A DNA stretch of 64,000 nucleotides from Thermoanaerobaculia bacterium. GTDB lineage: Bacteria > Acidobacteriota > Thermoanaerobaculia > Multivoradales > JAIOJS01. The stretch spans positions 124,001-188,000 of the forward strand of contig JAUIDB010000005.1 in assembly GCA_030429235.1 (NCBI GenBank), given 5' to 3'. The translations under genes and the position numbers were made by a program. Each line of letters starts with the position of its first letter. Position 1 is the stretch's first letter. Below are positions 1-64,000 of this stretch, one piece after another. Below the pieces are notes generated by a model that was not told the DNA's origin, did no database searches, and saw only the letters and a program-made list of their open reading frames with translations.

Positions 1-1549
<1,549 letters not shown>

Positions 1550-1550
<1 letters not shown>

Positions 1551-2290
1551 TGCATCTCACCCTGAAGATCTGGCGACAGAGTTCGCCCGAGGACGCCGGT
1601 CAGCTGGTCACCTACGAGATGCCCGATGTTTCCGAACACATGTCGTTTCTCGAGATGCTCGATGTCCTGAACGAACGGCTCACCGAGCAGGGCGAGGATC
1701 CGGTGTCGTTCGACCACGACTGCCGAGAGGGAATCTGCGGCATGTGCGGGCTGATGATCAACGGCTCGGCCCACGGGCCCCGGGCGGCTACCACCACCTG
1801 CCAGTTGCACATGCGAGAGTTCGAGGACGGTGAGACGATCCTGATCGAGCCATGGCGGGCCGAGGCCTTCCCGGTGGTGAAGGACCTGGTCGTGGATCGT
1901 TCGTCGTTCGACCGCATCATCCAGGTGGGAGGGTACGTCTCGGTGAATACCGGCAGTGCGCCGGACGCCAACGCTCTTCCCATCGGGAAAGAGGTAGCGA
2001 ATCGAGCCATGGACGCCGCCGCCTGCATCGGCTGCGGGGCGTGCGTCGCGCAGTGTCCCAACGGTGCTGCCCAGCTGTTTACGTCCGCCAAGATCGCTCA
2101 TCTCGCCCTGCTGCCTCAGGGCCAGCCCGAGCGGCAGCGTCGGACTCAGAGAATGGTGGAGCAGATGGAGCAGGAAGCGTTCGGCAGCTGTTCGAACTTC
2201 CGCGAGTGCGAAGCGGTCTGTCCCAAGGAGATCGACGTCGGTTTCATCGCCATGATGAACCGCGAGTACTTGCGTGCCAAGCTCTCCTGA
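1550..2290 (+). CDS. sdhB: Succinate dehydrogenase/fumarate reductase iron-sulfur subunit
   Basis: A 246-residue SdhB/FrdB protein. The N-terminal ferredoxin-like domain carries the [2Fe-2S] ligands C58, C63, C66 and C84 ([11 protein letters not shown]). The C-terminal domain has [12 protein letters not shown] (C159, C162, C165, C169) for one cubane cluster and C214, C220, C224 with C169 or nearby Cys for the other. It relays electrons between the flavoprotein and the quinone site of the membrane anchor. The ATG at 1550 was chosen because it overlaps the sdhA stop (TAATG) and lines up with the family start; a longer upstream opening of the frame exists but would run into sdhA. Nothing unusual was seen in the cluster ligands. 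Confidence 0.96.
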
Positions 2291-2317
2291 AACCTGATTC
2301 GCCGGCGGGAATAGAAA

Positions 2318-2347
2318 GGGCCACGACTCCATCGCGAGCCGTGGCCC
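2318..2347 (-). terminator. Hairpin between convergent sdhB and yceI genes
   Basis: The arms GGGCCACG (2318-2325) and CGTGGCCC (2340-2347) are perfectly complementary with a 14-nt loop. Read on the minus strand the hairpin is followed by CTTTCTAT, a weak T-rich tail, so it fits best as the terminator of the minus-strand yceI gene. A second small dyad, GGGTGC-cttg-GCACCC, lies at 2364-2379, nearer the yceI stop. Either could also slow transcription arriving from sdhB. Confidence 0.6.
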
Positions 2348-2384
2348 AGTCCACTGCGACCGAGGGTGCCTTGGCACCCCGGGG

Positions 2385-2987
2385 TCAGCCCTCTGCTGGC
2401 GTCTGCAGCTTGGTCTCCAGGTTGATCTCGATCGCGACCTCGTCACCGAGGACGAAACCACCCTGGTCCATCGCCTTGTTCCAGTTGATGCCGTAGTCCT
2501 GGCGATCGAGGACCGTCTCGACCGAGAAACCGGCCGTCGTGCCCCCCCACGGATCCTGGATGGCGCCGTGGAACGAAACTGGCAGGGTGATCTTCTTTTC
2601 GACTCCCCGCATGGTCAGGGTTCCGACGACCTGGAACTTGCCGTCAGCGACCTTGCGCACCGAGGAACTGGTGAAGGTGATCTCGGGATACTGCTCGGTG
2701 TGGAAGAAATCCTCACTGCGCAAGTGCTTGTCGCGGTCCTCGTTGCGCGTGTTGATCGAGGCGGCGTCCACCGTGAAGGTGACGGAGGAGTTCTCGAGGT
2801 TCTCTTCGTCCATCACGATGGTGGCGTCGAAGGTGTCGAAGTGGCCGCGAACCTGGCTTACCAGGTGCCGAACCTTGAACGACACGTCGGAGTGTGAGCC
2901 GTCGACGCTGTAGGTATCGGCGGCGGTGAGGGTTCCGGCGCTGAGCAGGCCGAACGTCAAGAGGGTTGTCAGGATAAATCGTTTCAT
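2385..2987 (-). CDS. YceI-family periplasmic protein
   Basis: A 200-residue secreted protein with an N-terminal signal peptide (MKRFILTTLLTFGLLSAGTLTAA). It then has the YceI lipocalin-like barrel: DTYSVDGSHSDVSFKVRHLV at the start of the barrel, a central FTVDAASINTRNEDRDKHLR segment and the FEVDRQDYGINWN-like region near the C-terminus (here VLDRQDYGINWN). YceI proteins bind isoprenoid or amphiphilic lipids in the periplasm; the exact ligand is not predictable. The start at 2987 is preceded by AAAGGAG at 10-nt spacing. It lies 62 nt downstream of a MarR-type regulator on the same strand, an arrangement common for YceI genes, so joint regulation is likely. The gap holds a perfect 11-bp tandem duplication (3014-3035) of no obvious function. 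Confidence 0.93.
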   Translation of the reverse strand: MKRFILTTLLTFGLLSAGTLTAADTYSVDGSHSDVSFKVRHLVSQVRGHFDTFDATIVMDEENLENSSVTFTVDAASINTRNEDRDKHLRSEDFFHTEQYPEITFTSSSVRKVADGKFQVVGTLTMRGVEKKITLPVSFHGAIQDPWGGTTAGFSVETVLDRQDYGINWNKAMDQGGFVLGDEVAIEINLETKLQTPAEG

Positions 2988-3049
2988 GGGGTGTGTCTCC
3001 TTTGGTTTGTTTGGGTTGTGGTCGGGTTGTGGTCGGGTAGGCCTTGGGC

Positions 3050-3529
3050 TCAACGAGCGATGGCGCGGCGGAGCCGGTCCAGTCGCTCGATGAGCTGTTT
3101 CTGTTCCGCTTCGTCCAGAACGGACATCAGGTGCCGGTTGGACGTGGCCACCGGCCCGTCCAACTGGCGCAGGATCTCGAGTCCGGAGTCGGTCGCCCAG
3201 CACAGAACCTGCCGCCGATCCTCGGGACATCGCTGTCGCTCGACCCAGCCCTTCGCGATCAAGCGGTCCAGGAGGCGGGTGATTCCGGGGTTCGACTCGA
3301 CCATCCGTTGGCGAATCTCGAGGGTCGGAAGCCCCTCGGGTCCGGCTCCACGCAGGATGCGCAGGACGTTGTACTGCTGCTGGGTGAGGCCGAACGGCTC
3401 CAGGATGCCGGTCATACGGCGACGCAACTGGTCGGCGGTACGAGTGATCGAGATCAGTGCCTCCGTGGCCGAGGAGTCGAAGGGCCGGTTCTGTTTGAGT
3501 TCTTGTTGCAGTTGGCTTTTCGTTGTCAC
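3050..3529 (-). CDS. MarR-family transcriptional regulator
   Basis: A 159-residue winged-helix regulator. The dimerisation helices flank a central wHTH: LTQQQYNVLRIL, then LEIRQRMVESNPGITRLLDRLIAKGWVERQRCPEDRRQV, the last part being the DxR wing typical of MarR proteins. The start is GTG at 3529. There is no Shine-Dalgarno sequence, because a good promoter -10 box ends only 6 nt upstream, so the mRNA is probably leaderless. The gene precedes yceI on the same strand, and a perfect palindrome overlaps the promoter -35 box, suggesting autoregulation. The ligand is unknown. Confidence 0.93.
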   Translation of the reverse strand: MTTKSQLQQELKQNRPFDSSATEALISITRTADQLRRRMTGILEPFGLTQQQYNVLRILRGAGPEGLPTLEIRQRMVESNPGITRLLDRLIAKGWVERQRCPEDRRQVLCWATDSGLEILRQLDGPVATSNRHLMSVLDEAEQKQLIERLDRLRRAIAR

Positions 3530-3535
3530 GAGAAT

Positions 3536-3564
3536 AATCTACATGCCATTAGTTGACATGTCAA
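3536..3564 (-). promoter_or_regulatory. Sigma70-type promoter of marR-yceI
   Basis: On the minus strand a perfect -35 TTGACA (complement of 3559-3564) is separated by exactly 17 nt from TAGATT (complement of 3536-3541; 4 of 6 matches to TATAAT). Only 6 nt separate the -10 box from the GTG start at 3529, so transcription should begin at or next to the start codon and give a leaderless message. Confidence 0.7.
3553..3564. promoter_or_regulatory. Perfect 12-bp palindrome, candidate MarR operator
   Basis: TTGACATGTCAA is a perfect inverted repeat that contains the -35 hexamer of the marR promoter. Binding here would occlude RNA polymerase. The size and position suit a MarR-family dimer site. That this MarR protein binds it is inference from adjacency. 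Confidence 0.6.
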
Positions 3565-3655
3565 GCATTGCCTTAGACCGCCTCCGGCTGCAAACCGGGT
3601 GTCTCCTCCTCGCTTCGGTTCCGTTTTTTCACCCAGGGGTGTCTAAAGGGACACA

Positions 3656-4252
3656 ATGGAGACGACACTGCACAGTTCATCCGCCGGAAGAGGGAAGACG
3701 ATGGCGAGGACCGGAGACGATCGAGAGACCGTACACGCCGCCGCGCGGGGCGATCGAGTCGCGGCCCAGGAGTTGGTCGAGTCGACCTACCGGGATGTTT
3801 GGTCGACGCTGATCCGGCTGACCGGTGGCGACTCAGAGCTGGCGGCCGACCTCACCCAGGAAACCTACCGGAAGGCCTGGCAAGCACTCCCGAAGTTCCA
3901 GGGGCGAGCCAAGTTCTCGACCTGGATCTACCGCATCGCGTACAACACCTTTCTGAATCACATTCGCCGCCCGCGAGCCGTCCAGCCTTTGGAGGAGGAG
4001 GCAGCTCAGCAGCTGCCTGCCGACACCGTCGACCCGGTGGCCGCCCTCAGCTGGGGTGAAGAAGCGGCCGGGTTGCGCGAGGCGGTGCTCGCACTTCCCG
4101 ACGACCTGCGCTTCACCGTGGCTGCTCGCTATTGGCAGGGGTTGCGCGTTCGAGAGATCGCCAGCCTGGAAGAGGTCTCCCCCGCCGCGATTCGCAAACG
4201 ACTCCGGAAGGCCCTCGCGGTTCTCCGGCTCACTCTGGAGGAGGTGTCCTGA
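3656..4252 (+). CDS. ECF-family RNA polymerase sigma factor
   Basis: A 198-residue sigma-70 family protein of the ECF kind. Region 2 includes ADLTQETYRKAWQALPKF and STWIYRIAYNTFLNHIRR (region 2.4-like); region 4 is near the C-terminus (ALPDDLRFTVAARYWQGLRVREIASLEEVSPAAIRKRLRKAL). It directs transcription of an unknown regulon. ATG 3656 has AAAGGGA upstream; ATG 3701 (residue 16) with GGAAG upstream is an alternative that loses nothing of region 2. The stop overlaps the next gene's start (TGATG), so it is co-translated with a membrane VWA protein whose N-terminus may act as its anti-sigma partner. The promoter should lie in the 126-nt gap shared with the divergent marR gene. Confidence 0.93.
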   Translation: METTLHSSSAGRGKTMARTGDDRETVHAAARGDRVAAQELVESTYRDVWSTLIRLTGGDSELAADLTQETYRKAWQALPKFQGRAKFSTWIYRIAYNTFLNHIRRPRAVQPLEEEAAQQLPADTVDPVAALSWGEEAAGLREAVLALPDDLRFTVAARYWQGLRVREIASLEEVSPAAIRKRLRKALAVLRLTLEEVS

Positions 4253-6591
4253 TGCGCCTCGACGATAAGACCCTGGCTCAGAAGCTCCGCCAACAGCCCA
4301 ACCCCGAGCCTCCGCCCGAACTCCTCGAACGACTGCTGGCCGATCTGCCCGAGGCGTTGCCCGCCCCGATCGAACAGGTAGCAGCTCCGACTGCGTCGAC
4401 TGCGGGGCGGCCTGTTTGGCGCTCCTGGGCGACGGCAGCCTCGTTGGTCACGCTGGTGGGAGGAGGCTGGCTCGCCTACCAGGTGATCGGTCAGGCTCCA
4501 CCGGTTGCTCCGGCACCCGAATCGGCGGTGGCGGACACCAGCGCCGAGGATCCGTTCTCTCGGGCAGGCGTGGTGTCCGCGGAGGAGGGCAACGAATCGA
4601 CGACGGAGGTCTCGGCTCGCGCTGCCGAGGACGTTGCGGAGCTCCAGATCCTGGAGCAGGAAGTTGCCGTGGCCGACGAGCTCGATCGCCGCTCTGAGGT
4701 GACCGTGCCAGATCAGGTGCTCGAACCCGGGGTCAAGGAGAAAACCGCGGCCGTTCGGCCGGTCGATCGCATCGTGCGCGGAGGCACGGAGGCTCGACCG
4801 GTCGAGCCAGCGCCGGTCGGTGACCAACCCGTGAGCGAGTCGAGTCTTCGCAAGATCACCGCGCCGCGGGAGACCGCGGCGGCCGGCGAGCCGACCCTGG
4901 CAAGAAAACAGGAGCTTTCCGAGGAGCGGGCCGAGCTGGGGGCACGGCTCGAGGCTCTCGGCTACGTGCAGGAAGGTGAAGTGGCGTCGGGTCGCCAGCG
5001 GAACGTGCGGCGGCCGCAGGGTGCTACGTCCTCGGCCCCGGCTCCGCCCCCGCCGTCGCCGTCGCCGTCGCCGTCGCCGAGGGTGGAGTCGAAGCGCTTG
5101 GAGGAGGTCGTGGTGGCGCCTCCTGACCACGACGGAGCTTCGAGCTCCAGGGGGCAGGTGCAGCACGATGACCGCGAGGCGGCCCGGGAAGAACCCAATC
5201 GGATGCTCTTCGACCACTACGGAGTGAATCCCCTCGTCGCGACGCGGGAGGACAGCCAGTCCACCTTCGGACTCGACGTCGACACCGGGTCGTTTACTCT
5301 GGTGCGGCGCTACCTCGACGACGGCCGCCTACCTCCCGCCGCGGCGGTGCGCGTCGAGGAGATCGTCAACGCGCTGCCGTATCCCGATCTCCGGGTTCCC
5401 CGCCGGGCCGACTTTGCCCTGGCGGCGGAGTGGGGTTCCTCGCCCTGGTCCCCCTCGGGGCGGCAGCTCCTCCGGTGGACGCTTCAGGGCCGGGAGGCGA
5501 TCGGAGAACGAACGCCTACTGACCTCATCCTGGTGGTAGACACCTCGGGTTCGATGAATCGCGAGAACCGACTCGGGCTGGTCAAGCGATCGCTGGAACT
5601 CCTCATCGAGGAACTCGGTGCTCACGATCGACTGGCGCTCGTGACCTACGGCGGTCGAGGTCAGGTGGTCTTCGAACCGACCCATGAACGCGAGCGGGTT
5701 TTCGCGGCCCTGGACGCCCTCCGGCCGAGTGGCAGTACCAATCTCGAGGAGGGGCTGATCCTCGCCTACGATCTCGCCTCGCGCACTCGGCGCCGCGGGG
5801 TCAGCCAGCGACTGATCCTCTGCTCCGACGGCGTGGCCAACGTGGGACGTACGGGTCCCGATTCCATTCTCGAGCGGATCGACGACGAGGCTCGAGGTGG
5901 GGTCGAGCTGACCACGGTCGGCTTTGGCATGGGGAACTACAACGATGTCCTCATGGAGCAGCTGGCGGATCGGGGAGACGGTCGCTACGCCTACGTAGAC
6001 CGACTCGAAGAGGCCCATCGGCTCTTCGTCGAAGAGTTGACGGGTACCTTGCAGACTCTGGGAGCGGAGGCCAGGGCCCAGGTGGAGTTCAATCCGGACA
6101 TCGTGGAGAGCTACCGTCTTCTGGGCTACGAGAACCGCGACATTGCGGACCATCGGTTCCGTGACGACAGTGTCGACGCCGGAGAGATCGGCGTCGGCCA
6201 CACCGTGACTGCGCTGTACGAACTCGTGCTCACTCCCGAGGCCGAGCGGCGACTCGCTGCAGGAGGAGAGCTCGCCACGCTCCGGTTGCGGTACCGTCCC
6301 GAAGGTAGCGATCGTTTTGCCGAGGAAGAGTTGGTCGTGGGGCGCCGCAGTGCCGTCGAGGGGTGGAACCAGGCCTCCTTCGGTTGGCGGCTCGCTGCGG
6401 TGGCGGCTCGCTTCGCCGAGATCCTGCGGGGGGCACCGGGCGTCTCGCTCCAGGACCTCGACTCGTTGGTGTATCGAGCTCGGGAGGTGGCCGAACAGAG
6501 TGACGAGGAGACGGTGTGGCAGCTCCTCGACATGATCGAGCAGGCGCGAAACCTGGCGGGGCTCGCGCAGGGAGGGGCCGATTGGCAGTAG
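4252..6591 (+). CDS. Membrane-anchored VWA protein of the YfbK type, possible anti-sigma fusion
   Basis: A 779-residue protein. Residues 1-57 are a short, probably cytoplasmic region; one membrane segment lies near 60-79 (WATAASLVTLVGGGWLAYQV). Residues 80-300 are a low-complexity acidic/Ala/Pro linker with a Pro-Ser repeat. Next come the YfbK-type N-terminal module (STFGLDVDTGSFTLVRRYL, VRVEEIVNALPYPD), a VWA domain with an intact MIDAS (D430-T-S-G-S434, T496, D526), and a YfbK C-terminal module (YRLLGYENRDIADHRF, DAGEIGVGHTVTALYE). The VWA part should face the periplasm and bind a metal-dependent partner. It starts on the sigma-factor stop codon (TGATG). In many sigma operons this slot encodes the anti-sigma factor; no zinc-binding HxxxCxxC is seen in the N-terminus, so that role is only positional inference. 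The ORF is open upstream of 4252 but the overlap start is preferred. Confidence 0.88.
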   Translation: MRLDDKTLAQKLRQQPNPEPPPELLERLLADLPEALPAPIEQVAAPTASTAGRPVWRSWATAASLVTLVGGGWLAYQVIGQAPPVAPAPESAVADTSAEDPFSRAGVVSAEEGNESTTEVSARAAEDVAELQILEQEVAVADELDRRSEVTVPDQVLEPGVKEKTAAVRPVDRIVRGGTEARPVEPAPVGDQPVSESSLRKITAPRETAAAGEPTLARKQELSEERAELGARLEALGYVQEGEVASGRQRNVRRPQGATSSAPAPPPPSPSPSPSPRVESKRLEEVVVAPPDHDGASSSRGQVQHDDREAAREEPNRMLFDHYGVNPLVATREDSQSTFGLDVDTGSFTLVRRYLDDGRLPPAAAVRVEEIVNALPYPDLRVPRRADFALAAEWGSSPWSPSGRQLLRWTLQGREAIGERTPTDLILVVDTSGSMNRENRLGLVKRSLELLIEELGAHDRLALVTYGGRGQVVFEPTHERERVFAALDALRPSGSTNLEEGLILAYDLASRTRRRGVSQRLILCSDGVANVGRTGPDSILERIDDEARGGVELTTVGFGMGNYNDVLMEQLADRGDGRYAYVDRLEEAHRLFVEELTGTLQTLGAEARAQVEFNPDIVESYRLLGYENRDIADHRFRDDSVDAGEIGVGHTVTALYELVLTPEAERRLAAGGELATLRLRYRPEGSDRFAEEELVVGRRSAVEGWNQASFGWRLAAVAARFAEILRGAPGVSLQDLDSLVYRAREVAEQSDEETVWQLLDMIEQARNLAGLAQGGADWQ
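5053..5078 (+). repeat. CCGTCG hexanucleotide microsatellite inside the VWA gene
   Basis: About four to five consecutive 6-nt units encode Ser-Pro repeats in the linker of the VWA protein. Six is a multiple of three, so slippage would change linker length without a frameshift. Confidence 0.7.
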
Positions 6592-6692
6592 ACGGCAGTG
6601 GCCGACAGCTCGCGGTGGAGTGATAGGCTGCGGGGTCCAACCCGGCTGCGTCCTGGCGCGAGCCGTCACCCATGCCCAGAGGAGCTCCACCC

Positions 6693-7496
6693 ATGCGCAA
6701 GAAACTCCTGACGAGTCTCGCCTCGGTCCTGTTCGTAGCCGCTCTCCATGCGGGTACCTACTATGAAGCCACCACGGTCTCCACCGCCGATCAGGGGGGG
6801 ATGAACACCAGCGTCACCGCCTGGATCGACGGTGACCGGGCCAAGGTCCTGTTTCGGGAGAGCGACAACCCGATGCTCGAGGAGGATGGGTACATCCTGA
6901 CGACCGACGGTGCGAAGACGATGTACTTCGTCAACCCGGCCGAAAGAACCTACATGGAGTGGGACATCGAAGCCCTGATGGGGGGGCTGGGGTCGGCGAT
7001 GCAGAACCTCGGCGGCATGATGAAGATGGAGTTCGCCAACGCCGAGACCGATCTGCTGTCTCAGGGCCCCGGTCCGGAACTGCACGGATTGGCCACCACC
7101 CACACGGTGTTCGAGAGTTCGTACGACATGGTGATCCGGGTGATGGGCATGGGGCAGGAGTCGCACGTGGAGTCGCGCAACGAGCTCTGGACGACCACGG
7201 AGCTGCCCGACGCTGGTTTTGGCGCCTGGTTGCGCAAGGAACCGCCGGCTACCGGGATCGAAGGCTTGGACGACATGCTCTCGCAGCAGGTTGACGTGGT
7301 CGAGGGTTTTCCCCTGAAGAGCATCGTGACCACCACCACGACGGACAAGAAGCGAGGCCGATCGCAGACCTCCACCGTGACCACGGAGGTCACGGTGCTC
7401 CGCGAAGAGGCGATCGACCCGGTGATCTACGAGTTGGATCCCTCCTGGACTCGGACCGAGATGCCCGACCTCCAGAACCTGATGGGTGGCAGTTAG
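6693..7496 (+). CDS. Secreted protein of unknown function (DUF4412-like)
   Basis: A 267-residue protein with a signal peptide (MRKKLLTSLASVLFVAALHAG) and no membrane segments afterwards. The mature part begins YYEATTVSTADQG and has a beta-rich pattern: DGDRAKVLFRES, GYILTTDGAKTMYFVNPAERTY. This resembles outer-membrane lipoprotein carrier-like/DUF4412 proteins in layout, but the family is not certain. There is a Met-rich segment (MGGLGSAMQNLGGMMKMEF) mid-protein. ATG 6693 was chosen over ATG 6672 because the signal peptide begins there, with GAGGAG about 10 nt upstream. It is convergent with cca, with only 9 nt between the stop codons. Confidence 0.8.
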   Translation: MRKKLLTSLASVLFVAALHAGTYYEATTVSTADQGGMNTSVTAWIDGDRAKVLFRESDNPMLEEDGYILTTDGAKTMYFVNPAERTYMEWDIEALMGGLGSAMQNLGGMMKMEFANAETDLLSQGPGPELHGLATTHTVFESSYDMVIRVMGMGQESHVESRNELWTTTELPDAGFGAWLRKEPPATGIEGLDDMLSQQVDVVEGFPLKSIVTTTTTDKKRGRSQTSTVTTEVTVLREEAIDPVIYELDPSWTRTEMPDLQNLMGGS

Positions 7497-7505
7497 GACA
7501 CTCGA

Positions 7506-8888
7506 CTAAGAACCACCCCTGAGGCGAGAGGCGAGGGCGAGCGCGTCGTCCCTCGTCGCGACGTCCCCTACCACCTGGGCTTCCAGCAACCGGTCGAGCA
7601 GAGGGCCCATGTCGGGGCCGGGTGGGCAGATGTCGGCCGCGATCAGATCGTTGCCGTTGACCAGCGGGGTGGGAGCGAAACGCTCGGGCGGGGTGAGGAG
7701 ATGGGCCGCGGCGAGTTCTCCTACGCGGGCGAGGAGCTGGTCGAGGGCGCTAGAGTCCGGAGCCTTGGCGGCGAGATCTGCGAGCATGAGCAGTCCGCAT
7801 CCCGTGGCTTCGTCACCGGTACTCCGCAGGAAGCGGTAGAGAAACTGCACCGTCAGGGGCTGCGCTTGGCGCATCTCCGGGGGCCGAGTGTGGTGCCGCA
7901 CCAGCGTCGCGACGGCTTGCGCGTCCTGCGCCGCCAGGCGGAGGGTGCGCAGCCGCTCTTCCGCCACCCTGGCTCCAGCCTCGGCATGTTCCTCGCCCTC
8001 CACCCTGAGCGGCTCTGCCTTGGCGACATCGTGCAGGCTCGCCGCCAGACGGAGAAGGGTGTGTCGACTCGGTCCGGCTCCGCGGCGCGCTCGAAGATAG
8101 GAGAGCAGAGGCAGGTCTCGAGCGGACGGCGCCCCCTCCAGCGTCGTGACCGCCGTGTCCAGAGCGGTGGTGACCGCCAGAGAGTGGGAGAAGCGATCGG
8201 GGTCGTGGTGGCGCAGGGTCTCGAGTTCCGGCAGCAGGTAGGTGAGGAGCCCCAGGCTTGCCAACTGTTCCAGCGTAGCGGCCACCTGCGGCGCGGCAAA
8301 GCAGCGCAGCAGCTCCTCTCGGCGCCGCTCGGCGGCGCTCTCCTCGAGGCTGGGAGCCTGGCAGCGGATCTCCCGTTCGGTGGCCGGGTCGAGCGCGAAC
8401 CCGAGTTCGGCCGCGATTCGCACTCCTCGCAGACCGCGGAGCGGATCATCGACCAGGGCGTCGCGGTGGATCAGCCGGACGGTGCGGTTGTCGAGATCGA
8501 TGAGTCCTCCCGTGGGATCGATCACGGTTCCGTCTCCCGCCAGATCGATGGCCATGGCGTTCAGCGTAAAGTCGCGCGCCAGGAGGTCGGCACGCAGCCC
8601 AGGAGCCCGGAAGTCGGCGAGATCGATCTCTAGCTGTTCGCCCGGCACGACGACCCGGGCGCAGCCGCGATCGGGATCGAGGGGCACGAAGGCGCCTCCC
8701 AGTCGCTCGGCCAACCGTTGGCCGAGAGGCAGGGCCTCGCTTTCGACGGCGAGGTCCAGATCCTTGACCGCGCGACCCAGGGCCAGGTCCCGCACTGCAC
8801 CTCCCACCAACCAGACGGGGCGGTCTGGCGGCAGTGCCTGGCGCACTCTCAGGGCCAGGGGAGGGAGCGGGAACCGTCGCACCGACAT
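7506..8888 (-). CDS. cca: tRNA nucleotidyltransferase (CCA-adding or poly(A) polymerase class II)
   Basis: A 460-residue class II nucleotidyltransferase. The head domain has LVGGAVRDLALGRAVKDLDL with the GG (29-30) and the catalytic D43-x-D45 pair. It is followed by RDFTLNAMAID, DPTGGLIDL and DDPLRGLRGVRIAAELGF, the standard order of motifs in the family. The second half has an HD-like region (FSHSLAVTTALD; LHDVAKAE). It repairs or adds the 3' CCA of tRNAs, or adds A or CC if the organism splits the task; sequence alone does not separate these specificities. The start ATG at 8888 is supported by family length; it diverges from hflK with a 93-nt gap. Confidence 0.93.
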   Translation of the reverse strand: MSVRRFPLPPLALRVRQALPPDRPVWLVGGAVRDLALGRAVKDLDLAVESEALPLGQRLAERLGGAFVPLDPDRGCARVVVPGEQLEIDLADFRAPGLRADLLARDFTLNAMAIDLAGDGTVIDPTGGLIDLDNRTVRLIHRDALVDDPLRGLRGVRIAAELGFALDPATEREIRCQAPSLEESAAERRREELLRCFAAPQVAATLEQLASLGLLTYLLPELETLRHHDPDRFSHSLAVTTALDTAVTTLEGAPSARDLPLLSYLRARRGAGPSRHTLLRLAASLHDVAKAEPLRVEGEEHAEAGARVAEERLRTLRLAAQDAQAVATLVRHHTRPPEMRQAQPLTVQFLYRFLRSTGDEATGCGLLMLADLAAKAPDSSALDQLLARVGELAAAHLLTPPERFAPTPLVNGNDLIAADICPPGPDMGPLLDRLLEAQVVGDVATRDDALALASRLRGGS

Positions 8889-8981
8889 GGGCGCCACTCT
8901 ACCTCGCTCGCTCGGTTGGGCTCGCAGGCTCGGGCCGTTCGTCGTCTCGACCGTCGGCACGTTCCCTGATACCCTCGCCGC

Positions 8982-10016
8982 ATGAAGACGACGAACGGTT
9001 CGGGGCCCGGCAATCTGGTCGACTTCCCCGACATGCCCAGACTCCCCAAAGGCTCGCTTCGGGGTCTCGCCGGTGCGGTGGCGATCGGTGCCGTGGCGCT
9101 CCTGGCCCTGACCTCCTACTACCAGAACGAACCCTACGAGAAGGGGGTGGTTCTCCGTTTCGGTCGCTATGTCGGCACCACCGACCCGGGGCCGAACTTC
9201 AAGATTCCACTGATCGATCGCGTGATCAAGGTGCCGGTCGAGCGGCAGCTCAAGCAGGAGTTCGGATTCCGCACGGCGCAGGCTTCCCAACGCACCTCGT
9301 ACGTCAAGGAGGGCTACGAAGGCGAGTCGTTGATGCTCACCGGGGATCTGAACATCGCCGACGTCGAGTGGGTCGTACAGTTTCGGATCGAGGATCCCTA
9401 CAAGTATCTCTTCGCCGTTCGCGATGTGCCCGAGACGATTCGCGACGTGGCCGAGGCCGAGATGCGCGGGGTGGTGGGTGACATGGGGTTCAACGAGGTC
9501 ATCAAGACCCGTCGGCACGACATCGAAGAGCAGGTCCGCGAACGTCTGCAGGAGATCCTGACCTCCTACGACGCCGGGGTCGATGTCAAGCTGGTCCAGT
9601 TGCAGGACGTACATCCCCCCAATCCCGTCAAGGACTCGTTCGAAGAGGTCAACCGGGCCCTACAAGAGATGGAGCAGGCGATCAACGAAGCCTTGCAGGA
9701 ACGGAACCGGATCATCTTCAAGGCCGAAGGGCAGGCCAAGGAGCGAATCGCTCAGGCCGAGGGCTTTCGGGTGGAACGGGTCAACCGGGCGCTCGGAGAT
9801 GCGGAACGATTCCGCCTGCTCCTGGCCGAGTACCGCAAGGCACCAGAGGTTACGCGGCAGCGTCTCTACCTCGAGGCGATGCAAGCGGTGTTGCCGGGAA
9901 TGGGGCGCAAGTTGATTCTCGATGACGGAGTCGAAGGCTTGACGCCGTTGCTCGACCTCTCGAACCCGCACGGGGCCGCAGCCCTTGGAGCGGCTTCCCA
10001 GGGAGGTGCCCAGTGA
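8982..10016 (+). CDS. hflK: FtsH protease modulator HflK
   Basis: A 344-residue SPFH/band 7 protein. A short cytoplasmic N-terminus precedes a single membrane segment at about 27-44, then the SPFH domain (YEKGVVLRFGRYVGTTDPGPNFKIP) and a long charged coiled coil (residues ~215-300). HflK and HflC form the large periplasmic cage around FtsH and control its proteolysis of membrane proteins; ftsH itself is not in this window. The N-terminal Gly-rich tail is shorter than in E. coli HflK (419 residues). The stop overlaps hflC (GTGA). No clear Shine-Dalgarno sequence precedes ATG 8982. Confidence 0.94.
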   Translation: MKTTNGSGPGNLVDFPDMPRLPKGSLRGLAGAVAIGAVALLALTSYYQNEPYEKGVVLRFGRYVGTTDPGPNFKIPLIDRVIKVPVERQLKQEFGFRTAQASQRTSYVKEGYEGESLMLTGDLNIADVEWVVQFRIEDPYKYLFAVRDVPETIRDVAEAEMRGVVGDMGFNEVIKTRRHDIEEQVRERLQEILTSYDAGVDVKLVQLQDVHPPNPVKDSFEEVNRALQEMEQAINEALQERNRIIFKAEGQAKERIAQAEGFRVERVNRALGDAERFRLLLAEYRKAPEVTRQRLYLEAMQAVLPGMGRKLILDDGVEGLTPLLDLSNPHGAAALGAASQGGAQ

Positions 10017-10987
10017 AGCGGTTTCCGATTCTCGCCGTCCTCTTCGTACTGCTGATCGTCGTCTCTTCGGCGCTCTTCGTCGTGCCCGAGGGGCAAACCG
10101 CGCTCATCATCCAACTCGGCAAGGTGAAGAGCCAACAGGGACCCGGCCTGCACTTCAAGCTCCCGATCGTCGACGAGGTCCGTTTTTTCGATTCCCGAGT
10201 GTTGGCCTGGGACGGTGACCCCGAGCGAATTCCGGTCAAAGACTCGAAGTTCATCTACGTCGATACCTTCGCGCGCTGGAGGATCTCGGACGCCGAGCGG
10301 TTCTACAACGCGGTTCGGGACGAGGCCGGGGCTCAGTCGCGGCTCGACGACATCCTCGACGGTTCGGTGCGGGATGTCGTGTCGACACACTTCCTCAACG
10401 AACTCGTCCGTTCGACCGACCGGCCGTTGGAGACCGACCGACTCGGCTTCGTATCCGAGGTGGCCGGAGGGGACGAGCCTGGCGAGGCGCTGGTCGATGT
10501 CGGGGTTCCCGACGAAGCGCTCGACGGGGGTGGCAAGCGGCTCGAGGTGCGGCAGAGCATCTTCGATATCTGCCAGAAGAAGCTGACCGATCTAGACCTC
10601 GGGATCACCCTCGAAGACCTTCGGATCAAACGCATCGACTACACCGAACAGGTGCAGAACGAGGTGTACAACCGGATGGTCTCGCAGCAGGAACGGATCG
10701 CCGAGCGCTACCGGGCCCAGGGTGAAGGTAAGCGGGCCGAGATCTCGGGTGGTACCGAGCAGGAGCTCAAGCAGATCGACTCCGAGTCCTACCGGCGAGC
10801 CCAGGAGATCAAGGGTGCCGCCGAGGCGGACTCGACTCGGATCTACGCCGAGGCCTACGGGGCCGACGAGGAGTTCTACCGCTTCCTCAAGAGTCTGGAG
10901 ACCTACGAGGCTGTTCTGGGCGGAGAGGATACGTTGATCCTCTCGACCGAGAGCGATCTGATGCGGTATCTCAAGAGCCAGCAGTAG
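10013..10987 (+). CDS. hflC: FtsH protease modulator HflC
   Basis: A 324-residue SPFH/band 7 protein starting at GTG 10013, overlapping the hflK stop by four bases. The membrane anchor is residues 4-24 (FPILAVLFVLLIVVSSALFVV), followed by the SPFH domain (EGQTALIIQLGKVKSQQGPGLHFKLPI) and the helix-rich C-terminal part with ERIAERYRAQGEGKRAEI, the usual HflC region. Partner of HflK in the FtsH-modulating complex. Length is close to E. coli HflC (334). Residues ~160-185 form an acidic Gly-rich insert (EVAGGDEPGEALVDVGVPDE). Confidence 0.94.
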   Translation: MKRFPILAVLFVLLIVVSSALFVVPEGQTALIIQLGKVKSQQGPGLHFKLPIVDEVRFFDSRVLAWDGDPERIPVKDSKFIYVDTFARWRISDAERFYNAVRDEAGAQSRLDDILDGSVRDVVSTHFLNELVRSTDRPLETDRLGFVSEVAGGDEPGEALVDVGVPDEALDGGGKRLEVRQSIFDICQKKLTDLDLGITLEDLRIKRIDYTEQVQNEVYNRMVSQQERIAERYRAQGEGKRAEISGGTEQELKQIDSESYRRAQEIKGAAEADSTRIYAEAYGADEEFYRFLKSLETYEAVLGGEDTLILSTESDLMRYLKSQQ

Positions 10988-10998
10988 AGGGGTGCTCT

Positions 10999-11020
10999 GG
11001 CGACCCCGCCCGGGGTTGCC
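10999..11020 (+). terminator. Hairpin after hflKC, no T-tract
   Basis: GGCGACCCC (10999-11007) pairs with GGGGTTGCC (11012-11020) through nine pairs, one of them G-T, around a 4-nt loop. It lies 12 nt after the hflC stop. No run of T follows, so it may act as an RNA 3'-end stabiliser or factor-assisted terminator. Confidence 0.45.
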
Positions 11021-11037
11021 TGACCGCGGTTTCTTGT

Positions 11038-11053
11038 GTAACCTTGTGGTTAC
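11038..11053. promoter_or_regulatory. Dyad GTAACC-N4-GGTTAC upstream of the propeller gene
   Basis: A perfect inverted repeat of 6-bp half-sites with a 4-nt centre sits 18 nt before the ATG at 11072, just upstream of the AAAAGGGGG ribosome-binding region. Position and symmetry fit a repressor operator. The cognate regulator is unknown. Confidence 0.45.
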
Positions 11054-11071
11054 TTAAAAGGGGGAACCGCC

Positions 11072-12490
11072 ATGCCGTCCTATGCCCGTCTTCTACCAAC
11101 TCTCCTGGTTGCCGGCTTGTACACCGTCGCCGTGGCCGCCGCGAACCCCGATGGGCTCGCATCCGATACGCCGCCAGGAACGCTCGAGGCGAGTTTCGCA
11201 CCGATCGACGAATTCGCCGGGTCCTGCTGGGCCACCACCTTCGACAATGGTGCGCGGGATGTGCACTGTTACGAGTGGGCGCTGCAGCAGGGCTTCATCA
11301 TCGATCGGCACGAAGTCCAGGGCGGGCCGAGCGGCGGGATCTACGCCGGGGATACGTACTTCGGCTGGGACGCCAAGGGAGAGCAACTAGCCTATTGGTA
11401 CTTCAACAGTCTGGGCGGAGTGAGCGAAGGGGTGGTGGCCCGCGAGGAGGGTGCTTGGTGGTTCCGCGAGTCCCACGCCGGAATGGACACCGACCACCAG
11501 ATCCGAACCCGCATGGTCCGACCCGACGCCGACAGCTACGTCGTGGTGACCGAGTTCCTGCGAGATGGCGTTTGGAAGTCCGAGGGTAAGGCGACCTATC
11601 GTCGCCTGGGAGCGCGCCCGGTGCAGCTGGGAGGGTCTTGGGCCGAGGGGCTCGATCTGGTGTACAACAGTGATGCGGCGGGCAACTACGAGGTCGAGCG
11701 GCTCGACCTCATCTCCGGGGAGGTACGAACTCTCACCACCCACGAAGCGACCGATTGGGTCTACGTGGGAGGAGAGGAGCTGCTCTTCGTGTCGAGGCGG
11801 CCCGCTGGCACAGAGCCAGGCTACCGGCTGTATCGACTGGCTCCGGAGGGCGGCGAGCCCGAGCAGATCACCGACTTTCCGGTGGCCGACTCCTGGCTGG
11901 CGCGGCTGCCCGGCGACGCCGGGTACGTGGTCTGCGCCCAGGTCGATGGGGATCGGGAGCTGATCCTGATCGACCGCAACGGGGCCGATGTCCGCCGGCT
12001 CACCGAGAACGAAGCTGACGACTGCAACCCCGACGTGACTCCGGATGGTGAAACCCTGGTATTCTGGTCCGATCGTAGCGGCGCCGGTGAGCTCTGGAAG
12101 ATGCCGCTCGCGGGCGGCGCCGCCGTGCAACTGACCCACTTCGCAGCAAACGATCGGGTTCCAGGTCATCGATACGGTGGCGAGGGTCCGCCCAGAATCT
12201 CGCCCGACGGTCGGAAGATCGCCTGGATGGCGCTGCGGAGCAGCGATACCTGGGACATCTTTACCATGGATCTCGACGGGACTCAGGTCGAGCGTCTGAC
12301 CGATTCGCTGGCCGACGACGGCTACCCGTCCTGGTCTCCCGACGGCCGCTGGATCGTGTTCGACTCGAATCGTTACGGGTCCTTCGACCTGTTCGTCATG
12401 CCTTCCACTGGAGGTCCGATCGAGCGGCTGACCGACGCTCCTGGCTCCGAGCAGGCTCCCGTGTGGGTCACCAGAAAACCGGCATCCTAG
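11072..12490 (+). CDS. Secreted TolB-like beta-propeller protein with an N-terminal lipocalin-like domain
   Basis: A 472-residue protein. A signal peptide (cleavage near AAANP) is followed by an N-terminal domain of about 170 residues (FAGSCWATTFDNGARDVHC, GDTYFGWDAKGEQLAYWYF, VVTEFLRDGVWKSEGKATY). That pattern recalls DUF1579/lipocalin-like beta barrels. The C-terminal half has at least five PD40 repeats, with repeats such as NPDVTPDGETLVFWSDR, PRISPDGRKIAWMAL and PSWSPDGRWIVFDSNRYGSFDLF, like TolB. It probably folds as a periplasmic propeller; no catalytic residues are evident. A strong Shine-Dalgarno (AAAAGGGGG) precedes ATG 11072, and a dyad lies just upstream. Confidence 0.85.
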   Translation: MPSYARLLPTLLVAGLYTVAVAAANPDGLASDTPPGTLEASFAPIDEFAGSCWATTFDNGARDVHCYEWALQQGFIIDRHEVQGGPSGGIYAGDTYFGWDAKGEQLAYWYFNSLGGVSEGVVAREEGAWWFRESHAGMDTDHQIRTRMVRPDADSYVVVTEFLRDGVWKSEGKATYRRLGARPVQLGGSWAEGLDLVYNSDAAGNYEVERLDLISGEVRTLTTHEATDWVYVGGEELLFVSRRPAGTEPGYRLYRLAPEGGEPEQITDFPVADSWLARLPGDAGYVVCAQVDGDRELILIDRNGADVRRLTENEADDCNPDVTPDGETLVFWSDRSGAGELWKMPLAGGAAVQLTHFAANDRVPGHRYGGEGPPRISPDGRKIAWMALRSSDTWDIFTMDLDGTQVERLTDSLADDGYPSWSPDGRWIVFDSNRYGSFDLFVMPSTGGPIERLTDAPGSEQAPVWVTRKPAS

Positions 12491-12500
12491 GGACGCCTAT

Positions 12501-13445
12501 GGCCGGATTCAGCGTGGCCGAACGGAAGCCTCGTGGGTCGTAGTCTTCCGCCCGCTCCAGACCCTACGGACCCGGCTGGTCCTCGGGGCCGGCGTCGGCT
12601 GGTTGCCCACCGTGAGGGAGGCCGCCGCCTGCGCTCCGCGACGCTCCGTGGCCTTCACTCCCGCCGAGTCTGCTTGCCGCCGCTCGCGGAGAGCCCCCGT
12701 GGACCAGCCGGCTCCTCCGGGTCTTCCGCTACTGTCTTCACTGGTTGGGAAGAACGGTCGACGTGATTGGGGGTGTTGCAACCCGTGGGTGCTGTCTCCT
12801 CGCCTTGACAGGAGCACTCCCGATCTCGAAGAGACCTCCATCGTTTGGAACGCCAGCTGCCCAGCTGGCAGCGTGGGCGGCGCAAACCTTGCCGAAAGCC
12901 CCGAGTAGATACCGCCCTTGTTGCTCTCTCGATCTCGAACTCGGCCGGATTCAGCGTGGCCGACCGGAATCCTTATGAGGTCGTAGTCTCTCTGCCCGCT
13001 CCAGACCCTACGGACCCGGCTGGTCCTCGGGGCCGGCGTCGGCTGGTTGCCCACCGTGAGGGAGGCCGCCGCCTGCGCTCCGCGACGCTCCGTGGCCTTC
13101 GCTCCCGCCGAGTCTGCTTGCCGCCGCTCGCGGAGAGCCCCCGTGGACCAGCCGGCTCCTCCGGGTCTTCCGCTACTGTCTTCACTGGTTGGGAAGAACG
13201 GTCGACGTGATTGGGGGTGTTGCAACCCGTGGGTGCTGTCTCCTCGCCTTGCAGGAGCACTCCCGATCTCGAAGAGACCTCCATCGTTTGGAACGCCAGC
13301 TGCCCAGCTGGCAGGGTGGGCGGCGCAAACCTTGCCAGAAGCCCCGAGTAGATAACGCCCTTGTTGCTCTTTCGATCTCGAATTCGGTCGGTTTCAGCGT
13401 GGCTGAACGAAGTCCTGGTGAGTTTGTGGTCTCTCCGTCCGCTTT
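12501..13445. repeat. Tandem intergenic repeat, two full ~442-bp copies plus a partial third
   Basis: A unit beginning GGCCGGATTCAGCGTGGCC at 12501 recurs at 12943 (GGCCGGATTC) and, as GGTCGGTTTCAGCGTGGCT, at 13386 where only about 60 bp remain. Copies 1 and 2 are nearly identical over more than 400 bp and differ by substitutions and 1-2 nt indels. The period is 442-443 nt, not a multiple of three, and no frame runs consistently through all copies, so the apparent ORFs are not taken as genes. Each copy contains the small dyad CCAGCTG-cc-CAGCTGG. A diverged copy of the same element is at about 52735-52925. The stretch 12491-13539 holds nothing else except the terminator at its right end. Confidence 0.85.
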
Positions 13446-13489
13446 GGCTCCGAGCACCCGCTGGATCCGCTGACGCTGGAACGGGCTAA

Positions 13490-13516
13490 AGAAAGAGGGG
13501 AGGCCGAAGCCTCCCC
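13490..13516 (-). terminator. Rho-independent terminator of the first Oar-like gene
   Basis: GGGGAGGC (13497-13504) and GCCTCCCC (13509-13516) form a perfect 8-bp stem with a 4-nt loop. Read on the minus strand it is followed by TCTTTCTTTAG, a T-rich tail. It lies 24 nt downstream of the minus-strand stop codon. Confidence 0.85.
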
Positions 13517-13539
13517 CCGAGTCGTCGATCGACTCTGGT

Positions 13540-16500
13540 CTAGAAGGAGAAGCGCACTCCGACCCGCACGAACCGTGGGGCCTGCCAGGTCTGGGCGGTG
13601 TTCCACCCAGGGTTGGTGGGAGGCGTCGCGGGGTCGCCGGGGACGATCGTGGTCGTTGCCCCGGTCACCCAGTCGATCGGCTGGTACACATCGGCGTCGG
13701 CCGTGGTGTAGTCCGTATCGCGCGTCAGCTCGCCCTGCCGGTCGAGCAGGTTGAAGACGTCGAACAGCAGGTTGATCTGCTTGTCGCCGCCGAGCTCGAT
13801 CGGGTAGCCGAGGTGGAGGTTCGCCTCGTAGACGTCGTCGGTGCGGCCGAAGGCACCGCGCCTCGACAGGTAATACTCGTTGCTGGCGTACGCCGCCGAG
13901 TAACCCATCGCCGTCATCGGAACTCCGGACATCCAGTGGGCGGAGACGCCGGTGGTGAGACCGAAGTCCCACTGGTAACTGCCGTCGAACTTCGCTTGCC
14001 AGGTGCGATCGCCCCACAACAGACCCTGGTTGTTGACCGAGAAGTCGTAGTAGTCGAACGCCGAGTTGAGGTTCGGGTCGAGCTGACCCGTCGAGGCCTG
14101 GAAGGTCCCGTCGTAGCTACCGCTGGTCTCCGACCACAGGAGCGAAGTCAGGAACTGGTAGTTGTTGGACAGGCTCTTGCGCAGGGTCACTTCGACGCCC
14201 TCGAACTCGCGGGTCGGGATGTCGAGCGAATGCAGCGTGTAGTTGTAGCCGTAGGCGTATCCGATGTCGTAGGTGCCCTGCATCAGGCCCTTGCCAGGGT
14301 TGCCGATGAAGTAGTTGCCGTCGGCAGCCAGGGCGTCTTCGATCACGTTGTTGAGTTCACGACGGATCAGCTTGAGGCCGACGGCCATGTTGTCGGCGAC
14401 CTCCATCTCACCGCCGAGGATGACCTCTTCGATGTACTGACCCTCCACCGCAGGATCGACCAGCGACACGCCACCGCCGAGGGTGCTCGAGTTGCGGTTG
14501 ACCGCACGGTCTCCCGCTACGTTGGCCAACTCCTGGGAGAAGTTGTACGCGAAGACCGAGATCTCACCGCCGAAGGAGCGGATCACGATGTCCATCGGAA
14601 TCGTCTCGTAGAAGTAACCCCAGTGGGCGAAGACCTTCGATTGGCCGTCGTTCCGGGGATCCCACACGAGTCCAACCCGAGGGGCTAGGTTGTCGTCGAT
14701 ATCGGCACTGACGTTGCCGAAAGCATCGTAGAGCCGCTGGATCTCCATGCGGGCCCCGAGGTTGACCGTGAAGTTCGAAGCGGGCCGCCAGGTGTCCTGC
14801 AGGAAGTAGGCGTAGTTGTCGGCCTTGGTGTCGACGGCCAGCGGATTGACCATGTCGCCGGTGGTGGCGGCGTAGGGGTCGATCTGACTCGAGACGTAGT
14901 AGCGGTGCCGGTAGTAGTAGTCCTGCTCCGGGTTGTCGGGACAGCGGAACGCGCTGCAGTTGAACCGGTAGATTCGTTGACCACCACTATTGCTGTTGGC
15001 GTTCACCACGCCGATCTCTTCGTACTCGTAGCCGCCTTTGAACTCGTGCTGGCCGAGGATGTCTTCGACGAACAGCGTGAGGTCGGCCCGGTACTGGTCC
15101 CGGGTGAACTCCTGGTCGGCGTAGTTTCCGATGCCCGAGGGGTTCGGAGCTCCTGCCCAGCCCCAGGTCGTGGTGCCGTCGCCGAGAGGGTCGGTCTCGT
15201 CGATGAATCCGACCAGGTCGCGACCGGCTCCACCCACCGTCGCCTCTTCGGAGTGTTGTGCCACACGCACGTTGCCGATGAGGTTGTTGGTGAAGATGCC
15301 GTCGTAGTTGACGACGTAGTCAGTGGCCCCGGTCTCCAGGGTCTGGTCGTAGTGGGTCGACGGACCGGCGAGGGATACCGGGTTGCCCAGGGTGTCGGTG
15401 AGGACACCCTCCTGCATCGACGGATCGCCGAAGAAGGAGGCAGCTACGGTGTGCGACGGGTGCGCCAGCCAGGTCAGCTTGCCGGCGTACAGGTCTCGCT
15501 CCAGGGTCCGAGTGAAGGGATCGTTGAGCGCCGGGGCGCCCGGCACGAACTGCGAGAAGTCCTCGACCGAGGCCAGGTTGGTTTCGTTGTCGACCCGATC
15601 GTAGGCCCCGAAGAACCAGAGCTTGTCCTTGATGAAGAAGCCGCCCAGGTCAAAGCCGTAGTCCGCGTTGGTCTGGCCGGTGGTTTTGACCGAACCGGTC
15701 GCTGCTCCGGCGTCGGGCTCGGCCTTGAGGTTGTTCTGCAGGTCGTCACTGTCGTAGTAGGCGAAGACGTCACCGTGGAATTCGTTACCGCCGGACTTCG
15801 TGATGACGTTCAGGATGCCGCCCGTCGAGCGACCGTATTCGGCGTTGTAGCCGGCGGTCTTGACCTGGACTTCCTTGATGAACTCGAAGTTCAGGACCTT
15901 GCCCTGCTGTCCGAACTCGACACCGGTGGTGTTGACCCCGTCGACGTAGTACGCGTTCTCCGATCCGGTCGAGCCGTAGAAGGTCTGGCCCGCGAGATCG
16001 GCTTGGGCGCCGGGAGTGACGCTGGCCACGGCGGTGTAGTTGCGGCCGGTGGGCAGCGATTGGAAGAACTCACTGTCGAGAGCAACGCCCAGTTCGGTCG
16101 AGTTGGTATTGACGGTCGGGCGCTCGGCGGTGACGATGATCGCGTCGGCGAACTGGCTTGCCAACGAAACGTCGATCTCGGAGACGCTCGAGATATTGAC
16201 CGGTACGCTCTCACGTACCACGGTCTGGAACGTGTCGAGCGAGTACTCGATTCGGTAGATACCGACCGGAACCACGGGAAAGCGGTAGGCTCCGTCGGCA
16301 TCGGTGATCGCGACCTTGCTGCCCTGAAGGTCGGGCGAGCTGATCGAAACCGTGACGCCGGGGAGAGCGGCTCCCGCGTCGTCGGTCACCTGCCCCTTGA
16401 TCGAACCGCGGGTGGTCTGGCCAAACGTGGCAGGAACCAGCAGCAGGGCCGAGAGGGCCAGGGTGGAGAGGATTGCGCCAAAGCGCGTCGGACTTCGCAT
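13540..16500 (-). CDS. Oar-like TonB-dependent outer-membrane protein, paralogue 1
   Basis: A 986-residue outer-membrane protein. The signal peptide ends near AFGQ (…LVPATFGQ). A carboxypeptidase-regulatory-like domain (TRGSIKGQVTDDAGAALPGV, residues ~20-105) precedes a plug-like region (NAYYVDGVNTTGVEFGQQG; VQVKTAGYNAEYGRSTGG; ITKSGGNEFHG), then a long beta-barrel ending in FVRVGVRFSF with a terminal aromatic residue, typical for OMP assembly. Such proteins import or sense large molecules in Acidobacteria and Myxococcota; the substrate is unknown. ATG 16500 is preferred because AAGGAG lies 9 nt upstream and the alternative ATG at 16518 overlaps that ribosome-binding site. It is very similar to the gene at 18596-21568. 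Confidence 0.93.
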   Translation of the reverse strand: MRSPTRFGAILSTLALSALLLVPATFGQTTRGSIKGQVTDDAGAALPGVTVSISSPDLQGSKVAITDADGAYRFPVVPVGIYRIEYSLDTFQTVVRESVPVNISSVSEIDVSLASQFADAIIVTAERPTVNTNSTELGVALDSEFFQSLPTGRNYTAVASVTPGAQADLAGQTFYGSTGSENAYYVDGVNTTGVEFGQQGKVLNFEFIKEVQVKTAGYNAEYGRSTGGILNVITKSGGNEFHGDVFAYYDSDDLQNNLKAEPDAGAATGSVKTTGQTNADYGFDLGGFFIKDKLWFFGAYDRVDNETNLASVEDFSQFVPGAPALNDPFTRTLERDLYAGKLTWLAHPSHTVAASFFGDPSMQEGVLTDTLGNPVSLAGPSTHYDQTLETGATDYVVNYDGIFTNNLIGNVRVAQHSEEATVGGAGRDLVGFIDETDPLGDGTTTWGWAGAPNPSGIGNYADQEFTRDQYRADLTLFVEDILGQHEFKGGYEYEEIGVVNANSNSGGQRIYRFNCSAFRCPDNPEQDYYYRHRYYVSSQIDPYAATTGDMVNPLAVDTKADNYAYFLQDTWRPASNFTVNLGARMEIQRLYDAFGNVSADIDDNLAPRVGLVWDPRNDGQSKVFAHWGYFYETIPMDIVIRSFGGEISVFAYNFSQELANVAGDRAVNRNSSTLGGGVSLVDPAVEGQYIEEVILGGEMEVADNMAVGLKLIRRELNNVIEDALAADGNYFIGNPGKGLMQGTYDIGYAYGYNYTLHSLDIPTREFEGVEVTLRKSLSNNYQFLTSLLWSETSGSYDGTFQASTGQLDPNLNSAFDYYDFSVNNQGLLWGDRTWQAKFDGSYQWDFGLTTGVSAHWMSGVPMTAMGYSAAYASNEYYLSRRGAFGRTDDVYEANLHLGYPIELGGDKQINLLFDVFNLLDRQGELTRDTDYTTADADVYQPIDWVTGATTTIVPGDPATPPTNPGWNTAQTWQAPRFVRVGVRFSF

Positions 16501-16823
16501 GGTGGAAGACTCCTTCATCGTCGTTTCTTACGTTGGCGTCTCGACAGTCGAGACGCCGGCACTGCCTTGCCGGGCAAGAGACAGTTGAGCAGGAGTCGTG
16601 CCACGGCGGAGTGGGCTGGGGTCTAGGTGTCTCTATCTCATGGAAAATAAGAGCGTTATAGGCATCTGGCGGAGACTCCGCGGCGTCGTGGAGTCCACCG
16701 GGATTCGACTTCTTGGTCACCGATCCAAGAAACCTCGGCCCACGTTCTTGAAGAAGAACTGCCGGGTCGTCGCGGTCTCCGTCGCGTTTGTGACCCTTTC
16801 GGCGATGGCGTAGGATCGGCCGC
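16501..16823. other. Divergent intergenic region between the Oar-like gene and the Prx-like gene
   Basis: 323 nt with no convincing ORF. It holds the ribosome-binding site of the minus-strand Oar gene and should carry both promoters. The only A+T-rich patch is near 16636-16660 (AAAATAAG…GTTATAGG), which on the minus strand offers TATAAC as a possible -10 box without a clear -35. Two dyads lie towards the plus-strand gene, listed separately. Confidence 0.6.
16710..16759. promoter_or_regulatory. Two dyads upstream of the selenoprotein-like gene
   Basis: TTCTTGG (16710-16716) and CCAAGAA (16725-16731) form a 7-bp inverted repeat with an 8-nt centre. GTTCTT (16744-16749) and AAGAAC (16754-16759) form a second with a 4-nt centre. 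They lie 65-114 nt before the ATG at 16824 and may be operator sites. No regulator can be assigned. Confidence 0.35.
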
Positions 16824-17351
16824 ATGGAGACCGTTGCCGCCCGTCTCGCGCCCATCATCTTGCCCGAGGTTCAGGGGGACTACATCCGATTGGGCGAGCT
16901 GTGGCACGAACGCCCGGTCGCGATGATCTTCTTGCGGCACTACGGCTGAATCTTCTGCCGCGAGCACGTCGCGCAGTTGCGCGACCACCAAGAGGAGTTC
17001 GAGACCCGCGGAGCGACGGTGGCCGCCATCGGTCTGGGAAACCGTCTGTACGCCAGTTCCTTCCGCGAGGATACGGAAATCAACTTTCCCCTCTTTGTGG
17101 ACGAGGATCGACTGGCCTACCAGGCCTTCGACCTAGGGTCGGCGAACCTGGCGCACCTGCTCCGCCGGGACAACGCCCGGGCGCGGCGGCGGGCCCGCGA
17201 GGCCGGCTTTCGGCAGCACAAACTGGGAGAGAACGTGTTCCAACTGGGGGGCGCCTTGGTGGTGGCTCCGGGGGACCAGGATCTGTTCGTGCATCGCAGC
17301 GAGACCTTCGGAGACAATGCGCCGATCTCCGACCTGCTCGCCGTTCTCTAG
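16824..17351 (+). CDS. Prx-like thioredoxin-fold protein, probable selenoprotein (SelU/PRXL2-type, Sec at codon 42)
   Basis: Read from ATG 16824 the frame encodes an AhpC/TSA-type Prx-like protein, interrupted only by TGA at 16947-16949, and continues to the stop at 17351 (175 residues counting the TGA as selenocysteine). The TGA sits where this family has the redox-active residue: PVAMIFLRHYG-U-IFCREHVAQLRDH, giving U42-x-x-C45. The region after it is typical family sequence (GATVAAIGLGN; FPLFVDEDRLAYQAFDLG; VFQLGGALVVAPG). A stop at exactly the catalytic position with intact sequence on both sides is the hallmark of selenocysteine. Prx-like 2/SelU proteins with Cys or Sec there are known; role is presumed thiol/peroxide reduction. 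Automatic gene finding would give only a fragment starting near 16977. Selenocysteine machinery (selA-D) is not in this window. A nonsense-mutated gene is the alternative. Confidence 0.82.
16950..16976 (+). promoter_or_regulatory. Candidate bacterial SECIS hairpin just after the TGA
   Basis: Positions 16955-16958 and 16960-16962 pair with 16970-16976 to give a 7-bp stem with one bulged C (16959) and a 7-nt loop (16963-16969) containing G-U at 16968-16969. The bulge, short distance to the UGA and GU in the loop resemble bacterial SECIS elements. The fold was made by eye and the loop differs from the E. coli fdhF element. Confidence 0.45.
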
Positions 17352-17450
17352 TTCGTGTCGGGATCGACGGGGGTGGCCCTGGTCCTCAGTCGCGGCCGGC
17401 GCCGCGTGTCGGTAGGAGACGCCCGACCAATTCCGACAGGAGATCGTCCA

Positions 17451-18503
17451 ATGCTTCGAACCAGCCGCCCTTTGATCACACTCTGCTGCACCTTGCTCTG
17501 CCTCGGTACGCCTTTGGCGGCCGAGCGGATCGATGGCATCGGGCTGGTGGAGGTCACCCCAGAAGGTGCGGCCCGGTTCGCCGTGTTGGGCGCCGTCGAG
17601 TGTGCGTCGTGGAACTTGGAGCGGGTTCAGGTCGACCGGAACCCTGCGAGCGGGGAGGCCGAGCTGCACTTCGATTCACCGGGTTGTCTGGTCACTCCAC
17701 CGCCGATCGATCCCTTTTTCTCCGAGTTCGAACTCTTCGAACATGGCGAGGATCTCGACTTCCGTCGGATCGAGCCCCGTCTCGGCCTCCAGGGGTACCT
17801 CGAAGGAGAGATCACGGTGAGCTCGAACCGCACGCCGACCGAGAGTGGACGTTTCGATACCCGCTTCTGGCTCGAGCCTTTGAGTCAGGGACTGCCGCCC
17901 GAGGAGGAGCCAGAGCTGCGGTTCCGTCTCCACACTCCGGTACCAGTTCGGTTCGTCTCGCTAGAAACCGTGGACGTGAACCTCCGCGACGTCCGCTACG
18001 AGATCGAGCTGGAAGCCGACCCGGCGGGGATCATAACCGAGGTTCTGGCGCTGCCGAACCCGGGTCTGGGTGAGCACCAGGTGTTCGTTCGGCTGGGTGA
18101 CCTCGGAGCGGCGCGACAGATCGTGGTGAGTGGCGAAGGGGGAGGCTCGACCTGCACGGCCACCTCGATGGCCCACTGTCTGAATCGCGGGCGCTTCCGA
18201 GTGACCGCCAACTGGGAGGACTTCGACGGTGGCACCGGACCGGCCCGCACGATCGGACTCTCCAGTGACTCTGGTCTCTTCTGGTTCTTCGACGAAGACA
18301 ACGTCGAACTGATGGTCAAGGTCCTCGACGGTTGTTCGACGCCGTTCGATGCCTACTGGGTCTTCGCCAGCGGGCTGACCAACGTCGCCGTCGACCTCAC
18401 GGTGACCGATACCTTCACGGGTCAGAGCTGGTCCCGGTCCACCCAGCTGCACGAAGAGTTCGGTCCCATTCTCGACACGGCAGCGCTGTCGGTCTGTCCG
18501 TAG
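17451..18503 (+). CDS. Secreted protein of unknown function
   Basis: A 350-residue protein with a signal peptide (MLRTSRPLITLCCTLLCLGTPLAA) and no recognised domain. The mature part is rich in beta-forming sequence and contains paired Cys residues (C52 region AVECASW; GGSTCTATSMAHCLNRGRFRVTANW). The motif CLNRGRFRVTANWEDFDG followed by GLSSDSGLFWFFDEDNVELMVKVLDGC is a segment seen repeatedly in Thermoanaerobaculia-like secreted proteins, often as a repeated C-terminal module; that link is from memory and not tested. ATG 17451 has AGGAG at 8-nt spacing. It follows the Prx-like gene by 99 nt on the same strand and ends shortly before a strong hairpin. Confidence 0.75.
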   Translation: MLRTSRPLITLCCTLLCLGTPLAAERIDGIGLVEVTPEGAARFAVLGAVECASWNLERVQVDRNPASGEAELHFDSPGCLVTPPPIDPFFSEFELFEHGEDLDFRRIEPRLGLQGYLEGEITVSSNRTPTESGRFDTRFWLEPLSQGLPPEEEPELRFRLHTPVPVRFVSLETVDVNLRDVRYEIELEADPAGIITEVLALPNPGLGEHQVFVRLGDLGAARQIVVSGEGGGSTCTATSMAHCLNRGRFRVTANWEDFDGGTGPARTIGLSSDSGLFWFFDEDNVELMVKVLDGCSTPFDAYWVFASGLTNVAVDLTVTDTFTGQSWSRSTQLHEEFGPILDTAALSVCP

Positions 18504-18535
18504 GGTTCGAGGTCAGTCGAGGTCGATTTCGGGCA

Positions 18536-18568
18536 CGAAAAAGGGGAGCGGTGTCGCCACCGCTCCCC
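18536..18568 (-). terminator. Rho-independent terminator of the second Oar-like gene
   Basis: GGGGAGCGGTG (18543-18553) and CACCGCTCCCC (18558-18568) form a perfect 11-bp stem around a 4-nt loop. On the minus strand it is followed by TTTTTCGTG, a clear T-tract. It lies 28 nt past the stop of the minus-strand gene and could also serve the convergent plus-strand gene ending at 18503. Confidence 0.9.
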
Positions 18569-18595
18569 TGAATCGGGCCGGAGCCCCGCCCTCTC

Positions 18596-21568
18596 CTAGA
18601 AGGAGAAGCGGACTCCGAGCCTCACGTACCGCGGCTGCTGCCAGGTGGTGGCAGTGTTGAAGGCCGGGTTGGTGGGGGGACTGTTGGGGTCACCGGGCCG
18701 GATCGTCGAGATCTGACCGGTGTTCCAGTCGAGCGGCTGATAGTCCTCGTTACCCGTGGTGTAGCGAGTACTGCGGGTCACTTCGCCCTGACGGTTGAGC
18801 AGGTTGAAGACGTCGAACAGGATCTTCAGCTCACGGTCGCCCCCGAAGGAGATCGGATAGTCGAGGTGAAGGTCCGCCTCGTACTGATCGTCGACCCGGC
18901 CAAACGCGCCGCGCTCCGACAGGTAGTACTCCCAGCTTGCGTACCCCGACGAGTAACCCATCGCCGTCATCGGCGTGCCGGTCCGCCAGTAGGCGGAGAG
19001 CCCGGCGGTGAGGCCGAAGTCGAACTGATAGGAACCGTCGAACTTGAACTGCCAGGTCCGGTCACCCGAGAGTAGCCCGGTGTTGTTGACCGAGAAGTCG
19101 TAGTAGTCGAAGGCCGAGTTCAGGTTCGGGTCGAGCTGGCCCGTCGAAGCCTGGAACAAGCCGTCGTAGCTACCGGTCAATTCGGACCAGAGGGCCGAAG
19201 CCAAGAACTGGAAGTTGTTCGACAGGCTCTTTCGTACCGACAGCTCAACGCCTTCGTACTCGCGTACTGGCTCCTCGAGCTGGTGCAGAGTCGTGTTGTA
19301 ACCGAAGGCATAGCCCATGTCGTAGGTGCCTTCCATCAGACCCTGGCCTGGGTTGCCGATGAAGTAGGACCCGTCGGCCGAAAGGGCGTCTTCGATGACG
19401 TTGTCGAGGTCACGGCTGATGTACTTGAGACCAACCGCGAGGTTGTCCATTACCTCCATCTCGGCCCCGACCACCAGTTCTTCGATGTACTGTCCCTTGG
19501 TGTTGGGATCGACTCTCGAGATGCCGTTGCCGCGTACGGTGCTCAACTGCTGCACACAGCCCGGTCGAGCGTCGGTACAGATTCCCGCCACGTCACCCGG
19601 CTGATCCGAGTAGTTGTAGCCGAAGATGTCGATCTCTCCGCCAAAGGAGCGGATTACGATGTCCATCGGGATGGTCTCGTAGAAGTGACCCCAACTGGCG
19701 AAGACTTTCGAACGACCGTCGTTCTTGGGGTCCCACACCAGACCGATGCGCGGAGCTCCGCTGTCGTCGATGTCCGCACTGACTTCGCCAAGGGCGTTGT
19801 ACAGCCTCTGGATCTCCATTCGATACCCGAGGTTGACCGTGAAGTTCGAGGCCGGCCGCCAGGTGTCCTGCAGGAAGTAGGCGTAGTTGTCGGCCTTGGT
19901 ATCGACGCTCAGCGGGTGGTTGATGTCGGCTACCGTCGCCGAGAACGGGTCGACCCGCTCCGAGACGTAGTACCGGTGACGGTAGTAGTAGTCGTGGATC
20001 CGCTGTCCATCGGCATCGAAGCAGCGAGAGAGGCTGGTGCAGTTGAAGCGGTAGATCCGCTCGCCGCCGCTGTTGTAGTTGGAGTTGACGACGCCGATCT
20101 CCTCGTACTCGTAGCCACCCTTGAACTCGTGCTGACCGGCGAGGTCCTCGACGAAGAGCGTCAGGTCTCCCCGCAGCTGGTCGCGAGTGAACTCCTGGTC
20201 CTGGAAGAAGCCGATTCCCGAAGAACCGGGAGCTCCGTCCCAGCCCCAGGTGATCGTGCCGTCACCGAGCGGGTTGCTGCTGTCGATGTAGCCCACCAGG
20301 TCGCGCCCGGCTCCTCCGGTGATCGCTTCCTCCTGGTGCTGCGCCACGCGGAAGTTGGCGATCAGGCTCGAGGTGAAGATCCCGTCGTAGTTGAGCACGG
20401 CGTCCAGAGCGCCGGTGTCCAGCGTCTGGTCGTAGTGAGTGGACGGGCCGGCCAGACTGACGCCGGGCAGGACGCCCGACTGCGTCGACGGATCGCCGAA
20501 GGCCGAAACCGAGACCGTGTGGCTGGGGTGGGCCAGCCAGGTCAGCTTTCCGGCGTACAGGTCTCGCGTGAGTTCACGCGAGAAGCTGTCTCCGAGGGAG
20601 GGAGCACCGGGAACTCCCAGGGCTCCGAAGTTCTCCAGCGACTCGAGGTCGGTGTCGTTGTCGACCCGGTCATAGGCGGCGAAGAACCAGAGACGGTCCT
20701 TCACGAAGTAGCCACCGAGATCGAGGCCGTAGTCGGACCGTACGAACCCGGTCTGTTTGCTGGCTCCCGAGACCGCGCCGTCAGCAGCCTCGCCCTTGAG
20801 ACTGTTCTGTAGGCCATCGCTATCGTAGTAGCCGAACACGTCGCCGTGGAACTCGTTACCACCGGACTTGGTGATCACGTTGAGAATGCCCCCCGTGGAG
20901 CGGCCGTACTCGGCGTTGTAGCCCGCCGTCTTCACCTGGACCTCCTTGATGAACTCGAAGTTCAGGGTCTTGCCCTGTTGGCCGAGTTCGACGCCGGTGG
21001 TGTTGACGCCGTCGATGTAGTAGGCGTTCTCGGCTCCCGTCGAACCGTAGAAGGTCTGACCAGCACCGTCGGACTGGGCACCCGGCGTCACGCTGGCGAC
21101 CGAGGTGTAGTTGCGTCCGGTGGGCAGAGCCTGGAAGAAGTCGGAGTCGAGGGCGACCCCGAGTTCGGTCGAGTTCGTATTGACGGTGGGACGGTCCGCC
21201 GTCACGATGATCGCCTCGGTGAACGAGCTCGTCATCTCGACGTTCACTTCCGTGGTCGCCGAGATGTTGACGGTCACGTTTTCCCGGACGATGGTCTGGA
21301 AGGTGTCGAGGGCGAACTCCATGCGGTAGACACCGACCGGCAGCAGTCGGAAGTGATAGTTACCGGCCCCGTCGGTGACGGAGACCTTGTTGCCCTGGAG
21401 GTCGGGTGAGGTAATGGTCACCGTGACGCCGGGGAGGCCCGCACCGTTGTCGTCCGCCGCGGTGCCGAGAATGGCGCCGCGGGTCGACTGGCCAGAGGCC
21501 GAGGAGGCGATCAGGACCAAGAGGCCCAGGATCGGGAACAGCACTCGAGAGCGCTTGAGAAATCTCAT
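18596..21568 (-). CDS. Oar-like TonB-dependent outer-membrane protein, paralogue 2
   Basis: A 990-residue outer-membrane protein with the same layout as the gene at 13540-16500: signal peptide (MRFLKRSRVLFPILGLLVLI…SASGQ), carboxypeptidase-regulatory-like domain (STRGAILGTAADDNGAGLPG), plug-like region, long barrel, and C-terminal YVRLGVRFSF. Long stretches around NFEFIKEVQVKTAGYNAEYG are identical between the paralogues, so they arose by duplication. An insert with CFDADG and CTDARPGC near the external loops differs between them, the kind of loop variation expected for different ligands. AGGAG precedes ATG 21568 by about 11 nt. It has its own T-tailed terminator. Confidence 0.93.
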   Translation of the reverse strand: MRFLKRSRVLFPILGLLVLIASSASGQSTRGAILGTAADDNGAGLPGVTVTITSPDLQGNKVSVTDGAGNYHFRLLPVGVYRMEFALDTFQTIVRENVTVNISATTEVNVEMTSSFTEAIIVTADRPTVNTNSTELGVALDSDFFQALPTGRNYTSVASVTPGAQSDGAGQTFYGSTGAENAYYIDGVNTTGVELGQQGKTLNFEFIKEVQVKTAGYNAEYGRSTGGILNVITKSGGNEFHGDVFGYYDSDGLQNSLKGEAADGAVSGASKQTGFVRSDYGLDLGGYFVKDRLWFFAAYDRVDNDTDLESLENFGALGVPGAPSLGDSFSRELTRDLYAGKLTWLAHPSHTVSVSAFGDPSTQSGVLPGVSLAGPSTHYDQTLDTGALDAVLNYDGIFTSSLIANFRVAQHQEEAITGGAGRDLVGYIDSSNPLGDGTITWGWDGAPGSSGIGFFQDQEFTRDQLRGDLTLFVEDLAGQHEFKGGYEYEEIGVVNSNYNSGGERIYRFNCTSLSRCFDADGQRIHDYYYRHRYYVSERVDPFSATVADINHPLSVDTKADNYAYFLQDTWRPASNFTVNLGYRMEIQRLYNALGEVSADIDDSGAPRIGLVWDPKNDGRSKVFASWGHFYETIPMDIVIRSFGGEIDIFGYNYSDQPGDVAGICTDARPGCVQQLSTVRGNGISRVDPNTKGQYIEELVVGAEMEVMDNLAVGLKYISRDLDNVIEDALSADGSYFIGNPGQGLMEGTYDMGYAFGYNTTLHQLEEPVREYEGVELSVRKSLSNNFQFLASALWSELTGSYDGLFQASTGQLDPNLNSAFDYYDFSVNNTGLLSGDRTWQFKFDGSYQFDFGLTAGLSAYWRTGTPMTAMGYSSGYASWEYYLSERGAFGRVDDQYEADLHLDYPISFGGDRELKILFDVFNLLNRQGEVTRSTRYTTGNEDYQPLDWNTGQISTIRPGDPNSPPTNPAFNTATTWQQPRYVRLGVRFSF

Positions 21569-22129
21569 GATTCGTGTACTCCTGTCAAAGGAAGATGATC
21601 TGGAGTCCTTCCGTCGTGGTCGGACTCGGCTGGGTTCGAAATTAGGAAACGCGGTTCTTGTTTGGCGTCGGATCCTCCGGTGGTGGAGTCTGGGACTCGT
21701 CCTCGAACGTGGCTGGCGATCTCAGAGTTGAACGGATAGAGGCCGGCCACGACCGTTTCCGCCGTCCTGAGGGACGCTGGTCCCCTCGGACGATCGGTTC
21801 GTTTGCGATGAGGGGAGACTAGAGCCTGGCGGCGCGAAATATCAGTTGTGCGGGGTTGGACGAGGTTGGTCGCCGAAGGTTGCGTAGGGTTGGGACCGGC
21901 GGTGGGCCGGTCGTGGGCCGACGCCGGCCGGATGAGGTCAGCGCCTCCGGTGCGGCGGAGTCGACGAGGATCTGGCCGCAGGAGCGCAGTGCACCGCTCC
22001 GTCGGACGCGTTTGGCCGGTGTGGGATCTGGCGAGGCCGGCGATCTGTCCCGGCGTCCCGGGCGCACCGGATGGTCCTCGGATCATCCGCTCGAGAGGGA
22101 CGAGAGACGGACTTCGCCCGCTGGGTCGC
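21569..22129. other. Non-coding region between Oar paralogue 2 and the CadC-like gene
   Basis: 561 nt. Frames open here give Pro/Arg/Gly-rich sequence without family features and are not taken as genes. The segment 21845-21905 contains degenerate GGTTGG/GGTTGCG repeats. The promoter and leader of the minus-strand Oar gene must be here; no clear consensus was found. Confidence 0.6.
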
Positions 22130-24142
22130 CTAGGTCTCGGTGCGGGCGTACATCGTTGCGACCCGCCGCTCGATCTCGTGGAAGCGGGGGTCGTCTCGCA
22201 GGGGATCGAGGATCGGATAGGTCAGCAGGGGACCCAGCCAGGCAGTCTTGGCGCTCCAGGCTTGATCCAACCAGTGCAGCGCCATCTCGTGGTCGCCGAG
22301 GGCTACGTAGGCGATGACGAACTCTTCGGGGTATACCGTCGATTGCTCGTAGCTCTTGTGGAGCAACGCCAGCCACTCGGTCCAGAACGGTCGATAGTCG
22401 CCCCCTTCCGCCGCCAGCCGAACCCGGTCGCGGATCTCGGTCGGTGTGTCTGCGATCTCGAGCAGGCCGTCGAGCGTGGCTGCGGCTTCGAGGTGCCGAT
22501 TCAGCGTCGTCAGGGCCAGCAGCCGCACCAGTCGGGGAGCGACAAAACCCGGGATGAGTTCGATCGAGTGGGCCGAGCGTTCCACGACCTCCTCGTAGTG
22601 ACCGGCGCTGTAGAGGACCCAATCGACTTCGGACTGGATGACTCCGTCGAGCGGATTGACCAGGCTCGCGTGCCGCGCGGCCCGGACCGCTTCAGCACGC
22701 TCGCCGCGGGCCTGCTGGTAGTTCATCCACTCCAGGTGCAGCTGTGGGTTCCGAGGATCGGCCTTGCGTGCGTCCTCCAGTAGGGAGTGCGCTCGAGGGT
22801 CGCGGTCGAGGTACAGCGCGATCTTGGCCAGGGTCAGGAGTGCCCGAGGTTCGGAGGGGTCGTGGTCCAGGGCCAACTCGGCGTGGCGCCGAGCCGAGGC
22901 CACGTGGCTCTGGTCCAGCGTCCAAACCCAGCGGCGCATGTCGGTGGTCGCCAGCAAGCCGAGCAGGGTCGGATCGGAAGGAAACTGCTCGAGCCCGTCC
23001 CGACACAGCTTCTCGATGGCATCAAAATCAGCCCAGGAACTGCGGTGGTTGTGGTAAAGGGCTCGTAGCACGATGTCCCGCGGTGACTCGGGAGAGGGCT
23101 GTCGCAGGCCTCCGCCCGGTTCGATTTGGAGCGTCTCGAGCACTTCCCTCAATCCGTTGCTCCATTGGTCCAGTTGGTCCAGGGGGCGGTTGGGCCCCTG
23201 GCGAGACCAGAGGATCCGTCCGGTGTCCACCTCGAGCAGGGAGAGTGAGAGTTCGGCGCTCTGCACGCTGCCGTCGAGAGATCCGTGGAGGAGGTAGTCG
23301 GCCTGGAATCGTTTCCCCAGATCGCCGGGAGACTCGATCTCGCCGGTTACGAACTGCGGCAGGATGACGTCGACGTTCTCCCCCCCACGACGGGTCAGCG
23401 CCGCCGCCAGATCGACCGAGAGACCATCCACGAGCCCCTGTTCGGCGTCGCTGAGGGTCGAGAGAGACTCGAAGGGCAGAACCGCGACGCGGGGGACTCG
23501 GTCGTCGGGAAGGGGTCGACTCGGTTCGGACGGGGGCTCCTCAGTTCCCCTGAAGAGTGCCACGACCACCACCAGCACCGCGGCCAGGATCCCGACGGCG
23601 GTCCAGAGGTACGACCGTCGCCGGCTCGTCGTGGCGACGGGGACCCTCGAACTGGCAGCAGATCCTTCGGGATTTAGCGGCTCGCTCGAGTGGCTCCGAG
23701 GGAACTCCAGCCTCGTGACCGTGCCCTCGATGGACGGGCTGCTCGTTTCCCCGGGGTCGCAGGGTTGGATCTCTTCGAGAAACCGGTAGCCTTGTCCCCG
23801 CACGGTTTCCAGATACCTCGGTCTGCGGGCGGAGTCTCCGAGAGCTCCACGCAACCGGTTCATCATCGGTCGCAGGCTCTTGTCGTAGTCGACGATGGTG
23901 TCGCCCCACAGGCTCTGGATCAGCTCTTCGCGCGTCACGATCGTTCCGGCGCGCTCGACGAAGAGGGCGAGCGCCTGCGCGTGCAGCCGTTGAAGGTCGA
24001 TGGCCTCCCCGTCTCGTTCGAGGGTCAGGCGGTGCAGATCGAAGGTGAAGTCTCCAAACCGCACGACGCGTGGTCTGGTTGTGGGGAGCACATACTCCTC
24101 CTCTTCGTGCGACATCGTGTTGTCGGCGAACGAACCCTGCAA
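22130..24142 (-). CDS. CadC-like membrane transcriptional regulator with TPR C-terminus
   Basis: A 670-residue protein. Residues ~26-123 are an OmpR/PhoB-type winged helix (FGDFTFDLHRLTLERDG; IVTREELIQSLWGD; RPRYLETVRGQGYRF). One membrane segment spans about 178-197. The C-terminal part has a FlgO/TolB-N-like domain (RVAVLPFESLSTLSDAEQGLVDGL; ADYLLHGSLDG) and then TPR-type helical repeats. This layout is common in Acidobacteria, where the wHTH binds DNA from the membrane; the signal and targets are unknown. No phospho-acceptor domain is present. The start is TTG 24142, favoured because GAGGAG lies 6 nt upstream; ATG at codon 10 has no ribosome-binding site. Confidence 0.87.
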   Translation of the reverse strand: MQGSFADNTMSHEEEEYVLPTTRPRVVRFGDFTFDLHRLTLERDGEAIDLQRLHAQALALFVERAGTIVTREELIQSLWGDTIVDYDKSLRPMMNRLRGALGDSARRPRYLETVRGQGYRFLEEIQPCDPGETSSPSIEGTVTRLEFPRSHSSEPLNPEGSAASSRVPVATTSRRRSYLWTAVGILAAVLVVVVALFRGTEEPPSEPSRPLPDDRVPRVAVLPFESLSTLSDAEQGLVDGLSVDLAAALTRRGGENVDVILPQFVTGEIESPGDLGKRFQADYLLHGSLDGSVQSAELSLSLLEVDTGRILWSRQGPNRPLDQLDQWSNGLREVLETLQIEPGGGLRQPSPESPRDIVLRALYHNHRSSWADFDAIEKLCRDGLEQFPSDPTLLGLLATTDMRRWVWTLDQSHVASARRHAELALDHDPSEPRALLTLAKIALYLDRDPRAHSLLEDARKADPRNPQLHLEWMNYQQARGERAEAVRAARHASLVNPLDGVIQSEVDWVLYSAGHYEEVVERSAHSIELIPGFVAPRLVRLLALTTLNRHLEAAATLDGLLEIADTPTEIRDRVRLAAEGGDYRPFWTEWLALLHKSYEQSTVYPEEFVIAYVALGDHEMALHWLDQAWSAKTAWLGPLLTYPILDPLRDDPRFHEIERRVATMYARTET

Positions 24143-24493
24143 GGCGATCTCCTCTTCCTGAACTCACGACCCGTGACAGGGGGGGTAAGTGCAAGCGCGG
24201 TGCCATGGTTCGCAGCAGCGAGGCTTCGGGCTGGAAACAGCGATTCCACCCCCGGGACGTCCTGTGGAAGAGACTACGCCGTCCCCGGAACGGGCCGCGT
24301 AAAGAACGCTAGGTGCAGGGAACAACGGTAGCCAACGCTGACCAAGCCGCTACGACCTCCTTGTCGGCTTAGTCTCTAGCGGTCGGTGGCCGAGCTCTGA
24401 ATCCTGCCGTCGAACCCCAGTTCTTGGATCAAGACTTCAGAGTATTGAATGGAGCGAACCCAGCCAGCCCCCAGAAAGCGAGAGGAGACCCCG
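24143..24493. other. Divergent intergenic region
   Basis: 351 nt between the CadC-like gene and the small HTH gene. No ORF with family features was seen. A short dyad CTTG-gat-CAAG occurs at 24423-24433, about 60 nt before the HTH start, and AGCCG/CGGCT arms flank 24350-24372. No promoter of good consensus was found. Confidence 0.5.
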
Positions 24494-24760
24494 ATGCCTG
24501 AACCCACTTCCACCTCCGGCGCAGCGGTCGATGGACCCGCTGCTTTGATCATCCGTCGTTTCGTGACCAACGCCATGGACCAGCGCAGGATGACCTACCA
24601 CGAAGCCTGTGCCGCCCTCGGGGTGAGCAACATCTCGAGAATCCACTGGCTTCGTAACTCGATCCGGCACTGGCCCGAGCCCGGCCTCTTCGCGCGGCTG
24701 TGCGAGGCGTTCGATCTCGATCCGCGAGACCTACTCCGCGAGGCAGGCTACCTCGAGTAG
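24494..24760 (+). CDS. Small helix-turn-helix protein
   Basis: An 88-residue protein. After a flexible N-terminus, residues ~16-88 have the helical pattern of a Cro/XRE-like HTH: YHEACAALGVSNISRIHWL, then LFARLCEAFDLDPRDLLREAGYLE, the last resembling the end of XRE domains (…ALGVSPEELLRLAGY). ATG 24494 has GAGGAG at about 7 nt. It lies between a divergent CadC-like regulator and a convergent RND pump gene and could regulate either, but the sequence gives no direct evidence. Not recognised as a named family. Confidence 0.68.
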   Translation: MPEPTSTSGAAVDGPAALIIRRFVTNAMDQRRMTYHEACAALGVSNISRIHWLRNSIRHWPEPGLFARLCEAFDLDPRDLLREAGYLE

Positions 24761-24795
24761 GGCTCCGTCTGGGTGGAGCACCACCCAGTCGGGCG

Positions 24796-27700
24796 CTACG
24801 AGCCCGTCGAAACTGCGGGTTGGTTGGCGGCCCGAGCCATCGCTTGTTGCGGGGGCGTCCGCTCCTCGGAGGTCCACTCCTCCCCGGGGGAGGTGCGCAT
24901 CCGGGAGAGAAAGCCGGTGACACTGGTGTAGGCCACCGGAATCAGGACCAGCGTCACCAGTGTCGACGCCAGCAAGCCGCCCACGACCACCCGGGCGAGC
25001 GCGGCCTGGATCTCCCCTCCGACTCCGGTTCCCAGGGCCAAGGGGATCAACCCGAGGCTGGTGGTGGCGGTGGTCATGAGAATCGGGCGGAAGCGAAGGC
25101 GGGCACCCTCGAGTACAGCCTCGACGGTGTTCAGCTGGTGTTCGCGGCGCTGCAGGTTGATCGCATCGATGAGCACGATGGCGTTGTTGACGACGATGCC
25201 GACCAGCATCACCAGACCCATGATGCTCTGGATGTTGAGAGTGGTCCCGGTGAGTAGAAGCGTCGGCACCACGCCGACCAGCGCCGCCGGGACCGCGAGC
25301 ATGACGATCAGGGGGTCGACGAAACGCTCGAACTGGGCGGCCATCAACATGTAGACGAGAGCGAGGGCCATGAGAATCGCCACCGAGAAGTCTCGCTGGG
25401 CGGCCTGCTGCTCCTCGTACTGACCCCCGTAGAGCAGCGAGAACCCGTTCGGAATCGGCATCTCTGCGAGGGTGGCGCGCACCTCCTGGATCGCGTCGCC
25501 CAATGCGACGCCGCTCTTCAGGTTGGCCGTGATGTAGGTGACGCGTTGTCCGTCGACGCGCTCGATCTCGACCGGGCCGCGTCCACGCTCCGACTGGATG
25601 AGGGGCGACAGCGGTACCACCGCCCCGGACGGAGTTCGAAAGACCACGCCGTCGAGATCGGACGAGACCAGACGGTCGCGAGGGCGCAAGCGCACGGTGA
25701 TGGGAAACTCTTCACCGCCAGTGCGGTAGCGCCCGGCTTCGACGCCGCCGACGTTGGCGAGCAGGGTACGGCTCACGGTTTCGACATTCAGCCCGAGACG
25801 GGAGATCCTCTCCCGATCCAGGACCAAGCGCTGTTCCGGCGTACCCTCTCGCCGGCTCACTCGGACGTCGGTGATGGTACCGATTCGCTGCATGCGCTCC
25901 TTGATCTCGGCCGCAACCGTGTCGGCCCGGTGCAGGTCCCAACCTCGCAACTCGAGCTCGAGCGCGTTGCCGCTACCGCCCGAACCAAAAACGCGGTTGA
26001 GCATCCAGAGACCCTGCTGTGCCTCCACGTCCAGTTCCGCTCCCGGAATCTTGCCCTCGACCTCTCGGCGCACCAGGTCGGCCAGTTCGGTACTGCTCAT
26101 CGAGCGTTGGCTCTGGTGCGCCAGCTTGAGTTCGATGGCGGCGTTGTCACCCCGCATCTCGGTCGAGGAGAGGTGGACGTCTTGCGCTGGGACCACGGCC
26201 CGCACCCGGTCCTCGAGTTCATCGATGTAGGTGCGCAGGACGGCGATGTTGGTACCACGTGCCATCTCGAGCTGGATATCCAGTTCGTCGGCCTCGGTCT
26301 GAGGGGCGAGCTCGACCGGAATCAGGGGCCAGAGGGCCAGCGCGGCGGCGACGAGGACTCCGGCGGTAAGAAATACCCGACTGCGCTGATGGAGCGCCCG
26401 GTCGAGCTTCCTGACGTACCACCGCTCCAGGCGTTCGAAGCGTTCAGAGGGGCCAGTCGGGGCCCGGCGCAGGCGCAGGAAGCGGGCCGAGAGCATGGGG
26501 ACCAGGGTCAATGCCACCAGGAGCGAACAGGCCAGTGCGAAGACGACCACTAGAGCGAGCGCCTGGAACAGCGCGCCGCTGGTGGTGCGGGCAAAGACCA
26601 CGGGAAGGAAGATGACACAGGTTGTGAGGGTCGAAGCGACGATGGCACCGGCAACCTCCAGCGTGCCCACGCGAGCGGAGTCCAGGGCTGAGAGATCGGC
26701 CTCTTCCCGCTTGCGGACGATGCTCTCCAACACCACGATTGCGTTGTCGACGATCAGACCTACGCCGAGAGCCAGACCTCCGAAGGTCATCTGGTTGAGA
26801 GTCAACCCGCCGAAGTAGAGGAGACCGAAACTCGCCACGACCGAGATCGGGATCGACAGGGCGATGATGCCGGTACTGGAGGCGTTGCGGAGGAAGAGGT
26901 AGAGCACCAAGATGGCGAAGAGCGACCCCCAGAGGGCGGAGGTTCGCAGGTTCTCCATCGACTGTCGGATGAAGTCACTCTGGTCGACGACGACCGTGAG
27001 CCGGAGATCGCGCCGTTCGCCGTTGATTCGTTCGACCTCGCGCTGGACCTGCCGAGCTACGGCGACGGTGTTGGCTCCACTCTGCTTCTGGATCCCTACC
27101 GTGATCGACGGGACACCGTTCATCTCCACCATGTAGCGGACGTCCTCGAACGTGTCCCTGACCTCAGCGAGATCACGCACGCGGACGAAGTGTTCACCGC
27201 GTCGAGCGACTACGGTGTTGGCGATCTGCTCCAGCGAGCTGAACTCGCCGACCGCCCTGACGTAGACATCGGCGAAGCCCCGTTTGACCGTTCCCGCGGG
27301 CAAGGTGACGTTTTCGCGACCCAGGGCCGACTGCACGTCGAGTGCGGTCAGACCGGTGGCTCTCATGCGCTCGCGGTCCAACTCGATCCGAATCTCCCGG
27401 TGGACCCCGCCGCGGATATCGATGGCGCCAACCCCGGGGATCTGGTCGAAACGCCTCGCCAGGTCGTCTTCGATGATTCGAGTCAGGTCGTCGAGGGGGC
27501 GAGTGCTGGTGGCGACGAGGCTGACGACCTCGACCCGGTCGAGATCCAGCTTGAAGATCCGTGGCGTGTCGACCTCGTCGGGCAGTTCGTCGCGAAGGCC
27601 GTCGAGCGCGGCTCGGAGATCGTTGGCCGCCTCGTCGAGATTTGTACCGCGGGCGAAGTCCAGTCGCACCCGACTGCGGCCCTCCTGGGATTCCGAGGTG

Positions 27701-27939
27701 ACCCTTTCCAGATTCGGCAGACCGGCGACCACGTTCTCGACCGGATCGGTGATGATCTGCTCGATCTCCTCCGGGCCGACGTTGGGGTAGTTGATGCTGA
27801 CGGTGAGTTGCGTGAACTCGACCTTGGGTAGCAGGTCGACGGGCAGGGTGCGGAACGAGACGATGCCTAGGACGACCAGGATCAAGAAGGCCATCGAAGT
27901 CGCGACGGGACGACGAATCGAGACTGCGGTCAACGACAC
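24796..27939 (-). CDS. RND efflux pump, inner-membrane transporter (HAE1/AcrB type)
   Basis: A 1047-residue RND transporter, normal length. The N-terminal TM (SIRRPVATSMAFLILVVLGI) and porter loop (NYPNVGPEEIEQIITDPVE) are typical. The TM4-like proton-relay region reads GGLALGVGLIVDNAIVVLES, and the second half has the matching GLVMLVGIVVNNAIVLIDAI. It exports drugs, lipids or metals from the periplasm using the proton gradient, working as a trimer with the adaptor encoded immediately upstream. The start GTG at 27939 is only 3 nt after the adaptor stop. No TolC-type outer-membrane gene is adjacent, so the pump must share one from elsewhere. Substrate not predictable. Confidence 0.94.
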   Translation of the reverse strand: MSLTAVSIRRPVATSMAFLILVVLGIVSFRTLPVDLLPKVEFTQLTVSINYPNVGPEEIEQIITDPVENVVAGLPNLERVTSESQEGRSRVRLDFARGTNLDEAANDLRAALDGLRDELPDEVDTPRIFKLDLDRVEVVSLVATSTRPLDDLTRIIEDDLARRFDQIPGVGAIDIRGGVHREIRIELDRERMRATGLTALDVQSALGRENVTLPAGTVKRGFADVYVRAVGEFSSLEQIANTVVARRGEHFVRVRDLAEVRDTFEDVRYMVEMNGVPSITVGIQKQSGANTVAVARQVQREVERINGERRDLRLTVVVDQSDFIRQSMENLRTSALWGSLFAILVLYLFLRNASSTGIIALSIPISVVASFGLLYFGGLTLNQMTFGGLALGVGLIVDNAIVVLESIVRKREEADLSALDSARVGTLEVAGAIVASTLTTCVIFLPVVFARTTSGALFQALALVVVFALACSLLVALTLVPMLSARFLRLRRAPTGPSERFERLERWYVRKLDRALHQRSRVFLTAGVLVAAALALWPLIPVELAPQTEADELDIQLEMARGTNIAVLRTYIDELEDRVRAVVPAQDVHLSSTEMRGDNAAIELKLAHQSQRSMSSTELADLVRREVEGKIPGAELDVEAQQGLWMLNRVFGSGGSGNALELELRGWDLHRADTVAAEIKERMQRIGTITDVRVSRREGTPEQRLVLDRERISRLGLNVETVSRTLLANVGGVEAGRYRTGGEEFPITVRLRPRDRLVSSDLDGVVFRTPSGAVVPLSPLIQSERGRGPVEIERVDGQRVTYITANLKSGVALGDAIQEVRATLAEMPIPNGFSLLYGGQYEEQQAAQRDFSVAILMALALVYMLMAAQFERFVDPLIVMLAVPAALVGVVPTLLLTGTTLNIQSIMGLVMLVGIVVNNAIVLIDAINLQRREHQLNTVEAVLEGARLRFRPILMTTATTSLGLIPLALGTGVGGEIQAALARVVVGGLLASTLVTLVLIPVAYTSVTGFLSRMRTSPGEEWTSEERTPPQQAMARAANQPAVSTGS

Positions 27940-27942
27940 CGG

Positions 27943-29355
27943 TCAGCTCCCGGTCTGCGGCTCTGCCGAAAGCGGGACGGCGGCCGCCTCGGGTTGCGCG
28001 AGGAGGCGGTCGACGACCTCCTCGTTTTCAGGAATCTCCGCCCCCAACGAAGCCGCAATGCGCTGCTGCCGATCCATGAAGCTACGGAGCAGGTCTTCGC
28101 GCTGCAGGCCTTGTAACTGCTGGACCCTCTGCCAGTCTGTGCGGCGCACCCGGGCTTCGATTTGACCTGTGCCCGGTCTCGCGAGCAGCTGCTGTCCGTT
28201 GACCACGACCCACGCTCCGCTCGAGATCCCGTCTACACCGATTGCGCCCCCCCCTTCGGCTAGGAGCTCGATGGGCTGAAACCTGACCGGGTAGCTCTCC
28301 TCGGCATCGTCGGAGCTGTTCCCGGTAGTCTGGGCTGGCAGGTCGACCACAAACACACCCTGGCGACCCGAGTCCAGGTCTTCCCAGAGGGCGTTGGTCG
28401 GAACCAGGGTGGCCGCGTTGGTCATGCCGACGAGGATGTGGACCGTGGTGAACATGCCGGGTTTCAGACTGCCGGCGCGGTTGTCGATGTCGATCTCCCC
28501 CACGGTCGTGAAACTCGCTTCTTCCAGGAACGGAGAGACGCGGGAAAGTGTCGCTTCGACCGGGTCGGCAGCTGCCTCGCGGACCTCCAGGCGAACCGGC
28601 TGGCCAGGTTCGATCCAGCGCAACATCGCTTCGGTAAGGGGGACCTCGACGAGCAGTCGGTCCAGGTTGCCGACCCGGAAGAGCACCGTGCCGCGGTCCA
28701 CCAGCATTCCGACCTCGGCGTTGCGCACTCCGACGCGGCCCCCCACGGGAGAGCGCACGACCGACTTCGCCAGCGCAGCGCGCCGTTCCTCCGCCGTGGC
28801 TCGAGCCGCGTCGCGCTGAGCTTTGGCCGCCTCGACCGCGGCCTTCTCGCCATCGAGGCGGGCTTGGAGAGTCTCCAACTCCTGTTCGCTGATCAGACGC
28901 TCGCTGGCCAGCGACTGGAAGCGAGCAACTCGCGTCTCGAGTTCACGGGCGGTGGCTTCGGCTTCGAGGAGATCTGCCTCCGCCAGCCGGACATCGGCTT
29001 CCGTCCGTCTCAGCTGTTCGCGGAGTTCCCCATCATCGAGGCGCACCAGTACCTGCCCCCTCTCGACGGCTTCGCCGCTTCGCACCAGGACCTCCGCCAC
29101 CGTCGCGTTGATCTCCGCCCGCACCGCCACCTGGTTCTCCGCCCGCACTACGCCGGTGACGGTCTCCACCTTTGGCAGGCCTCCGTGTGTGGCTGGCACC
29201 GCCTCCACCAGAGGGGCCAGTGCCGCCGGGGCTTCGGGCGTCGCATCGCTGCATCCCCAGGCAGACAACAGGGCCAGGGCGAGCAGCCACCGCCCCGGGG
29301 TTTTCGCCCCAGCAATAGTTGCACTCGTTTCGCGGGTAGATGTCTTGCGTTGCAT
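27943..29355 (-). CDS. RND efflux periplasmic adaptor (membrane fusion lipoprotein)
   Basis: A 470-residue HlyD/AcrA-type adaptor. The N-terminus has a lipobox (LLSAWGC, C35), so it is probably anchored to the inner membrane. A lipoyl-type half-motif (VTGVVRAENQVAVRAEINATV; SGEAVERGQVLVRLDD) precedes a long alpha-hairpin (residues ~115-205, LRRTEADVRLAEADLLEAE…), then VRSPVGGRVGVRNAEVG and beta-barrel parts. It bridges the RND transporter to an outer-membrane channel. ATG 29355 has AAGGA at 5-nt spacing; an in-frame ATG at 29400 has no such site. The C-terminal ~60 residues, rich in Gln/Arg and Ala/Pro, are longer than in AcrA. Confidence 0.92.
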   Translation of the reverse strand: MQRKTSTRETSATIAGAKTPGRWLLALALLSAWGCSDATPEAPAALAPLVEAVPATHGGLPKVETVTGVVRAENQVAVRAEINATVAEVLVRSGEAVERGQVLVRLDDGELREQLRRTEADVRLAEADLLEAEATARELETRVARFQSLASERLISEQELETLQARLDGEKAAVEAAKAQRDAARATAEERRAALAKSVVRSPVGGRVGVRNAEVGMLVDRGTVLFRVGNLDRLLVEVPLTEAMLRWIEPGQPVRLEVREAAADPVEATLSRVSPFLEEASFTTVGEIDIDNRAGSLKPGMFTTVHILVGMTNAATLVPTNALWEDLDSGRQGVFVVDLPAQTTGNSSDDAEESYPVRFQPIELLAEGGGAIGVDGISSGAWVVVNGQQLLARPGTGQIEARVRRTDWQRVQQLQGLQREDLLRSFMDRQQRIAASLGAEIPENEEVVDRLLAQPEAAAVPLSAEPQTGS

Positions 29356-29483
29356 GTAGTTCCTTCTCGCTAGCCAATCAGCATAGCAGGCGCAGCCCAT
29401 CCGCAGTGGTCGTAGATGTTACGGTCTGGCAACTGGCCACGGCCCGCTCGGCGTGCCGAAGCAGCAGGAGGCCTGGTTCTTTC

Positions 29484-30201
29484 GAATGACGAAGTCAGAT
29501 CCGTTGGCCCGTGGTCAGCGGGCTTGCTGCCCTCTGCTGTCCCGAGTCTCCCGATCACTCTAGAGCGTCGCGCGCTCTGCGCTCGCCGCGATGACTGAAT
29601 CAGGGTCACTGGGCGGTGGTGAGCCCGCGTTAGCAGTCTCGTGATTCGCTCTAGAGCGCCGCGTGCCCCGCGCTCGCCGCGACGACTGAATCACAGCCAC
29701 AGCGTGGTGGTGAGCCCGCGTTAGCAGCCTCCTGATTCACTCTAGAGCGCCGAGCGTTCCGCGCTCGACGCGACGACTGAATCAGAGCCAGTGGATCGAG
29801 GTGAGCCCGGTTAGGAGTCTCCTGATTCACTCTAGAGCGCCGAGCGTTTCGCGCTCGCCGCGACGACTGAATCAGAGCCACTTGGGCCATGGTGAGCGCG
29901 GTTAGGAGTCTCCTGATTCACTCTAGAGCGCCGAGCGCTTCGCGGTCGCCGCGACGACTGAATCAGAGCCACTTGGGCCATGGTGAGCGCGGTTAGGAGT
30001 CTCCTGATTCACTCTAGAGCGCCGAGCGCTTCGCGGTCGCCGCGACGACTGAGTCAGAGCCACTTGGGCCATGGTGAGCGCGGTTAGGAGTCTCCTGATT
30101 CACTCTAGAGCGCCGAGCGCTTCGCGGTCGCCGCGACGACTGAATCAGAGCCACGGGACCGTGGTGAGCGCGCTCACCACTGTCCCGTGTCTCCTGATTC
30201 A
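29484..30201. repeat. Array of seven ~91-bp palindromic tandem repeats (plus one degenerate unit)
   Basis: The landmark GACTGAATCA (one GACTGAGTCA) occurs at 29593, 29684, 29775, 29865, 29956, 30047 and 30138, a spacing of 90-91 nt; a degenerate unit begins near 29485. Each unit carries CTGATTCA…TGAATCAG (an 8-bp inverted repeat enclosing ~38 nt with a TCTAGA core) and, between units, TGAATCAG…CTGATTCA enclosing ~37 nt, so hairpins can form in either register. The middle units are almost identical; the outer ones diverge. The array occupies the space between the adaptor gene and the DUF1501 gene and overlaps the latter's last codons. Nothing else was seen between 29356 and 29484. Confidence 0.88.
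30141..30201. repeat. Long near-perfect inverted repeat over the DUF1501 stop codon
   Basis: The central 20 nt (30161-30180) are a perfect palindrome. Arms extend outwards with one mismatch to 30152-30189, and after a small unmatched patch to TGAATCAG at 30141-30148 and CTGATTCA at 30194-30201. The DUF1501 stop (complement of 30174-30176) lies inside the right arm. It could act as a terminator-like hairpin, though no T-tract follows. Confidence 0.75.
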
Positions 30202-31535
30202 AACCCATCCGCGAAGATCTCGGGTCCGTAGATCGGCGGAAGGTCGGGCCCACTGACCACCCCCAGGGGCGAGTAGGAGGTATAGCCCGGGAAGATCTCG
30301 CCCAGGTAGGGGTTGCCCATGCGTCGAATCAGGATCTCGGAGAGGACCCTCCGATAATCGGTCGTCACCGCCAGGTCGGCGCCGTCGAACAGCTGACCGT
30401 TGGCGAGTCCCGGCCAAGTGCCGTGGACTCCACCGTTCACGTTGCCGCCGAGGACCATCATCATCGAGCCATGCCCGTGGTCGGTGCCGCGATCGTTGTT
30501 CTCGCGCAAGCGGCGTCCGAACTCGCTCTGCACCACCACGGTCACTCGTGACGTGTAGTTGTTGGCCCCCGAACCATCGAGGTCGGTGTAGAAGGCCGCC
30601 AGGGCACGCGAGAGCGTCTCGACGTGGCTCAGGAAGTAGCCCCCGCCGTTCTCTCCCTGGCCCTCGTGGGTGTCCCAGCCCCCGTAGTCGATGGTGGCCA
30701 CGCGCAGGCCGAGGTCCATCTTGATCATCCGCGCCAGGGTCTCGAAGTGGTCGCCCAGGCTGCCGCCGGGGTACACCGCTCCGTTGGCCGGGGTGTAGCC
30801 ACCGTCGCTGTTGAGTTCGATGATATCGATCGCATCGAGGGTGTCGTAGCCCGACTGGTGCAACCAACTCGAACCGTTGTAGAGACTGCGGAGGGTCGTG
30901 CGCTGGGCGTCGCGCCACTGCCAGGGGCCCACTTGCAGCGAGAAGCTGTCCGGGCTCGTCATGTTGACGGTCTCGGTGGAACCGCGGAGGGCGGCCTGTT
31001 GCAGGTTGCCGATGGCCAGAGCCGGCATGGTGATCTCTGGCGGTAGGTTGTTGGCCGTGGCGAGGTGGCGCGTCAACCAGCCGGTAGGCGTCGTCAGCGT
31101 CCCCGGGGTCCCGAGCTCCATGAAGTTCATCGAGTCGAAGTGGCTCCGATTGTCCTCGTGCATGCCGGCGGCGACGACCAGGGCGAGGTGACCGTCCTGA
31201 TAGAGGTCGTACAGCGTGGCGGGCGCCGGGTTGCCGTTGTCGACGGTATCGGCGCCAGCATGTAGTCCGAAGATGCCTCCCAGCGGTAGTGCAGCGTTGG
31301 CACCGGCGGTCGGTATCATGATCTCTGGCCGGGCGGCTTCGTAGTGCCCACGATCGACCCCACCGATTGGCAGTACGAAGTTCAGGGCGTCGATCCCGCC
31401 GCGCAGGAAGACCGAGATCAGGATGTCCTCGTTCGTGCCGTTGGGGTCGCCGAACGCGACGGTGTTGAAGTTGGTGCCGGCGAAGGCGGCGACGGCGGCC
31501 GAACAGCCAGTGATGAATCCTCGTCGAGTCGTCAT
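30174..31535 (-). CDS. DUF1501 family secreted protein with DGFESGD C-terminal motif
   Basis: A 453-residue protein of the DUF1501 (sulfatase/alkaline-phosphatase-like) family. The N-terminus (MTTRRGFITGCSAAVAAFAG) looks like a twin-arginine signal. Family landmarks include LISVFLRGGIDALNFVLP, HEDNRSHFDSMNFME, IDYGGWDTHEGQGENG, VVVQSEFGRRLRENNDRGTDHGHGSMMMVLGG. The C-terminus ends in IFADGFESGDTGQW, a short tail found on many secreted proteins of related bacteria, which may be a sorting or maturation signal. AAGGAG precedes ATG 31535. It pairs with the DUF1800 gene 12 nt upstream; the two families usually co-occur and are exported by Tat, but the biochemical role is unknown. The end of the gene lies inside the adjacent repeat array. 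Confidence 0.9.
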   Translation of the reverse strand: MTTRRGFITGCSAAVAAFAGTNFNTVAFGDPNGTNEDILISVFLRGGIDALNFVLPIGGVDRGHYEAARPEIMIPTAGANAALPLGGIFGLHAGADTVDNGNPAPATLYDLYQDGHLALVVAAGMHEDNRSHFDSMNFMELGTPGTLTTPTGWLTRHLATANNLPPEITMPALAIGNLQQAALRGSTETVNMTSPDSFSLQVGPWQWRDAQRTTLRSLYNGSSWLHQSGYDTLDAIDIIELNSDGGYTPANGAVYPGGSLGDHFETLARMIKMDLGLRVATIDYGGWDTHEGQGENGGGYFLSHVETLSRALAAFYTDLDGSGANNYTSRVTVVVQSEFGRRLRENNDRGTDHGHGSMMMVLGGNVNGGVHGTWPGLANGQLFDGADLAVTTDYRRVLSEILIRRMGNPYLGEIFPGYTSYSPLGVVSGPDLPPIYGPEIFADGFESGDTGQW

Positions 31536-31547
31536 GGTCGGTTCTCC

Positions 31548-33311
31548 TTAGCGCCAGAGAAATTCGGGGGACATGAACATGAGACCGACCAGGGCCCGAA
31601 GTCGTAGAGCCGTGTCTTCGTCGCCGAGGTTGAGGTCGAAGTCGGGGTTGAAGCCTTGCGCCATGAACTCCACCAGGTCGGTGCGATCATCGGTCGGCAG
31701 GGCGCGGCCGAAGATCCGATCGACCCAGAAGTCGACCAGTTCGTTGGCCGACCTGACTCCGCCCGGCGTCTGTCCCACGACATCGAGGTAGTAGTCGCCG
31801 TTGTCGTCGTCGAACTCGATGAGCCAATTGCAGATACGCCAGCAGGCGACGCGAGGAGTCATGCTCTTCCAGGCGCCCAGGACGTCGGGGAAACCGTTGG
31901 GAGCCGGCCAGTTGAACAGCTCCTGCCCGGTGTCGTCGTAGCGCCAGAGGAAGGAACTGGTGTCGCCGTCGTCCATCAAGAGCGTGAAGTCGGCGGCCCC
32001 GGCCCGCAGGGCCGAACCGACGACCTCGAAGGGTCGCTTGATCTTCTCGCCCCAGGTGTTGCGGAACGCGTCGGAGGTCAGGATCGCTTCGTAGACCTGC
32101 TGCAGTTGGTCGGGGGCCTGCCACTGGGCCGAGAAGAGGGCGGCGACCGTGTCGATCAGGCTCTGGGGAGGGTGGTCACTGATGAGGCGCCGACAGAGCT
32201 TGCGAGCCAGGTGGCGTCCGGTTCCGGGGTGTTCGGCCAAGGCGTCCAGCACGTCCTTGGCGTCCTTCTCGTCGGCCTGATCTTGCGGCAGGAAGACGCC
32301 GAGCACGTTCTTCTGAAACCGGTCGTGCCAGGAAGGACGGTAGAGGAACAATCCGCTGTCGTCGTCGTTGTTGCCGTAGTGGAAGCTCCAGCCCGTGAAG
32401 GCACGTGCTGCTTCGAAGACGTCGGCGTCGACGTAGCCGACGGGGCGTCCCTGTCCGTCGGTCGGGACCTGGTGCTGTTGCAGCACACCGAGGTAGTTCT
32501 CCGCTCCCAGCGTATGGAGCTCGAACAGCTCCCGACAGTAGTTCTCGTTGGGGCCGTCGTCCGAACTGGTGTAGTTGTCCAGGTAGTACAGCATGGCGGG
32601 ACTCCGGGCGACGGCCTCCAGCATGTCGCGGAAGTTGCCCATCTGGTGCTGCCGCAGGATCAGGTCGAGGTGCTGGTAGGTGATCCGCGCCCAGCTGGAG
32701 TGGTTGATGTACACGTTGAAGTGGTCACGCCAGAAGTCGGCCAACACCTCGTGGAGCTGGCGTTTGCTGTACATCACTCGCATCCAGGTGGCTCGGGTCA
32801 TCTCGTCGCGCGGCACGCCGCTGCTGCTGTTGCCACCGGGAGCGTTGCCCTGGTCGTACCAATCCCACAGCGTGGCCAGCAACGTGTCGGGGTCGTTGCT
32901 GACACCGTAGCTCTCGAAGTTCGCCTGGTTGAGACGTGCGGTCAGCTCCGGGTCCGGAATCGACTGGTAGTTCAACTGCTGGGCGACCCAGGCCTGAATC
33001 CGACTCGCATCGTCGCCGCCCAGAGCCTCGAAGGCGGCCAGGTCACCCGGGGCCGGACCGAACGAGGCCCGGTTCAGGGTGACGACACCCGCCGAGGGGA
33101 GGGCTGGCAGCCCCCCCTCGGGGGCGGGTGGGTCGTCGGGGTGGCGCATCGCCGGACCACCGGAAGGACCGTTGTTTGCGGCAACGGCAGTGGCGGCGGG
33201 TAGGACCACTGCGCCGGCAGTGAGCCCGGCCGCAGCCAGGACACGTCGACGCGTCAGGTTCAGGGAATCGGTGTCGCGGGTCGGCTCGGGCGGGGATACA
33301 GACGAGGACAT
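31548..33311 (-). CDS. DUF1800 family secreted protein
   Basis: A 587-residue DUF1800 protein. A Tat-type signal (NLTRRRVLAAAGLTAGAVV) begins at about residue 19. Family features are LNRASFGPAPGDLAAFEALG, a RDEMTRATWMRVMYSKRQLHEVLADFWRDHFNVYINH core, ENYCRELFELHTLGAENYLG, RLARKLCRRLISDHPP-like (here HLARKLCRRLISDHPP) and DAFRNTWGEKIKRPFEVVGSALRA. It is the usual operon partner of DUF1501; function unknown, suggested in other bacteria to relate to exported or surface polymer handling. AGGAG lies 8 nt upstream of ATG 33311. The 125-nt gap to the divergent dinB gene should hold both promoters. Confidence 0.92.
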   Translation of the reverse strand: MSSSVSPPEPTRDTDSLNLTRRRVLAAAGLTAGAVVLPAATAVAANNGPSGGPAMRHPDDPPAPEGGLPALPSAGVVTLNRASFGPAPGDLAAFEALGGDDASRIQAWVAQQLNYQSIPDPELTARLNQANFESYGVSNDPDTLLATLWDWYDQGNAPGGNSSSGVPRDEMTRATWMRVMYSKRQLHEVLADFWRDHFNVYINHSSWARITYQHLDLILRQHQMGNFRDMLEAVARSPAMLYYLDNYTSSDDGPNENYCRELFELHTLGAENYLGVLQQHQVPTDGQGRPVGYVDADVFEAARAFTGWSFHYGNNDDDSGLFLYRPSWHDRFQKNVLGVFLPQDQADEKDAKDVLDALAEHPGTGRHLARKLCRRLISDHPPQSLIDTVAALFSAQWQAPDQLQQVYEAILTSDAFRNTWGEKIKRPFEVVGSALRAGAADFTLLMDDGDTSSFLWRYDDTGQELFNWPAPNGFPDVLGAWKSMTPRVACWRICNWLIEFDDDNGDYYLDVVGQTPGGVRSANELVDFWVDRIFGRALPTDDRTDLVEFMAQGFNPDFDLNLGDEDTALRLRALVGLMFMSPEFLWR

Positions 33312-33436
33312 ATCAGTTCACTCCTGGCCGTGGGCTTTGGACTACAGTTGGCAGAGCCAGCATTCAGGGGTCAGAGGCAGAGTGTTGCACGGGCCGCCCC
33401 GCCAGGCTGTGAACCCGATCACTGAGGAGGTGTCAA

Positions 33437-33964
33437 ATGCAAATCAGCGCCATACCCCGTCCCAAACCGAACGAGTACCAGGAGTACTACGGCAGCTACG
33501 TCGATGCCGTACCTGCCGGCAGCGTGCACGACTTGCTGGAAGCTCAGGCGGCCGATCTGCGTCGTCGCCTGCAGGCGAACCCGGGTAAGGCGGACTACCG
33601 CTATGCCGAAGGCAAGTGGACCGTCAAGGAGGTTCTGGGGCACATCATCGATACCGAACGGGTCTTCACCTACCGAGCCCTGACGATGGCCCGCGGCGAT
33701 CGTCAGGCCCTACCCGGCATGGACCAGGATGCGTTCGCCGCCCTGGCCCGCTATCGCGAGCGCGAGCTGCTGAGCGATATCCTGCCGGAGTACCTGGCGC
33801 AGCGGGCGGCGACCCGCTCACTCTTCGCCAGCTTCGACGCCGAGGCCCTGGACCGCACCGGCACCGCCTCCGGTTTCGAGTTCACCGTGCGGGCGCTCTG
33901 CCACATCGTCGTCGGCCACCAGGCGCACCACATGAAGGTGCTAAGGGAACTGTACGGCGTGTAG
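33437..33964 (+). CDS. DinB-family four-helix metalloprotein
   Basis: A 175-residue DinB/DUF664-type protein. The predicted metal ligands are H69 (WTVKEVLGHIIDTERV) and H161/H165 near the C-terminus (CHIVVGHQAHHMKVLRELYGV). The helical pattern matches bacillithiol/mycothiol transferase-like DinB proteins, though the thiol substrate in this phylum is unknown. GAGGAGG lies 7 nt before ATG 33437. It is a single gene, divergent from the DUF1800 gene and convergent with the nucleoside transporter. Confidence 0.9.
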   Translation: MQISAIPRPKPNEYQEYYGSYVDAVPAGSVHDLLEAQAADLRRRLQANPGKADYRYAEGKWTVKEVLGHIIDTERVFTYRALTMARGDRQALPGMDQDAFAALARYRERELLSDILPEYLAQRAATRSLFASFDAEALDRTGTASGFEFTVRALCHIVVGHQAHHMKVLRELYGV

Positions 33965-34101
33965 CGAGAACGGCCTACTGGGTCGGCTCGGACGGCTGAG
34001 ACCAGCGCTTCCGGCTCCGGCTCTACGCCGTCGACGACCCGGGAATCCACGACCTCCATACCGACAAGAGGCAGGGGAAGCTCCCTCCGTTTACTTGGAG
34101 T

Positions 34102-35733
34102 TCAGCCGCCGATGAGGATCCCGGCGATCGTCGCCGTGAGCCAGGAGGCGATGGCGCCTCCGAACATCGCCTTGAGGCCGAGTTGGGCCAGGTCCGTCTT
34201 GCGTTGGGGCGCTACCGCGCTGATGCCGCCGATCTGGATGCCGATCGACGAGAAGTTGGCGAAGCCGCACAGGGCGTAGGTGGCGATCACGGTGGCGCGG
34301 GGCGACAGCTCGCCTCCCTGGATGTAGTTGCCCAGGGTTCCGTAGGCCACGAACTCGTTCAGGGAGAGCTTGATGCCGAGCAGGTTGCCCACTTTGGCCG
34401 CGTCAGCCCAGGGAACCCCCATCAGCCAGGCCAGCGGACTCAGGAGGACGCCGAAGAGGGTTTGCAGCGAGCCGGGGAACCAACCGGCGTACTCACCGAC
34501 GGCTGGGGACAGGCCGGTCGAGGTGTAGGCGTAGTGAGCTCCTCCCAGCAGGCGTCCGTCGATGATCGAATCGAGCCAGTTGAGGAGCACATCCATCACC
34601 GCGATGAGGGCGATGAAACCGAGCAGCATGGCGCCGACGTTGACGGCCAGCTTGAGGCCGTCGGTGATGCCGTTGGAGGCGGCCTCGATGACGTTGCTGC
34701 CGCTGTCGATCTTCGGCATCTCGAGCATCTCTCCCGAGGTCGCGGACTCTTCCGTTTCCGGGAAGATCAGCTTGCCGATGACCAGGGCGGCCGGGGCCGA
34801 CATCACCGAGGCGGCGACCAGATGGCCAGCGGGAACTCCCATCGCGATGTAGCCGGCGAGCACACCCCCGGCGATGGTCGCGAACCCACCCACCATGATG
34901 GTGAGGAGCTCGGACTTGGTCATCTTGTCGAGGAAGGGCTTGATCAGCAGAGGAGCCTCGGTCTGGCCGACGAAGATGTTGGCCGAACAGGACAACGTTT
35001 CGGCCCCGGAGGTACCGATGGTCCAGCGCATGAAGCGGCTCATGGCCAGGATGATCTTCTGCATGATGCCGAGGTAGTAGAGGACCGACATGAACCCGCC
35101 GAAGAAGACGATGGTGGGTAGCACTTTGAAGGCGAAGAGGAAGCCGAAACCGGGCCAGGCGGCGCCCTCGCCGGGGAAGAAGTGCTGCGGATCGGAGAGG
35201 TTCCCGAAGAGGAACGCGGCACCGTAGTCGGATAGGTTGAGGAACGCTGCGACCTTGTCGGAGAAGGCCGAGAAGATGATCTGACCGTACAGTCCGCGAG
35301 AGACCAGGGTAGCGATGCCCAGGGTGACGAAGAGCGCGCCACAGATCTTGCCGACTCGGGGCGAGAGCCCCAGCGGTTTGTCGGAGAATCCGACCAGAAC
35401 CGTGGCCGCTAGCAGCCACGGTAGAGCCGGGGCCACCGGATCGAAGGTAGCGGCGACGACTCCCAGACCGAGGAACCCCAGCATCCAGAGCGCGGTTTCC
35501 GTCGTGACGCGCGAGCGCGGTCCCGATCGCAGGATGAACGCGATCAGGAGCAGACCGAAGATGGTCATTCCCACGAAGCTCCACTCGTCCTCGCGCAGGA
35601 TGATCAGGGCGAAGAGGAACTGCAGACCGAGCCCCCAGGCCAGGGTGCGCAGGTTGACGTCCCGCCGCTTGTAGGAGAGCGCCCAGGCAAACCCGAGCAG
35701 GGCCAGGAGACCGAGAATGGAGACCAGGTTCAT
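34102..35733 (-). CDS. Concentrative nucleoside transporter (CNT/NupC family)
   Basis: A 543-residue multi-pass membrane protein. Family landmarks are SCSANIFVGQTEAPLLIKPFL, GGFATIAGGVLAGYIAMG, VPAGHLVAASVMSAPAAL, KLSLNEFVAYG and YALCGFANFSSIGIQIGG. These are the CNT substrate-binding hairpins and TM segments. It imports nucleosides with Na+ or H+. It is about 130 residues longer than E. coli NupC; the extra length is an N-terminal membrane region (residues ~40-150, with RSGPRSRVTTETALW between segments). GGAGGG lies before ATG 35733. It stands alone on this strand. Confidence 0.93.
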   Translation of the reverse strand: MNLVSILGLLALLGFAWALSYKRRDVNLRTLAWGLGLQFLFALIILREDEWSFVGMTIFGLLLIAFILRSGPRSRVTTETALWMLGFLGLGVVAATFDPVAPALPWLLAATVLVGFSDKPLGLSPRVGKICGALFVTLGIATLVSRGLYGQIIFSAFSDKVAAFLNLSDYGAAFLFGNLSDPQHFFPGEGAAWPGFGFLFAFKVLPTIVFFGGFMSVLYYLGIMQKIILAMSRFMRWTIGTSGAETLSCSANIFVGQTEAPLLIKPFLDKMTKSELLTIMVGGFATIAGGVLAGYIAMGVPAGHLVAASVMSAPAALVIGKLIFPETEESATSGEMLEMPKIDSGSNVIEAASNGITDGLKLAVNVGAMLLGFIALIAVMDVLLNWLDSIIDGRLLGGAHYAYTSTGLSPAVGEYAGWFPGSLQTLFGVLLSPLAWLMGVPWADAAKVGNLLGIKLSLNEFVAYGTLGNYIQGGELSPRATVIATYALCGFANFSSIGIQIGGISAVAPQRKTDLAQLGLKAMFGGAIASWLTATIAGILIGG

Positions 35734-35858
35734 GCAGTGTCCCTCCGCCGCGGTGGCCGCGAACGTCGTTGAGATGGGATATCCGAGGCGGCAAGGATAG
35801 CCGAGGCCCGGGTCTCGATCCAGCTGAGCCCGGGCCGCGGAAGACTGCCGGCTCTGCC

Positions 35859-36371
35859 CTAGTGCGCCGCTGGTTCGAGCCAGGCTTCGGCGAGGCTCTT
35901 CGCTACCACCAGGGGATCCTCGGTCTCGAGGCGTGCCCGGATGGTGGTGACGGTGTCGCCCTGGAGGATCACGAACGCTTGATTGTGCTTCGCGAAGAAG
36001 GCTGCATCACCCCAGCTGTCAACCTCGACGACAGCCGGCGCTCGGAACGGGGCCGGCCTACCCCGCTCTGCGGCGCGGGCGAGCTTCGATTGGCCTCGCT
36101 CTTCGGCGAAGCGGAGACTCTCGTCGAAGGTAGACCGGGCTGCGCTGGGACTGCCGTAGGCGGATCGGGAATAGGTCACGAGTCCGCGCTCGCCTCGGAA
36201 AGCACAGACTTTGGAACTGGCATCGAAGTAGGCCTCGGTGGCACCGCCGAGTGCGGCCTCGGCCGGGGCGGGTGAGAGACTGGCACAGGTGCCTTCGGTG
36301 GTATCGGCCAGCCCGGGGGCGGCGACGAGGATGACGAAAGCGAGGGTGAAGAACGGGTATCTGGGGTGCAT
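35859..36371 (-). CDS. Small secreted protein of unknown function
   Basis: A 170-residue protein with a signal peptide (MHPRYPFFTLAFVILVAAPGLAD). The mature protein has two Cys residues close to the ends of the first half (GTCASLS, KVCAFRGE) that could form a disulfide, then a compact alpha/beta pattern: AEERGQSKLARAAERG, VEVDSWGDAAFFAKHNQAFVILQGD, VVAKSLAEAWLEPAAH. The last part is reminiscent of DUF3558/PknH-like sensor folds, but no family is assigned. ATG 36371 has AAGGAG at 9 nt. It is divergent from the dioxygenase-like lipoprotein gene. Confidence 0.78.
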   Translation of the reverse strand: MHPRYPFFTLAFVILVAAPGLADTTEGTCASLSPAPAEAALGGATEAYFDASSKVCAFRGERGLVTYSRSAYGSPSAARSTFDESLRFAEERGQSKLARAAERGRPAPFRAPAVVEVDSWGDAAFFAKHNQAFVILQGDTVTTIRARLETEDPLVVAKSLAEAWLEPAAH

Positions 36372-36534
36372 GGCGGACTTCTCCTTGGGGTTTTCAGTCG
36401 AGTCGAGAGATCGATGGGAGGGGATTCGGAAGGTGAATCGGAAGCCAGCAAGGCTACCAGGCTTCGCGCCGCCGTTGAGCCGGTGTGCAACTCTGCTCCA
36501 GTCTGCGCCGTATCCTCCCAAGGAGGTATTCCGA

Positions 36535-37062
36535 GTGTCTAGATCTCGACGACTCCCGTTTCTCTGTGCGACTCTGGGGCTTCCGCTCCTGCTCATTGCT
36601 GGGCTCGGATGCGCTGCCGACGACGAGGCGCAACTCCAACTCGTCGGATCGCAGGAACCCGGGGATCCGCTGCGGATCTCGGTGCAGGTGGTTTCGAGCG
36701 GACGAACTGCCGTGGACGGTCTCGCTTGGACCGTCTACCAGACCGATGCCCGTGGCTACTATCGCCAGGGCGATGACGGTACCGAACTGGGAGGCGCTCA
36801 CGCGCGACTCACGGGCCGGGTGGAACCGGGAGAGTCCGGAGGTTTCGAAGTGGTCACGATTCGCCCGGCCCCCTATCCCGGAGGTGGTGTCCCGGCCCAC
36901 GTCCACTTCCAGGCGGCGGACGCCAGCGGTACCGAGGTGGCGGAGCACACGGTTCGAGTCCGCGAGGCCTCTGGCACCGCCTCCGGTGGCGATTCGACCT
37001 GTCGCTTGCGACGGACGACAGAAGGTAGTTGGGCTTGCTCGATCCGGCTCACCGTCCCCTAG
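36535..37062 (+). CDS. Intradiol ring-cleavage dioxygenase-like lipoprotein
   Basis: A 175-residue lipoprotein (lipobox LIAGLGC, C26). The mature part has the layout of the intradiol dioxygenase catalytic core: VYQTDARGYY (Y75/Y76), HARLTGRVEPGESGGFEVVTIRPAPYPGG (Y114) and PAHVHF (H122, H124). These are the positions of the two Tyr and two His iron ligands in protocatechuate 3,4-dioxygenase. It is much shorter than a full dioxygenase and is exported, so it may bind iron or an aromatic compound rather than do ring cleavage. Two Cys (C-x~8-C) near the C-terminus may form a disulfide. GTG 36535 has AAGGAGGT at 6 nt. Function is inferred from the ligand pattern only. Confidence 0.75.
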   Translation: MSRSRRLPFLCATLGLPLLLIAGLGCAADDEAQLQLVGSQEPGDPLRISVQVVSSGRTAVDGLAWTVYQTDARGYYRQGDDGTELGGAHARLTGRVEPGESGGFEVVTIRPAPYPGGGVPAHVHFQAADASGTEVAEHTVRVREASGTASGGDSTCRLRRTTEGSWACSIRLTVP

Positions 37063-37088
37063 GACGCGACGCCGCCCTGACGGGTCGG

Positions 37089-38258
37089 TCAGACCTTGAT
37101 CACGACGCCGCGTCGATGCATGCAGACCAGAACGAGGTACCACCCCAGGACCCAGGTCACGGCGTAGGCCAGGGAGGCCAGGTACGCTGGTAGCCACGAG
37201 GCGAAGAGTCCGCTGTACAGCAGCTTCTGGACCGTGGTGTCCCCGATGCGGAGGTAGACGAGAGTGCGGCCGAGGACTCCACTGCCCACGAAGACCGTGA
37301 TCGCGTTGACACCGTAGATAACCAGGGGGCGTGCTCCGCGGGGTCTCTCGACTTGGTCGAAGTGCCAGTGAAACAGGGCCAGAGTGGTGGTGGCCAGACC
37401 GACGCAGAAGAGGGCATAGGAGCTGGTCCACAGGGCCTTGTTCCAGGGCAGGAACCAACCCCACACCGTGCCCACCAGGGTGAGGGTCCAGCCGACGACG
37501 AAGAGCTGGACCACTCGCTCGCCGCGTGGCCGCGAGTTCGTCAGCTTCCCGCCGACCCAGACTCCGAGGAGAGTGGTCGCCAGAGAGGGCAGGGTGGACA
37601 AGATTCCCTCGGGGTCGTAGACCCGACCGACCGACCAGAGGTGGCTCCCGAGGACGGTGCGGTCGAGCCAGCCGGCGAGGTGGTTTCCTTTCGATGCGAG
37701 ATCGATCGTGCCGGTGTCCGGCGGCGGCACCCAACCCAGGAGGACCCAGTAGCCCACGAGCAGGCCCACGGTCGTCGCGAGCAGAGTTCGCCGTTTGGTG
37801 TAGAGGTAGAGCACCGCGGCCAGGAAGTAGCAGACCGCGATGCGCTGCAGGACACCGGGAATTCTCCACGTCGCGAGCAGTTCCGACCAGGAACGGGGAC
37901 CGAAAAGGCCGAAGGGGTAGCCGTTGAGGAAGAGGCCGAGGACGAACAGCACGGCGGTGCGACGGAGGATCTTGGGGAGCAGCTCGGTCGCCGCGCTCCC
38001 GGAGATCCGCCGACGACCCAGGGCCAGGACGATGGAGACCCCGACCACGAAGAGGAAGAAGGGAAAGATGAGATCGGTCGGGGTGCAGCCGTGCCACTTG
38101 GCGTGCAGCAGCGGCCAGTAGACCGTGCTCCAGTCACCGGGGTTGTTGACCAGGATCATCGCCAGGATCGTCAGACCGCGCAGAGCGTCGACCGACACGA
38201 GACGCGGAGTCGAGGTCGGGGAAGGACTCGGTCCTCGAGGTGCGGTGGACTCGGGCAT
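37089..38258 (-). CDS. HGSNAT/DUF5009-type membrane acyltransferase
   Basis: A 389-residue protein with about ten membrane segments. The start of the membrane domain, LVSVDALRGLTILAMILVNN followed by GDWSTVYWPLLHAKWHGCTPTDLIFPFFLF, is the signature of heparan-alpha-glucosaminide N-acetyltransferase-like proteins (DUF5009), with the conserved Arg and His of the family. They transfer acyl groups across the membrane to sugars; the bacterial substrate, perhaps peptidoglycan or a surface glycan, is unknown. ATG 38258 was chosen because it starts the family-like region and leaves a 58-nt divergent promoter region; an upstream in-frame ATG (38327) would overlap the divergent gene. Confidence 0.88.
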   Translation of the reverse strand: MPESTAPRGPSPSPTSTPRLVSVDALRGLTILAMILVNNPGDWSTVYWPLLHAKWHGCTPTDLIFPFFLFVVGVSIVLALGRRRISGSAATELLPKILRRTAVLFVLGLFLNGYPFGLFGPRSWSELLATWRIPGVLQRIAVCYFLAAVLYLYTKRRTLLATTVGLLVGYWVLLGWVPPPDTGTIDLASKGNHLAGWLDRTVLGSHLWSVGRVYDPEGILSTLPSLATTLLGVWVGGKLTNSRPRGERVVQLFVVGWTLTLVGTVWGWFLPWNKALWTSSYALFCVGLATTTLALFHWHFDQVERPRGARPLVIYGVNAITVFVGSGVLGRTLVYLRIGDTTVQKLLYSGLFASWLPAYLASLAYAVTWVLGWYLVLVCMHRRGVVIKV

Positions 38259-38316
38259 CGGCGCCAAGGATACCGTCCGGGTCGCGAATTCGAGGAAGGC
38301 ACCTATACTCTCGTCG

Positions 38317-39633
38317 ATGTGGCACAAGAGCCTGGCGCGACGAATCCTCTATGGTCTCGGCTTCTTGCTGGCCACCGGGATCCTTGCCGACGAGGTCGAG
38401 GCGCCGGTGCCCTTGCTCTCACCCTTACCCTTGGTGCCGCCGGAAACGGCGGGAAGCGGCCTGGCTCCCGAAGCCAGAGTCCGGGTCGAACTGAACGAAC
38501 GCGGCATCGTGACGGCCGTCGAGGTGGCTTCGATTCGGCCCTCGACGGAGCACGACGCTCGGTTCGAAGCGGCTCTGCAACGAACGTTGCGGCAGTGGAG
38601 GTACGCTCCGCAACGGCGCGACGGAGTGGCCGAGCCCACGAGTCTGGAGTGGTTGGTCCGGTTTCCCGCCCGTCCCGGCACCGACGCGTCCGACGGCTGG
38701 GTCGGTCCGCCGGTCCTACCCGGCGCCGATGCGGAGGTCGAGCGTAGTCGAATCCTCGCCCTTCCGTTGGAGGAGCGAGCACGCCTTCTCGACGCCCAGG
38801 CGCGTCGAGCCGTCGCGGCCTTCGATGGGGAGCACCATCGAGCCGATAGTGCTCTGTTCGTCGTCTACACCGACGCGGGCGCCGAGGTGGCGGAAGGGTT
38901 GGCCCAGAATCTCGAAGCGATCTTCTTCGCCCTGGGCCAGGACTTCGTTCCCGCGCTTGCCCCCTACCCGGATCGGTACAAGCTGCAGGCGTTCGTCTTC
39001 CGTTCCCGGGCGAGCTACCAGTCGTTCCTCGCCGACATGCCGCAGTACGAGTGGTCGGCGGGCTTCTACAGTCCGGCCGGTCTGATCGCCCTCCACCTGG
39101 AACAGAGCAGCAACGACGAAGTGATGAGTGTCCTGTTGCACGAGGCCACCCACGCCTTTGTCGATCGTCGGATCGTGCGTCGTGGGGTCGCCCTACCGCG
39201 CTGGCTCGGCGAGGGTTTCGCCGACTACGTCGGCAACTCTCGGATCAAGAAGGGCAAGCTACAGCCGGGCCGGGTGCGGCGGGGAGCACTGGAGATGCAC
39301 CGCGGGGAGATCACGCGGGTGACGACCGGTAGCGCGGCGTCTCTCGACGAGGTCAAGCGGGTGTTGCGGAGTGGCCAGGGACTGGGAGTCGAAGCTCTGC
39401 TCGAGGCCTCGAGCGAGACCTTCTACGGTGAGGGCCGCAGCCAGTTCTACGACACGGCGTGGCTGTTCGTGCACTACCTTCGGGAAGGCGAGCCGACCTG
39501 GGCCAGCCGGGAGTTCCCGACACTCTTGCTCTACCTGGCGGAGGGGTATCCTCCGCGGCAGGCGTTCGAGACGGTCTACGGCGGCATCGAAGCCGCCGAC
39601 CGCGCCTTCCGCGAGTACGTCAAGCGGTTTTAG
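38317..39633 (+). CDS. Secreted TonB_C-like and HExxH metallopeptidase protein (DUF1570-like)
   Basis: A 438-residue protein with a signal peptide (RRILYGLGFLLATGILA). Residues ~50-125 resemble a TonB C-terminal domain (ARVRVELNERGIVTAVEV; FEAALQRTLRQWRYAPQ). The C-terminal half has a zincin motif HEATH (275-279) with a downstream E299 in LPRWLGEGFADYVG, typical of gluzincins such as the DUF1570 family, preceded by a FVVYTDAGAEVAEGLAQNLEAIF segment common in that group. It is probably a periplasmic or surface zinc peptidase; the substrate is unknown. The combination with a TonB_C-like domain suggests a membrane-system link. It is divergent from the acyltransferase gene. Confidence 0.82.
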   Translation: MWHKSLARRILYGLGFLLATGILADEVEAPVPLLSPLPLVPPETAGSGLAPEARVRVELNERGIVTAVEVASIRPSTEHDARFEAALQRTLRQWRYAPQRRDGVAEPTSLEWLVRFPARPGTDASDGWVGPPVLPGADAEVERSRILALPLEERARLLDAQARRAVAAFDGEHHRADSALFVVYTDAGAEVAEGLAQNLEAIFFALGQDFVPALAPYPDRYKLQAFVFRSRASYQSFLADMPQYEWSAGFYSPAGLIALHLEQSSNDEVMSVLLHEATHAFVDRRIVRRGVALPRWLGEGFADYVGNSRIKKGKLQPGRVRRGALEMHRGEITRVTTGSAASLDEVKRVLRSGQGLGVEALLEASSETFYGEGRSQFYDTAWLFVHYLREGEPTWASREFPTLLLYLAEGYPPRQAFETVYGGIEAADRAFREYVKRF

Positions 39634-39675
39634 CGGGGGTCGTTCGGTACCCCGAACCCGAAGGACGGCAAGGCT

Positions 39676-41103
39676 TCAGTCTCGCCCTGCTTCGTACCGG
39701 GTTCGTGCCCGCTCCGCGGCCTCGGGTCGACCCAACTGGCGGTAGCACTGCGCGAGGTAGTAGTAGGCCTGGTGCTTCTCGGGTTGAAGCTCGAGCGCTC
39801 GTTCGAGCGTGGAGACAGCCTCGGAGCAACGGCCGAGCTGAAACAGCGCGATGCCGCGTTGGTGGTAGCTGGCGCCGCGTTCCGGTTGCAGCGCGATCGC
39901 CCGGTCCAGAGCCTCGGCGCTTTCCAGCCAGCGCTCGAGTCGGAAGGCGGCGATCCCGAGGTTGTACCAGGCTGCCTCCTCGAAGTGGGTACCCTGCAGT
40001 TCCGGGGCCGCCCGTTGGAGCATCGTGAACGCGCTCTCGGTATCGCCGGCCGCGAGGAGCCGGCTCGCCTCGTCGTAGAGTGCCTGCGGGTTCGTCTCGG
40101 ACTGGCGACGAGCCTTCTCCCGCCTCTGGTGGGCAGCCCGCTCTTCCGGACTTCCGAACAGGTGCAGCAGAACGGTACGGGCGTGCTCGGCCTCCCAGCT
40201 GTCGGGTGCCCCGCGAGTGTAGGCGCCGGCGCGGCGGAAGGTCGCTTCGGCCTCGGCGTCGAGTCCCCCACCGTACAGGGCCCAGGCCACCGACAGGAGC
40301 AGGCGGGCGAAGTGGCTGGGCTGAGGCTTGCCGAACATCGTGACCGCCGGGATCTCTGGACCCTGGGGTGCAGGTGGCGCGATCGCTTCCAGGGCCGGGA
40401 GCAGCTCCGAGGTGCGGCCGAGGTGCGCCAATCCCAGGATTCGAAGCTGGTGCAGGTGGGTGGGAGGATTCGGCTTCGCCAGCATCCTGGTCGCCCGGTC
40501 GACGACCGCCGCCCAGTTCCCCAGTTCCTCGTCGAGGAGCAGACTCTTCCATTCGAGAGCTTCGGTAGGGGCAACCTCCAGCAGGAGCTGGAGCGAGGAG
40601 CGGGCCGCTTGGCGCCGCCCCAGGGCGAGTTCGAGACCGACGACGGCCTCGAGGACCTCGGTCGAGGGCGGAAGCGGAGCCGCGGCTCGACGTCGTAGGG
40701 CCCCGAGCAGGACCTCGCGCTCGGCGTCGCTGCCCACCGAGGCCGCGAGGTACGTCGCCAGTCCGGCCGCCAGAGGCTGGTCCGGATCGCTGACCAATTC
40801 GATCATCCGAGTGCGGAGGCGATCGGCCTCCTCGGCTGGCAGGTCTCCGGCCTGGAGTGGAACGAGGAGATCGGCCAGCGCCGCCAGTTCGCAACTCGGC
40901 AGGGCCAGGGCCGCGAGCTGTTCTTGGCGGCTGCGTTCGGGTTCCCCGGTCTCGGCGGCGATCCGGGCCTCGCGGAGCCGCTCGACGCACTCGCGATCGG
41001 GTAGCGTCGCCTGGGCGATTGCACTCGCAGCCGTCACGAGGCAGGCACCGAGAGCGAGGAGGAGGCGAAGAGTGTGCGGAGGTCCGGGGAGGGGCTCAGG
41101 CAT
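39676..41103 (-). CDS. Secreted TPR protein, partner of the Ser/Thr kinase gene
   Basis: A 475-residue protein with a signal peptide (LRLLLALGACLVTAASAIAQ). It consists of helical repeats; the clearest TPRs are at the C-terminus (AAWYNLGIAAFRLERWLESAEALDRAIAL, ASYHQRGIALFQLGRCSEAVSTLERALEL, QAYYYLAQCYRQLGRPEAAERARTRYEAG). It should act as a periplasmic scaffold. Its ATG overlaps the kinase stop by 8 nt, so the two are translationally coupled and probably work together, for instance in sensing at the membrane. Nothing in the sequence shows the ligand. Confidence 0.87.
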   Translation of the reverse strand: MPEPLPGPPHTLRLLLALGACLVTAASAIAQATLPDRECVERLREARIAAETGEPERSRQEQLAALALPSCELAALADLLVPLQAGDLPAEEADRLRTRMIELVSDPDQPLAAGLATYLAASVGSDAEREVLLGALRRRAAAPLPPSTEVLEAVVGLELALGRRQAARSSLQLLLEVAPTEALEWKSLLLDEELGNWAAVVDRATRMLAKPNPPTHLHQLRILGLAHLGRTSELLPALEAIAPPAPQGPEIPAVTMFGKPQPSHFARLLLSVAWALYGGGLDAEAEATFRRAGAYTRGAPDSWEAEHARTVLLHLFGSPEERAAHQRREKARRQSETNPQALYDEASRLLAAGDTESAFTMLQRAAPELQGTHFEEAAWYNLGIAAFRLERWLESAEALDRAIALQPERGASYHQRGIALFQLGRCSEAVSTLERALELQPEKHQAYYYLAQCYRQLGRPEAAERARTRYEAGRD

Positions 41104-43795
41104 GGAGGGTGCGGGCCGCGGTCGTCGTCGAACCGGTGGTGGTTCGGAAGGCCCAGAACGTCAGCAGCAGGAGACCGATCAGAGCTGACCACGTCGTCGC
41201 CTGGTGCCAGGCGTCGAGCTGGCGAGAGAGCGGGATCATCGACTGCATCGAGACGATCGACTGCGCCAGGGTTCCGGCCAGTAGACCGTGGCGAAGCAGG
41301 ATCCAGAGCACCACCCCCACCGCCAGTGCGATGAGCGGGATTCCACTCGCCAGATGCGTCATCCCGCCGGTCGACAAACCGACGAAGACCGCACCCGCCA
41401 GGGACGCCGCCACCACGCGTCGGCGCAGGACGAGGCCGAGAACGACGATCAGAAGCAGCGCTTGCATCATCGAGAGGAGCGAGTGAACCGGCTTGTCGAG
41501 GACCCAGGCAATGCCATCCCACAGATCCTCGGCCATGTACGAACCCCGGGGGCGGCCCGGAGCCTGGCCCAGCCAGGTAGGGATCTGTTCCGACAGACGG
41601 GCCAGCAGGCAGACGAAGCTACCTCCGAAGACCCCGATCAGGACATGCCGGCCCACCAGCGGGTCGTTCCACCGTCCGTTCAGGAGACGGGTCCAGGAGA
41701 TCAGGGCCTCGGGCCAGTGCCGGCGGACGAAGGGCTCGAGCCCGACGTAGAAGATCCAGATCATCCCCGCCAGGAACAGGTTGTAGCCGGTGTCCATCTG
41801 GAAGATCGTCCATTCGGCGTCGAGTTCGCTGAGCGGTGCGTGGTGCGCCCAGAACGCCCAGACAATGGTGTGGATGACCAGGAAGGCAGCGCTGACCCGG
41901 AAGGCACCGGTGACGTCGGAGCGTCCGAGCAGTACGTTGCGTCGCGCCATGAGGGCACCCCCCAGCAGGAGGCCGACCTGCAGTAGCAGATCGATGGCGC
42001 CGGTAACCCGCTGACTGGTGGTGATCTGGCGGTTCCCTCCTCGTCCGGGTCGGGTCCAGGGGTCGAGAACCCTGAAGTAGATCGCTTCACCCCGGAAGGC
42101 ACCCGCCTCGATGCGTCGCTGCCCGTCGGCAGAGTCCGGATCGGGGCCGAGCCAAGCCCAGCGACGATCGGTACTGACATGGGGCGTCCAGGTCGAGGCT
42201 ACCGGCTCGAAGAGGGTGGCGTCGAGGCCGGCCTCCTCGAACAGCGCCGACCAGTCGGGCTCGTCGTCGTTCAGGGGACGTTCGTCGTGCTGCGGGGGGA
42301 CTCGCGAGTACTCTCGAAGCCTCCCGCGGTCGTCGACCGTGACGACGCTGTCGCCGGCGGCGACTTGGGGCGGTTTGGTCGGTGTGACGGTCGAGAATCC
42401 GGGCCGTGGGTCGAGGCGTCGGGGGGCCGATCGGTACCAGACCCGGCCGATCGAGACCTCCCCCTGGCGGAGGGGAGACCATCGCTGGGCGGTGGAGTCC
42501 TCTTCCATCCGGTGGGAGAAGTAGCCCCAGAGCAGTTGGAGGCCCCAGTCGTCGTCGACGACCTCGCGGTCAGGCTCGAGCCGGTCGGCGATCTCGCGAG
42601 CTCGCTCGGCCAGGTAGGCCGGGGGCTTGGGCCAGTCGTAGAGGCCGAACACGCTCGTGTCGAGGCCCATCCAACAGGCGAGGAGAAAGAGCAGGACCCC
42701 GCCGCCGGCCAAGCCTGCGGAGACCGCGGTGGGTAGGGTGCCCTCACTGCCGGCGGCCGCGACCATCTCGGGCGACGGTGTCTCTCCGGCGGCCAGCGCG
42801 GCCGCAAGTGGGTCGCCGCCGGGCAGGGCCGCTGCGATCTCGAGAGGTGAGCTGGGACGGGCCTTGGGGTCGCGCTCGAGGCAGCGCAGGATGACCCGAT
42901 CGATCGCCGGGTCGATCTGCGGTACGTGGATCGAGAGGCTCGACGGGGTTGCGCTGGAGTGCAACTGTCGAAGCTCGGCCAGGGTGGCGGGCTCGTACAC
43001 GGGTCGGCCGGTGAAGAGTTCGTACAGCACCAGTCCCAGGGCGTAGAGGTCGCTTCTCTCGGTGACCTCGACGCCGGCCAACTGCTCTGGCGCCATGTAG
43101 GTCGGGGTTCCGGCCACGACCTCGTTCTGGCCGATGGTCCCGGCGATCGCGGCCAGCCCGAAGTCGGTGATGCGGACCTGCCCGCGGGCATCGATCATCA
43201 CGTTGGCGGGTTTGAGGTCGCGATGGATGACGCCCTTCTTGTGGGCTGCGGCCAATCCGGCGCAGAGCTGACGGGCGAGGTCGAGTGCCTTGTCTTCGGG
43301 GAAGCGGCCCACCTTGCGGAGCAGGCCGGCGAGATCGTCCCCTTCGATCAGCTCCATCGACAGGAAATGGTGACCCTCGATCTCTCCCAGGTCGTAGACC
43401 CGGCAGACGTTGGGATGCGAGACCTCACGCGCCACCCGCACCTCGGCGTAGAAGCGCTCGCGACGCAAGGGGTCCGCTGCCATCTCGGGCGGCAGGAACT
43501 TCAAGGCGACCGCCTGATCGAGCGTCAGGTCGTCCGCACGGTAGACCTCGCCCATGCCGCCCCGTCCCAGCAGCGAGACGATCCGGTAGCGGCCTCCCAG
43601 GATGGTGCCGGCGGCAAAGCGGGATGCGGTGGTCGGAGCGGAAGAACCAGAAGCTACCGTCTGCGACGGGGAGGAGGAACTGGCTGCCCCGTATTCGGTC
43701 GGAGCCGATGTATCCATCGGAATCGCGGTCCCGCAGTCGGGACAGACGTAGCTGTCGGTCGGGGCCGGCTTCCGGCAGGTAGGGCAGAGGGGCAC
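41096..43795 (-). CDS. Zinc-ribbon Ser/Thr protein kinase with multi-pass membrane C-terminus
   Basis: An 899-residue protein. A zinc ribbon is at the N-terminus (C4, C7, C18, C21). A complete Hanks-type kinase domain covers about 70-330: glycine loop GRGGMGEV (77-84), K99, HRD at 191-193 (HRDLKPANVM), DFG 211-213, APE 235-237. A membrane segment follows at ~365-385 (AGGGVLLFLLACWMGL), then a ~200-residue external region and about six to eight further membrane segments to the end. This is a receptor-like kinase that should phosphorylate Ser/Thr on unknown targets. All catalytic residues are present. The 3' end overlaps the TPR gene by 8 nt. Confidence 0.92.
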   Translation of the reverse strand: MPLCPTCRKPAPTDSYVCPDCGTAIPMDTSAPTEYGAASSSSPSQTVASGSSAPTTASRFAAGTILGGRYRIVSLLGRGGMGEVYRADDLTLDQAVALKFLPPEMAADPLRRERFYAEVRVAREVSHPNVCRVYDLGEIEGHHFLSMELIEGDDLAGLLRKVGRFPEDKALDLARQLCAGLAAAHKKGVIHRDLKPANVMIDARGQVRITDFGLAAIAGTIGQNEVVAGTPTYMAPEQLAGVEVTERSDLYALGLVLYELFTGRPVYEPATLAELRQLHSSATPSSLSIHVPQIDPAIDRVILRCLERDPKARPSSPLEIAAALPGGDPLAAALAAGETPSPEMVAAAGSEGTLPTAVSAGLAGGGVLLFLLACWMGLDTSVFGLYDWPKPPAYLAERAREIADRLEPDREVVDDDWGLQLLWGYFSHRMEEDSTAQRWSPLRQGEVSIGRVWYRSAPRRLDPRPGFSTVTPTKPPQVAAGDSVVTVDDRGRLREYSRVPPQHDERPLNDDEPDWSALFEEAGLDATLFEPVASTWTPHVSTDRRWAWLGPDPDSADGQRRIEAGAFRGEAIYFRVLDPWTRPGRGGNRQITTSQRVTGAIDLLLQVGLLLGGALMARRNVLLGRSDVTGAFRVSAAFLVIHTIVWAFWAHHAPLSELDAEWTIFQMDTGYNLFLAGMIWIFYVGLEPFVRRHWPEALISWTRLLNGRWNDPLVGRHVLIGVFGGSFVCLLARLSEQIPTWLGQAPGRPRGSYMAEDLWDGIAWVLDKPVHSLLSMMQALLLIVVLGLVLRRRVVAASLAGAVFVGLSTGGMTHLASGIPLIALAVGVVLWILLRHGLLAGTLAQSIVSMQSMIPLSRQLDAWHQATTWSALIGLLLLTFWAFRTTTGSTTTAARTLHA

Positions 43796-43934
43796 GGCGC
43801 CGAGCCTACGTCTGGCGGTTGGGCGCTGTCCAGTCGGATCGGCCGGGGGAGCCGTCGCCCAGGAGCAGTAGCAAGGACCGGGTCGAGGCCTCGGTCGGTC
43901 GGCTCGATAGAATGTCGCAAAACCAGGGGGCGTT

Positions 43935-44312
43935 ATGACGGAGCGAGAGATTCAGAAGGTCGAGCTAGCAGCCAGTCTGGCCAAGATCGACGAACACTGG
44001 CGGCCGAAGATCGTGGGTGCGCTCAACGGTCAGGAGGTCAAACTGGTGAAGTTCCAGGGGACCTTCGTCTGGCACCACCATGACCAGGAAGACGAGCTCT
44101 TTCTCGGTATCGCGGGGCGGTTCCGCGTCGAGTTCCGCGACCACTCGATCGAGGTGGGTCCGGGTGAGTTCGTGATCGTGCCTCGCGGGGTCGAGCACCG
44201 GACCGTGGCCGAGGAGGAGGCCAGCGTGCTGCTGTTCGAACCGGCGAACGTACGCAACACCGGCAACGTCGCCGATCCGCGGCTCACCGCTCCCCAGGGG
44301 GTGAGACTGTGA
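43935..44312 (+). CDS. Cupin-domain protein
   Basis: A 125-residue single-domain cupin. Motif 1 is FVWHHHDQEDELFLGIAGRF (H47-H49, E52) and motif 2 is GPGEFVIVPRGVEHR (H88), giving the usual His/His/Glu/His metal set. Such small cupins include mannose-6-phosphate isomerase-like and sensor-type proteins; nothing shows the substrate. It overlaps the next gene by four bases (GTGA) and so is co-expressed with the M61 peptidase. AGGGGG precedes ATG 43935. Confidence 0.9.
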   Translation: MTEREIQKVELAASLAKIDEHWRPKIVGALNGQEVKLVKFQGTFVWHHHDQEDELFLGIAGRFRVEFRDHSIEVGPGEFVIVPRGVEHRTVAEEEASVLLFEPANVRNTGNVADPRLTAPQGVRL

Positions 44313-46315
44313 GGGGGTGCAGTGGCCGACTGCACTCGAGGGTGCTGGTGTGGGCAATCCTCTGGTTCGGGTCTGGTGTGGTGGCCGCACAGGCAGGGGA
44401 CGATTCGATCGTGTACCGGGTCTCTCTGGAACGGCGCGATCACCACGAGGCGGCGATCGAGGTCACCTTTCCGAACCTCGGAGACCAGCCGCTCGAGGTA
44501 CGGATGAGTCGAACCTCACCCGGTCGGTACGCCCTCCACGAGTTCGCCAAGAACGTCTACGACGTCGAGGCCTGGGGAGCCGACGGCGAGCGCCTGCTCA
44601 TCACCCGACCCGATCTGCACCAGTGGACCGTTCGCGACCACGGGGGAACGGTACGGTTTCGCTACCTGCTGTTTGGGGACCTGGCGGATGGGACCTACTC
44701 TGCGATCGACTCGAGCCACGCCCATCTCAACATTCCGGCGACGTTCGTGTGGGCTCGCGGTCTAGAGCAGCGGCCGGCAGAGGTCTTCCTCGAACTCCCC
44801 GACGGTTGGTCGGTGGCCACCCAACTCCATCCAACTGCGGCTGGCGGCTGGTCCGCCCCCGATCTGCAGTACTTCCTCGACAGTCCGATCGAGGCGAGCT
44901 CGCATCACCTGGTGGAGTGGGAGTTACCGGATCGGTCCGGTAGCGGTTCCCAGACCATCCAGTTGGCCCTCCATCATCCCGACGACCGGGCCACGGCCGA
45001 GGTCCTGGCCACGCTGGCCAAGGCGATCGTGGCCGAGCAGGTTGCGATTTTTGGCGAGCCGCCGCGATTCGACGACGCTCGGTACACGTTTTTGGTCGAT
45101 GCTCTGCCCTGGGTGGACGGAGACGGGATGGAGCACCGGAACTCGACGGTCGTGACCTCTTCCGGGACGGTCGAGGAACGCTTGGCGGGACTCGTCGGCA
45201 CGATCTCCCACGAGTTCTTCCACGCGTGGAACGTGGAGCGGATTCGACCCGCGTCGCTGGAACCGTTCGATTTCGAGGAGGCCAACGTCTCGGGTGAACT
45301 CTGGTTCGCGGAGGGTTTCACCACCTACTACGGCCGTCTGGTCCTGGCGCGGCTGGGTCTCTACGACCTCGAGGCGTTCTCGGCCAGCCTCGGTCGTTGG
45401 GTCAATGGGGTTCTCAACGCGCCCGGTATCAGCCGACGTTCGCCGGTCGAGATGAGCGAGCAGGCGCCGTTCGTCGACGATGCCGTGTCCTACGCGCCCA
45501 ACAACCGTACCAATACCTTCGTGTCGTACTACACCTACGGTGCCCTTCTCGGGCTCGGAATCGATCTCGATCTGCGGCACCGGTTCCCCGATGTCGACCT
45601 GGATGGCCTGATGCGAGCTGCCTGGCTCAACCATGGGCGTGAGGAGACCCCGTTCACCAACCACGATCTGCAGCGCCTGCTCGGCGAGCTCACGGCCGAT
45701 CCCGCCTATGCCGAGCGGCTGTTCGAGGAGTCGATCTTCGGGCGCCACCAGCTCGACTACGAACAGCTGCTGGCCGGGGTCGGTCTCCGCCTCCGTCCGG
45801 CCAATCCCGGTGAGGTCTGGTTGGGTGCCCGTCTGGAGCGCGGGGAGGACGCAGAGGGCAAGGGCAAGCGGGTCGCTTCGGTGCGGGAAGACTCACCGCT
45901 CTTCCAGGCCGGAGTCGGCCGGGGAGATCTCCTTCTGGAACTGGCGGGTCAGACACTGACGGGATCGTCGGGTGTGACCGAGCTGCTCGAAGGACAGAAA
46001 CCGGGAGACACGGTCGAACTTCGGTTCGAGAAGCGAGGCGAAGAGCGGACGGTGGAGGTCCTACTGACCGAAGACCCCACGCTCGAGGTCGTGACCTTCG
46101 AAGCCGCTGGGGAGGTCCTGACCGAAGAGGTGTTGGCTCGTCGGTCCGCCTGGTTGGCACCCTTGACCCGGGCTGCGGACCATCTGGTGCGTTACTGCCC
46201 GGAGACCGGTCAACCCCACCCGATGCGCTATCGCTACTGCCCGATACATGGCGAGGAGTTGGAGCTGTTGCCTGCGTGGTCGGATTCCGAAGAGGGCCAC
46301 GCTGCCGACGACTAG
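44309..46315 (+). CDS. M61-family (glycyl aminopeptidase) PDZ metallopeptidase
   Basis: A 668-residue secreted protease starting at GTG 44309, on the cupin stop. The signal peptide is WAILWFGSGVVAAQAG. The N-terminal beta domain (MSRTSPGRYALHEFAKNVYD; IDSSHAHLNIPATFVW) is followed by the M61 catalytic core HEFFH (301-305) with E335 in WFAEGFTTYYG. A PDZ domain covers ~510-590 (SVREDSPLFQAGVGRGDLLLEL). The C-terminal 40 residues have YCPETGQPHPMRYRYCPIHG, a Cys/His arrangement that could bind zinc and is not usual for the family. It should cleave N-terminal Gly/Ala from peptides in the periplasm. Confidence 0.92.
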   Translation: MRGCSGRLHSRVLVWAILWFGSGVVAAQAGDDSIVYRVSLERRDHHEAAIEVTFPNLGDQPLEVRMSRTSPGRYALHEFAKNVYDVEAWGADGERLLITRPDLHQWTVRDHGGTVRFRYLLFGDLADGTYSAIDSSHAHLNIPATFVWARGLEQRPAEVFLELPDGWSVATQLHPTAAGGWSAPDLQYFLDSPIEASSHHLVEWELPDRSGSGSQTIQLALHHPDDRATAEVLATLAKAIVAEQVAIFGEPPRFDDARYTFLVDALPWVDGDGMEHRNSTVVTSSGTVEERLAGLVGTISHEFFHAWNVERIRPASLEPFDFEEANVSGELWFAEGFTTYYGRLVLARLGLYDLEAFSASLGRWVNGVLNAPGISRRSPVEMSEQAPFVDDAVSYAPNNRTNTFVSYYTYGALLGLGIDLDLRHRFPDVDLDGLMRAAWLNHGREETPFTNHDLQRLLGELTADPAYAERLFEESIFGRHQLDYEQLLAGVGLRLRPANPGEVWLGARLERGEDAEGKGKRVASVREDSPLFQAGVGRGDLLLELAGQTLTGSSGVTELLEGQKPGDTVELRFEKRGEERTVEVLLTEDPTLEVVTFEAAGEVLTEEVLARRSAWLAPLTRAADHLVRYCPETGQPHPMRYRYCPIHGEELELLPAWSDSEEGHAADD

Positions 46316-46334
46316 GTCGGTACACTGGTAGTAT

Positions 46335-46348
46335 GTTACCATGGTAAC
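46335..46348. promoter_or_regulatory. Perfect 14-bp palindrome GTTACCATGGTAAC
   Basis: A perfect inverted repeat, 3 nt before the ATG at 46352, next to a TAGTAT that could be a -10 box (46329-46334). No Shine-Dalgarno is present between it and the ATG. The position over the likely transcription start suggests a repressor operator. Confidence 0.55.
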
Positions 46349-46351
46349 GCC

Positions 46352-46771
46352 ATGTGCGAAGAAACTGAGCTTCCTGTCGACCTGATCGAGCGGTTCGAGT
46401 CTTTGCAGGTCAATGCCGACCAGTTCGATCATCGCGAACACGTCCATCTGGCCTGGACGTACCTCGAAGTACTGCCTTGGACCGAAACCATCCTGCGTCT
46501 GCCCGCCGCTCTGGCCCGTTTCGCTGAGCACCACGGCGCCGCCAACAGGTACCACGCGACGATCACCTGGGCCTTTCTCTTGCTCGTCAACGAGCGGCGC
46601 GAACGGCTCGGAGCGCACTCCTGGTCCGAGTTCGTAAACGCCAACCCGGACCTGCTGACGTATCGGCCCAACGTCCTGGAACGCTACTACCATCCTCAAA
46701 CCCTCGGATCCGATCTGGCTCGCAAAGTGTTCATGCTGCCGGACCGTGGGCTGGTGGAGAACGCCCCATGA
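46352..46771 (+). CDS. Conserved histidine-rich protein of unknown function
   Basis: A 139-residue soluble, helical protein. It is unusually rich in His (H27, H30, H32, H60, H61, H68, H89, H114), with the pairs DHREHVHLAW and RFAEHHGAANRYHAT placed as in metal-binding helical bundles. I do not recognise a named family. There is no ribosome-binding site upstream, so translation may be leaderless or weak. The stop overlaps the next gene (ATGA). The palindrome upstream and the RHH-like partner suggest a self-regulated two-gene unit. Confidence 0.75.
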   Translation: MCEETELPVDLIERFESLQVNADQFDHREHVHLAWTYLEVLPWTETILRLPAALARFAEHHGAANRYHATITWAFLLLVNERRERLGAHSWSEFVNANPDLLTYRPNVLERYYHPQTLGSDLARKVFMLPDRGLVENAP

Positions 46772-47028
46772 GCGGAGGGCGTAGGGTCGATCGCGTCCAA
46801 ACCGGGGTGCGGATGGAGAAACGGATCGTCAAGGTGCTCAAAGCGTTGGCCGAGTACCACGAAATCTCCCTGGGTGACCTGTTGGAGGGGATCGTACTGC
46901 ACGCGTTCGAGGGCAAGGCACCGTTCGGGTCCGACTCACGGCAGAAGATCGACGCGCTCCGTTCGGTCTACGAACTGGATCTCACCGCCGCCGACTCGCA
47001 CCGCCTGATCTCGGAGGATCCCAGCTGA
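46768..47028 (+). CDS. Small ribbon-helix-helix-like protein
   Basis: An 86-residue protein that starts on the previous stop (ATGA). Residues ~9-50 (VQTGVRMEKRIVKVLKALAE then YHEISLGDLLEGIVLHAFEG) have the strand-helix-helix pattern of ribbon-helix-helix DNA-binding proteins. The C-terminal part is uncharacterised. If RHH, it is the natural candidate to bind the palindrome upstream of the operon. This is inference; no family was confirmed. It converges with the PBP4 gene with 8 nt between stops. Confidence 0.66.
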   Translation: MSGGRRVDRVQTGVRMEKRIVKVLKALAEYHEISLGDLLEGIVLHAFEGKAPFGSDSRQKIDALRSVYELDLTAADSHRLISEDPS

Positions 47029-47036
47029 GACGTCGC

Positions 47037-48506
47037 TCAGCCGTGGTCGATCAGAGCCTGGACGATGGCATCCTGGGCCTTGCGGCCGCGCCAGACGGCG
47101 CCCCCGTTGCAGAGGATCGAGAAGGCGTAGATTCGGCCTGAGCGGGCCTTGGCGTAGCCGGAGAGACTCGACACGCCATTGAGGCTCCCTGTCTTCGCGA
47201 AGACGTTGCCGCGGTAGGGAGCCTGGTGCATTCTCTCGTCCAGGCTGGCGTCCGCCTCGCCAGAGTAGGGCAGACTGGTGACGAACTCGAGTCCGTAGCG
47301 GTGGAAGTACATACGCTCGAGGAGGTCGATGATCTGGCGGGCCGAAGTGCGGTTCTGGCGAGACATGCCCGACCCGTCGGCGATGGTCATTCCGTCGACC
47401 TCGAGTCCGAGACGCTGGGTCAGAAGGTCCTCGACGATCGGGGCGGTGTCGGCCCAGGTACCCTGTCCACACTGCACGGCACCGATCAACTTGAACAGGC
47501 TCTCGGCGTAGAAGTTCTGCGAGCGCTTGTTGGTGACGTCGAGGGTGCGGGGCAGGGTGTTGCTCTCTTGCCAGACGGTTCTCCACTCGCCGGGCGGTAG
47601 CGAGCGCTCGATCCGGGTCTCGCCGAGGATCGCGATCCCCTCCTCGACGAAGGCCGCCCGCAGACCGGCGGCGAAGTACTCGACCGGATCCTCGACGGTG
47701 ACCCAAGCCTGTTGTGGGGGACGGCTCCCGAGCAAAGCGCCGGAGACTTGCACCTCCCGCGATCCGGCATCGCGGTGAACCTTCCATTTGTGGTACTTCG
47801 CCGACCCGGTGGTGGTCAGCCAGCTCCGTACTCGCAGCGTGTCGAGTCGGGGGACCAGTTCCGTCACCGCAGGTTGGCCCGGCGAGCGCCCTCCCCAGGC
47901 GCGCAGCAGTTGGCAGTTGTCGCTGAAAGAAAGGGCGGCCACCGGTGCTTCGTACCACCACATCAGTTGGTCTTCGGGCCAATCGGGATGGACGAACTGG
48001 CGGTCGAAGAGGCCATCGGCGAGGTAGAGATCGCCTCGAATCTGTCGCACCCCGTTCCGGCGAAGGGCCCGTGCCCAACGGCGGAAGGCACCGTAGGGGT
48101 CGCCGTTCTCGAACCGCCCCGAGAGGTTGGGATCTCCGCCGCCCTCGATGGCCAGGTCGCCGAACAACCGGCCGCCGGGGTCGGCCGCGCCTCGGATCAG
48201 GACGGGCGTCTGGTGTTGGAAGGAGGGGCCGAGAAGGTCTAGAGCCACCGCCGTGGTGAAGAGCTTCTGGTTCGAGGCCGGGATCAGGGACCGCTGGGCG
48301 TTGTAGGAGTAGCTTCGTTGGCCGGACGCGAGGTCGAGAATCTCCACTGCGACCGTCGAGATCTGGCCCCCGGCGTGGCGGACCTGATCGTTGACCGCGC
48401 GCTTCAAGGCCGGACGTGGGGGGGCGTTGGCGGCGGGCCCTGGGTACGCCACCAAGCCGAGCAGAATGACGAGGCAGGAGCGAACAAAAACTCGGCTACT
48501 CGACAT
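47037..48506 (-). CDS. dacB: D-alanyl-D-alanine carboxypeptidase/endopeptidase (PBP4, S13)
   Basis: A 489-residue class C penicillin-binding protein. A signal peptide (SCLVILLGLVAYPGPAANA) leads to the catalytic motifs SxxK (S78-N-Q-K81), SxN (S195-D-N197) and KTG (K438-T-G). The long PBP4-type insert is present between SxxK and SxN. It trims or cleaves peptidoglycan cross-links in the periplasm. The start codon overlaps the 3' end of the phosphatase gene by 11 nt, so both are on one transcript. Confidence 0.95.
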   Translation of the reverse strand: MSSSRVFVRSCLVILLGLVAYPGPAANAPPRPALKRAVNDQVRHAGGQISTVAVEILDLASGQRSYSYNAQRSLIPASNQKLFTTAVALDLLGPSFQHQTPVLIRGAADPGGRLFGDLAIEGGGDPNLSGRFENGDPYGAFRRWARALRRNGVRQIRGDLYLADGLFDRQFVHPDWPEDQLMWWYEAPVAALSFSDNCQLLRAWGGRSPGQPAVTELVPRLDTLRVRSWLTTTGSAKYHKWKVHRDAGSREVQVSGALLGSRPPQQAWVTVEDPVEYFAAGLRAAFVEEGIAILGETRIERSLPPGEWRTVWQESNTLPRTLDVTNKRSQNFYAESLFKLIGAVQCGQGTWADTAPIVEDLLTQRLGLEVDGMTIADGSGMSRQNRTSARQIIDLLERMYFHRYGLEFVTSLPYSGEADASLDERMHQAPYRGNVFAKTGSLNGVSSLSGYAKARSGRIYAFSILCNGGAVWRGRKAQDAIVQALIDHG

Positions 48507-49728
48507 CGTCCGGTACCTTGACGACCATGACCGTTCGGTCGTCCTGCGGATCCGCCTCGGAGGTGAATCGGTCGACCTCGTCGAAGATCGCCGTCACCAG
48601 CGCCTCGGCCGAGTCGTCGGGACGGGATCTCACCAACTCCACGAGACGCTCGGTTCCGAACTCGTCTTCGGGACCGCCGCCGACCGGTTGGGCTTCCACG
48701 ATTCCGTCCGTAACGAACACCAGCCGGTCGCCGGCTCGGAGATTGACGAAACCACGCTCGTAGGAGGCGCGAGACAGGGGGCCGAGCACCGGCCCTCCCT
48801 TGGTCAACAGGCGGAGTTCCCCGTCGGCCCGCAGCAGGAACGGGGCGAGATGACCGGCGTTCACGTAGCTGAAGTTGCCGTTGACCTCCAGCTCGCCGTA
48901 GAACAGGGCGACGAAGCGACTGGTCAACGTGCTGCAGTGGATGATTTCGTTGATCCGCTCGACCGTACGGACGATTTTGAAGTCTCTGGCCAGCCCCATG
49001 CGCAAACCCATGTAGATGTCTCGAACTTGCAGGGCGGCGGGCAGACCGTGGCCCGAGACGTCGGCGATCGCGAGGCCGAGGATTTTCGGGGAGATGCGAA
49101 TGTAGTCGAAGAAGTCACCACCGACGCTCTCCATCGAGTCGGAACGGCCCGCGATGTCGTAGGGCGGGTAGCGGGGTGAGCGTTGGGGGAGGATCGAAGC
49201 CTGGATGCGACGGGCCTCCAAGAAGGCCTCGGTCATCCGTTCCTGGAGGAGCTTCTGGTTGACGGCGTGGCGCACGATCTGCAGCGAAAAGAGCAACCCG
49301 TCGCTGCTGCATCCGGGCTCGACGTTGAACGCCAGGATGTACTCGCCCGAGCCGACCTCGACGCAGGCGAACTCGTGCACTCCGAGGTCCTTTTCGAGCT
49401 CACTGTCGACCCCATGGTCGTCGGGACTTCGGTAGATCGCTCCGCGCTCCAGGCATTCGGCGATCGGTGGATAGGTGCTCGGTACTCTCAGGCCAGGGCG
49501 GATTTCCTTGGCGCCGCCGAACGTGGCCAGCAGGAGGTAGTCCGTCCCGTCTCTCTTGTAGACCCGGCCGCCGTAGATGCCCAGCTCGTGGCGGAACTGT
49601 TCGATGATTCCCTCGGTGACGACATGGACCGTCGCGTCGACCGTGGCGAGCGAGCCGATCGCGGAAACCAGCCTCTCGACCTTGCGCATGAGGTGGCGGT
49701 AGTCAGGGGCTACCGGCAGGGCACTCAT
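48496..49728 (-). CDS. GAF-like/SpoIIE-type PP2C phosphatase
   Basis: A 410-residue cytoplasmic protein. The N-terminal half has a GAF-like pattern (LVSAIGSLATVDATVHVVTEGIIEQFRHELGIYG). The C-terminal half is a SpoIIE/RsbU serine phosphatase: ARRIQASILPQ, DIAGRSDSMESVGGDFFDYI, ADVSGHGLPAALQ, FVTDGIVEAQ and DDRTVMVVKV, with the metal-binding Asp residues conserved. It should dephosphorylate an anti-anti-sigma protein in a partner-switching system, whose members are not in this window. ATG 49728 is chosen on domain grounds; GTG 49794 in the same frame is an alternative. The stop overlaps the PBP4 start. Confidence 0.9.
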   Translation of the reverse strand: MSALPVAPDYRHLMRKVERLVSAIGSLATVDATVHVVTEGIIEQFRHELGIYGGRVYKRDGTDYLLLATFGGAKEIRPGLRVPSTYPPIAECLERGAIYRSPDDHGVDSELEKDLGVHEFACVEVGSGEYILAFNVEPGCSSDGLLFSLQIVRHAVNQKLLQERMTEAFLEARRIQASILPQRSPRYPPYDIAGRSDSMESVGGDFFDYIRISPKILGLAIADVSGHGLPAALQVRDIYMGLRMGLARDFKIVRTVERINEIIHCSTLTSRFVALFYGELEVNGNFSYVNAGHLAPFLLRADGELRLLTKGGPVLGPLSRASYERGFVNLRAGDRLVFVTDGIVEAQPVGGGPEDEFGTERLVELVRSRPDDSAEALVTAIFDEVDRFTSEADPQDDRTVMVVKVPDDVE

Positions 49729-49853
49729 GGGCGAAAGTGTAGCACCGGCCTCCGAGCGCCAGCGGGCTTGACCTGCGACTCCGAGCGTGGCCACGAGCGG
49801 GTCATTGGCCCCGGGTTTCCGCGGGTCGGTGACCTGCGCGCCCGGTCCCTGAG

Positions 49854-50519
49854 CTACTCGACGGCCTCGACCAGAACCTTGAGGCCGGCCCGCAGGCCGA
49901 GCCGGGCCACCTCGCCGTGGGTCAGGCGCACGGTCACGGTGTCGGCGGCTTCGTCTCGCTCGAGGACCCGCAGCTCACAGCCGGGAACCAGACCGTGCCG
50001 ATCGACCAGTCGAAGGAACTCGGGACTCTGGTCGGTGATGCGGCTAACCCGCCACTGGGTTTCCAGCTCGCAACTGACCAGGCTCGGATGGTCCAACTCC
50101 ACCAGTTCCCCGTCGGCCGACGGAATCGGGTCACCGTGGGGGTCGACCGCCGGGTATCCCAACATCTCCTCCATCCGATCGACCAACATGTCGGAAACGG
50201 CGTGTTCGAGGTGCTCGGCCTCCGAGTGGACCTGCCCCCAGTCGATTCCCATCACTTCGACCAGGAAGAGCTCGATCAGCCGATGGCGTCGCAGGACACG
50301 GAGGGCGAGCTGGCGTCCGGCGGCGGTGAGTCGTACCCCACTGTAGGGCTCGTAGCTCACCAGACCACTGTCGGCGAGGGCCTTGACCATGCTGGTGACG
50401 GTTCCGGGTACGACCGACAGGGCGGTGGCGATCTGGCCCATGCTGACCTGCTGATCCCGTTCACCTCCCTGCAACTGCAGGATGGCTTTGAGGTAGTCCT
50501 CGACCGTACTCGAGGGCAT
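49854..50519 (-). CDS. DtxR/MntR-family metal-dependent regulator
   Basis: A 221-residue regulator. The N-terminal wHTH (VEDYLKAILQLQ, MGQIATALSVVPGTVTSMVKALADSGLVSYEPYSGVRLT) and dimerisation helices with metal-site residues (LRRHRLIELFLVEVMGIDWGQVHSEAEHLEHAVSD) are typical. The C-terminal ~80 residues form an SH3-like FeoA domain (LVPGCELRVLERDEAADTVTVRLTHGEVARLGLRAGLKVLV). It represses metal uptake genes when loaded with Fe2+ or Mn2+. It lies 2 nt after the RNase D stop, so both share a promoter. Confidence 0.94.
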   Translation of the reverse strand: MPSSTVEDYLKAILQLQGGERDQQVSMGQIATALSVVPGTVTSMVKALADSGLVSYEPYSGVRLTAAGRQLALRVLRRHRLIELFLVEVMGIDWGQVHSEAEHLEHAVSDMLVDRMEEMLGYPAVDPHGDPIPSADGELVELDHPSLVSCELETQWRVSRITDQSPEFLRLVDRHGLVPGCELRVLERDEAADTVTVRLTHGEVARLGLRAGLKVLVEAVE

Positions 50520-50521
50520 GG

Positions 50522-51661
50522 CTAGGGTTCGATGGCCTGTTGGAGCTCGGCGCCGAGCAGCGGCCAGCGCCAACCGTCGAAGGGCGGAGGGGGGGAGCCG
50601 AGTTCGCCGTCGAGGGCCGCCAGCAGGAGCTCCTTCAGCTCGCGTCGACTGGCGAGCGAGGTGGGAGGCACGTCCAGCTCCGCCGCCTTGCGTCGCACCG
50701 CCTCGACCATGGCGTTGAGCGACCGCTTGACTCTCTCTTCTCGCGGCAAGGTCGGAATGGGATCGGGCAGTTGCGACGAGGGTAGAGCCTGAACCTCCCG
50801 CACCATCGAGAAGATCCGTTCGGCCAACCGCTCGCGCTGTCTTGGCCCGAGATCGGGGATCTGTTCCAATTCCGTCCGGGAGGTCGGTTGGTTGCGGGCG
50901 ATGGCGAGAAGGGCACTCTCCTTCAGGATGAAGTTCCTCGGCACGTCGCGCTCTCGAGCCCTCTGCTCTCTCCAGGTCGCCAGCCGGCGGGCCAGGGCCA
51001 GTCGACGACGGTTCATGCGGCCGGTGCCGTTGAGACGGAGATACGCCTGCTCGGGGTCGGGCAGAATCCGTGCGGCATCGGATCGCCGCCAACTCTCTTC
51101 GAACACCCAGGCCAGGCGTCCGGTCTCTTCCAGCGCTGGGGACAGGATCTCCCAAGCGGGGAGCAGATAGTGGACGTCGCGAGCGGCGTAGAGCTTCTGC
51201 TCGGGAGTCAAGGGGCGGCGCAGCCAGTTGGTCCTCGTCTGCCCCTTGGCCAGCTCTACCGAGAACAACTCCGCGACCAACCGGCGATACCCCATCGAAC
51301 CATCGTGTCCCGCCAGCGCGGCCGCGACCTGGGTATCGAAGAGGGGATCGGGGAAGTCTCCGAAACGGTGGTAGAGGACCTCGAGATCCTCGCTCACCGA
51401 GTGCGCTACCTTGACGATGTCCCGGTTGGTCAGGATGCTGTGCAGCGGTTCGAGATCGGAGATCGGGAGGGGGTCGATCAGGTAGGACTGGGTGGAATCG
51501 GCGATCTGAACCAGGCCGAGTTGGGGAAAGAAGGTCCGCTCGCGAACGAACTCGGTGTCGAGGGCGATGGCGGGTTCGCCTCGCCACCGTTCGGCCGCCT
51601 CCGCTAGTTCGGCCGAGGTGCTGATCTCGCTGACCGAAGGGGTAACGGGTGCCGTCGACAT
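50522..51661 (-). CDS. rnd: Ribonuclease D
   Basis: A 379-residue DEDD-type 3'-5' exonuclease. The exonuclease domain has IALDTEFVRE (D35, E37), KVAHSVSEDLEVL, FDTQVAAALAG and the final YAARDVHYLL; the C-terminal region has an HRDC domain (ARRLATWREQRARERDVPRNFILKESALLAIARNQP…). It matures tRNA and other structured RNA 3' ends. The length matches E. coli RNase D (375). ATG 51661 is divergent from the SDR gene with a 103-nt gap. Confidence 0.94.
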   Translation of the reverse strand: MSTAPVTPSVSEISTSAELAEAAERWRGEPAIALDTEFVRERTFFPQLGLVQIADSTQSYLIDPLPISDLEPLHSILTNRDIVKVAHSVSEDLEVLYHRFGDFPDPLFDTQVAAALAGHDGSMGYRRLVAELFSVELAKGQTRTNWLRRPLTPEQKLYAARDVHYLLPAWEILSPALEETGRLAWVFEESWRRSDAARILPDPEQAYLRLNGTGRMNRRRLALARRLATWREQRARERDVPRNFILKESALLAIARNQPTSRTELEQIPDLGPRQRERLAERIFSMVREVQALPSSQLPDPIPTLPREERVKRSLNAMVEAVRRKAAELDVPPTSLASRRELKELLLAALDGELGSPPPPFDGWRWPLLGAELQQAIEP

Positions 51662-51764
51662 GGGACGGGAGAATAGCACGGTGCCTCGGGGGTACCGGCG
51701 TACAATGAGGTCCCTCCGCGGTGGCGCAGAGCCGCGAGAACCGAACCGACCAGGGAGCTCCGAG

Positions 51765-52616
51765 ATGTTCGAGAAAGATCTGTTGCAGGACCAGGTAATC
51801 GTCGTGACCGGGGGAGGAAGTGGCCTTGGGCGCTCGATGGCGGAGCGCTTTGCAAGCCTGGGGGCGCGGCTGGTTTTGTGCAGTCGCCGGCTCGAGGTGG
51901 TGGAGCGGGCGGCCGAAGAGATCGAGGCTTCCACGGGCTCCGAGGTCCTGGGCCTGTCCTGCGACGTGCGGGAGCTGGACCAGGTGGAAGGGGTCGTCAC
52001 CAGGGCGGTCGAGCGTTTCGGTCGGGTCACGGGTCTGGTCAACAACGCCGCCGGCAACTTCCTGGCGCAGACCGAGACCCTCTCGTCCAACGCCTTCAAG
52101 ACGGTGGTCGATATCGTTCTCAACGGCACCTTCCATGCGACCCTGGCCTGTGGACGACAGATGATCGAGCAGGGCGGAGGCACGGTTCTCAGTATCGCGA
52201 CGACCTACGCCTGGACCGGCTCGGCCTTCGTGGTGCCGAGTGCTTGCGCCAAGGCCGGCGTCGTCGCCATGACGCGCAGCCTGGCGGTCGAATGGGCGCG
52301 CTACGGAGTCCGCTGCAACGCAATCGCCCCCGGGCCGTTCCCCACCGAAGGAGCTTTCTCCCGCCTCATGCCGCCGGGAGTCGAAGAGGCGGCGCTTCGC
52401 AAGATCCCGCTCCGCCGGTTCGGAGATCACGAAGAGCTGGCCAATCTCGCCAGCTACTTGATGAGCCCCGGGAGCGGCTACGTCAACGGCGAGATCGTCA
52501 CGATCGATGGGGGAGAGTGGCTCAACGGTGGCGAGTTCAACCACTTCACTTCGCTACCGGACGAGCAGATCGACGGGATGTTCGAGCAGCTCCGCGCGGC
52601 GACCCGGCGGCGCTAA
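51765..52616 (+). CDS. 2,4-dienoyl-CoA reductase-like short-chain dehydrogenase
   Basis: A 283-residue SDR. The Rossmann motif is TGGGSGLG (15-22) and the NNAAGN segment is at 93-98. The catalytic region follows the mitochondrial DECR1 pattern rather than the classical YxxxK: TTYAWTGSAFVVPSACAKAGV, with Y148, S159 and K163 at the spacing of Tyr199, Ser210 and Lys214 in human DECR1; the position four before Lys of classical SDRs is not Tyr. The C-terminal GPFPTEGAFSRLMPPG matches DECR-type substrate loops. It should reduce 2,4-dienoyl-CoA in unsaturated fatty acid oxidation using NADPH. GGGAG lies 8 nt before ATG 51765. Confidence 0.9.
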   Translation: MFEKDLLQDQVIVVTGGGSGLGRSMAERFASLGARLVLCSRRLEVVERAAEEIEASTGSEVLGLSCDVRELDQVEGVVTRAVERFGRVTGLVNNAAGNFLAQTETLSSNAFKTVVDIVLNGTFHATLACGRQMIEQGGGTVLSIATTYAWTGSAFVVPSACAKAGVVAMTRSLAVEWARYGVRCNAIAPGPFPTEGAFSRLMPPGVEEAALRKIPLRRFGDHEELANLASYLMSPGSGYVNGEIVTIDGGEWLNGGEFNHFTSLPDEQIDGMFEQLRAATRRR

Positions 52617-52947
52617 GGGCGCGCTCGGTCCACTCGCCGCCCAAAGATCCGGGGACTGTCTCCTACCGTCCGGGAGGACCTCGGGTCGGCTAGCGAGAAG
52701 CCTCGATGGGCCGCGCCGCTCCCGACTCCGCGATCCGCCCTCCATCGTCTGGAGCGCCAGCTGGCAGAGTAGGCGGCGCAAGCGGTCCCGAACCCCGAGT
52801 AGCTGCCGCCCTCGTTGCTCCATCGATCTCGAGTTCAGCGAAATCGGGCGTAACCGAGCGGTGTTGCGGTGAGGCCGTGGAGTTCCCGCCGTCCAGACCT
52901 ACGGGCCCGGCAGCTCCTCGAAACCGCCGCCTGGTAGGGAAGGGAAC
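52617..52947. other. Intergenic region with a diverged dispersed repeat
   Basis: 331 nt between convergent genes. Apart from the repeat listed next, only short dyads were seen (ACCGTCCGGGAGGACCTCGG around 52665). No gene is supported. Confidence 0.6.
52735..52925 (+). repeat. Diverged copy of the 442-bp intergenic repeat
   Basis: The segment CTCCATCGTCTGGAGCGCCAGC, then GGCGGCGCAAGCGG and CCCCGAGTAGCTGCCGCCC, and later TCCAGACCTACGGGCCCGGC and AGCTCCTCG, follow the same order as in the tandem copies at 12.8-13.0 kb (for example CTCCATCGTTTGGAACGCCAGC, GGCGGCGCAAACC, GAGTAGATACCGCCC, TCCAGACCCTACGGACCCGGC). Identity is lower than between the tandem copies. It lies in the same orientation, about 40 kb away. 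Confidence 0.75.
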
Positions 52948-53388
52948 CTAGGATTCCGATGTCGGCTCGGGGTCGTCGGTAGACGATTCACCGATTCGCT
53001 CTCTCAGTACCGCCATCATGCCGTTGAACTCGTTCTCGACCAGGCGCAGGTGCTCGTCGGCCCGGCGGATCTTGAGTTCCCGCTGGAGGTCTCCCTTCCT
53101 CACGTCTTCCAGGGCGCGGTGCACCGCGATCCAGGGACCGGCCAGGCGATGGGTGGTAAACACCGCCAGGCCACCGAGAGCCAGCAGGATGAGCGTGGTT
53201 TGGAAGGCGAGCATTCCCAGGAATCGGGTCTCGTCGGCGACTCCGCGGTCGATGAAGATCACATAGGTGCTGATGCTCGCCACCAGGACCGAAACGGCGG
53301 TCACCAGGAACCAGAGGCCTGCGAAGCGGCCAATGAAGGGCACTGTGTGTCTGATGCCGCTGCCGCGGCGAAATCTCGGTTGCGCCAT
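52948..53388 (-). CDS. Two-TM HAMP-domain protein without an output domain
   Basis: A 146-residue membrane protein. Two membrane segments, about 24-46 and 57-78, are separated by a short external loop of ten residues. A HAMP-like linker follows (HRLAGPWIAVHRALEDVRKGDL then LKIRRADEHLRLVENEFNGMMAVL), after which the protein ends in an acidic tail. There is no histidine kinase, cyclase or chemotaxis output domain. It could pair with another protein through HAMP coiled coils. GGAGG lies 7 nt before ATG 53388. It is 29 nt downstream of the next gene on the same strand. Confidence 0.78.
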   Translation of the reverse strand: MAQPRFRRGSGIRHTVPFIGRFAGLWFLVTAVSVLVASISTYVIFIDRGVADETRFLGMLAFQTTLILLALGGLAVFTTHRLAGPWIAVHRALEDVRKGDLQRELKIRRADEHLRLVENEFNGMMAVLRERIGESSTDDPEPTSES

Positions 53389-53417
53389 CGCCTGTCCTCC
53401 GTGCCGTATCGGATCCG

Positions 53418-54098
53418 TCAATCGTCGATCGGATCTCCTTTTTCGTAGAGTCTAGCAAAGCCCTTCTTGGCGATCTCTTCGGCCAACTCGGCGGTCCAGT
53501 TGACGAACTTGCTATCAGTGGTCGACCAGGTGGAGCCGCTGACGACCCGATGGTGCAGGGCCACGAGCAGTTCACCAGTGGTTTTGTCGGTGAACTTCAG
53601 GTCGATGGTGGTGTTGCCCGAGCCGGCTCCGAAGCCGACGAACACTTTGGCCGCCGTGCTCCCGGTGGACGAGTCCACGATCCGCCCCGCGACCTCGATG
53701 TCGCCGCCGTCGAGCGAAACCTCGGCCTGCTGCCACTCCTGGCCGAACACATCGGCGAACAGGGTCGCCATGTCGCGGTTCATCTGGTTGGCGAGTCGGC
53801 GGTCCTTGGCGTCGCGGTCTTCGGGGATCTCCGGCGCCGGCCACTCCGTCACGTGAAAGCTCTTGCCGTCGATGGCAAATCCCTCGCGGACCCAGAGATA
53901 GTCGATGTCGTCCGTCTCGCGAAACACCAGCGGTTGCTCGGAGAACCAGCTCACGACGAGGAGTCCATCGTCGAGGGTACCGGAGACGGCTCGATCTCCC
54001 TTCTTGTCCTTCTTCTTCTTGGCAGTGGCCTCCCCAGCGGTCAGCACGACGAGCAAACCGAGGACGAGGCAGAACAGTGGGCGGGGATTCTTGTACAT
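53418..54098 (-). CDS. Secreted protein of unknown function (DUF4410-like)
   Basis: A 226-residue protein. The signal peptide (RPLFCLVLGLLVVLTAGEATA) is followed by a Lys-rich stretch (KKKKDKKGD). The mature domain has SLDGGDIEVAGRIVDSSTGS and AAKVFVGFGAGSGNTTIDLKFTDKTTGELLVALHHRVVSGS. The GFGAG-x-D-x-K…D…G-x-L pattern resembles DUF4410-type envelope lipoproteins, but no lipobox Cys at the cleavage site is evident. It precedes the HAMP protein on the same strand by 29 nt. Divergent from the sirtuin gene. Confidence 0.78.
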   Translation of the reverse strand: MYKNPRPLFCLVLGLLVVLTAGEATAKKKKDKKGDRAVSGTLDDGLLVVSWFSEQPLVFRETDDIDYLWVREGFAIDGKSFHVTEWPAPEIPEDRDAKDRRLANQMNRDMATLFADVFGQEWQQAEVSLDGGDIEVAGRIVDSSTGSTAAKVFVGFGAGSGNTTIDLKFTDKTTGELLVALHHRVVSGSTWSTTDSKFVNWTAELAEEIAKKGFARLYEKGDPIDD

Positions 54099-54140
54099 GA
54101 GTGGCCTCCAACGGGGGTCTTGAGTGAACGGAGGCGTAGT

Positions 54141-55004
54141 ATGGCATCGGACCGAGGGGTCGGATCAAGTACCACGATAGGATTCCGCTCGATGGTAGAC
54201 GAGGTTCGAGAACTGGCGGCCGCACTCGATGCGGTGGACGGCGGGATGCTGGTGGTGGTGACGGGAGCGGGGGTCTCCGTGGCATCGGGAGTGCCTACCT
54301 TTCGTGGTACCGATCCGGGGGCTATCTGGAAGCGCGACCTCACCGAGTTGGCCACGCGGTCCTTCTTCGAGCGGGATCCGGTGGCCTCGTGGACCTGGTA
54401 CCTGGCTCGGTTCGACGGCATCCTCGCCGGCGAACCCAACGCTGCCCATCGGGCTCTGGTCGACCTCGAGGTCTGGCAGAGAGATCGGGGTGGGGACTTC
54501 CTACTGGTGACACAGAACATCGACCCCTACCATGAACGGGCCGGGAGTCGAGAGTTGATCAAGGTGCACGGGTCGGCCGACCGTGTCCGCTGTTCCACGA
54601 CGGGCTGTACCTACGGGGCTCCGAGCGGGTCGCTGCCGCGCGACGAGATCGATCTGTCGACCTTTCGGCGAGAACCGAGCCGCGCCAACCTTCCGCGCTG
54701 TTCGGAGTGTGCAGGCTGGTTGCGGCAGCACGTGCTGTGGTTCGACGAGTACTACAACGAGCACCGAGACTACGGGTGGGATCGGGTGCAGGCCGCCGCG
54801 GCGGGCGCCGACCTGCTGCTCTTCGTCGGTACCTCGTTCTCGGTGGGGGTGACCGAGCTCTTCCGTCAGGCAGCACAGCTCCGTCGAGTTCCCTGCTTCA
54901 GTATCGATCCGGGGGCCGAAGCGGCCCGGGGGCCCGGCCTAACGACTCTGGCCCATCCGGCCGAGGACCTGCTTCCGTCGGTGCTCGAGGCTCTGTCGAG
55001 GTAG
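54141..55004 (+). CDS. SIR2-family NAD-dependent deacylase
   Basis: A 287-residue sirtuin. NAD-binding GAGVSVASGVPTFRG starts at 42, TQNID is at ~120, the catalytic H143 lies in KVHGSADRVRC, and the zinc ligands are C151, C156, C187 and C190. The spacing C-x4-C of the first pair is wider than the usual C-x2-C, which may still bind zinc. GTSFSVGVTELF is the second NAD-binding region. It removes acyl groups from protein lysines. ATG 54141 has GGAGG at 6 nt; ATG 54192 in the same frame is an alternative. Confidence 0.88.
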   Translation: MASDRGVGSSTTIGFRSMVDEVRELAAALDAVDGGMLVVVTGAGVSVASGVPTFRGTDPGAIWKRDLTELATRSFFERDPVASWTWYLARFDGILAGEPNAAHRALVDLEVWQRDRGGDFLLVTQNIDPYHERAGSRELIKVHGSADRVRCSTTGCTYGAPSGSLPRDEIDLSTFRREPSRANLPRCSECAGWLRQHVLWFDEYYNEHRDYGWDRVQAAAAGADLLLFVGTSFSVGVTELFRQAAQLRRVPCFSIDPGAEAARGPGLTTLAHPAEDLLPSVLEALSR

Positions 55005-55015
55005 ACGAGTACGCT

Positions 55016-58000
55016 TCACTCGACGCGACGCGTGAGCCATTCGCGCCGATAGCGGTCGAGTTCCGGCGTTCGGGGAAACGACTCGCCAGCGGCGTAGGGG
55101 TAGCTCGTCATGGCCCGGAAGGGGAGCGGTTCGACCTGCCGCCCCTCACCAGTGTTGCGGTCGGCATCTTTGTCCCAACCCTGGCTCTCCAGGAAGAGGG
55201 TGCGCTGCCAACCGGGGCGCAGGGGCGGCAGGTCGGTGGCGGCGAAGTGGACCGTCATCTCGTCCCCGGCGGCAAGGATGACGGAGCGATCGTCTGCGCC
55301 GGCCAGCAGTTGGGTCACGTCGCCGAAACGTGTGTAATGCCCGGGGAAGGGAAGCCAGGGGCTACGGGGCTGAAGCTCGGCGTAGTCGTAGTGGTGGGGT
55401 CCATTGGGGGCCAGACGAGTCAACTGCGAGAAACCGCGGTGGTGCAGATCGGCGAGGCTCGGCTCGAGACGGGCCTGGACGATGGCCGCCGCATCGTCGG
55501 GCTCGTCGGTCCAAGCGATCCGGTCCCAGCCCAACCAGAGCGAGGTCACGATGCGCAGTCGCCGAGCGTGGGGCGGAAGCGCCGGCGTATCCACGATCAT
55601 CGTCTTGGTCTTACCGGCTGGGAAGGCCAGTTCCGGCATCAAGACCTGCCAGCCGTCGGTGGTCTCGACCTCGAGGCGCGGGGCTACGGTGGTGAAGCCC
55701 GCCTGCTCCATGGCGAGGTTTAGACTGGCGTCGGAGGGGAAGATCCAGCCATCGAGATGGAGGCGGATCGGAACCGCCGGCGCGGCTCCGAGGTCGAAGG
55801 TGAAGGTCCAAGCGTTCGGCGCCCGACCCTGGTACCGGCTGCGCTCGAAACCGTCGGCATAAACCTCGTCTCTTCGCCGGACGCGATCCGTGACGTCGAG
55901 CCCTCTGGCGTCCCAGGCTGCGGCCACCGGGCGGACGGCGCGGCTGGCGTGGACTCTCTCCGGCATCTCGACTCCGGGCAAGATCTTCAAGTTCGAGGCG
56001 ACCTCGACTCCCTCCGGGTGGTCGACGACCCACAGACGCACCTGATCAAAAAACGCCGCTTCCCAGAGCTCTTCGGTGATCTGGAGCACGTAGTCGCCAT
56101 CGCGCGGCGCGGCTCCCACGACCTCCACCAATTCTCCCGGGTCGGCCCCAGCGAAAACACCCTCGGCCACGGGAAGGCCGATTGGCGCGCCCCACAGGAG
56201 ATCGGTCACGAAGGCGAACTCGTCGCCGTTCCAGGTGTAGAGGAAGGGACACGAACCCTTCAAGAGCTGCTCCTCGACCACCGCCTGGTTGCCCGCCACG
56301 CCGAGTCGGTTTTGCGGTACGCCGTTGGTCCAGACCACCCGCAGGTCGGCGGACCTCACCCGTCCCAACCCGAGATGCGTGGTCTCGCCCTGGGCTTCGC
56401 GGTACTGGTAGGCACCGCCGCGTCGTAGCTCGATCAGGGACCCGAGGCCGAAGACGTTGTTCTTGCTGTTGCCCTTGACCAGACCGGTGAGCCGTAGATC
56501 GAGCCAGCCGTTCTCGTTGCCCCCGATGTTCTCGAACCGGGTCAGGCCCTCGGGGCCGGCCACCAGCAGGTCGAGGTCACCGTCCTGGTCCAGGTCGCCA
56601 GCGACGAGATCCAACCCTGGAAGGTTCTCGAGGGTTTGTTCCTCGAAGCCACCATCGGGTTGCTGTTGATGGAGGAACACCCCGTCGGGACCCGTCAGCG
56701 CCAGGTCGAGCCGGCCATCGTTGTCGGCATCGAGGAGTTGGACCTCGGCGAATTCGGTGTGGACGGCGGTGGTAGGACGCACCACTTCGAAGGTCTGCCC
56801 GACGAGCGACAGGTGGGCGACACCGCGGCCGGCAAGCACGAGATCGGGTCGGCCGTCGTGATCGAGGTCGCCACTGGCCAGCGAGGCCACCGACTCGAGC
56901 GGGCTCTCCGTGGGGTGGGCGGCAAACTGGCCCTGCCGGAGGTTCTCGAGGAAGTAGAGGGCATCGGCCTGGACGGCGAGATCGAGATCGCCGTCGCGGT
57001 CGAAGTCCGCTACGGCCAGGCCGGTCGCGGGGCCCAGGCCTTCGGGGAGAGCCCGAGCGGCGACCGGCTGCAGCGTGTCCGCCAGCAGGTTGCGCCAGAG
57101 CTGCAGTCCACCAGGGGCCGCGACCGCGAGGTCCAGATCACCCTCGATGTCGTAGTCGAGGGCTACCGCCTGAGTCCCGGAAGTGTCGGCGGGTAGCCAG
57201 GTCGTGGGGACGAACTCGCCGTTCCCCGTGCCGCGAAAGGCACGCACCAGCGGACCGAGGGCGACGAGGTCCCACAGACCGTCGTTGTCGAGGTCGACGG
57301 TCAGGACGTCGGTCGTACCCGGCGCTGGGTAGGAGGCGCCTCGCGTCCAATCCGAGGCGGCGGTCCGAATCATCAGCTGACTCGGACTTCCACCGACAAC
57401 AGCGAGGTCGGCGCGCTGGTCACCGTCGAAATCGGCGGAAGCGATCGCCACCACTTCGCGACTCGCCAACGAGGAAGCGGTCCACTCGAGGGCGAGGCTG
57501 GGTCCGAACTCCGACGACGCCGGTTCCTGGGCGAAGCGCCACACGGGCAGTCCCTGAATACCGGTGTTGAGCTCGCGCAGACCCTGCTGGTACATCGGGG
57601 TGATCTTGAGCACGTTTTCGAGTCGTGCGGCGGGCACCCGAGCGGCGCTCGTATCCTGCTCTGCGGACAGCACCTCCAGCAGCTTCTCGGCGGCAGCCGT
57701 CGCCATGTCGGGGCCTTGCCAGGCCAGTTCCTCGACCCGGAGAAAGGTGGTCGAGGCGGTTTCTCGGTCGCCGATGTCGATGGCCATCCGACCCCGATGC
57801 AGCAGCAGCACCAGATTCTCTGGACGGAGCTCGACCAGGCGCTTCAAGGCCCAGCTGGCGGCGGCCACCGCTTCGTCTCCTTCGAGCTGGGTCGCGAGTC
57901 GATGGAGCGAATAGAGGGCCTCGAGGTTGTCGGGTTGGCGTTCGACGGCGGCCCGGTAGGCGCGGAGCGCAGGTTCGCGTCGACCGGTCCACTGGAGGAT

Positions 58001-58357
58001 GTCTCCCTTGATGTGGAGGAGATCCGATCGCTCTGGAGATAGCTCGAGGGCGCGATCGATGGTGGCCACGGCCATCGTGTTCTGCTGTTCCCGCAACGCC
58101 GCGATCGCCAGGTTGGCCCAGGGTAGCGGGTCCTCAGGAACCCGATCCGCCAGCTTGCGAAAGGTCTCGAGCGCCTGACCTGCTTCCTCGTTTTCGAGCT
58201 GAGCCAGCCCCTGGTCGCGGAGCTGCAGCACCTCGGAAGGGTAGGGCGGCCCCTGGCTGGCGATGGCAGGGCCAGAGGCGAGTATCAGAAGCAGGGCGAG
58301 AATCAGAAGCAGAGCGAGGGTGGAGATACGAGGTGAGGCGGTCGAGGGCCGGTTCAT
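55016..58357 (-). CDS. Large secreted TPR / FG-GAP (VCBS) / CRTAC1-like protein
   Basis: An 1113-residue protein. A signal peptide (TLALLLILALLLILASGPAIA) is followed by TPR repeats at ~40-250. Seven FG-GAP/VCBS-type calcium-binding repeats (DxDxDG patterns such as DFDGDQRADLAVV, DLDNDGLWDLVAL, DFDRDGDLDLAVQ, DADNDGRLDLALT, DLDQDGDLDLLVA) cover ~300-640 and should form a propeller. The next part has an ASPIC/UnbV-like segment (NGWLDLRLTGLVKGNSKNNVFG; GLGRVRSADLRVVWTNGVPQNR). The C-terminal ~400 residues (SCPFLYTWNGDEFAFVTDLLWG…) are typical of CRTAC-family proteins. It is probably a surface or periplasmic protein; function unknown. Convergent with the sirtuin gene (11 nt). Confidence 0.86.
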   Translation of the reverse strand: MNRPSTASPRISTLALLLILALLLILASGPAIASQGPPYPSEVLQLRDQGLAQLENEEAGQALETFRKLADRVPEDPLPWANLAIAALREQQNTMAVATIDRALELSPERSDLLHIKGDILQWTGRREPALRAYRAAVERQPDNLEALYSLHRLATQLEGDEAVAAASWALKRLVELRPENLVLLLHRGRMAIDIGDRETASTTFLRVEELAWQGPDMATAAAEKLLEVLSAEQDTSAARVPAARLENVLKITPMYQQGLRELNTGIQGLPVWRFAQEPASSEFGPSLALEWTASSLASREVVAIASADFDGDQRADLAVVGGSPSQLMIRTAASDWTRGASYPAPGTTDVLTVDLDNDGLWDLVALGPLVRAFRGTGNGEFVPTTWLPADTSGTQAVALDYDIEGDLDLAVAAPGGLQLWRNLLADTLQPVAARALPEGLGPATGLAVADFDRDGDLDLAVQADALYFLENLRQGQFAAHPTESPLESVASLASGDLDHDGRPDLVLAGRGVAHLSLVGQTFEVVRPTTAVHTEFAEVQLLDADNDGRLDLALTGPDGVFLHQQQPDGGFEEQTLENLPGLDLVAGDLDQDGDLDLLVAGPEGLTRFENIGGNENGWLDLRLTGLVKGNSKNNVFGLGSLIELRRGGAYQYREAQGETTHLGLGRVRSADLRVVWTNGVPQNRLGVAGNQAVVEEQLLKGSCPFLYTWNGDEFAFVTDLLWGAPIGLPVAEGVFAGADPGELVEVVGAAPRDGDYVLQITEELWEAAFFDQVRLWVVDHPEGVEVASNLKILPGVEMPERVHASRAVRPVAAAWDARGLDVTDRVRRRDEVYADGFERSRYQGRAPNAWTFTFDLGAAPAVPIRLHLDGWIFPSDASLNLAMEQAGFTTVAPRLEVETTDGWQVLMPELAFPAGKTKTMIVDTPALPPHARRLRIVTSLWLGWDRIAWTDEPDDAAAIVQARLEPSLADLHHRGFSQLTRLAPNGPHHYDYAELQPRSPWLPFPGHYTRFGDVTQLLAGADDRSVILAAGDEMTVHFAATDLPPLRPGWQRTLFLESQGWDKDADRNTGEGRQVEPLPFRAMTSYPYAAGESFPRTPELDRYRREWLTRRVE

Positions 58358-58453
58358 GGGCGAATTGTAGCGACTGTGGAGGATCTCGAACCGAGGTCCT
58401 GGTGACCTCGAGCTGCGACATCGTCATAATGTCCGATCTCGATCGAGGGCCTC

Positions 58454-59812
58454 ATGCAGCAACAGCAATCCGTCTCATCACACTTCCGTCGCCTGGTTCA
58501 GCTCGCCGTCCCCGTGGTCGCGGCGCAGTTGGCGGCGATGTTCCTGATGGTGGTCGACCTTCTGATGCTAGGGCGCGTCGGGGTCGATGCCCTGGGGGCT
58601 GCTTCCCTGGGACGCGTCTGGGTACTGGGAACGTTGGTCTTCGGCATGGGTCTGCTGTTCGGGCTCGACCCGATCGCCAGTCAAGCCTGGGGAGCGGGAG
58701 ACCGACGGGCCATGCGGCAGGTACTCGGGAGTGGTCTGGTGCTGGCCGGGCTCATCAGTGCTCCGATCGCCGCACTCTGGCTGGCTACCGGCCCGATCCT
58801 TCACGTCTTCGGTCAGGAGGCCCACCTCACCGAGCAGGCGACGATCTACGTCTGGACTCAGATTCCCGGACTGGCGCCCTTCCTCGGCTTCATCGTGCTC
58901 AAGCAGTACCTGCAGGCGCAGGGACGCGTGCTGCCCGCCATGTGGGTCACGTTGGTGGCCAATCTCTTCAACGCCTTGATCAACTGGGTTCTGATCTTCG
59001 GCCACCTGGGTCTTCCGCCGCTGGGAGTTCTGGGAGCGGGGATCGCGACCAGTCTGACCCACTTTCTCCTCTTCTTCGCCCTCTTCTGGTGGATGCGGCG
59101 AGGAGCGCGGCTGCGGCTCGGCGCTCTCCTACGGCGCGGCGCCCAGAGGGTGGGGTTGTTGGCGATCTGTCGCTTCGGGTATCCGGTCGCCCTGCAGCTG
59201 GGCTTGGAGATGTGGACCTTCCAGATCGCCACACTCTGGTCGGGGCTTCTGGGCGACGTTCCCTTGGCGGCGCACACCGTCGCCATCACCCTGGCCTCGA
59301 TCACCTTCCAGATTCCGCTGGGGGTGTCGATCGCTTCGGTGACTCGCGTCGGCAACCTGCTGGGGGCGGGCGAGTCCTCGGATGCTCAGCGAGCGGCCTG
59401 GGTGGCTCTGGGAACGGGGGCCGGAATCATGGGCTTCTCGGCCCTGCTCTTCTGGTTTGGACGCAACCATCTACCGCGTCTCTACACCGCCGACCCCGCG
59501 GTGATCTTGGCCGCGGCCGCGATCCTTCCCGTCGCCGCGGCCTTTCAGATCGTCGATGGCATCCAGGTCGTGGGGGGAGGAATCCTGCGGGGGATGGGTC
59601 AGACCAAGCCGGCCGCGGCCTTCAATCTCGTCGGCTATTACGGGCTCGCATTGCCGCTGGCCTGGTGGCTCTGCTTCCGCCAGGACATGGGACTGCCCGG
59701 CATCTGGTGGGGCCTCAGTCTCGGTCTGGCCACCGTGGCCTTCTGTATGGTGCTGTGGATCCGATCCTTCGGTCCGGCCCGGGCAACGAGGGTCGACTTC
59801 CTGGGGGGCTAG
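58454..59812 (+). CDS. MATE-family efflux pump
   Basis: A 452-residue protein with twelve predicted membrane segments in two homologous halves. Family landmarks: LVQLAVPVVAAQLAAMFLMVVDLLMLGRVG at the start, GMGLLFGLDPIASQAWGAGD, AHTVAITLASITFQIPLGVSIASVTRVGNLLGAG. It exports drugs or metabolites in exchange for Na+ or H+. Length and topology are normal. It is divergent from the large TPR/FG-GAP gene, with a 96-nt gap that should hold both promoters. The substrate is unknown. Confidence 0.93.
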   Translation: MQQQQSVSSHFRRLVQLAVPVVAAQLAAMFLMVVDLLMLGRVGVDALGAASLGRVWVLGTLVFGMGLLFGLDPIASQAWGAGDRRAMRQVLGSGLVLAGLISAPIAALWLATGPILHVFGQEAHLTEQATIYVWTQIPGLAPFLGFIVLKQYLQAQGRVLPAMWVTLVANLFNALINWVLIFGHLGLPPLGVLGAGIATSLTHFLLFFALFWWMRRGARLRLGALLRRGAQRVGLLAICRFGYPVALQLGLEMWTFQIATLWSGLLGDVPLAAHTVAITLASITFQIPLGVSIASVTRVGNLLGAGESSDAQRAAWVALGTGAGIMGFSALLFWFGRNHLPRLYTADPAVILAAAAILPVAAAFQIVDGIQVVGGGILRGMGQTKPAAAFNLVGYYGLALPLAWWLCFRQDMGLPGIWWGLSLGLATVAFCMVLWIRSFGPARATRVDFLGG

Positions 59813-59836
59813 CGCCGCGGACCGAACCCGAGTCGG

Positions 59837-60703
59837 TTAGAGCCGCCACCTTCGGTGACCCCAGAGGTACTGCTCGGGGGCCGATCGGATTTCCGTCTCG
59901 AGGTACCGGTTGAGGACGGAGAGCAGTGCCCGTTGATCCTGCTTTTTGTCGCCACTGCGCTCGAGTTCGATGAGGGGAGAGGTATGCAACTCGAAACGTC
60001 CGGGGCCGACGCGGCGGCAGGCACCGAAACAGAGAGGCTGGCGGGTGACCAGGTGGAGCATGGCGGCGGTCGTGTAGGTGGCGGCAGGTACCCCGAAGAA
60101 CTCCAGCTCGATACCGCCCTGCCGCGCGTGTTGGTCGGTGAGTAGAGCCAGGATCTCACCCGCCTCTAGAACCGCCAGGAAGCGACGGGGATCGGCGGCG
60201 TACTTGGGGATCGGGTGGAATCGGTGCCGCGGCTTGCGTCGTTGCACCAGTTTCTCGACCCAGGGGTTGTTCATCGGACGAGTGATGCCCGCGACCGGCT
60301 TGTAGCGAGACAGCAGCTGGGCCGCCAGCTCCCAGTTTCCGAAGTGGCCCGAGGTCAGGATCAGTCCCTGGTCTGGAGTCTCGAGTACGGCGGCGACGTC
60401 GGGACTGATCTCCACCGCCACCTGCTCCAGCAGTTCCTCCGAGCGCAGCGACTCGATGATGACCAGAGCAAAATGCTGAAAGGAGCGTCGACCGAGGGCT
60501 CGGGCACGCGGACGGTCTGTCTCGATTTGGGCCCGCAGGATGTTCTCGACCGCGACCCGTCGTCGCGATCGGTCGACGAGCCACCAGAGGTCGGCGAGGC
60601 GACAGGCCAGCCAGGTCGCTGCACCGTAGGGCACTCGGTCGAGGACCGCGAGCGACCCTCGCAGTAGGAGGTACTCGAGGGCGTGGCGCAGGCGGAGCAG
60701 CAA
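59837..60703 (-). CDS. LpxL/HtrB-type lipid acyltransferase
   Basis: A 288-residue protein of the lysophospholipid/lipid A acyltransferase family. The catalytic H-x4-[D/E] motif is in ILTSGHFGNWELA (H120, E125), followed by ITRPMNNPWVEKLV and the DQHARQGGIELEFFGVPA region, typical of LpxL/LpxM. It acylates lipid A or a related lipid using acyl-ACP. The start is TTG 60703, immediately after the ACP gene stop; no other start fits. Being the last gene of a fabG-fabF-acp unit, it is likely to use the acyl chains made by these enzymes. Confidence 0.88.
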   Translation of the reverse strand: MLLRLRHALEYLLLRGSLAVLDRVPYGAATWLACRLADLWWLVDRSRRRVAVENILRAQIETDRPRARALGRRSFQHFALVIIESLRSEELLEQVAVEISPDVAAVLETPDQGLILTSGHFGNWELAAQLLSRYKPVAGITRPMNNPWVEKLVQRRKPRHRFHPIPKYAADPRRFLAVLEAGEILALLTDQHARQGGIELEFFGVPAATYTTAAMLHLVTRQPLCFGACRRVGPGRFELHTSPLIELERSGDKKQDQRALLSVLNRYLETEIRSAPEQYLWGHRRWRL

Positions 60704-60952
60704 CTAGTGGGCGCCGCGCTCGACGAGCAGGGCTTCGATCTCGCCTACCGTCTGGATGCTGACGACGTCACTCCCCGAGAGACTGATGCCGAACTCCTGC
60801 TCGATGTCGTAGAGGAGGTCGAGGATCGACAACGAATCGACGCCCAGGGATTCGATCGTCGTCGTGCGATCGACCTGGCTCCAGTCGCGGTCCTCCTCGG
60901 CACTGGCTTCGAGGATGTCGCGCAGTCGCTGCAGTACGGTGGGTTCGCTCAT
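60704..60952 (-). CDS. Acyl carrier protein
   Basis: An 82-residue ACP. The phosphopantetheine site is S40 in SLGVDSLSILDLLYDIEQEFG, and the whole is a standard four-helix ACP. It is not linked to fatty-acid genes such as plsX or fabD and so is a dedicated carrier for the local cassette. It lies 23 nt after the KAS stop. A longer frame is open upstream but the ACP homology begins at this ATG. Confidence 0.93.
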   Translation of the reverse strand: MSEPTVLQRLRDILEASAEEDRDWSQVDRTTTIESLGVDSLSILDLLYDIEQEFGISLSGSDVVSIQTVGEIEALLVERGAH

Positions 60953-60975
60953 AGGGTGGCTCTCTTTCAGGGGAG

Positions 60976-62229
60976 TCAGCTCGAGGTGGCGGCACGGAGG
61001 ACGAGGACTCCGTTGCCTCCACCAAAACCGAAGCTGTTCTTCATGGCAAAGGGTGAGGTCAGGGAGCGCGGTTCGTCGCGTACGAGGCAGAGGTCGCCAC
61101 ACTCCGGATCCGGTCGATCGAGGTTGAGGTTGGGCGGAGCGGTCCCCGCTTCGAGGGCCAGCAGCGCTACGATCGTCTCGAGGGCACCGGAAGCGCCAAG
61201 GGTGTGACCGAAGTACGATTTGCTGGCGATCACCGGTACCTGGGCCGCCGCCCCTCCCAGGACCCGTCGGATCGATTCGCTCTCGCAGGAGTCGTTGGCC
61301 TGGGTGGCCGTTCCGTGGGCACTGATCAATCCGAGTTCGGAGGGTGCCAGAGCGGCGTCGGCGAGGGCTTGCTCCATGGCCAGAGCCTGGCCGTCGGGGC
61401 TCGGTTGGGTACGGTGCGCCGCGTCGGAGGTCTCGCCGTAACCTACGATCTCGCCCCGAATCTGGGCGCCGCGGGCCGTCGCCCGGTCGTGGGCCTCGAG
61501 CACGAGCATGCCGGCACCCTCGCCGAGGATGGTGCCCTGGCGGTCGGCATCGAAGGGACGGATGGCTTGGGCCGGATCTTCGATCGACGACAGCACCCCG
61601 AGGTTGTTCCATACCCCGTAGAAGAACGGGTCGAAGAAGCCGTCGGAGCCCCCGGTGAGAACGACGTCGGCGTAGCCGTCTCGAATCGAACGGAAGGCCA
61701 CTCCGATGGCGTTGGTGGCCGAGGTACAGGCCGAGACCACCATGTAGTTGGGGCCCGTCAGTCGGTATTGAATCGACAGGCCGGAGGAGATGGCGTTGTA
61801 CATACACCGCGGGATGGTGGTCGGCCGGAGCCCTCGCACCCCACGATCGAAGAAGGCAGAGAAGCCGTCGAAGTGGCTCTGGGCCGATCCGACCCCGGTG
61901 CCGAGGACGACGCCCACTTCCTGTGCCTCGTATGGAGGATCGCCATCGATCAGCCCGGCCTCTCGCAGCGCATCGTCGGCGGCGACGACGGCGAGATCGA
62001 GGGCGCGATCGCTCGGACGGCGCTTGAGCTCCTTGAGGCGTTCCCGCACTCCGGCCGAATCGGCCTCTCCGCCGATGCCGACCAAAAAGTCGCTGGTGTC
62101 CAGCTGGGTGAGGGGAGCAATTCCGCCTTCGCCGGCCAGGAGCCGGCGCCACACCGAGGCCTCGTCGAGCCCGATGGCACTGGCGATTCCGAGTCCGGTC
62201 ACCGCGACGCGTCGTCTGGAGTGGTTCAT
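60976..62229 (-). CDS. Beta-ketoacyl-ACP synthase (KAS II/FabF type)
   Basis: A 417-residue ketosynthase. The Cys-His-His triad is C168 (VVSACTSATN), H305 (ISAHGTATQ) and H342 (YFGHTLGASG), with K337 nearby. It elongates acyl-ACP with malonyl-ACP. The cassette ACP and ketoreductase neighbours suggest a dedicated elongation function rather than housekeeping. The frame is open upstream, but family homology begins at ATG 62229, which lies 11 nt after the fabG stop. Confidence 0.94.
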   Translation of the reverse strand: MNHSRRRVAVTGLGIASAIGLDEASVWRRLLAGEGGIAPLTQLDTSDFLVGIGGEADSAGVRERLKELKRRPSDRALDLAVVAADDALREAGLIDGDPPYEAQEVGVVLGTGVGSAQSHFDGFSAFFDRGVRGLRPTTIPRCMYNAISSGLSIQYRLTGPNYMVVSACTSATNAIGVAFRSIRDGYADVVLTGGSDGFFDPFFYGVWNNLGVLSSIEDPAQAIRPFDADRQGTILGEGAGMLVLEAHDRATARGAQIRGEIVGYGETSDAAHRTQPSPDGQALAMEQALADAALAPSELGLISAHGTATQANDSCESESIRRVLGGAAAQVPVIASKSYFGHTLGASGALETIVALLALEAGTAPPNLNLDRPDPECGDLCLVRDEPRSLTSPFAMKNSFGFGGGNGVLVLRAATSS

Positions 62230-62240
62230 CGTCGGTCTCA

Positions 62241-62990
62241 CTAGCCGTTGGCGAAGAGGCCACCATCGACGTGGAGGACCTGGCCGGTGATGTAGGACGC
62301 GTCGTCGGACAGCAGGAACGCGGTGGCCCGTGCCACCTCCGCCGGGGCTCCGAGACGCCGCAGCGGAATCCCGAGCTTGCGGCGATTCTCCTCGTCCAGG
62401 GCTTCCGTCATGTCGGTTTCGATGAATCCGGGTGAGACGGCGTTGCAGCGGATGCCGAACCGTGCCGCTTCGAGGGCGAAGCTCTTGGTCAGGCTCACGA
62501 CGCCCGCCTTGGCGGCGGCGTAGTCGGCTCCCATCCAGCGTCCCGGTCCGTGGGCCGCCAGCGACGCGATGTTCACGATGGCGCCTCGACGTTGGCGCCG
62601 GAAGTGATGGTACGCCTCCTGGCAGGTCGCCAGCGTCGCCTCCAGGTTGAGCGCCATGGTCTGCCGCCACTTCTCGAGCGTGAGACCGCGGAAGGCCACG
62701 GCCTCTCCACCCCCGGCGTTGTTGACCACTCCATGGAGGTCTCCGGCCTGCTCCATCACCGCTCGCACGAGCGCCCGACCACCATCTGGTGCCGCAAGGT
62801 CGGCGGCGAGAGGCAATGCGTGGTCGGCGTCCAGCTCGGTGCAGATCGTACGTACGCGATCGAGGTCTCGGCCGTGGACATAGACCGTGGCTCCCCGTTC
62901 GAGGAGTTCGCCGGCGATGGCTCGGCCGATGCCCCGGGTCGAGCCCGTGACCAGGTAGACCCGGTTGGCCAGCTGGAGATCGTGTCGCAT
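62241..62990 (-). CDS. 3-oxoacyl-ACP reductase (FabG-type SDR)
   Basis: A 249-residue SDR. TGSTRGIG is at 15-22, the NNAGGG segment near 90, and the catalytic residues are S143, Y157 and K161 (YAAAK). The ending YITGQVLHVDGGLFANG is typical of FabG. It reduces 3-ketoacyl-ACP with NADPH. It is the first gene of the fabG-fabF-acp-acyltransferase run on this strand. The 51-nt gap to moaB may hold the promoter. Confidence 0.93.
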   Translation of the reverse strand: MRHDLQLANRVYLVTGSTRGIGRAIAGELLERGATVYVHGRDLDRVRTICTELDADHALPLAADLAAPDGGRALVRAVMEQAGDLHGVVNNAGGGEAVAFRGLTLEKWRQTMALNLEATLATCQEAYHHFRRQRRGAIVNIASLAAHGPGRWMGADYAAAKAGVVSLTKSFALEAARFGIRCNAVSPGFIETDMTEALDEENRRKLGIPLRRLGAPAEVARATAFLLSDDASYITGQVLHVDGGLFANG

Positions 62991-63041
62991 CGTGGTTTCT
63001 GGGCGGCGGATCTCGGTCCGCAGCCTCGGGGATTGTACTCG

Positions 63042-63581
63042 CTACACTGGTTCGCTACCGCTGCCGGTGGTGGTGTCCTGGCGGCGAATCTGCCCCAGTA
63101 GATGTCCCGCTTCGGGGAGGATCAGCTCGCGCATCGCGAGGTCGACGGCGGGAGGGGAGCCGGGGAGAGCGTAGACGACTCGTTGGCCGACGATTCCAGC
63201 GATCGCCCGCGACAACATTGCCGCGGCACCGATCTCGCCGTAGGAGAGCTGACGGAACAGCTCGCCGAACCCGTCGATCGTGCGTTCGAAGTGCCCGATC
63301 AGCGCTTCCGGAGTGCGGTCGCTGGGCGAGAATCCCGTGCCGCCGGTGAACACGATGACCTCGGCCTCCGTGCGCAGCGCCTGCTGCAGCCCGCCGCCGA
63401 CCGAGTCGAGCCCATCCGGGACGATGCGGTAGTCGACCAACTCGTGGCCGGCGGCCTCGAGGGCCGAGATCGCGCGGGGGCCGCTGCGATCGTCCTCGGG
63501 GGAGCGACTCGAAGACACCGTGACCACGGCGAAGCGCAGGCGCTTCGGACCCTGATCACGGTGCTGTCGTGGAGCCTCCAC
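63042..63581 (-). CDS. moaB: MoaB/MogA-type molybdopterin biosynthesis protein
   Basis: A 179-residue protein of the MoaB/Mog family. Landmarks are RFAVVTVSSSRSPEDDRSG, VIFTGGTGFSPSDRTPEA and YALPGSPPAVDLAMRELILPEAGHLL. It acts in molybdenum cofactor synthesis (adenylylation of molybdopterin in MogA). The N-terminal 12 residues before LRFAVV are extra. It lies just after the FKBP gene (7-nt gap) on the same strand. Confidence 0.93.
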   Translation of the reverse strand: MEAPRQHRDQGPKRLRFAVVTVSSSRSPEDDRSGPRAISALEAAGHELVDYRIVPDGLDSVGGGLQQALRTEAEVIVFTGGTGFSPSDRTPEALIGHFERTIDGFGELFRQLSYGEIGAAAMLSRAIAGIVGQRVVYALPGSPPAVDLAMRELILPEAGHLLGQIRRQDTTTGSGSEPV

Positions 63582-63588
63582 CAGGGTG

Positions 63589-64000
63589 CTACTGGACCTC
63601 GATCAGTTCGACCTCGAAGACGAGGGTGGAGCCGGCGGGAATCGGTCCGCCGGCGCGGTCGCCGTAGGCGAGGTCGGTGGGGATGAAGAGCTTCCACTTC
63701 GAGCCGGCAGGCATCAGCTGCAGGGCCTCGGTCCAACCGGCGATCACCTGGTTGACCTTGAAGGTGGCAGGCTCGCCGCGGTCGACCGAGCTGTCGAACT
63801 TGGTGCCGTCGATCAGAGTTCCGGTGTAGTGCACCTTGACGGTGTCGTCCGGTCCTGGCTTGGCACCGTCCCCGGCTTCGAGGACCTCGTATTGCAGTCC
63901 CGACTCGGTGGTCATCACGCCATCACGGGCGCCGTTTTCGGCCAGGAATGCGGCTCCGGTCTCACGGTTTTCTTTGGACGCCATCTCGGTCTTCTCCTGC
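63589..64000 (-). CDS. FKBP-type peptidyl-prolyl isomerase (5' partial)
   Basis: At least 136 residues; the frame stays open to the window edge. The FKBP domain is complete ([60 protein letters not shown]). Upstream, [40 protein letters not shown] follows the Mip/FkpA pattern, in which this region lies after an N-terminal dimerisation helix. The ATG at 63984 therefore looks internal and the real start is probably outside the window. It should be a periplasmic or cytoplasmic folding helper; the missing N-terminus would tell which. Confidence 0.9.

Follow-up and report, generated by a model that had tools for sequence, protein, structure and literature searches.

A SelL-related redox gene from Thermoanaerobaculia with an in-frame TGA predicted to encode active-site selenocysteine

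The locus described here raises the question of whether a TGA codon in the active site of a redox gene terminates the reading frame or is read as selenocysteine (Sec). It lies in a stretch of 64,000 nucleotides from a Thermoanaerobaculia bacterium, referred to here as the window (Table 1), and an earlier note, made from the letters of this DNA alone, had proposed a hidden selenoprotein. A single frame runs from an ATG at 16824 to a TAG at 17349-17351 with the TGA as its one internal stop; as that note had it, reading through joins 41 residues, Sec and 133 residues into a product of 175 amino acids, with FLRHYG before and IFCREH after residue 42. The G+C content by codon position (0.71/0.43/0.83) resembles that of coding DNA. 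Sixteen in-frame TGAs in the window are spaced as UxxC or CxxU and flanked by long open frames, and among these only the TGA at 16947-16949 stands in a recognisable redox motif. Judged from sequence evidence, this codon is almost certainly read as selenocysteine.

Table 1. Features in and around the selenoprotein gene (window coordinates).
Feature	Position	Strand	Basis
TonB-receptor-like outer-membrane protein (CarboxypepD_reg/OMP beta-barrel), divergent neighbour	13540..16518	-	71% identical to the 18596..21568 protein
TAGGAT, -10-like box ending 7 nt upstream of the ATG	16811..16816	+	weak, consensus match only
SelL-related selenoprotein gene (Prx-like/AhpC-TSA_2 fold)	16824..17351	+	NF040769 134.7 bits, PF13911 55.2 bits
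UGA codon as predicted Sec, U42 of U42-I-F-C45	16947..16949	+	same codon TGA in 14 other genomes of the order
Putative bSECIS hairpin: GUCGCGC 16968-16974, loop AGUU 16975-16978, GCGCGAC 16979-16985	16968..16985	+	pairing, synonymous constraint
TonB-receptor-like paralogue (CarboxypepD_reg/OMP beta-barrel)	18596..21568	-	71% identical to the 13540..16518 protein

The read-through protein scores above the curated cut-off of 120 bits for the NCBIfam model NF040769 (SelL_rel_redox), matching positions 10-172 of its 173 and hence nearly its full length, and above the cut-off of 27 bits for Pfam PF13911 (AhpC-TSA_2). An AlphaFold2 model built with 20 homologues (pLDDT 94.4) has a thioredoxin fold in which residue 42 directly precedes the helix 43-54. 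By both sequence and fold, the best match in the PDB is human prostamide/prostaglandin F synthase (PGFS; E 1e-11), whose C44 and C47 align with U42 and C45; the PF13911 match and the PGFS-like fold with its C/U-x-x-C motif place the protein in the AhpC-TSA_2/Prx-like 2 group that includes SelU and PGFS. It does not belong to SelL proper, which carries two Sec residues as UxxU, since U42-I-F-C45 contains one. Of the original description 'Prx-like/SelU-type', the first half stands, while 'SelU-type' is less exact than SelL-related, the SelU/PRXL2-type PGFS being the nearest solved fold.

A list of open reading frames under translation table 11 gives, in this frame, only a 124-residue ORF from a TTG at 16977, which would make the gene a separate short C-terminal protein and the DNA upstream a leader or non-coding sequence. 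We regard this as extremely improbable. In all pairs compared, dN is smaller than dS on each side of the TGA, which marks the 41 residues before it as protein-coding, and these residues hold two strands (12-15 and 32-36) that are part of the thioredoxin fold in the model. The Cys homologues are moreover continuous across this point, and the short form would be missing the first strands as well as the catalytic residue. Upstream of the full-length frame, the eleven closest Sec copies (L021-L031) carry a TANNNT box 6-8 nt ahead of the ATG; this consensus-based pattern weakly suggests that transcription may start at or near the ATG and yield a leaderless mRNA, and a promoter scanner found nothing at its threshold.

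Could the TGA instead be a TGC cysteine codon that was mutated or misread, leaving a broken gene or a sequencing error? The two codons differ by one base and the source is a draft assembly of 92 contigs, yet the homologues make this account hardly credible. In a search of 59 genomes, 14 others belonging to the order have a strong orthologue (a match of at least 95 bits), and all 14 carry exactly one in-frame TGA, which aligns to codon 42 in a gene kept over its whole length. The TGA is shared by species as distant as 35% protein identity, and this multi-species conservation refutes a pseudogene or error; the purifying selection on each side of the codon and the conserved hairpin and full Sec machinery described below also speak against it. 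The 15 aligned Sec copies show neither TGA elsewhere nor any frame lesion. Where the codon differs it encodes cysteine, as the earlier note had anticipated for position 42: TGC is found in L036, a weaker homologue from within the order, and in metagenome-assembled genomes labelled Chloroflexi (L052) and Planctomycetia (L053), and Cys homologues of the phylum have TGC or TGT. Both Sec and Cys forms of the family are present among 199 genomes of the phylum, and some members are UxxU; relatives of this last kind (L055, L056 and L061) have two in-frame TGAs and are SelL-like. An in-frame UGA where homologues have Cys is a mark of bacterial selenoproteins, and the same codon recurring across genomes, together with the Sec and Cys forms of the family, shows that the gene is not broken and that its TGA is no sequencing error.

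The same genome holds the machinery for decoding UGA as Sec, all four components of which the note had asked to be sought: selA (439 bits), selB (339 bits) and selD (315 bits, on the contig that also holds the window) each score above the curated cut-off, and a tRNA-Sec (anticodon TCA) reaches 72.9 bits. These genes also bear on a genome-wide reassignment of TGA, for example to Trp or Gly. Such a reassignment, for which we found no support in this analysis, is so improbable as to be negligible: besides being contradicted by the presence of selA, selB, selD and tRNA-Sec, it does not fit the use of TGA as the terminal stop of orthologues in relatives (L024-L027, L030 and L033), and where homologues lack TGA at codon 42 the residue is Cys and neither Trp nor Gly. 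With the frame, the machinery, the Sec/Cys exchange at residue 42 and the hairpin considered next, the reading as a selenoprotein is supported as a whole.

A bacterial SECIS element (bSECIS) is modelled as a hairpin with a loop of 3-9 nt, lying 16-37 nt from the UGA, in which a G at the first or second position precedes a G or U (PMC13188914). Downstream of codon 42, a hairpin of 7 bp begins 18 nt after the UGA and places an invariant AGUU loop 25 nt after it, within this model. Among the 15 orthologues at the order level, 99% of the pair cells are standard pairs, with one C-A mismatch in L035. The codons in the stem-loop are nearly frozen (GCG for Ala50 in 14/14, CAG for Gln51 in 15/15 and TTG for Leu52 in 15/15, though these genes use CTC and CTG each about twice as often as TTG), and the mean excess codon identity is 0.41 in the stem-loop, compared with 0.06 elsewhere in the gene (Mann-Whitney p 4e-5, uncorrected for phylogeny). 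Covariation is weak within the 15 closest copies, with one compensatory change, so that more distant copies were needed. When five of these are added, 3 of the 7 pairs show changes in both partners, and the covariation score, uncorrected for phylogeny, is higher than in any of the 500 shuffles or of the slid versions; as the five were picked for their AGTT loop, the test leans towards structure. The UxxU relatives L055, L056 and L061 have the same loop with compensatory changes in the stem, and the motif is absent from the Cys copies inspected. One clear Sec copy (L077) fits the stem poorly, and in some distant Sec copies the hairpin is a different one. The fold energy of the 66-nt stretch around the TGA is nothing unusual (z -0.28) and Rfam found nothing in the window; the putative SECIS is identified by its pattern of conservation, not by folding energy.

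With the reading frame, the family, the Sec/Cys exchange, the machinery genes and the conserved hairpin established at the level of sequence, we propose with high confidence that the gene encodes a SelL-related thioredoxin-fold oxidoreductase in which UGA42 is decoded as Sec through SelB, tRNA-Sec and the in-frame hairpin, and in which Sec42 and Cys45 form the redox pair. We infer the insertion of Sec itself, the chemistry, the substrate and the reductant as follows. SelB and tRNA-Sec, directed by the hairpin, would decode codon 42; the selenolate of Sec42, positioned at the N-terminus of the helix, would attack a peroxide or disulfide substrate; Cys45 would act as the resolving thiol via a selenenylsulfide with Sec42; and a cellular thiol reductant would reduce the selenenylsulfide. 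The attacking and resolving roles are assigned in this way because this is the established chemistry of thioredoxin-fold CxxC/UxxC proteins. The protein has no evident signal peptide and is probably cytosolic, and its role is likely that of a selenol-based thiol oxidoreductase or peroxidase. It is possible, if less likely, that the selenoprotein acts mainly as an endoperoxide reductase like PGFS, or as a dedicated peroxidase, and not as a general disulfide oxidoreductase; human PGFS is, after all, the closest fold in the PDB, and the members of PF13911 are described as antioxidant enzymes. Identity to PGFS is only 22-25%, however, the folds of ResA and PrxQ likewise match the model well and, to our knowledge, prostamides are not expected from bacteria.

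Nor does the neighbourhood of the gene offer a consistent partner, whether substrate or reductant, when other orthologues are compared. The two envelope-protein paralogues that the earlier note saw on either side are indeed present, both as TonB-receptor-like proteins. A functional tie between them and the selenoprotein was considered and rejected: neither receptor gives a match to the family of FCYXU selenoprotein receptors, and the genes beside other orthologues are different ones, TonB-type receptors not being kept beside the gene in six other genomes and none being seen beyond the same genus (judged by eye). The receptors are probably incidental and functionally unlinked. Elsewhere in the window, the DNA between genes at 12509-13500 yields near-duplicate ORF translations on both strands, with one peptide present in two copies about 440 bases from each other; the pattern resembles an intergenic repeat, either tandem or dispersed.

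The genome may hold a second selenoprotein. L094 (G000:C86:222509-224832; match at about 1001-1324, plus strand) encodes a 176-residue AhpC/TSA (PF00578) protein with a W-U-P-H-C motif and a probable signal peptide; a hairpin, GCAGCU-AGUUG-AGCUGC, begins 14 nt after its TGA, with the loop 20 nt after. No NCBIfam model reaches its cut-off for this protein, which, on its sequence features, is a candidate second selenoprotein. Separately from this genome's candidate, another pair of redoxin-like ORFs, in L097 (8306-8953), has a break between about 8557 and 8606 and is possibly a further selenoprotein. A covariance model built from the hairpin of the present gene, and from that gene only, gave no further clear match in the genome, and the lower matches inspected (L085-L090) were chance-like. 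The loop of the second candidate starts in the same way as that of the UxxU relatives in the phylum; hence AGUU could help to find an uncatalogued selenoproteome. We offer only tentatively, as an idea that may well prove wrong, that the selenoproteins of this clade share a lineage-specific type of SECIS whose invariant AGUU loop is recognised by their SelB.

The family and the mechanism of this gene are already known, and it is a well-supported new member that leaves the current understanding of selenocysteine decoding unchanged. It contributes a Sec form that is widespread in the clade and a well-defined SECIS, and its genome supplies a second selenoprotein candidate; the homologue set documents Sec/Cys exchange inside one family, together with a clean bacterial SECIS bearing compensatory changes. 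As standard gene callers cut the gene at its active-site codon, a redox enzyme common in the order has likely been missed or misannotated.

Bacterial Prx-like selenoproteins with UxxC or UxxU, and SelL, are well established (PMC2398784, PMC9312934, PMC13188914), and selenoproteins have been reported earlier from Acidobacteria (PMC1794560, PMC12013277); in the literature searched, we found no mention of selenocysteine together with Thermoanaerobaculia. The main text of the 2026 review among PMC13188914 and PMC9312934 names neither NF040769 nor this clade, and the cd02970/PF13911 selenoprotein that appears in these reviews is UxxS. The closest known system is NF040769 itself, which our protein resembles in its near full-length match above the cut-off and in the U/C-x-x-C/U active site, and from which nothing categorical sets it apart; within the family, members of this clade have UxxC, whereas L055, L056 and L061 have UxxU. 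The PF00578 thiol:disulfide oxidoreductase selenoproteins with UxxC or UxxU (PMC13188914, PMC9312934) are alike in their Prx-like fold, in UxxC and in being predicted by homology. ResA and PrxQ/BCP have the same overall thioredoxin-like fold, but identity to them is roughly 15-20% and the protein scores far below the cut-offs of those families. Eukaryotic SelL (fish, UxxU), SelU/PRXL2 and PGFS have the Prx-like 2 thioredoxin fold in common with it; eukaryotic SelL, however, has two Sec residues (PMC3316567), and the SECIS of eukaryotes lies in the 3' UTR, whereas the one proposed here lies within the coding region.
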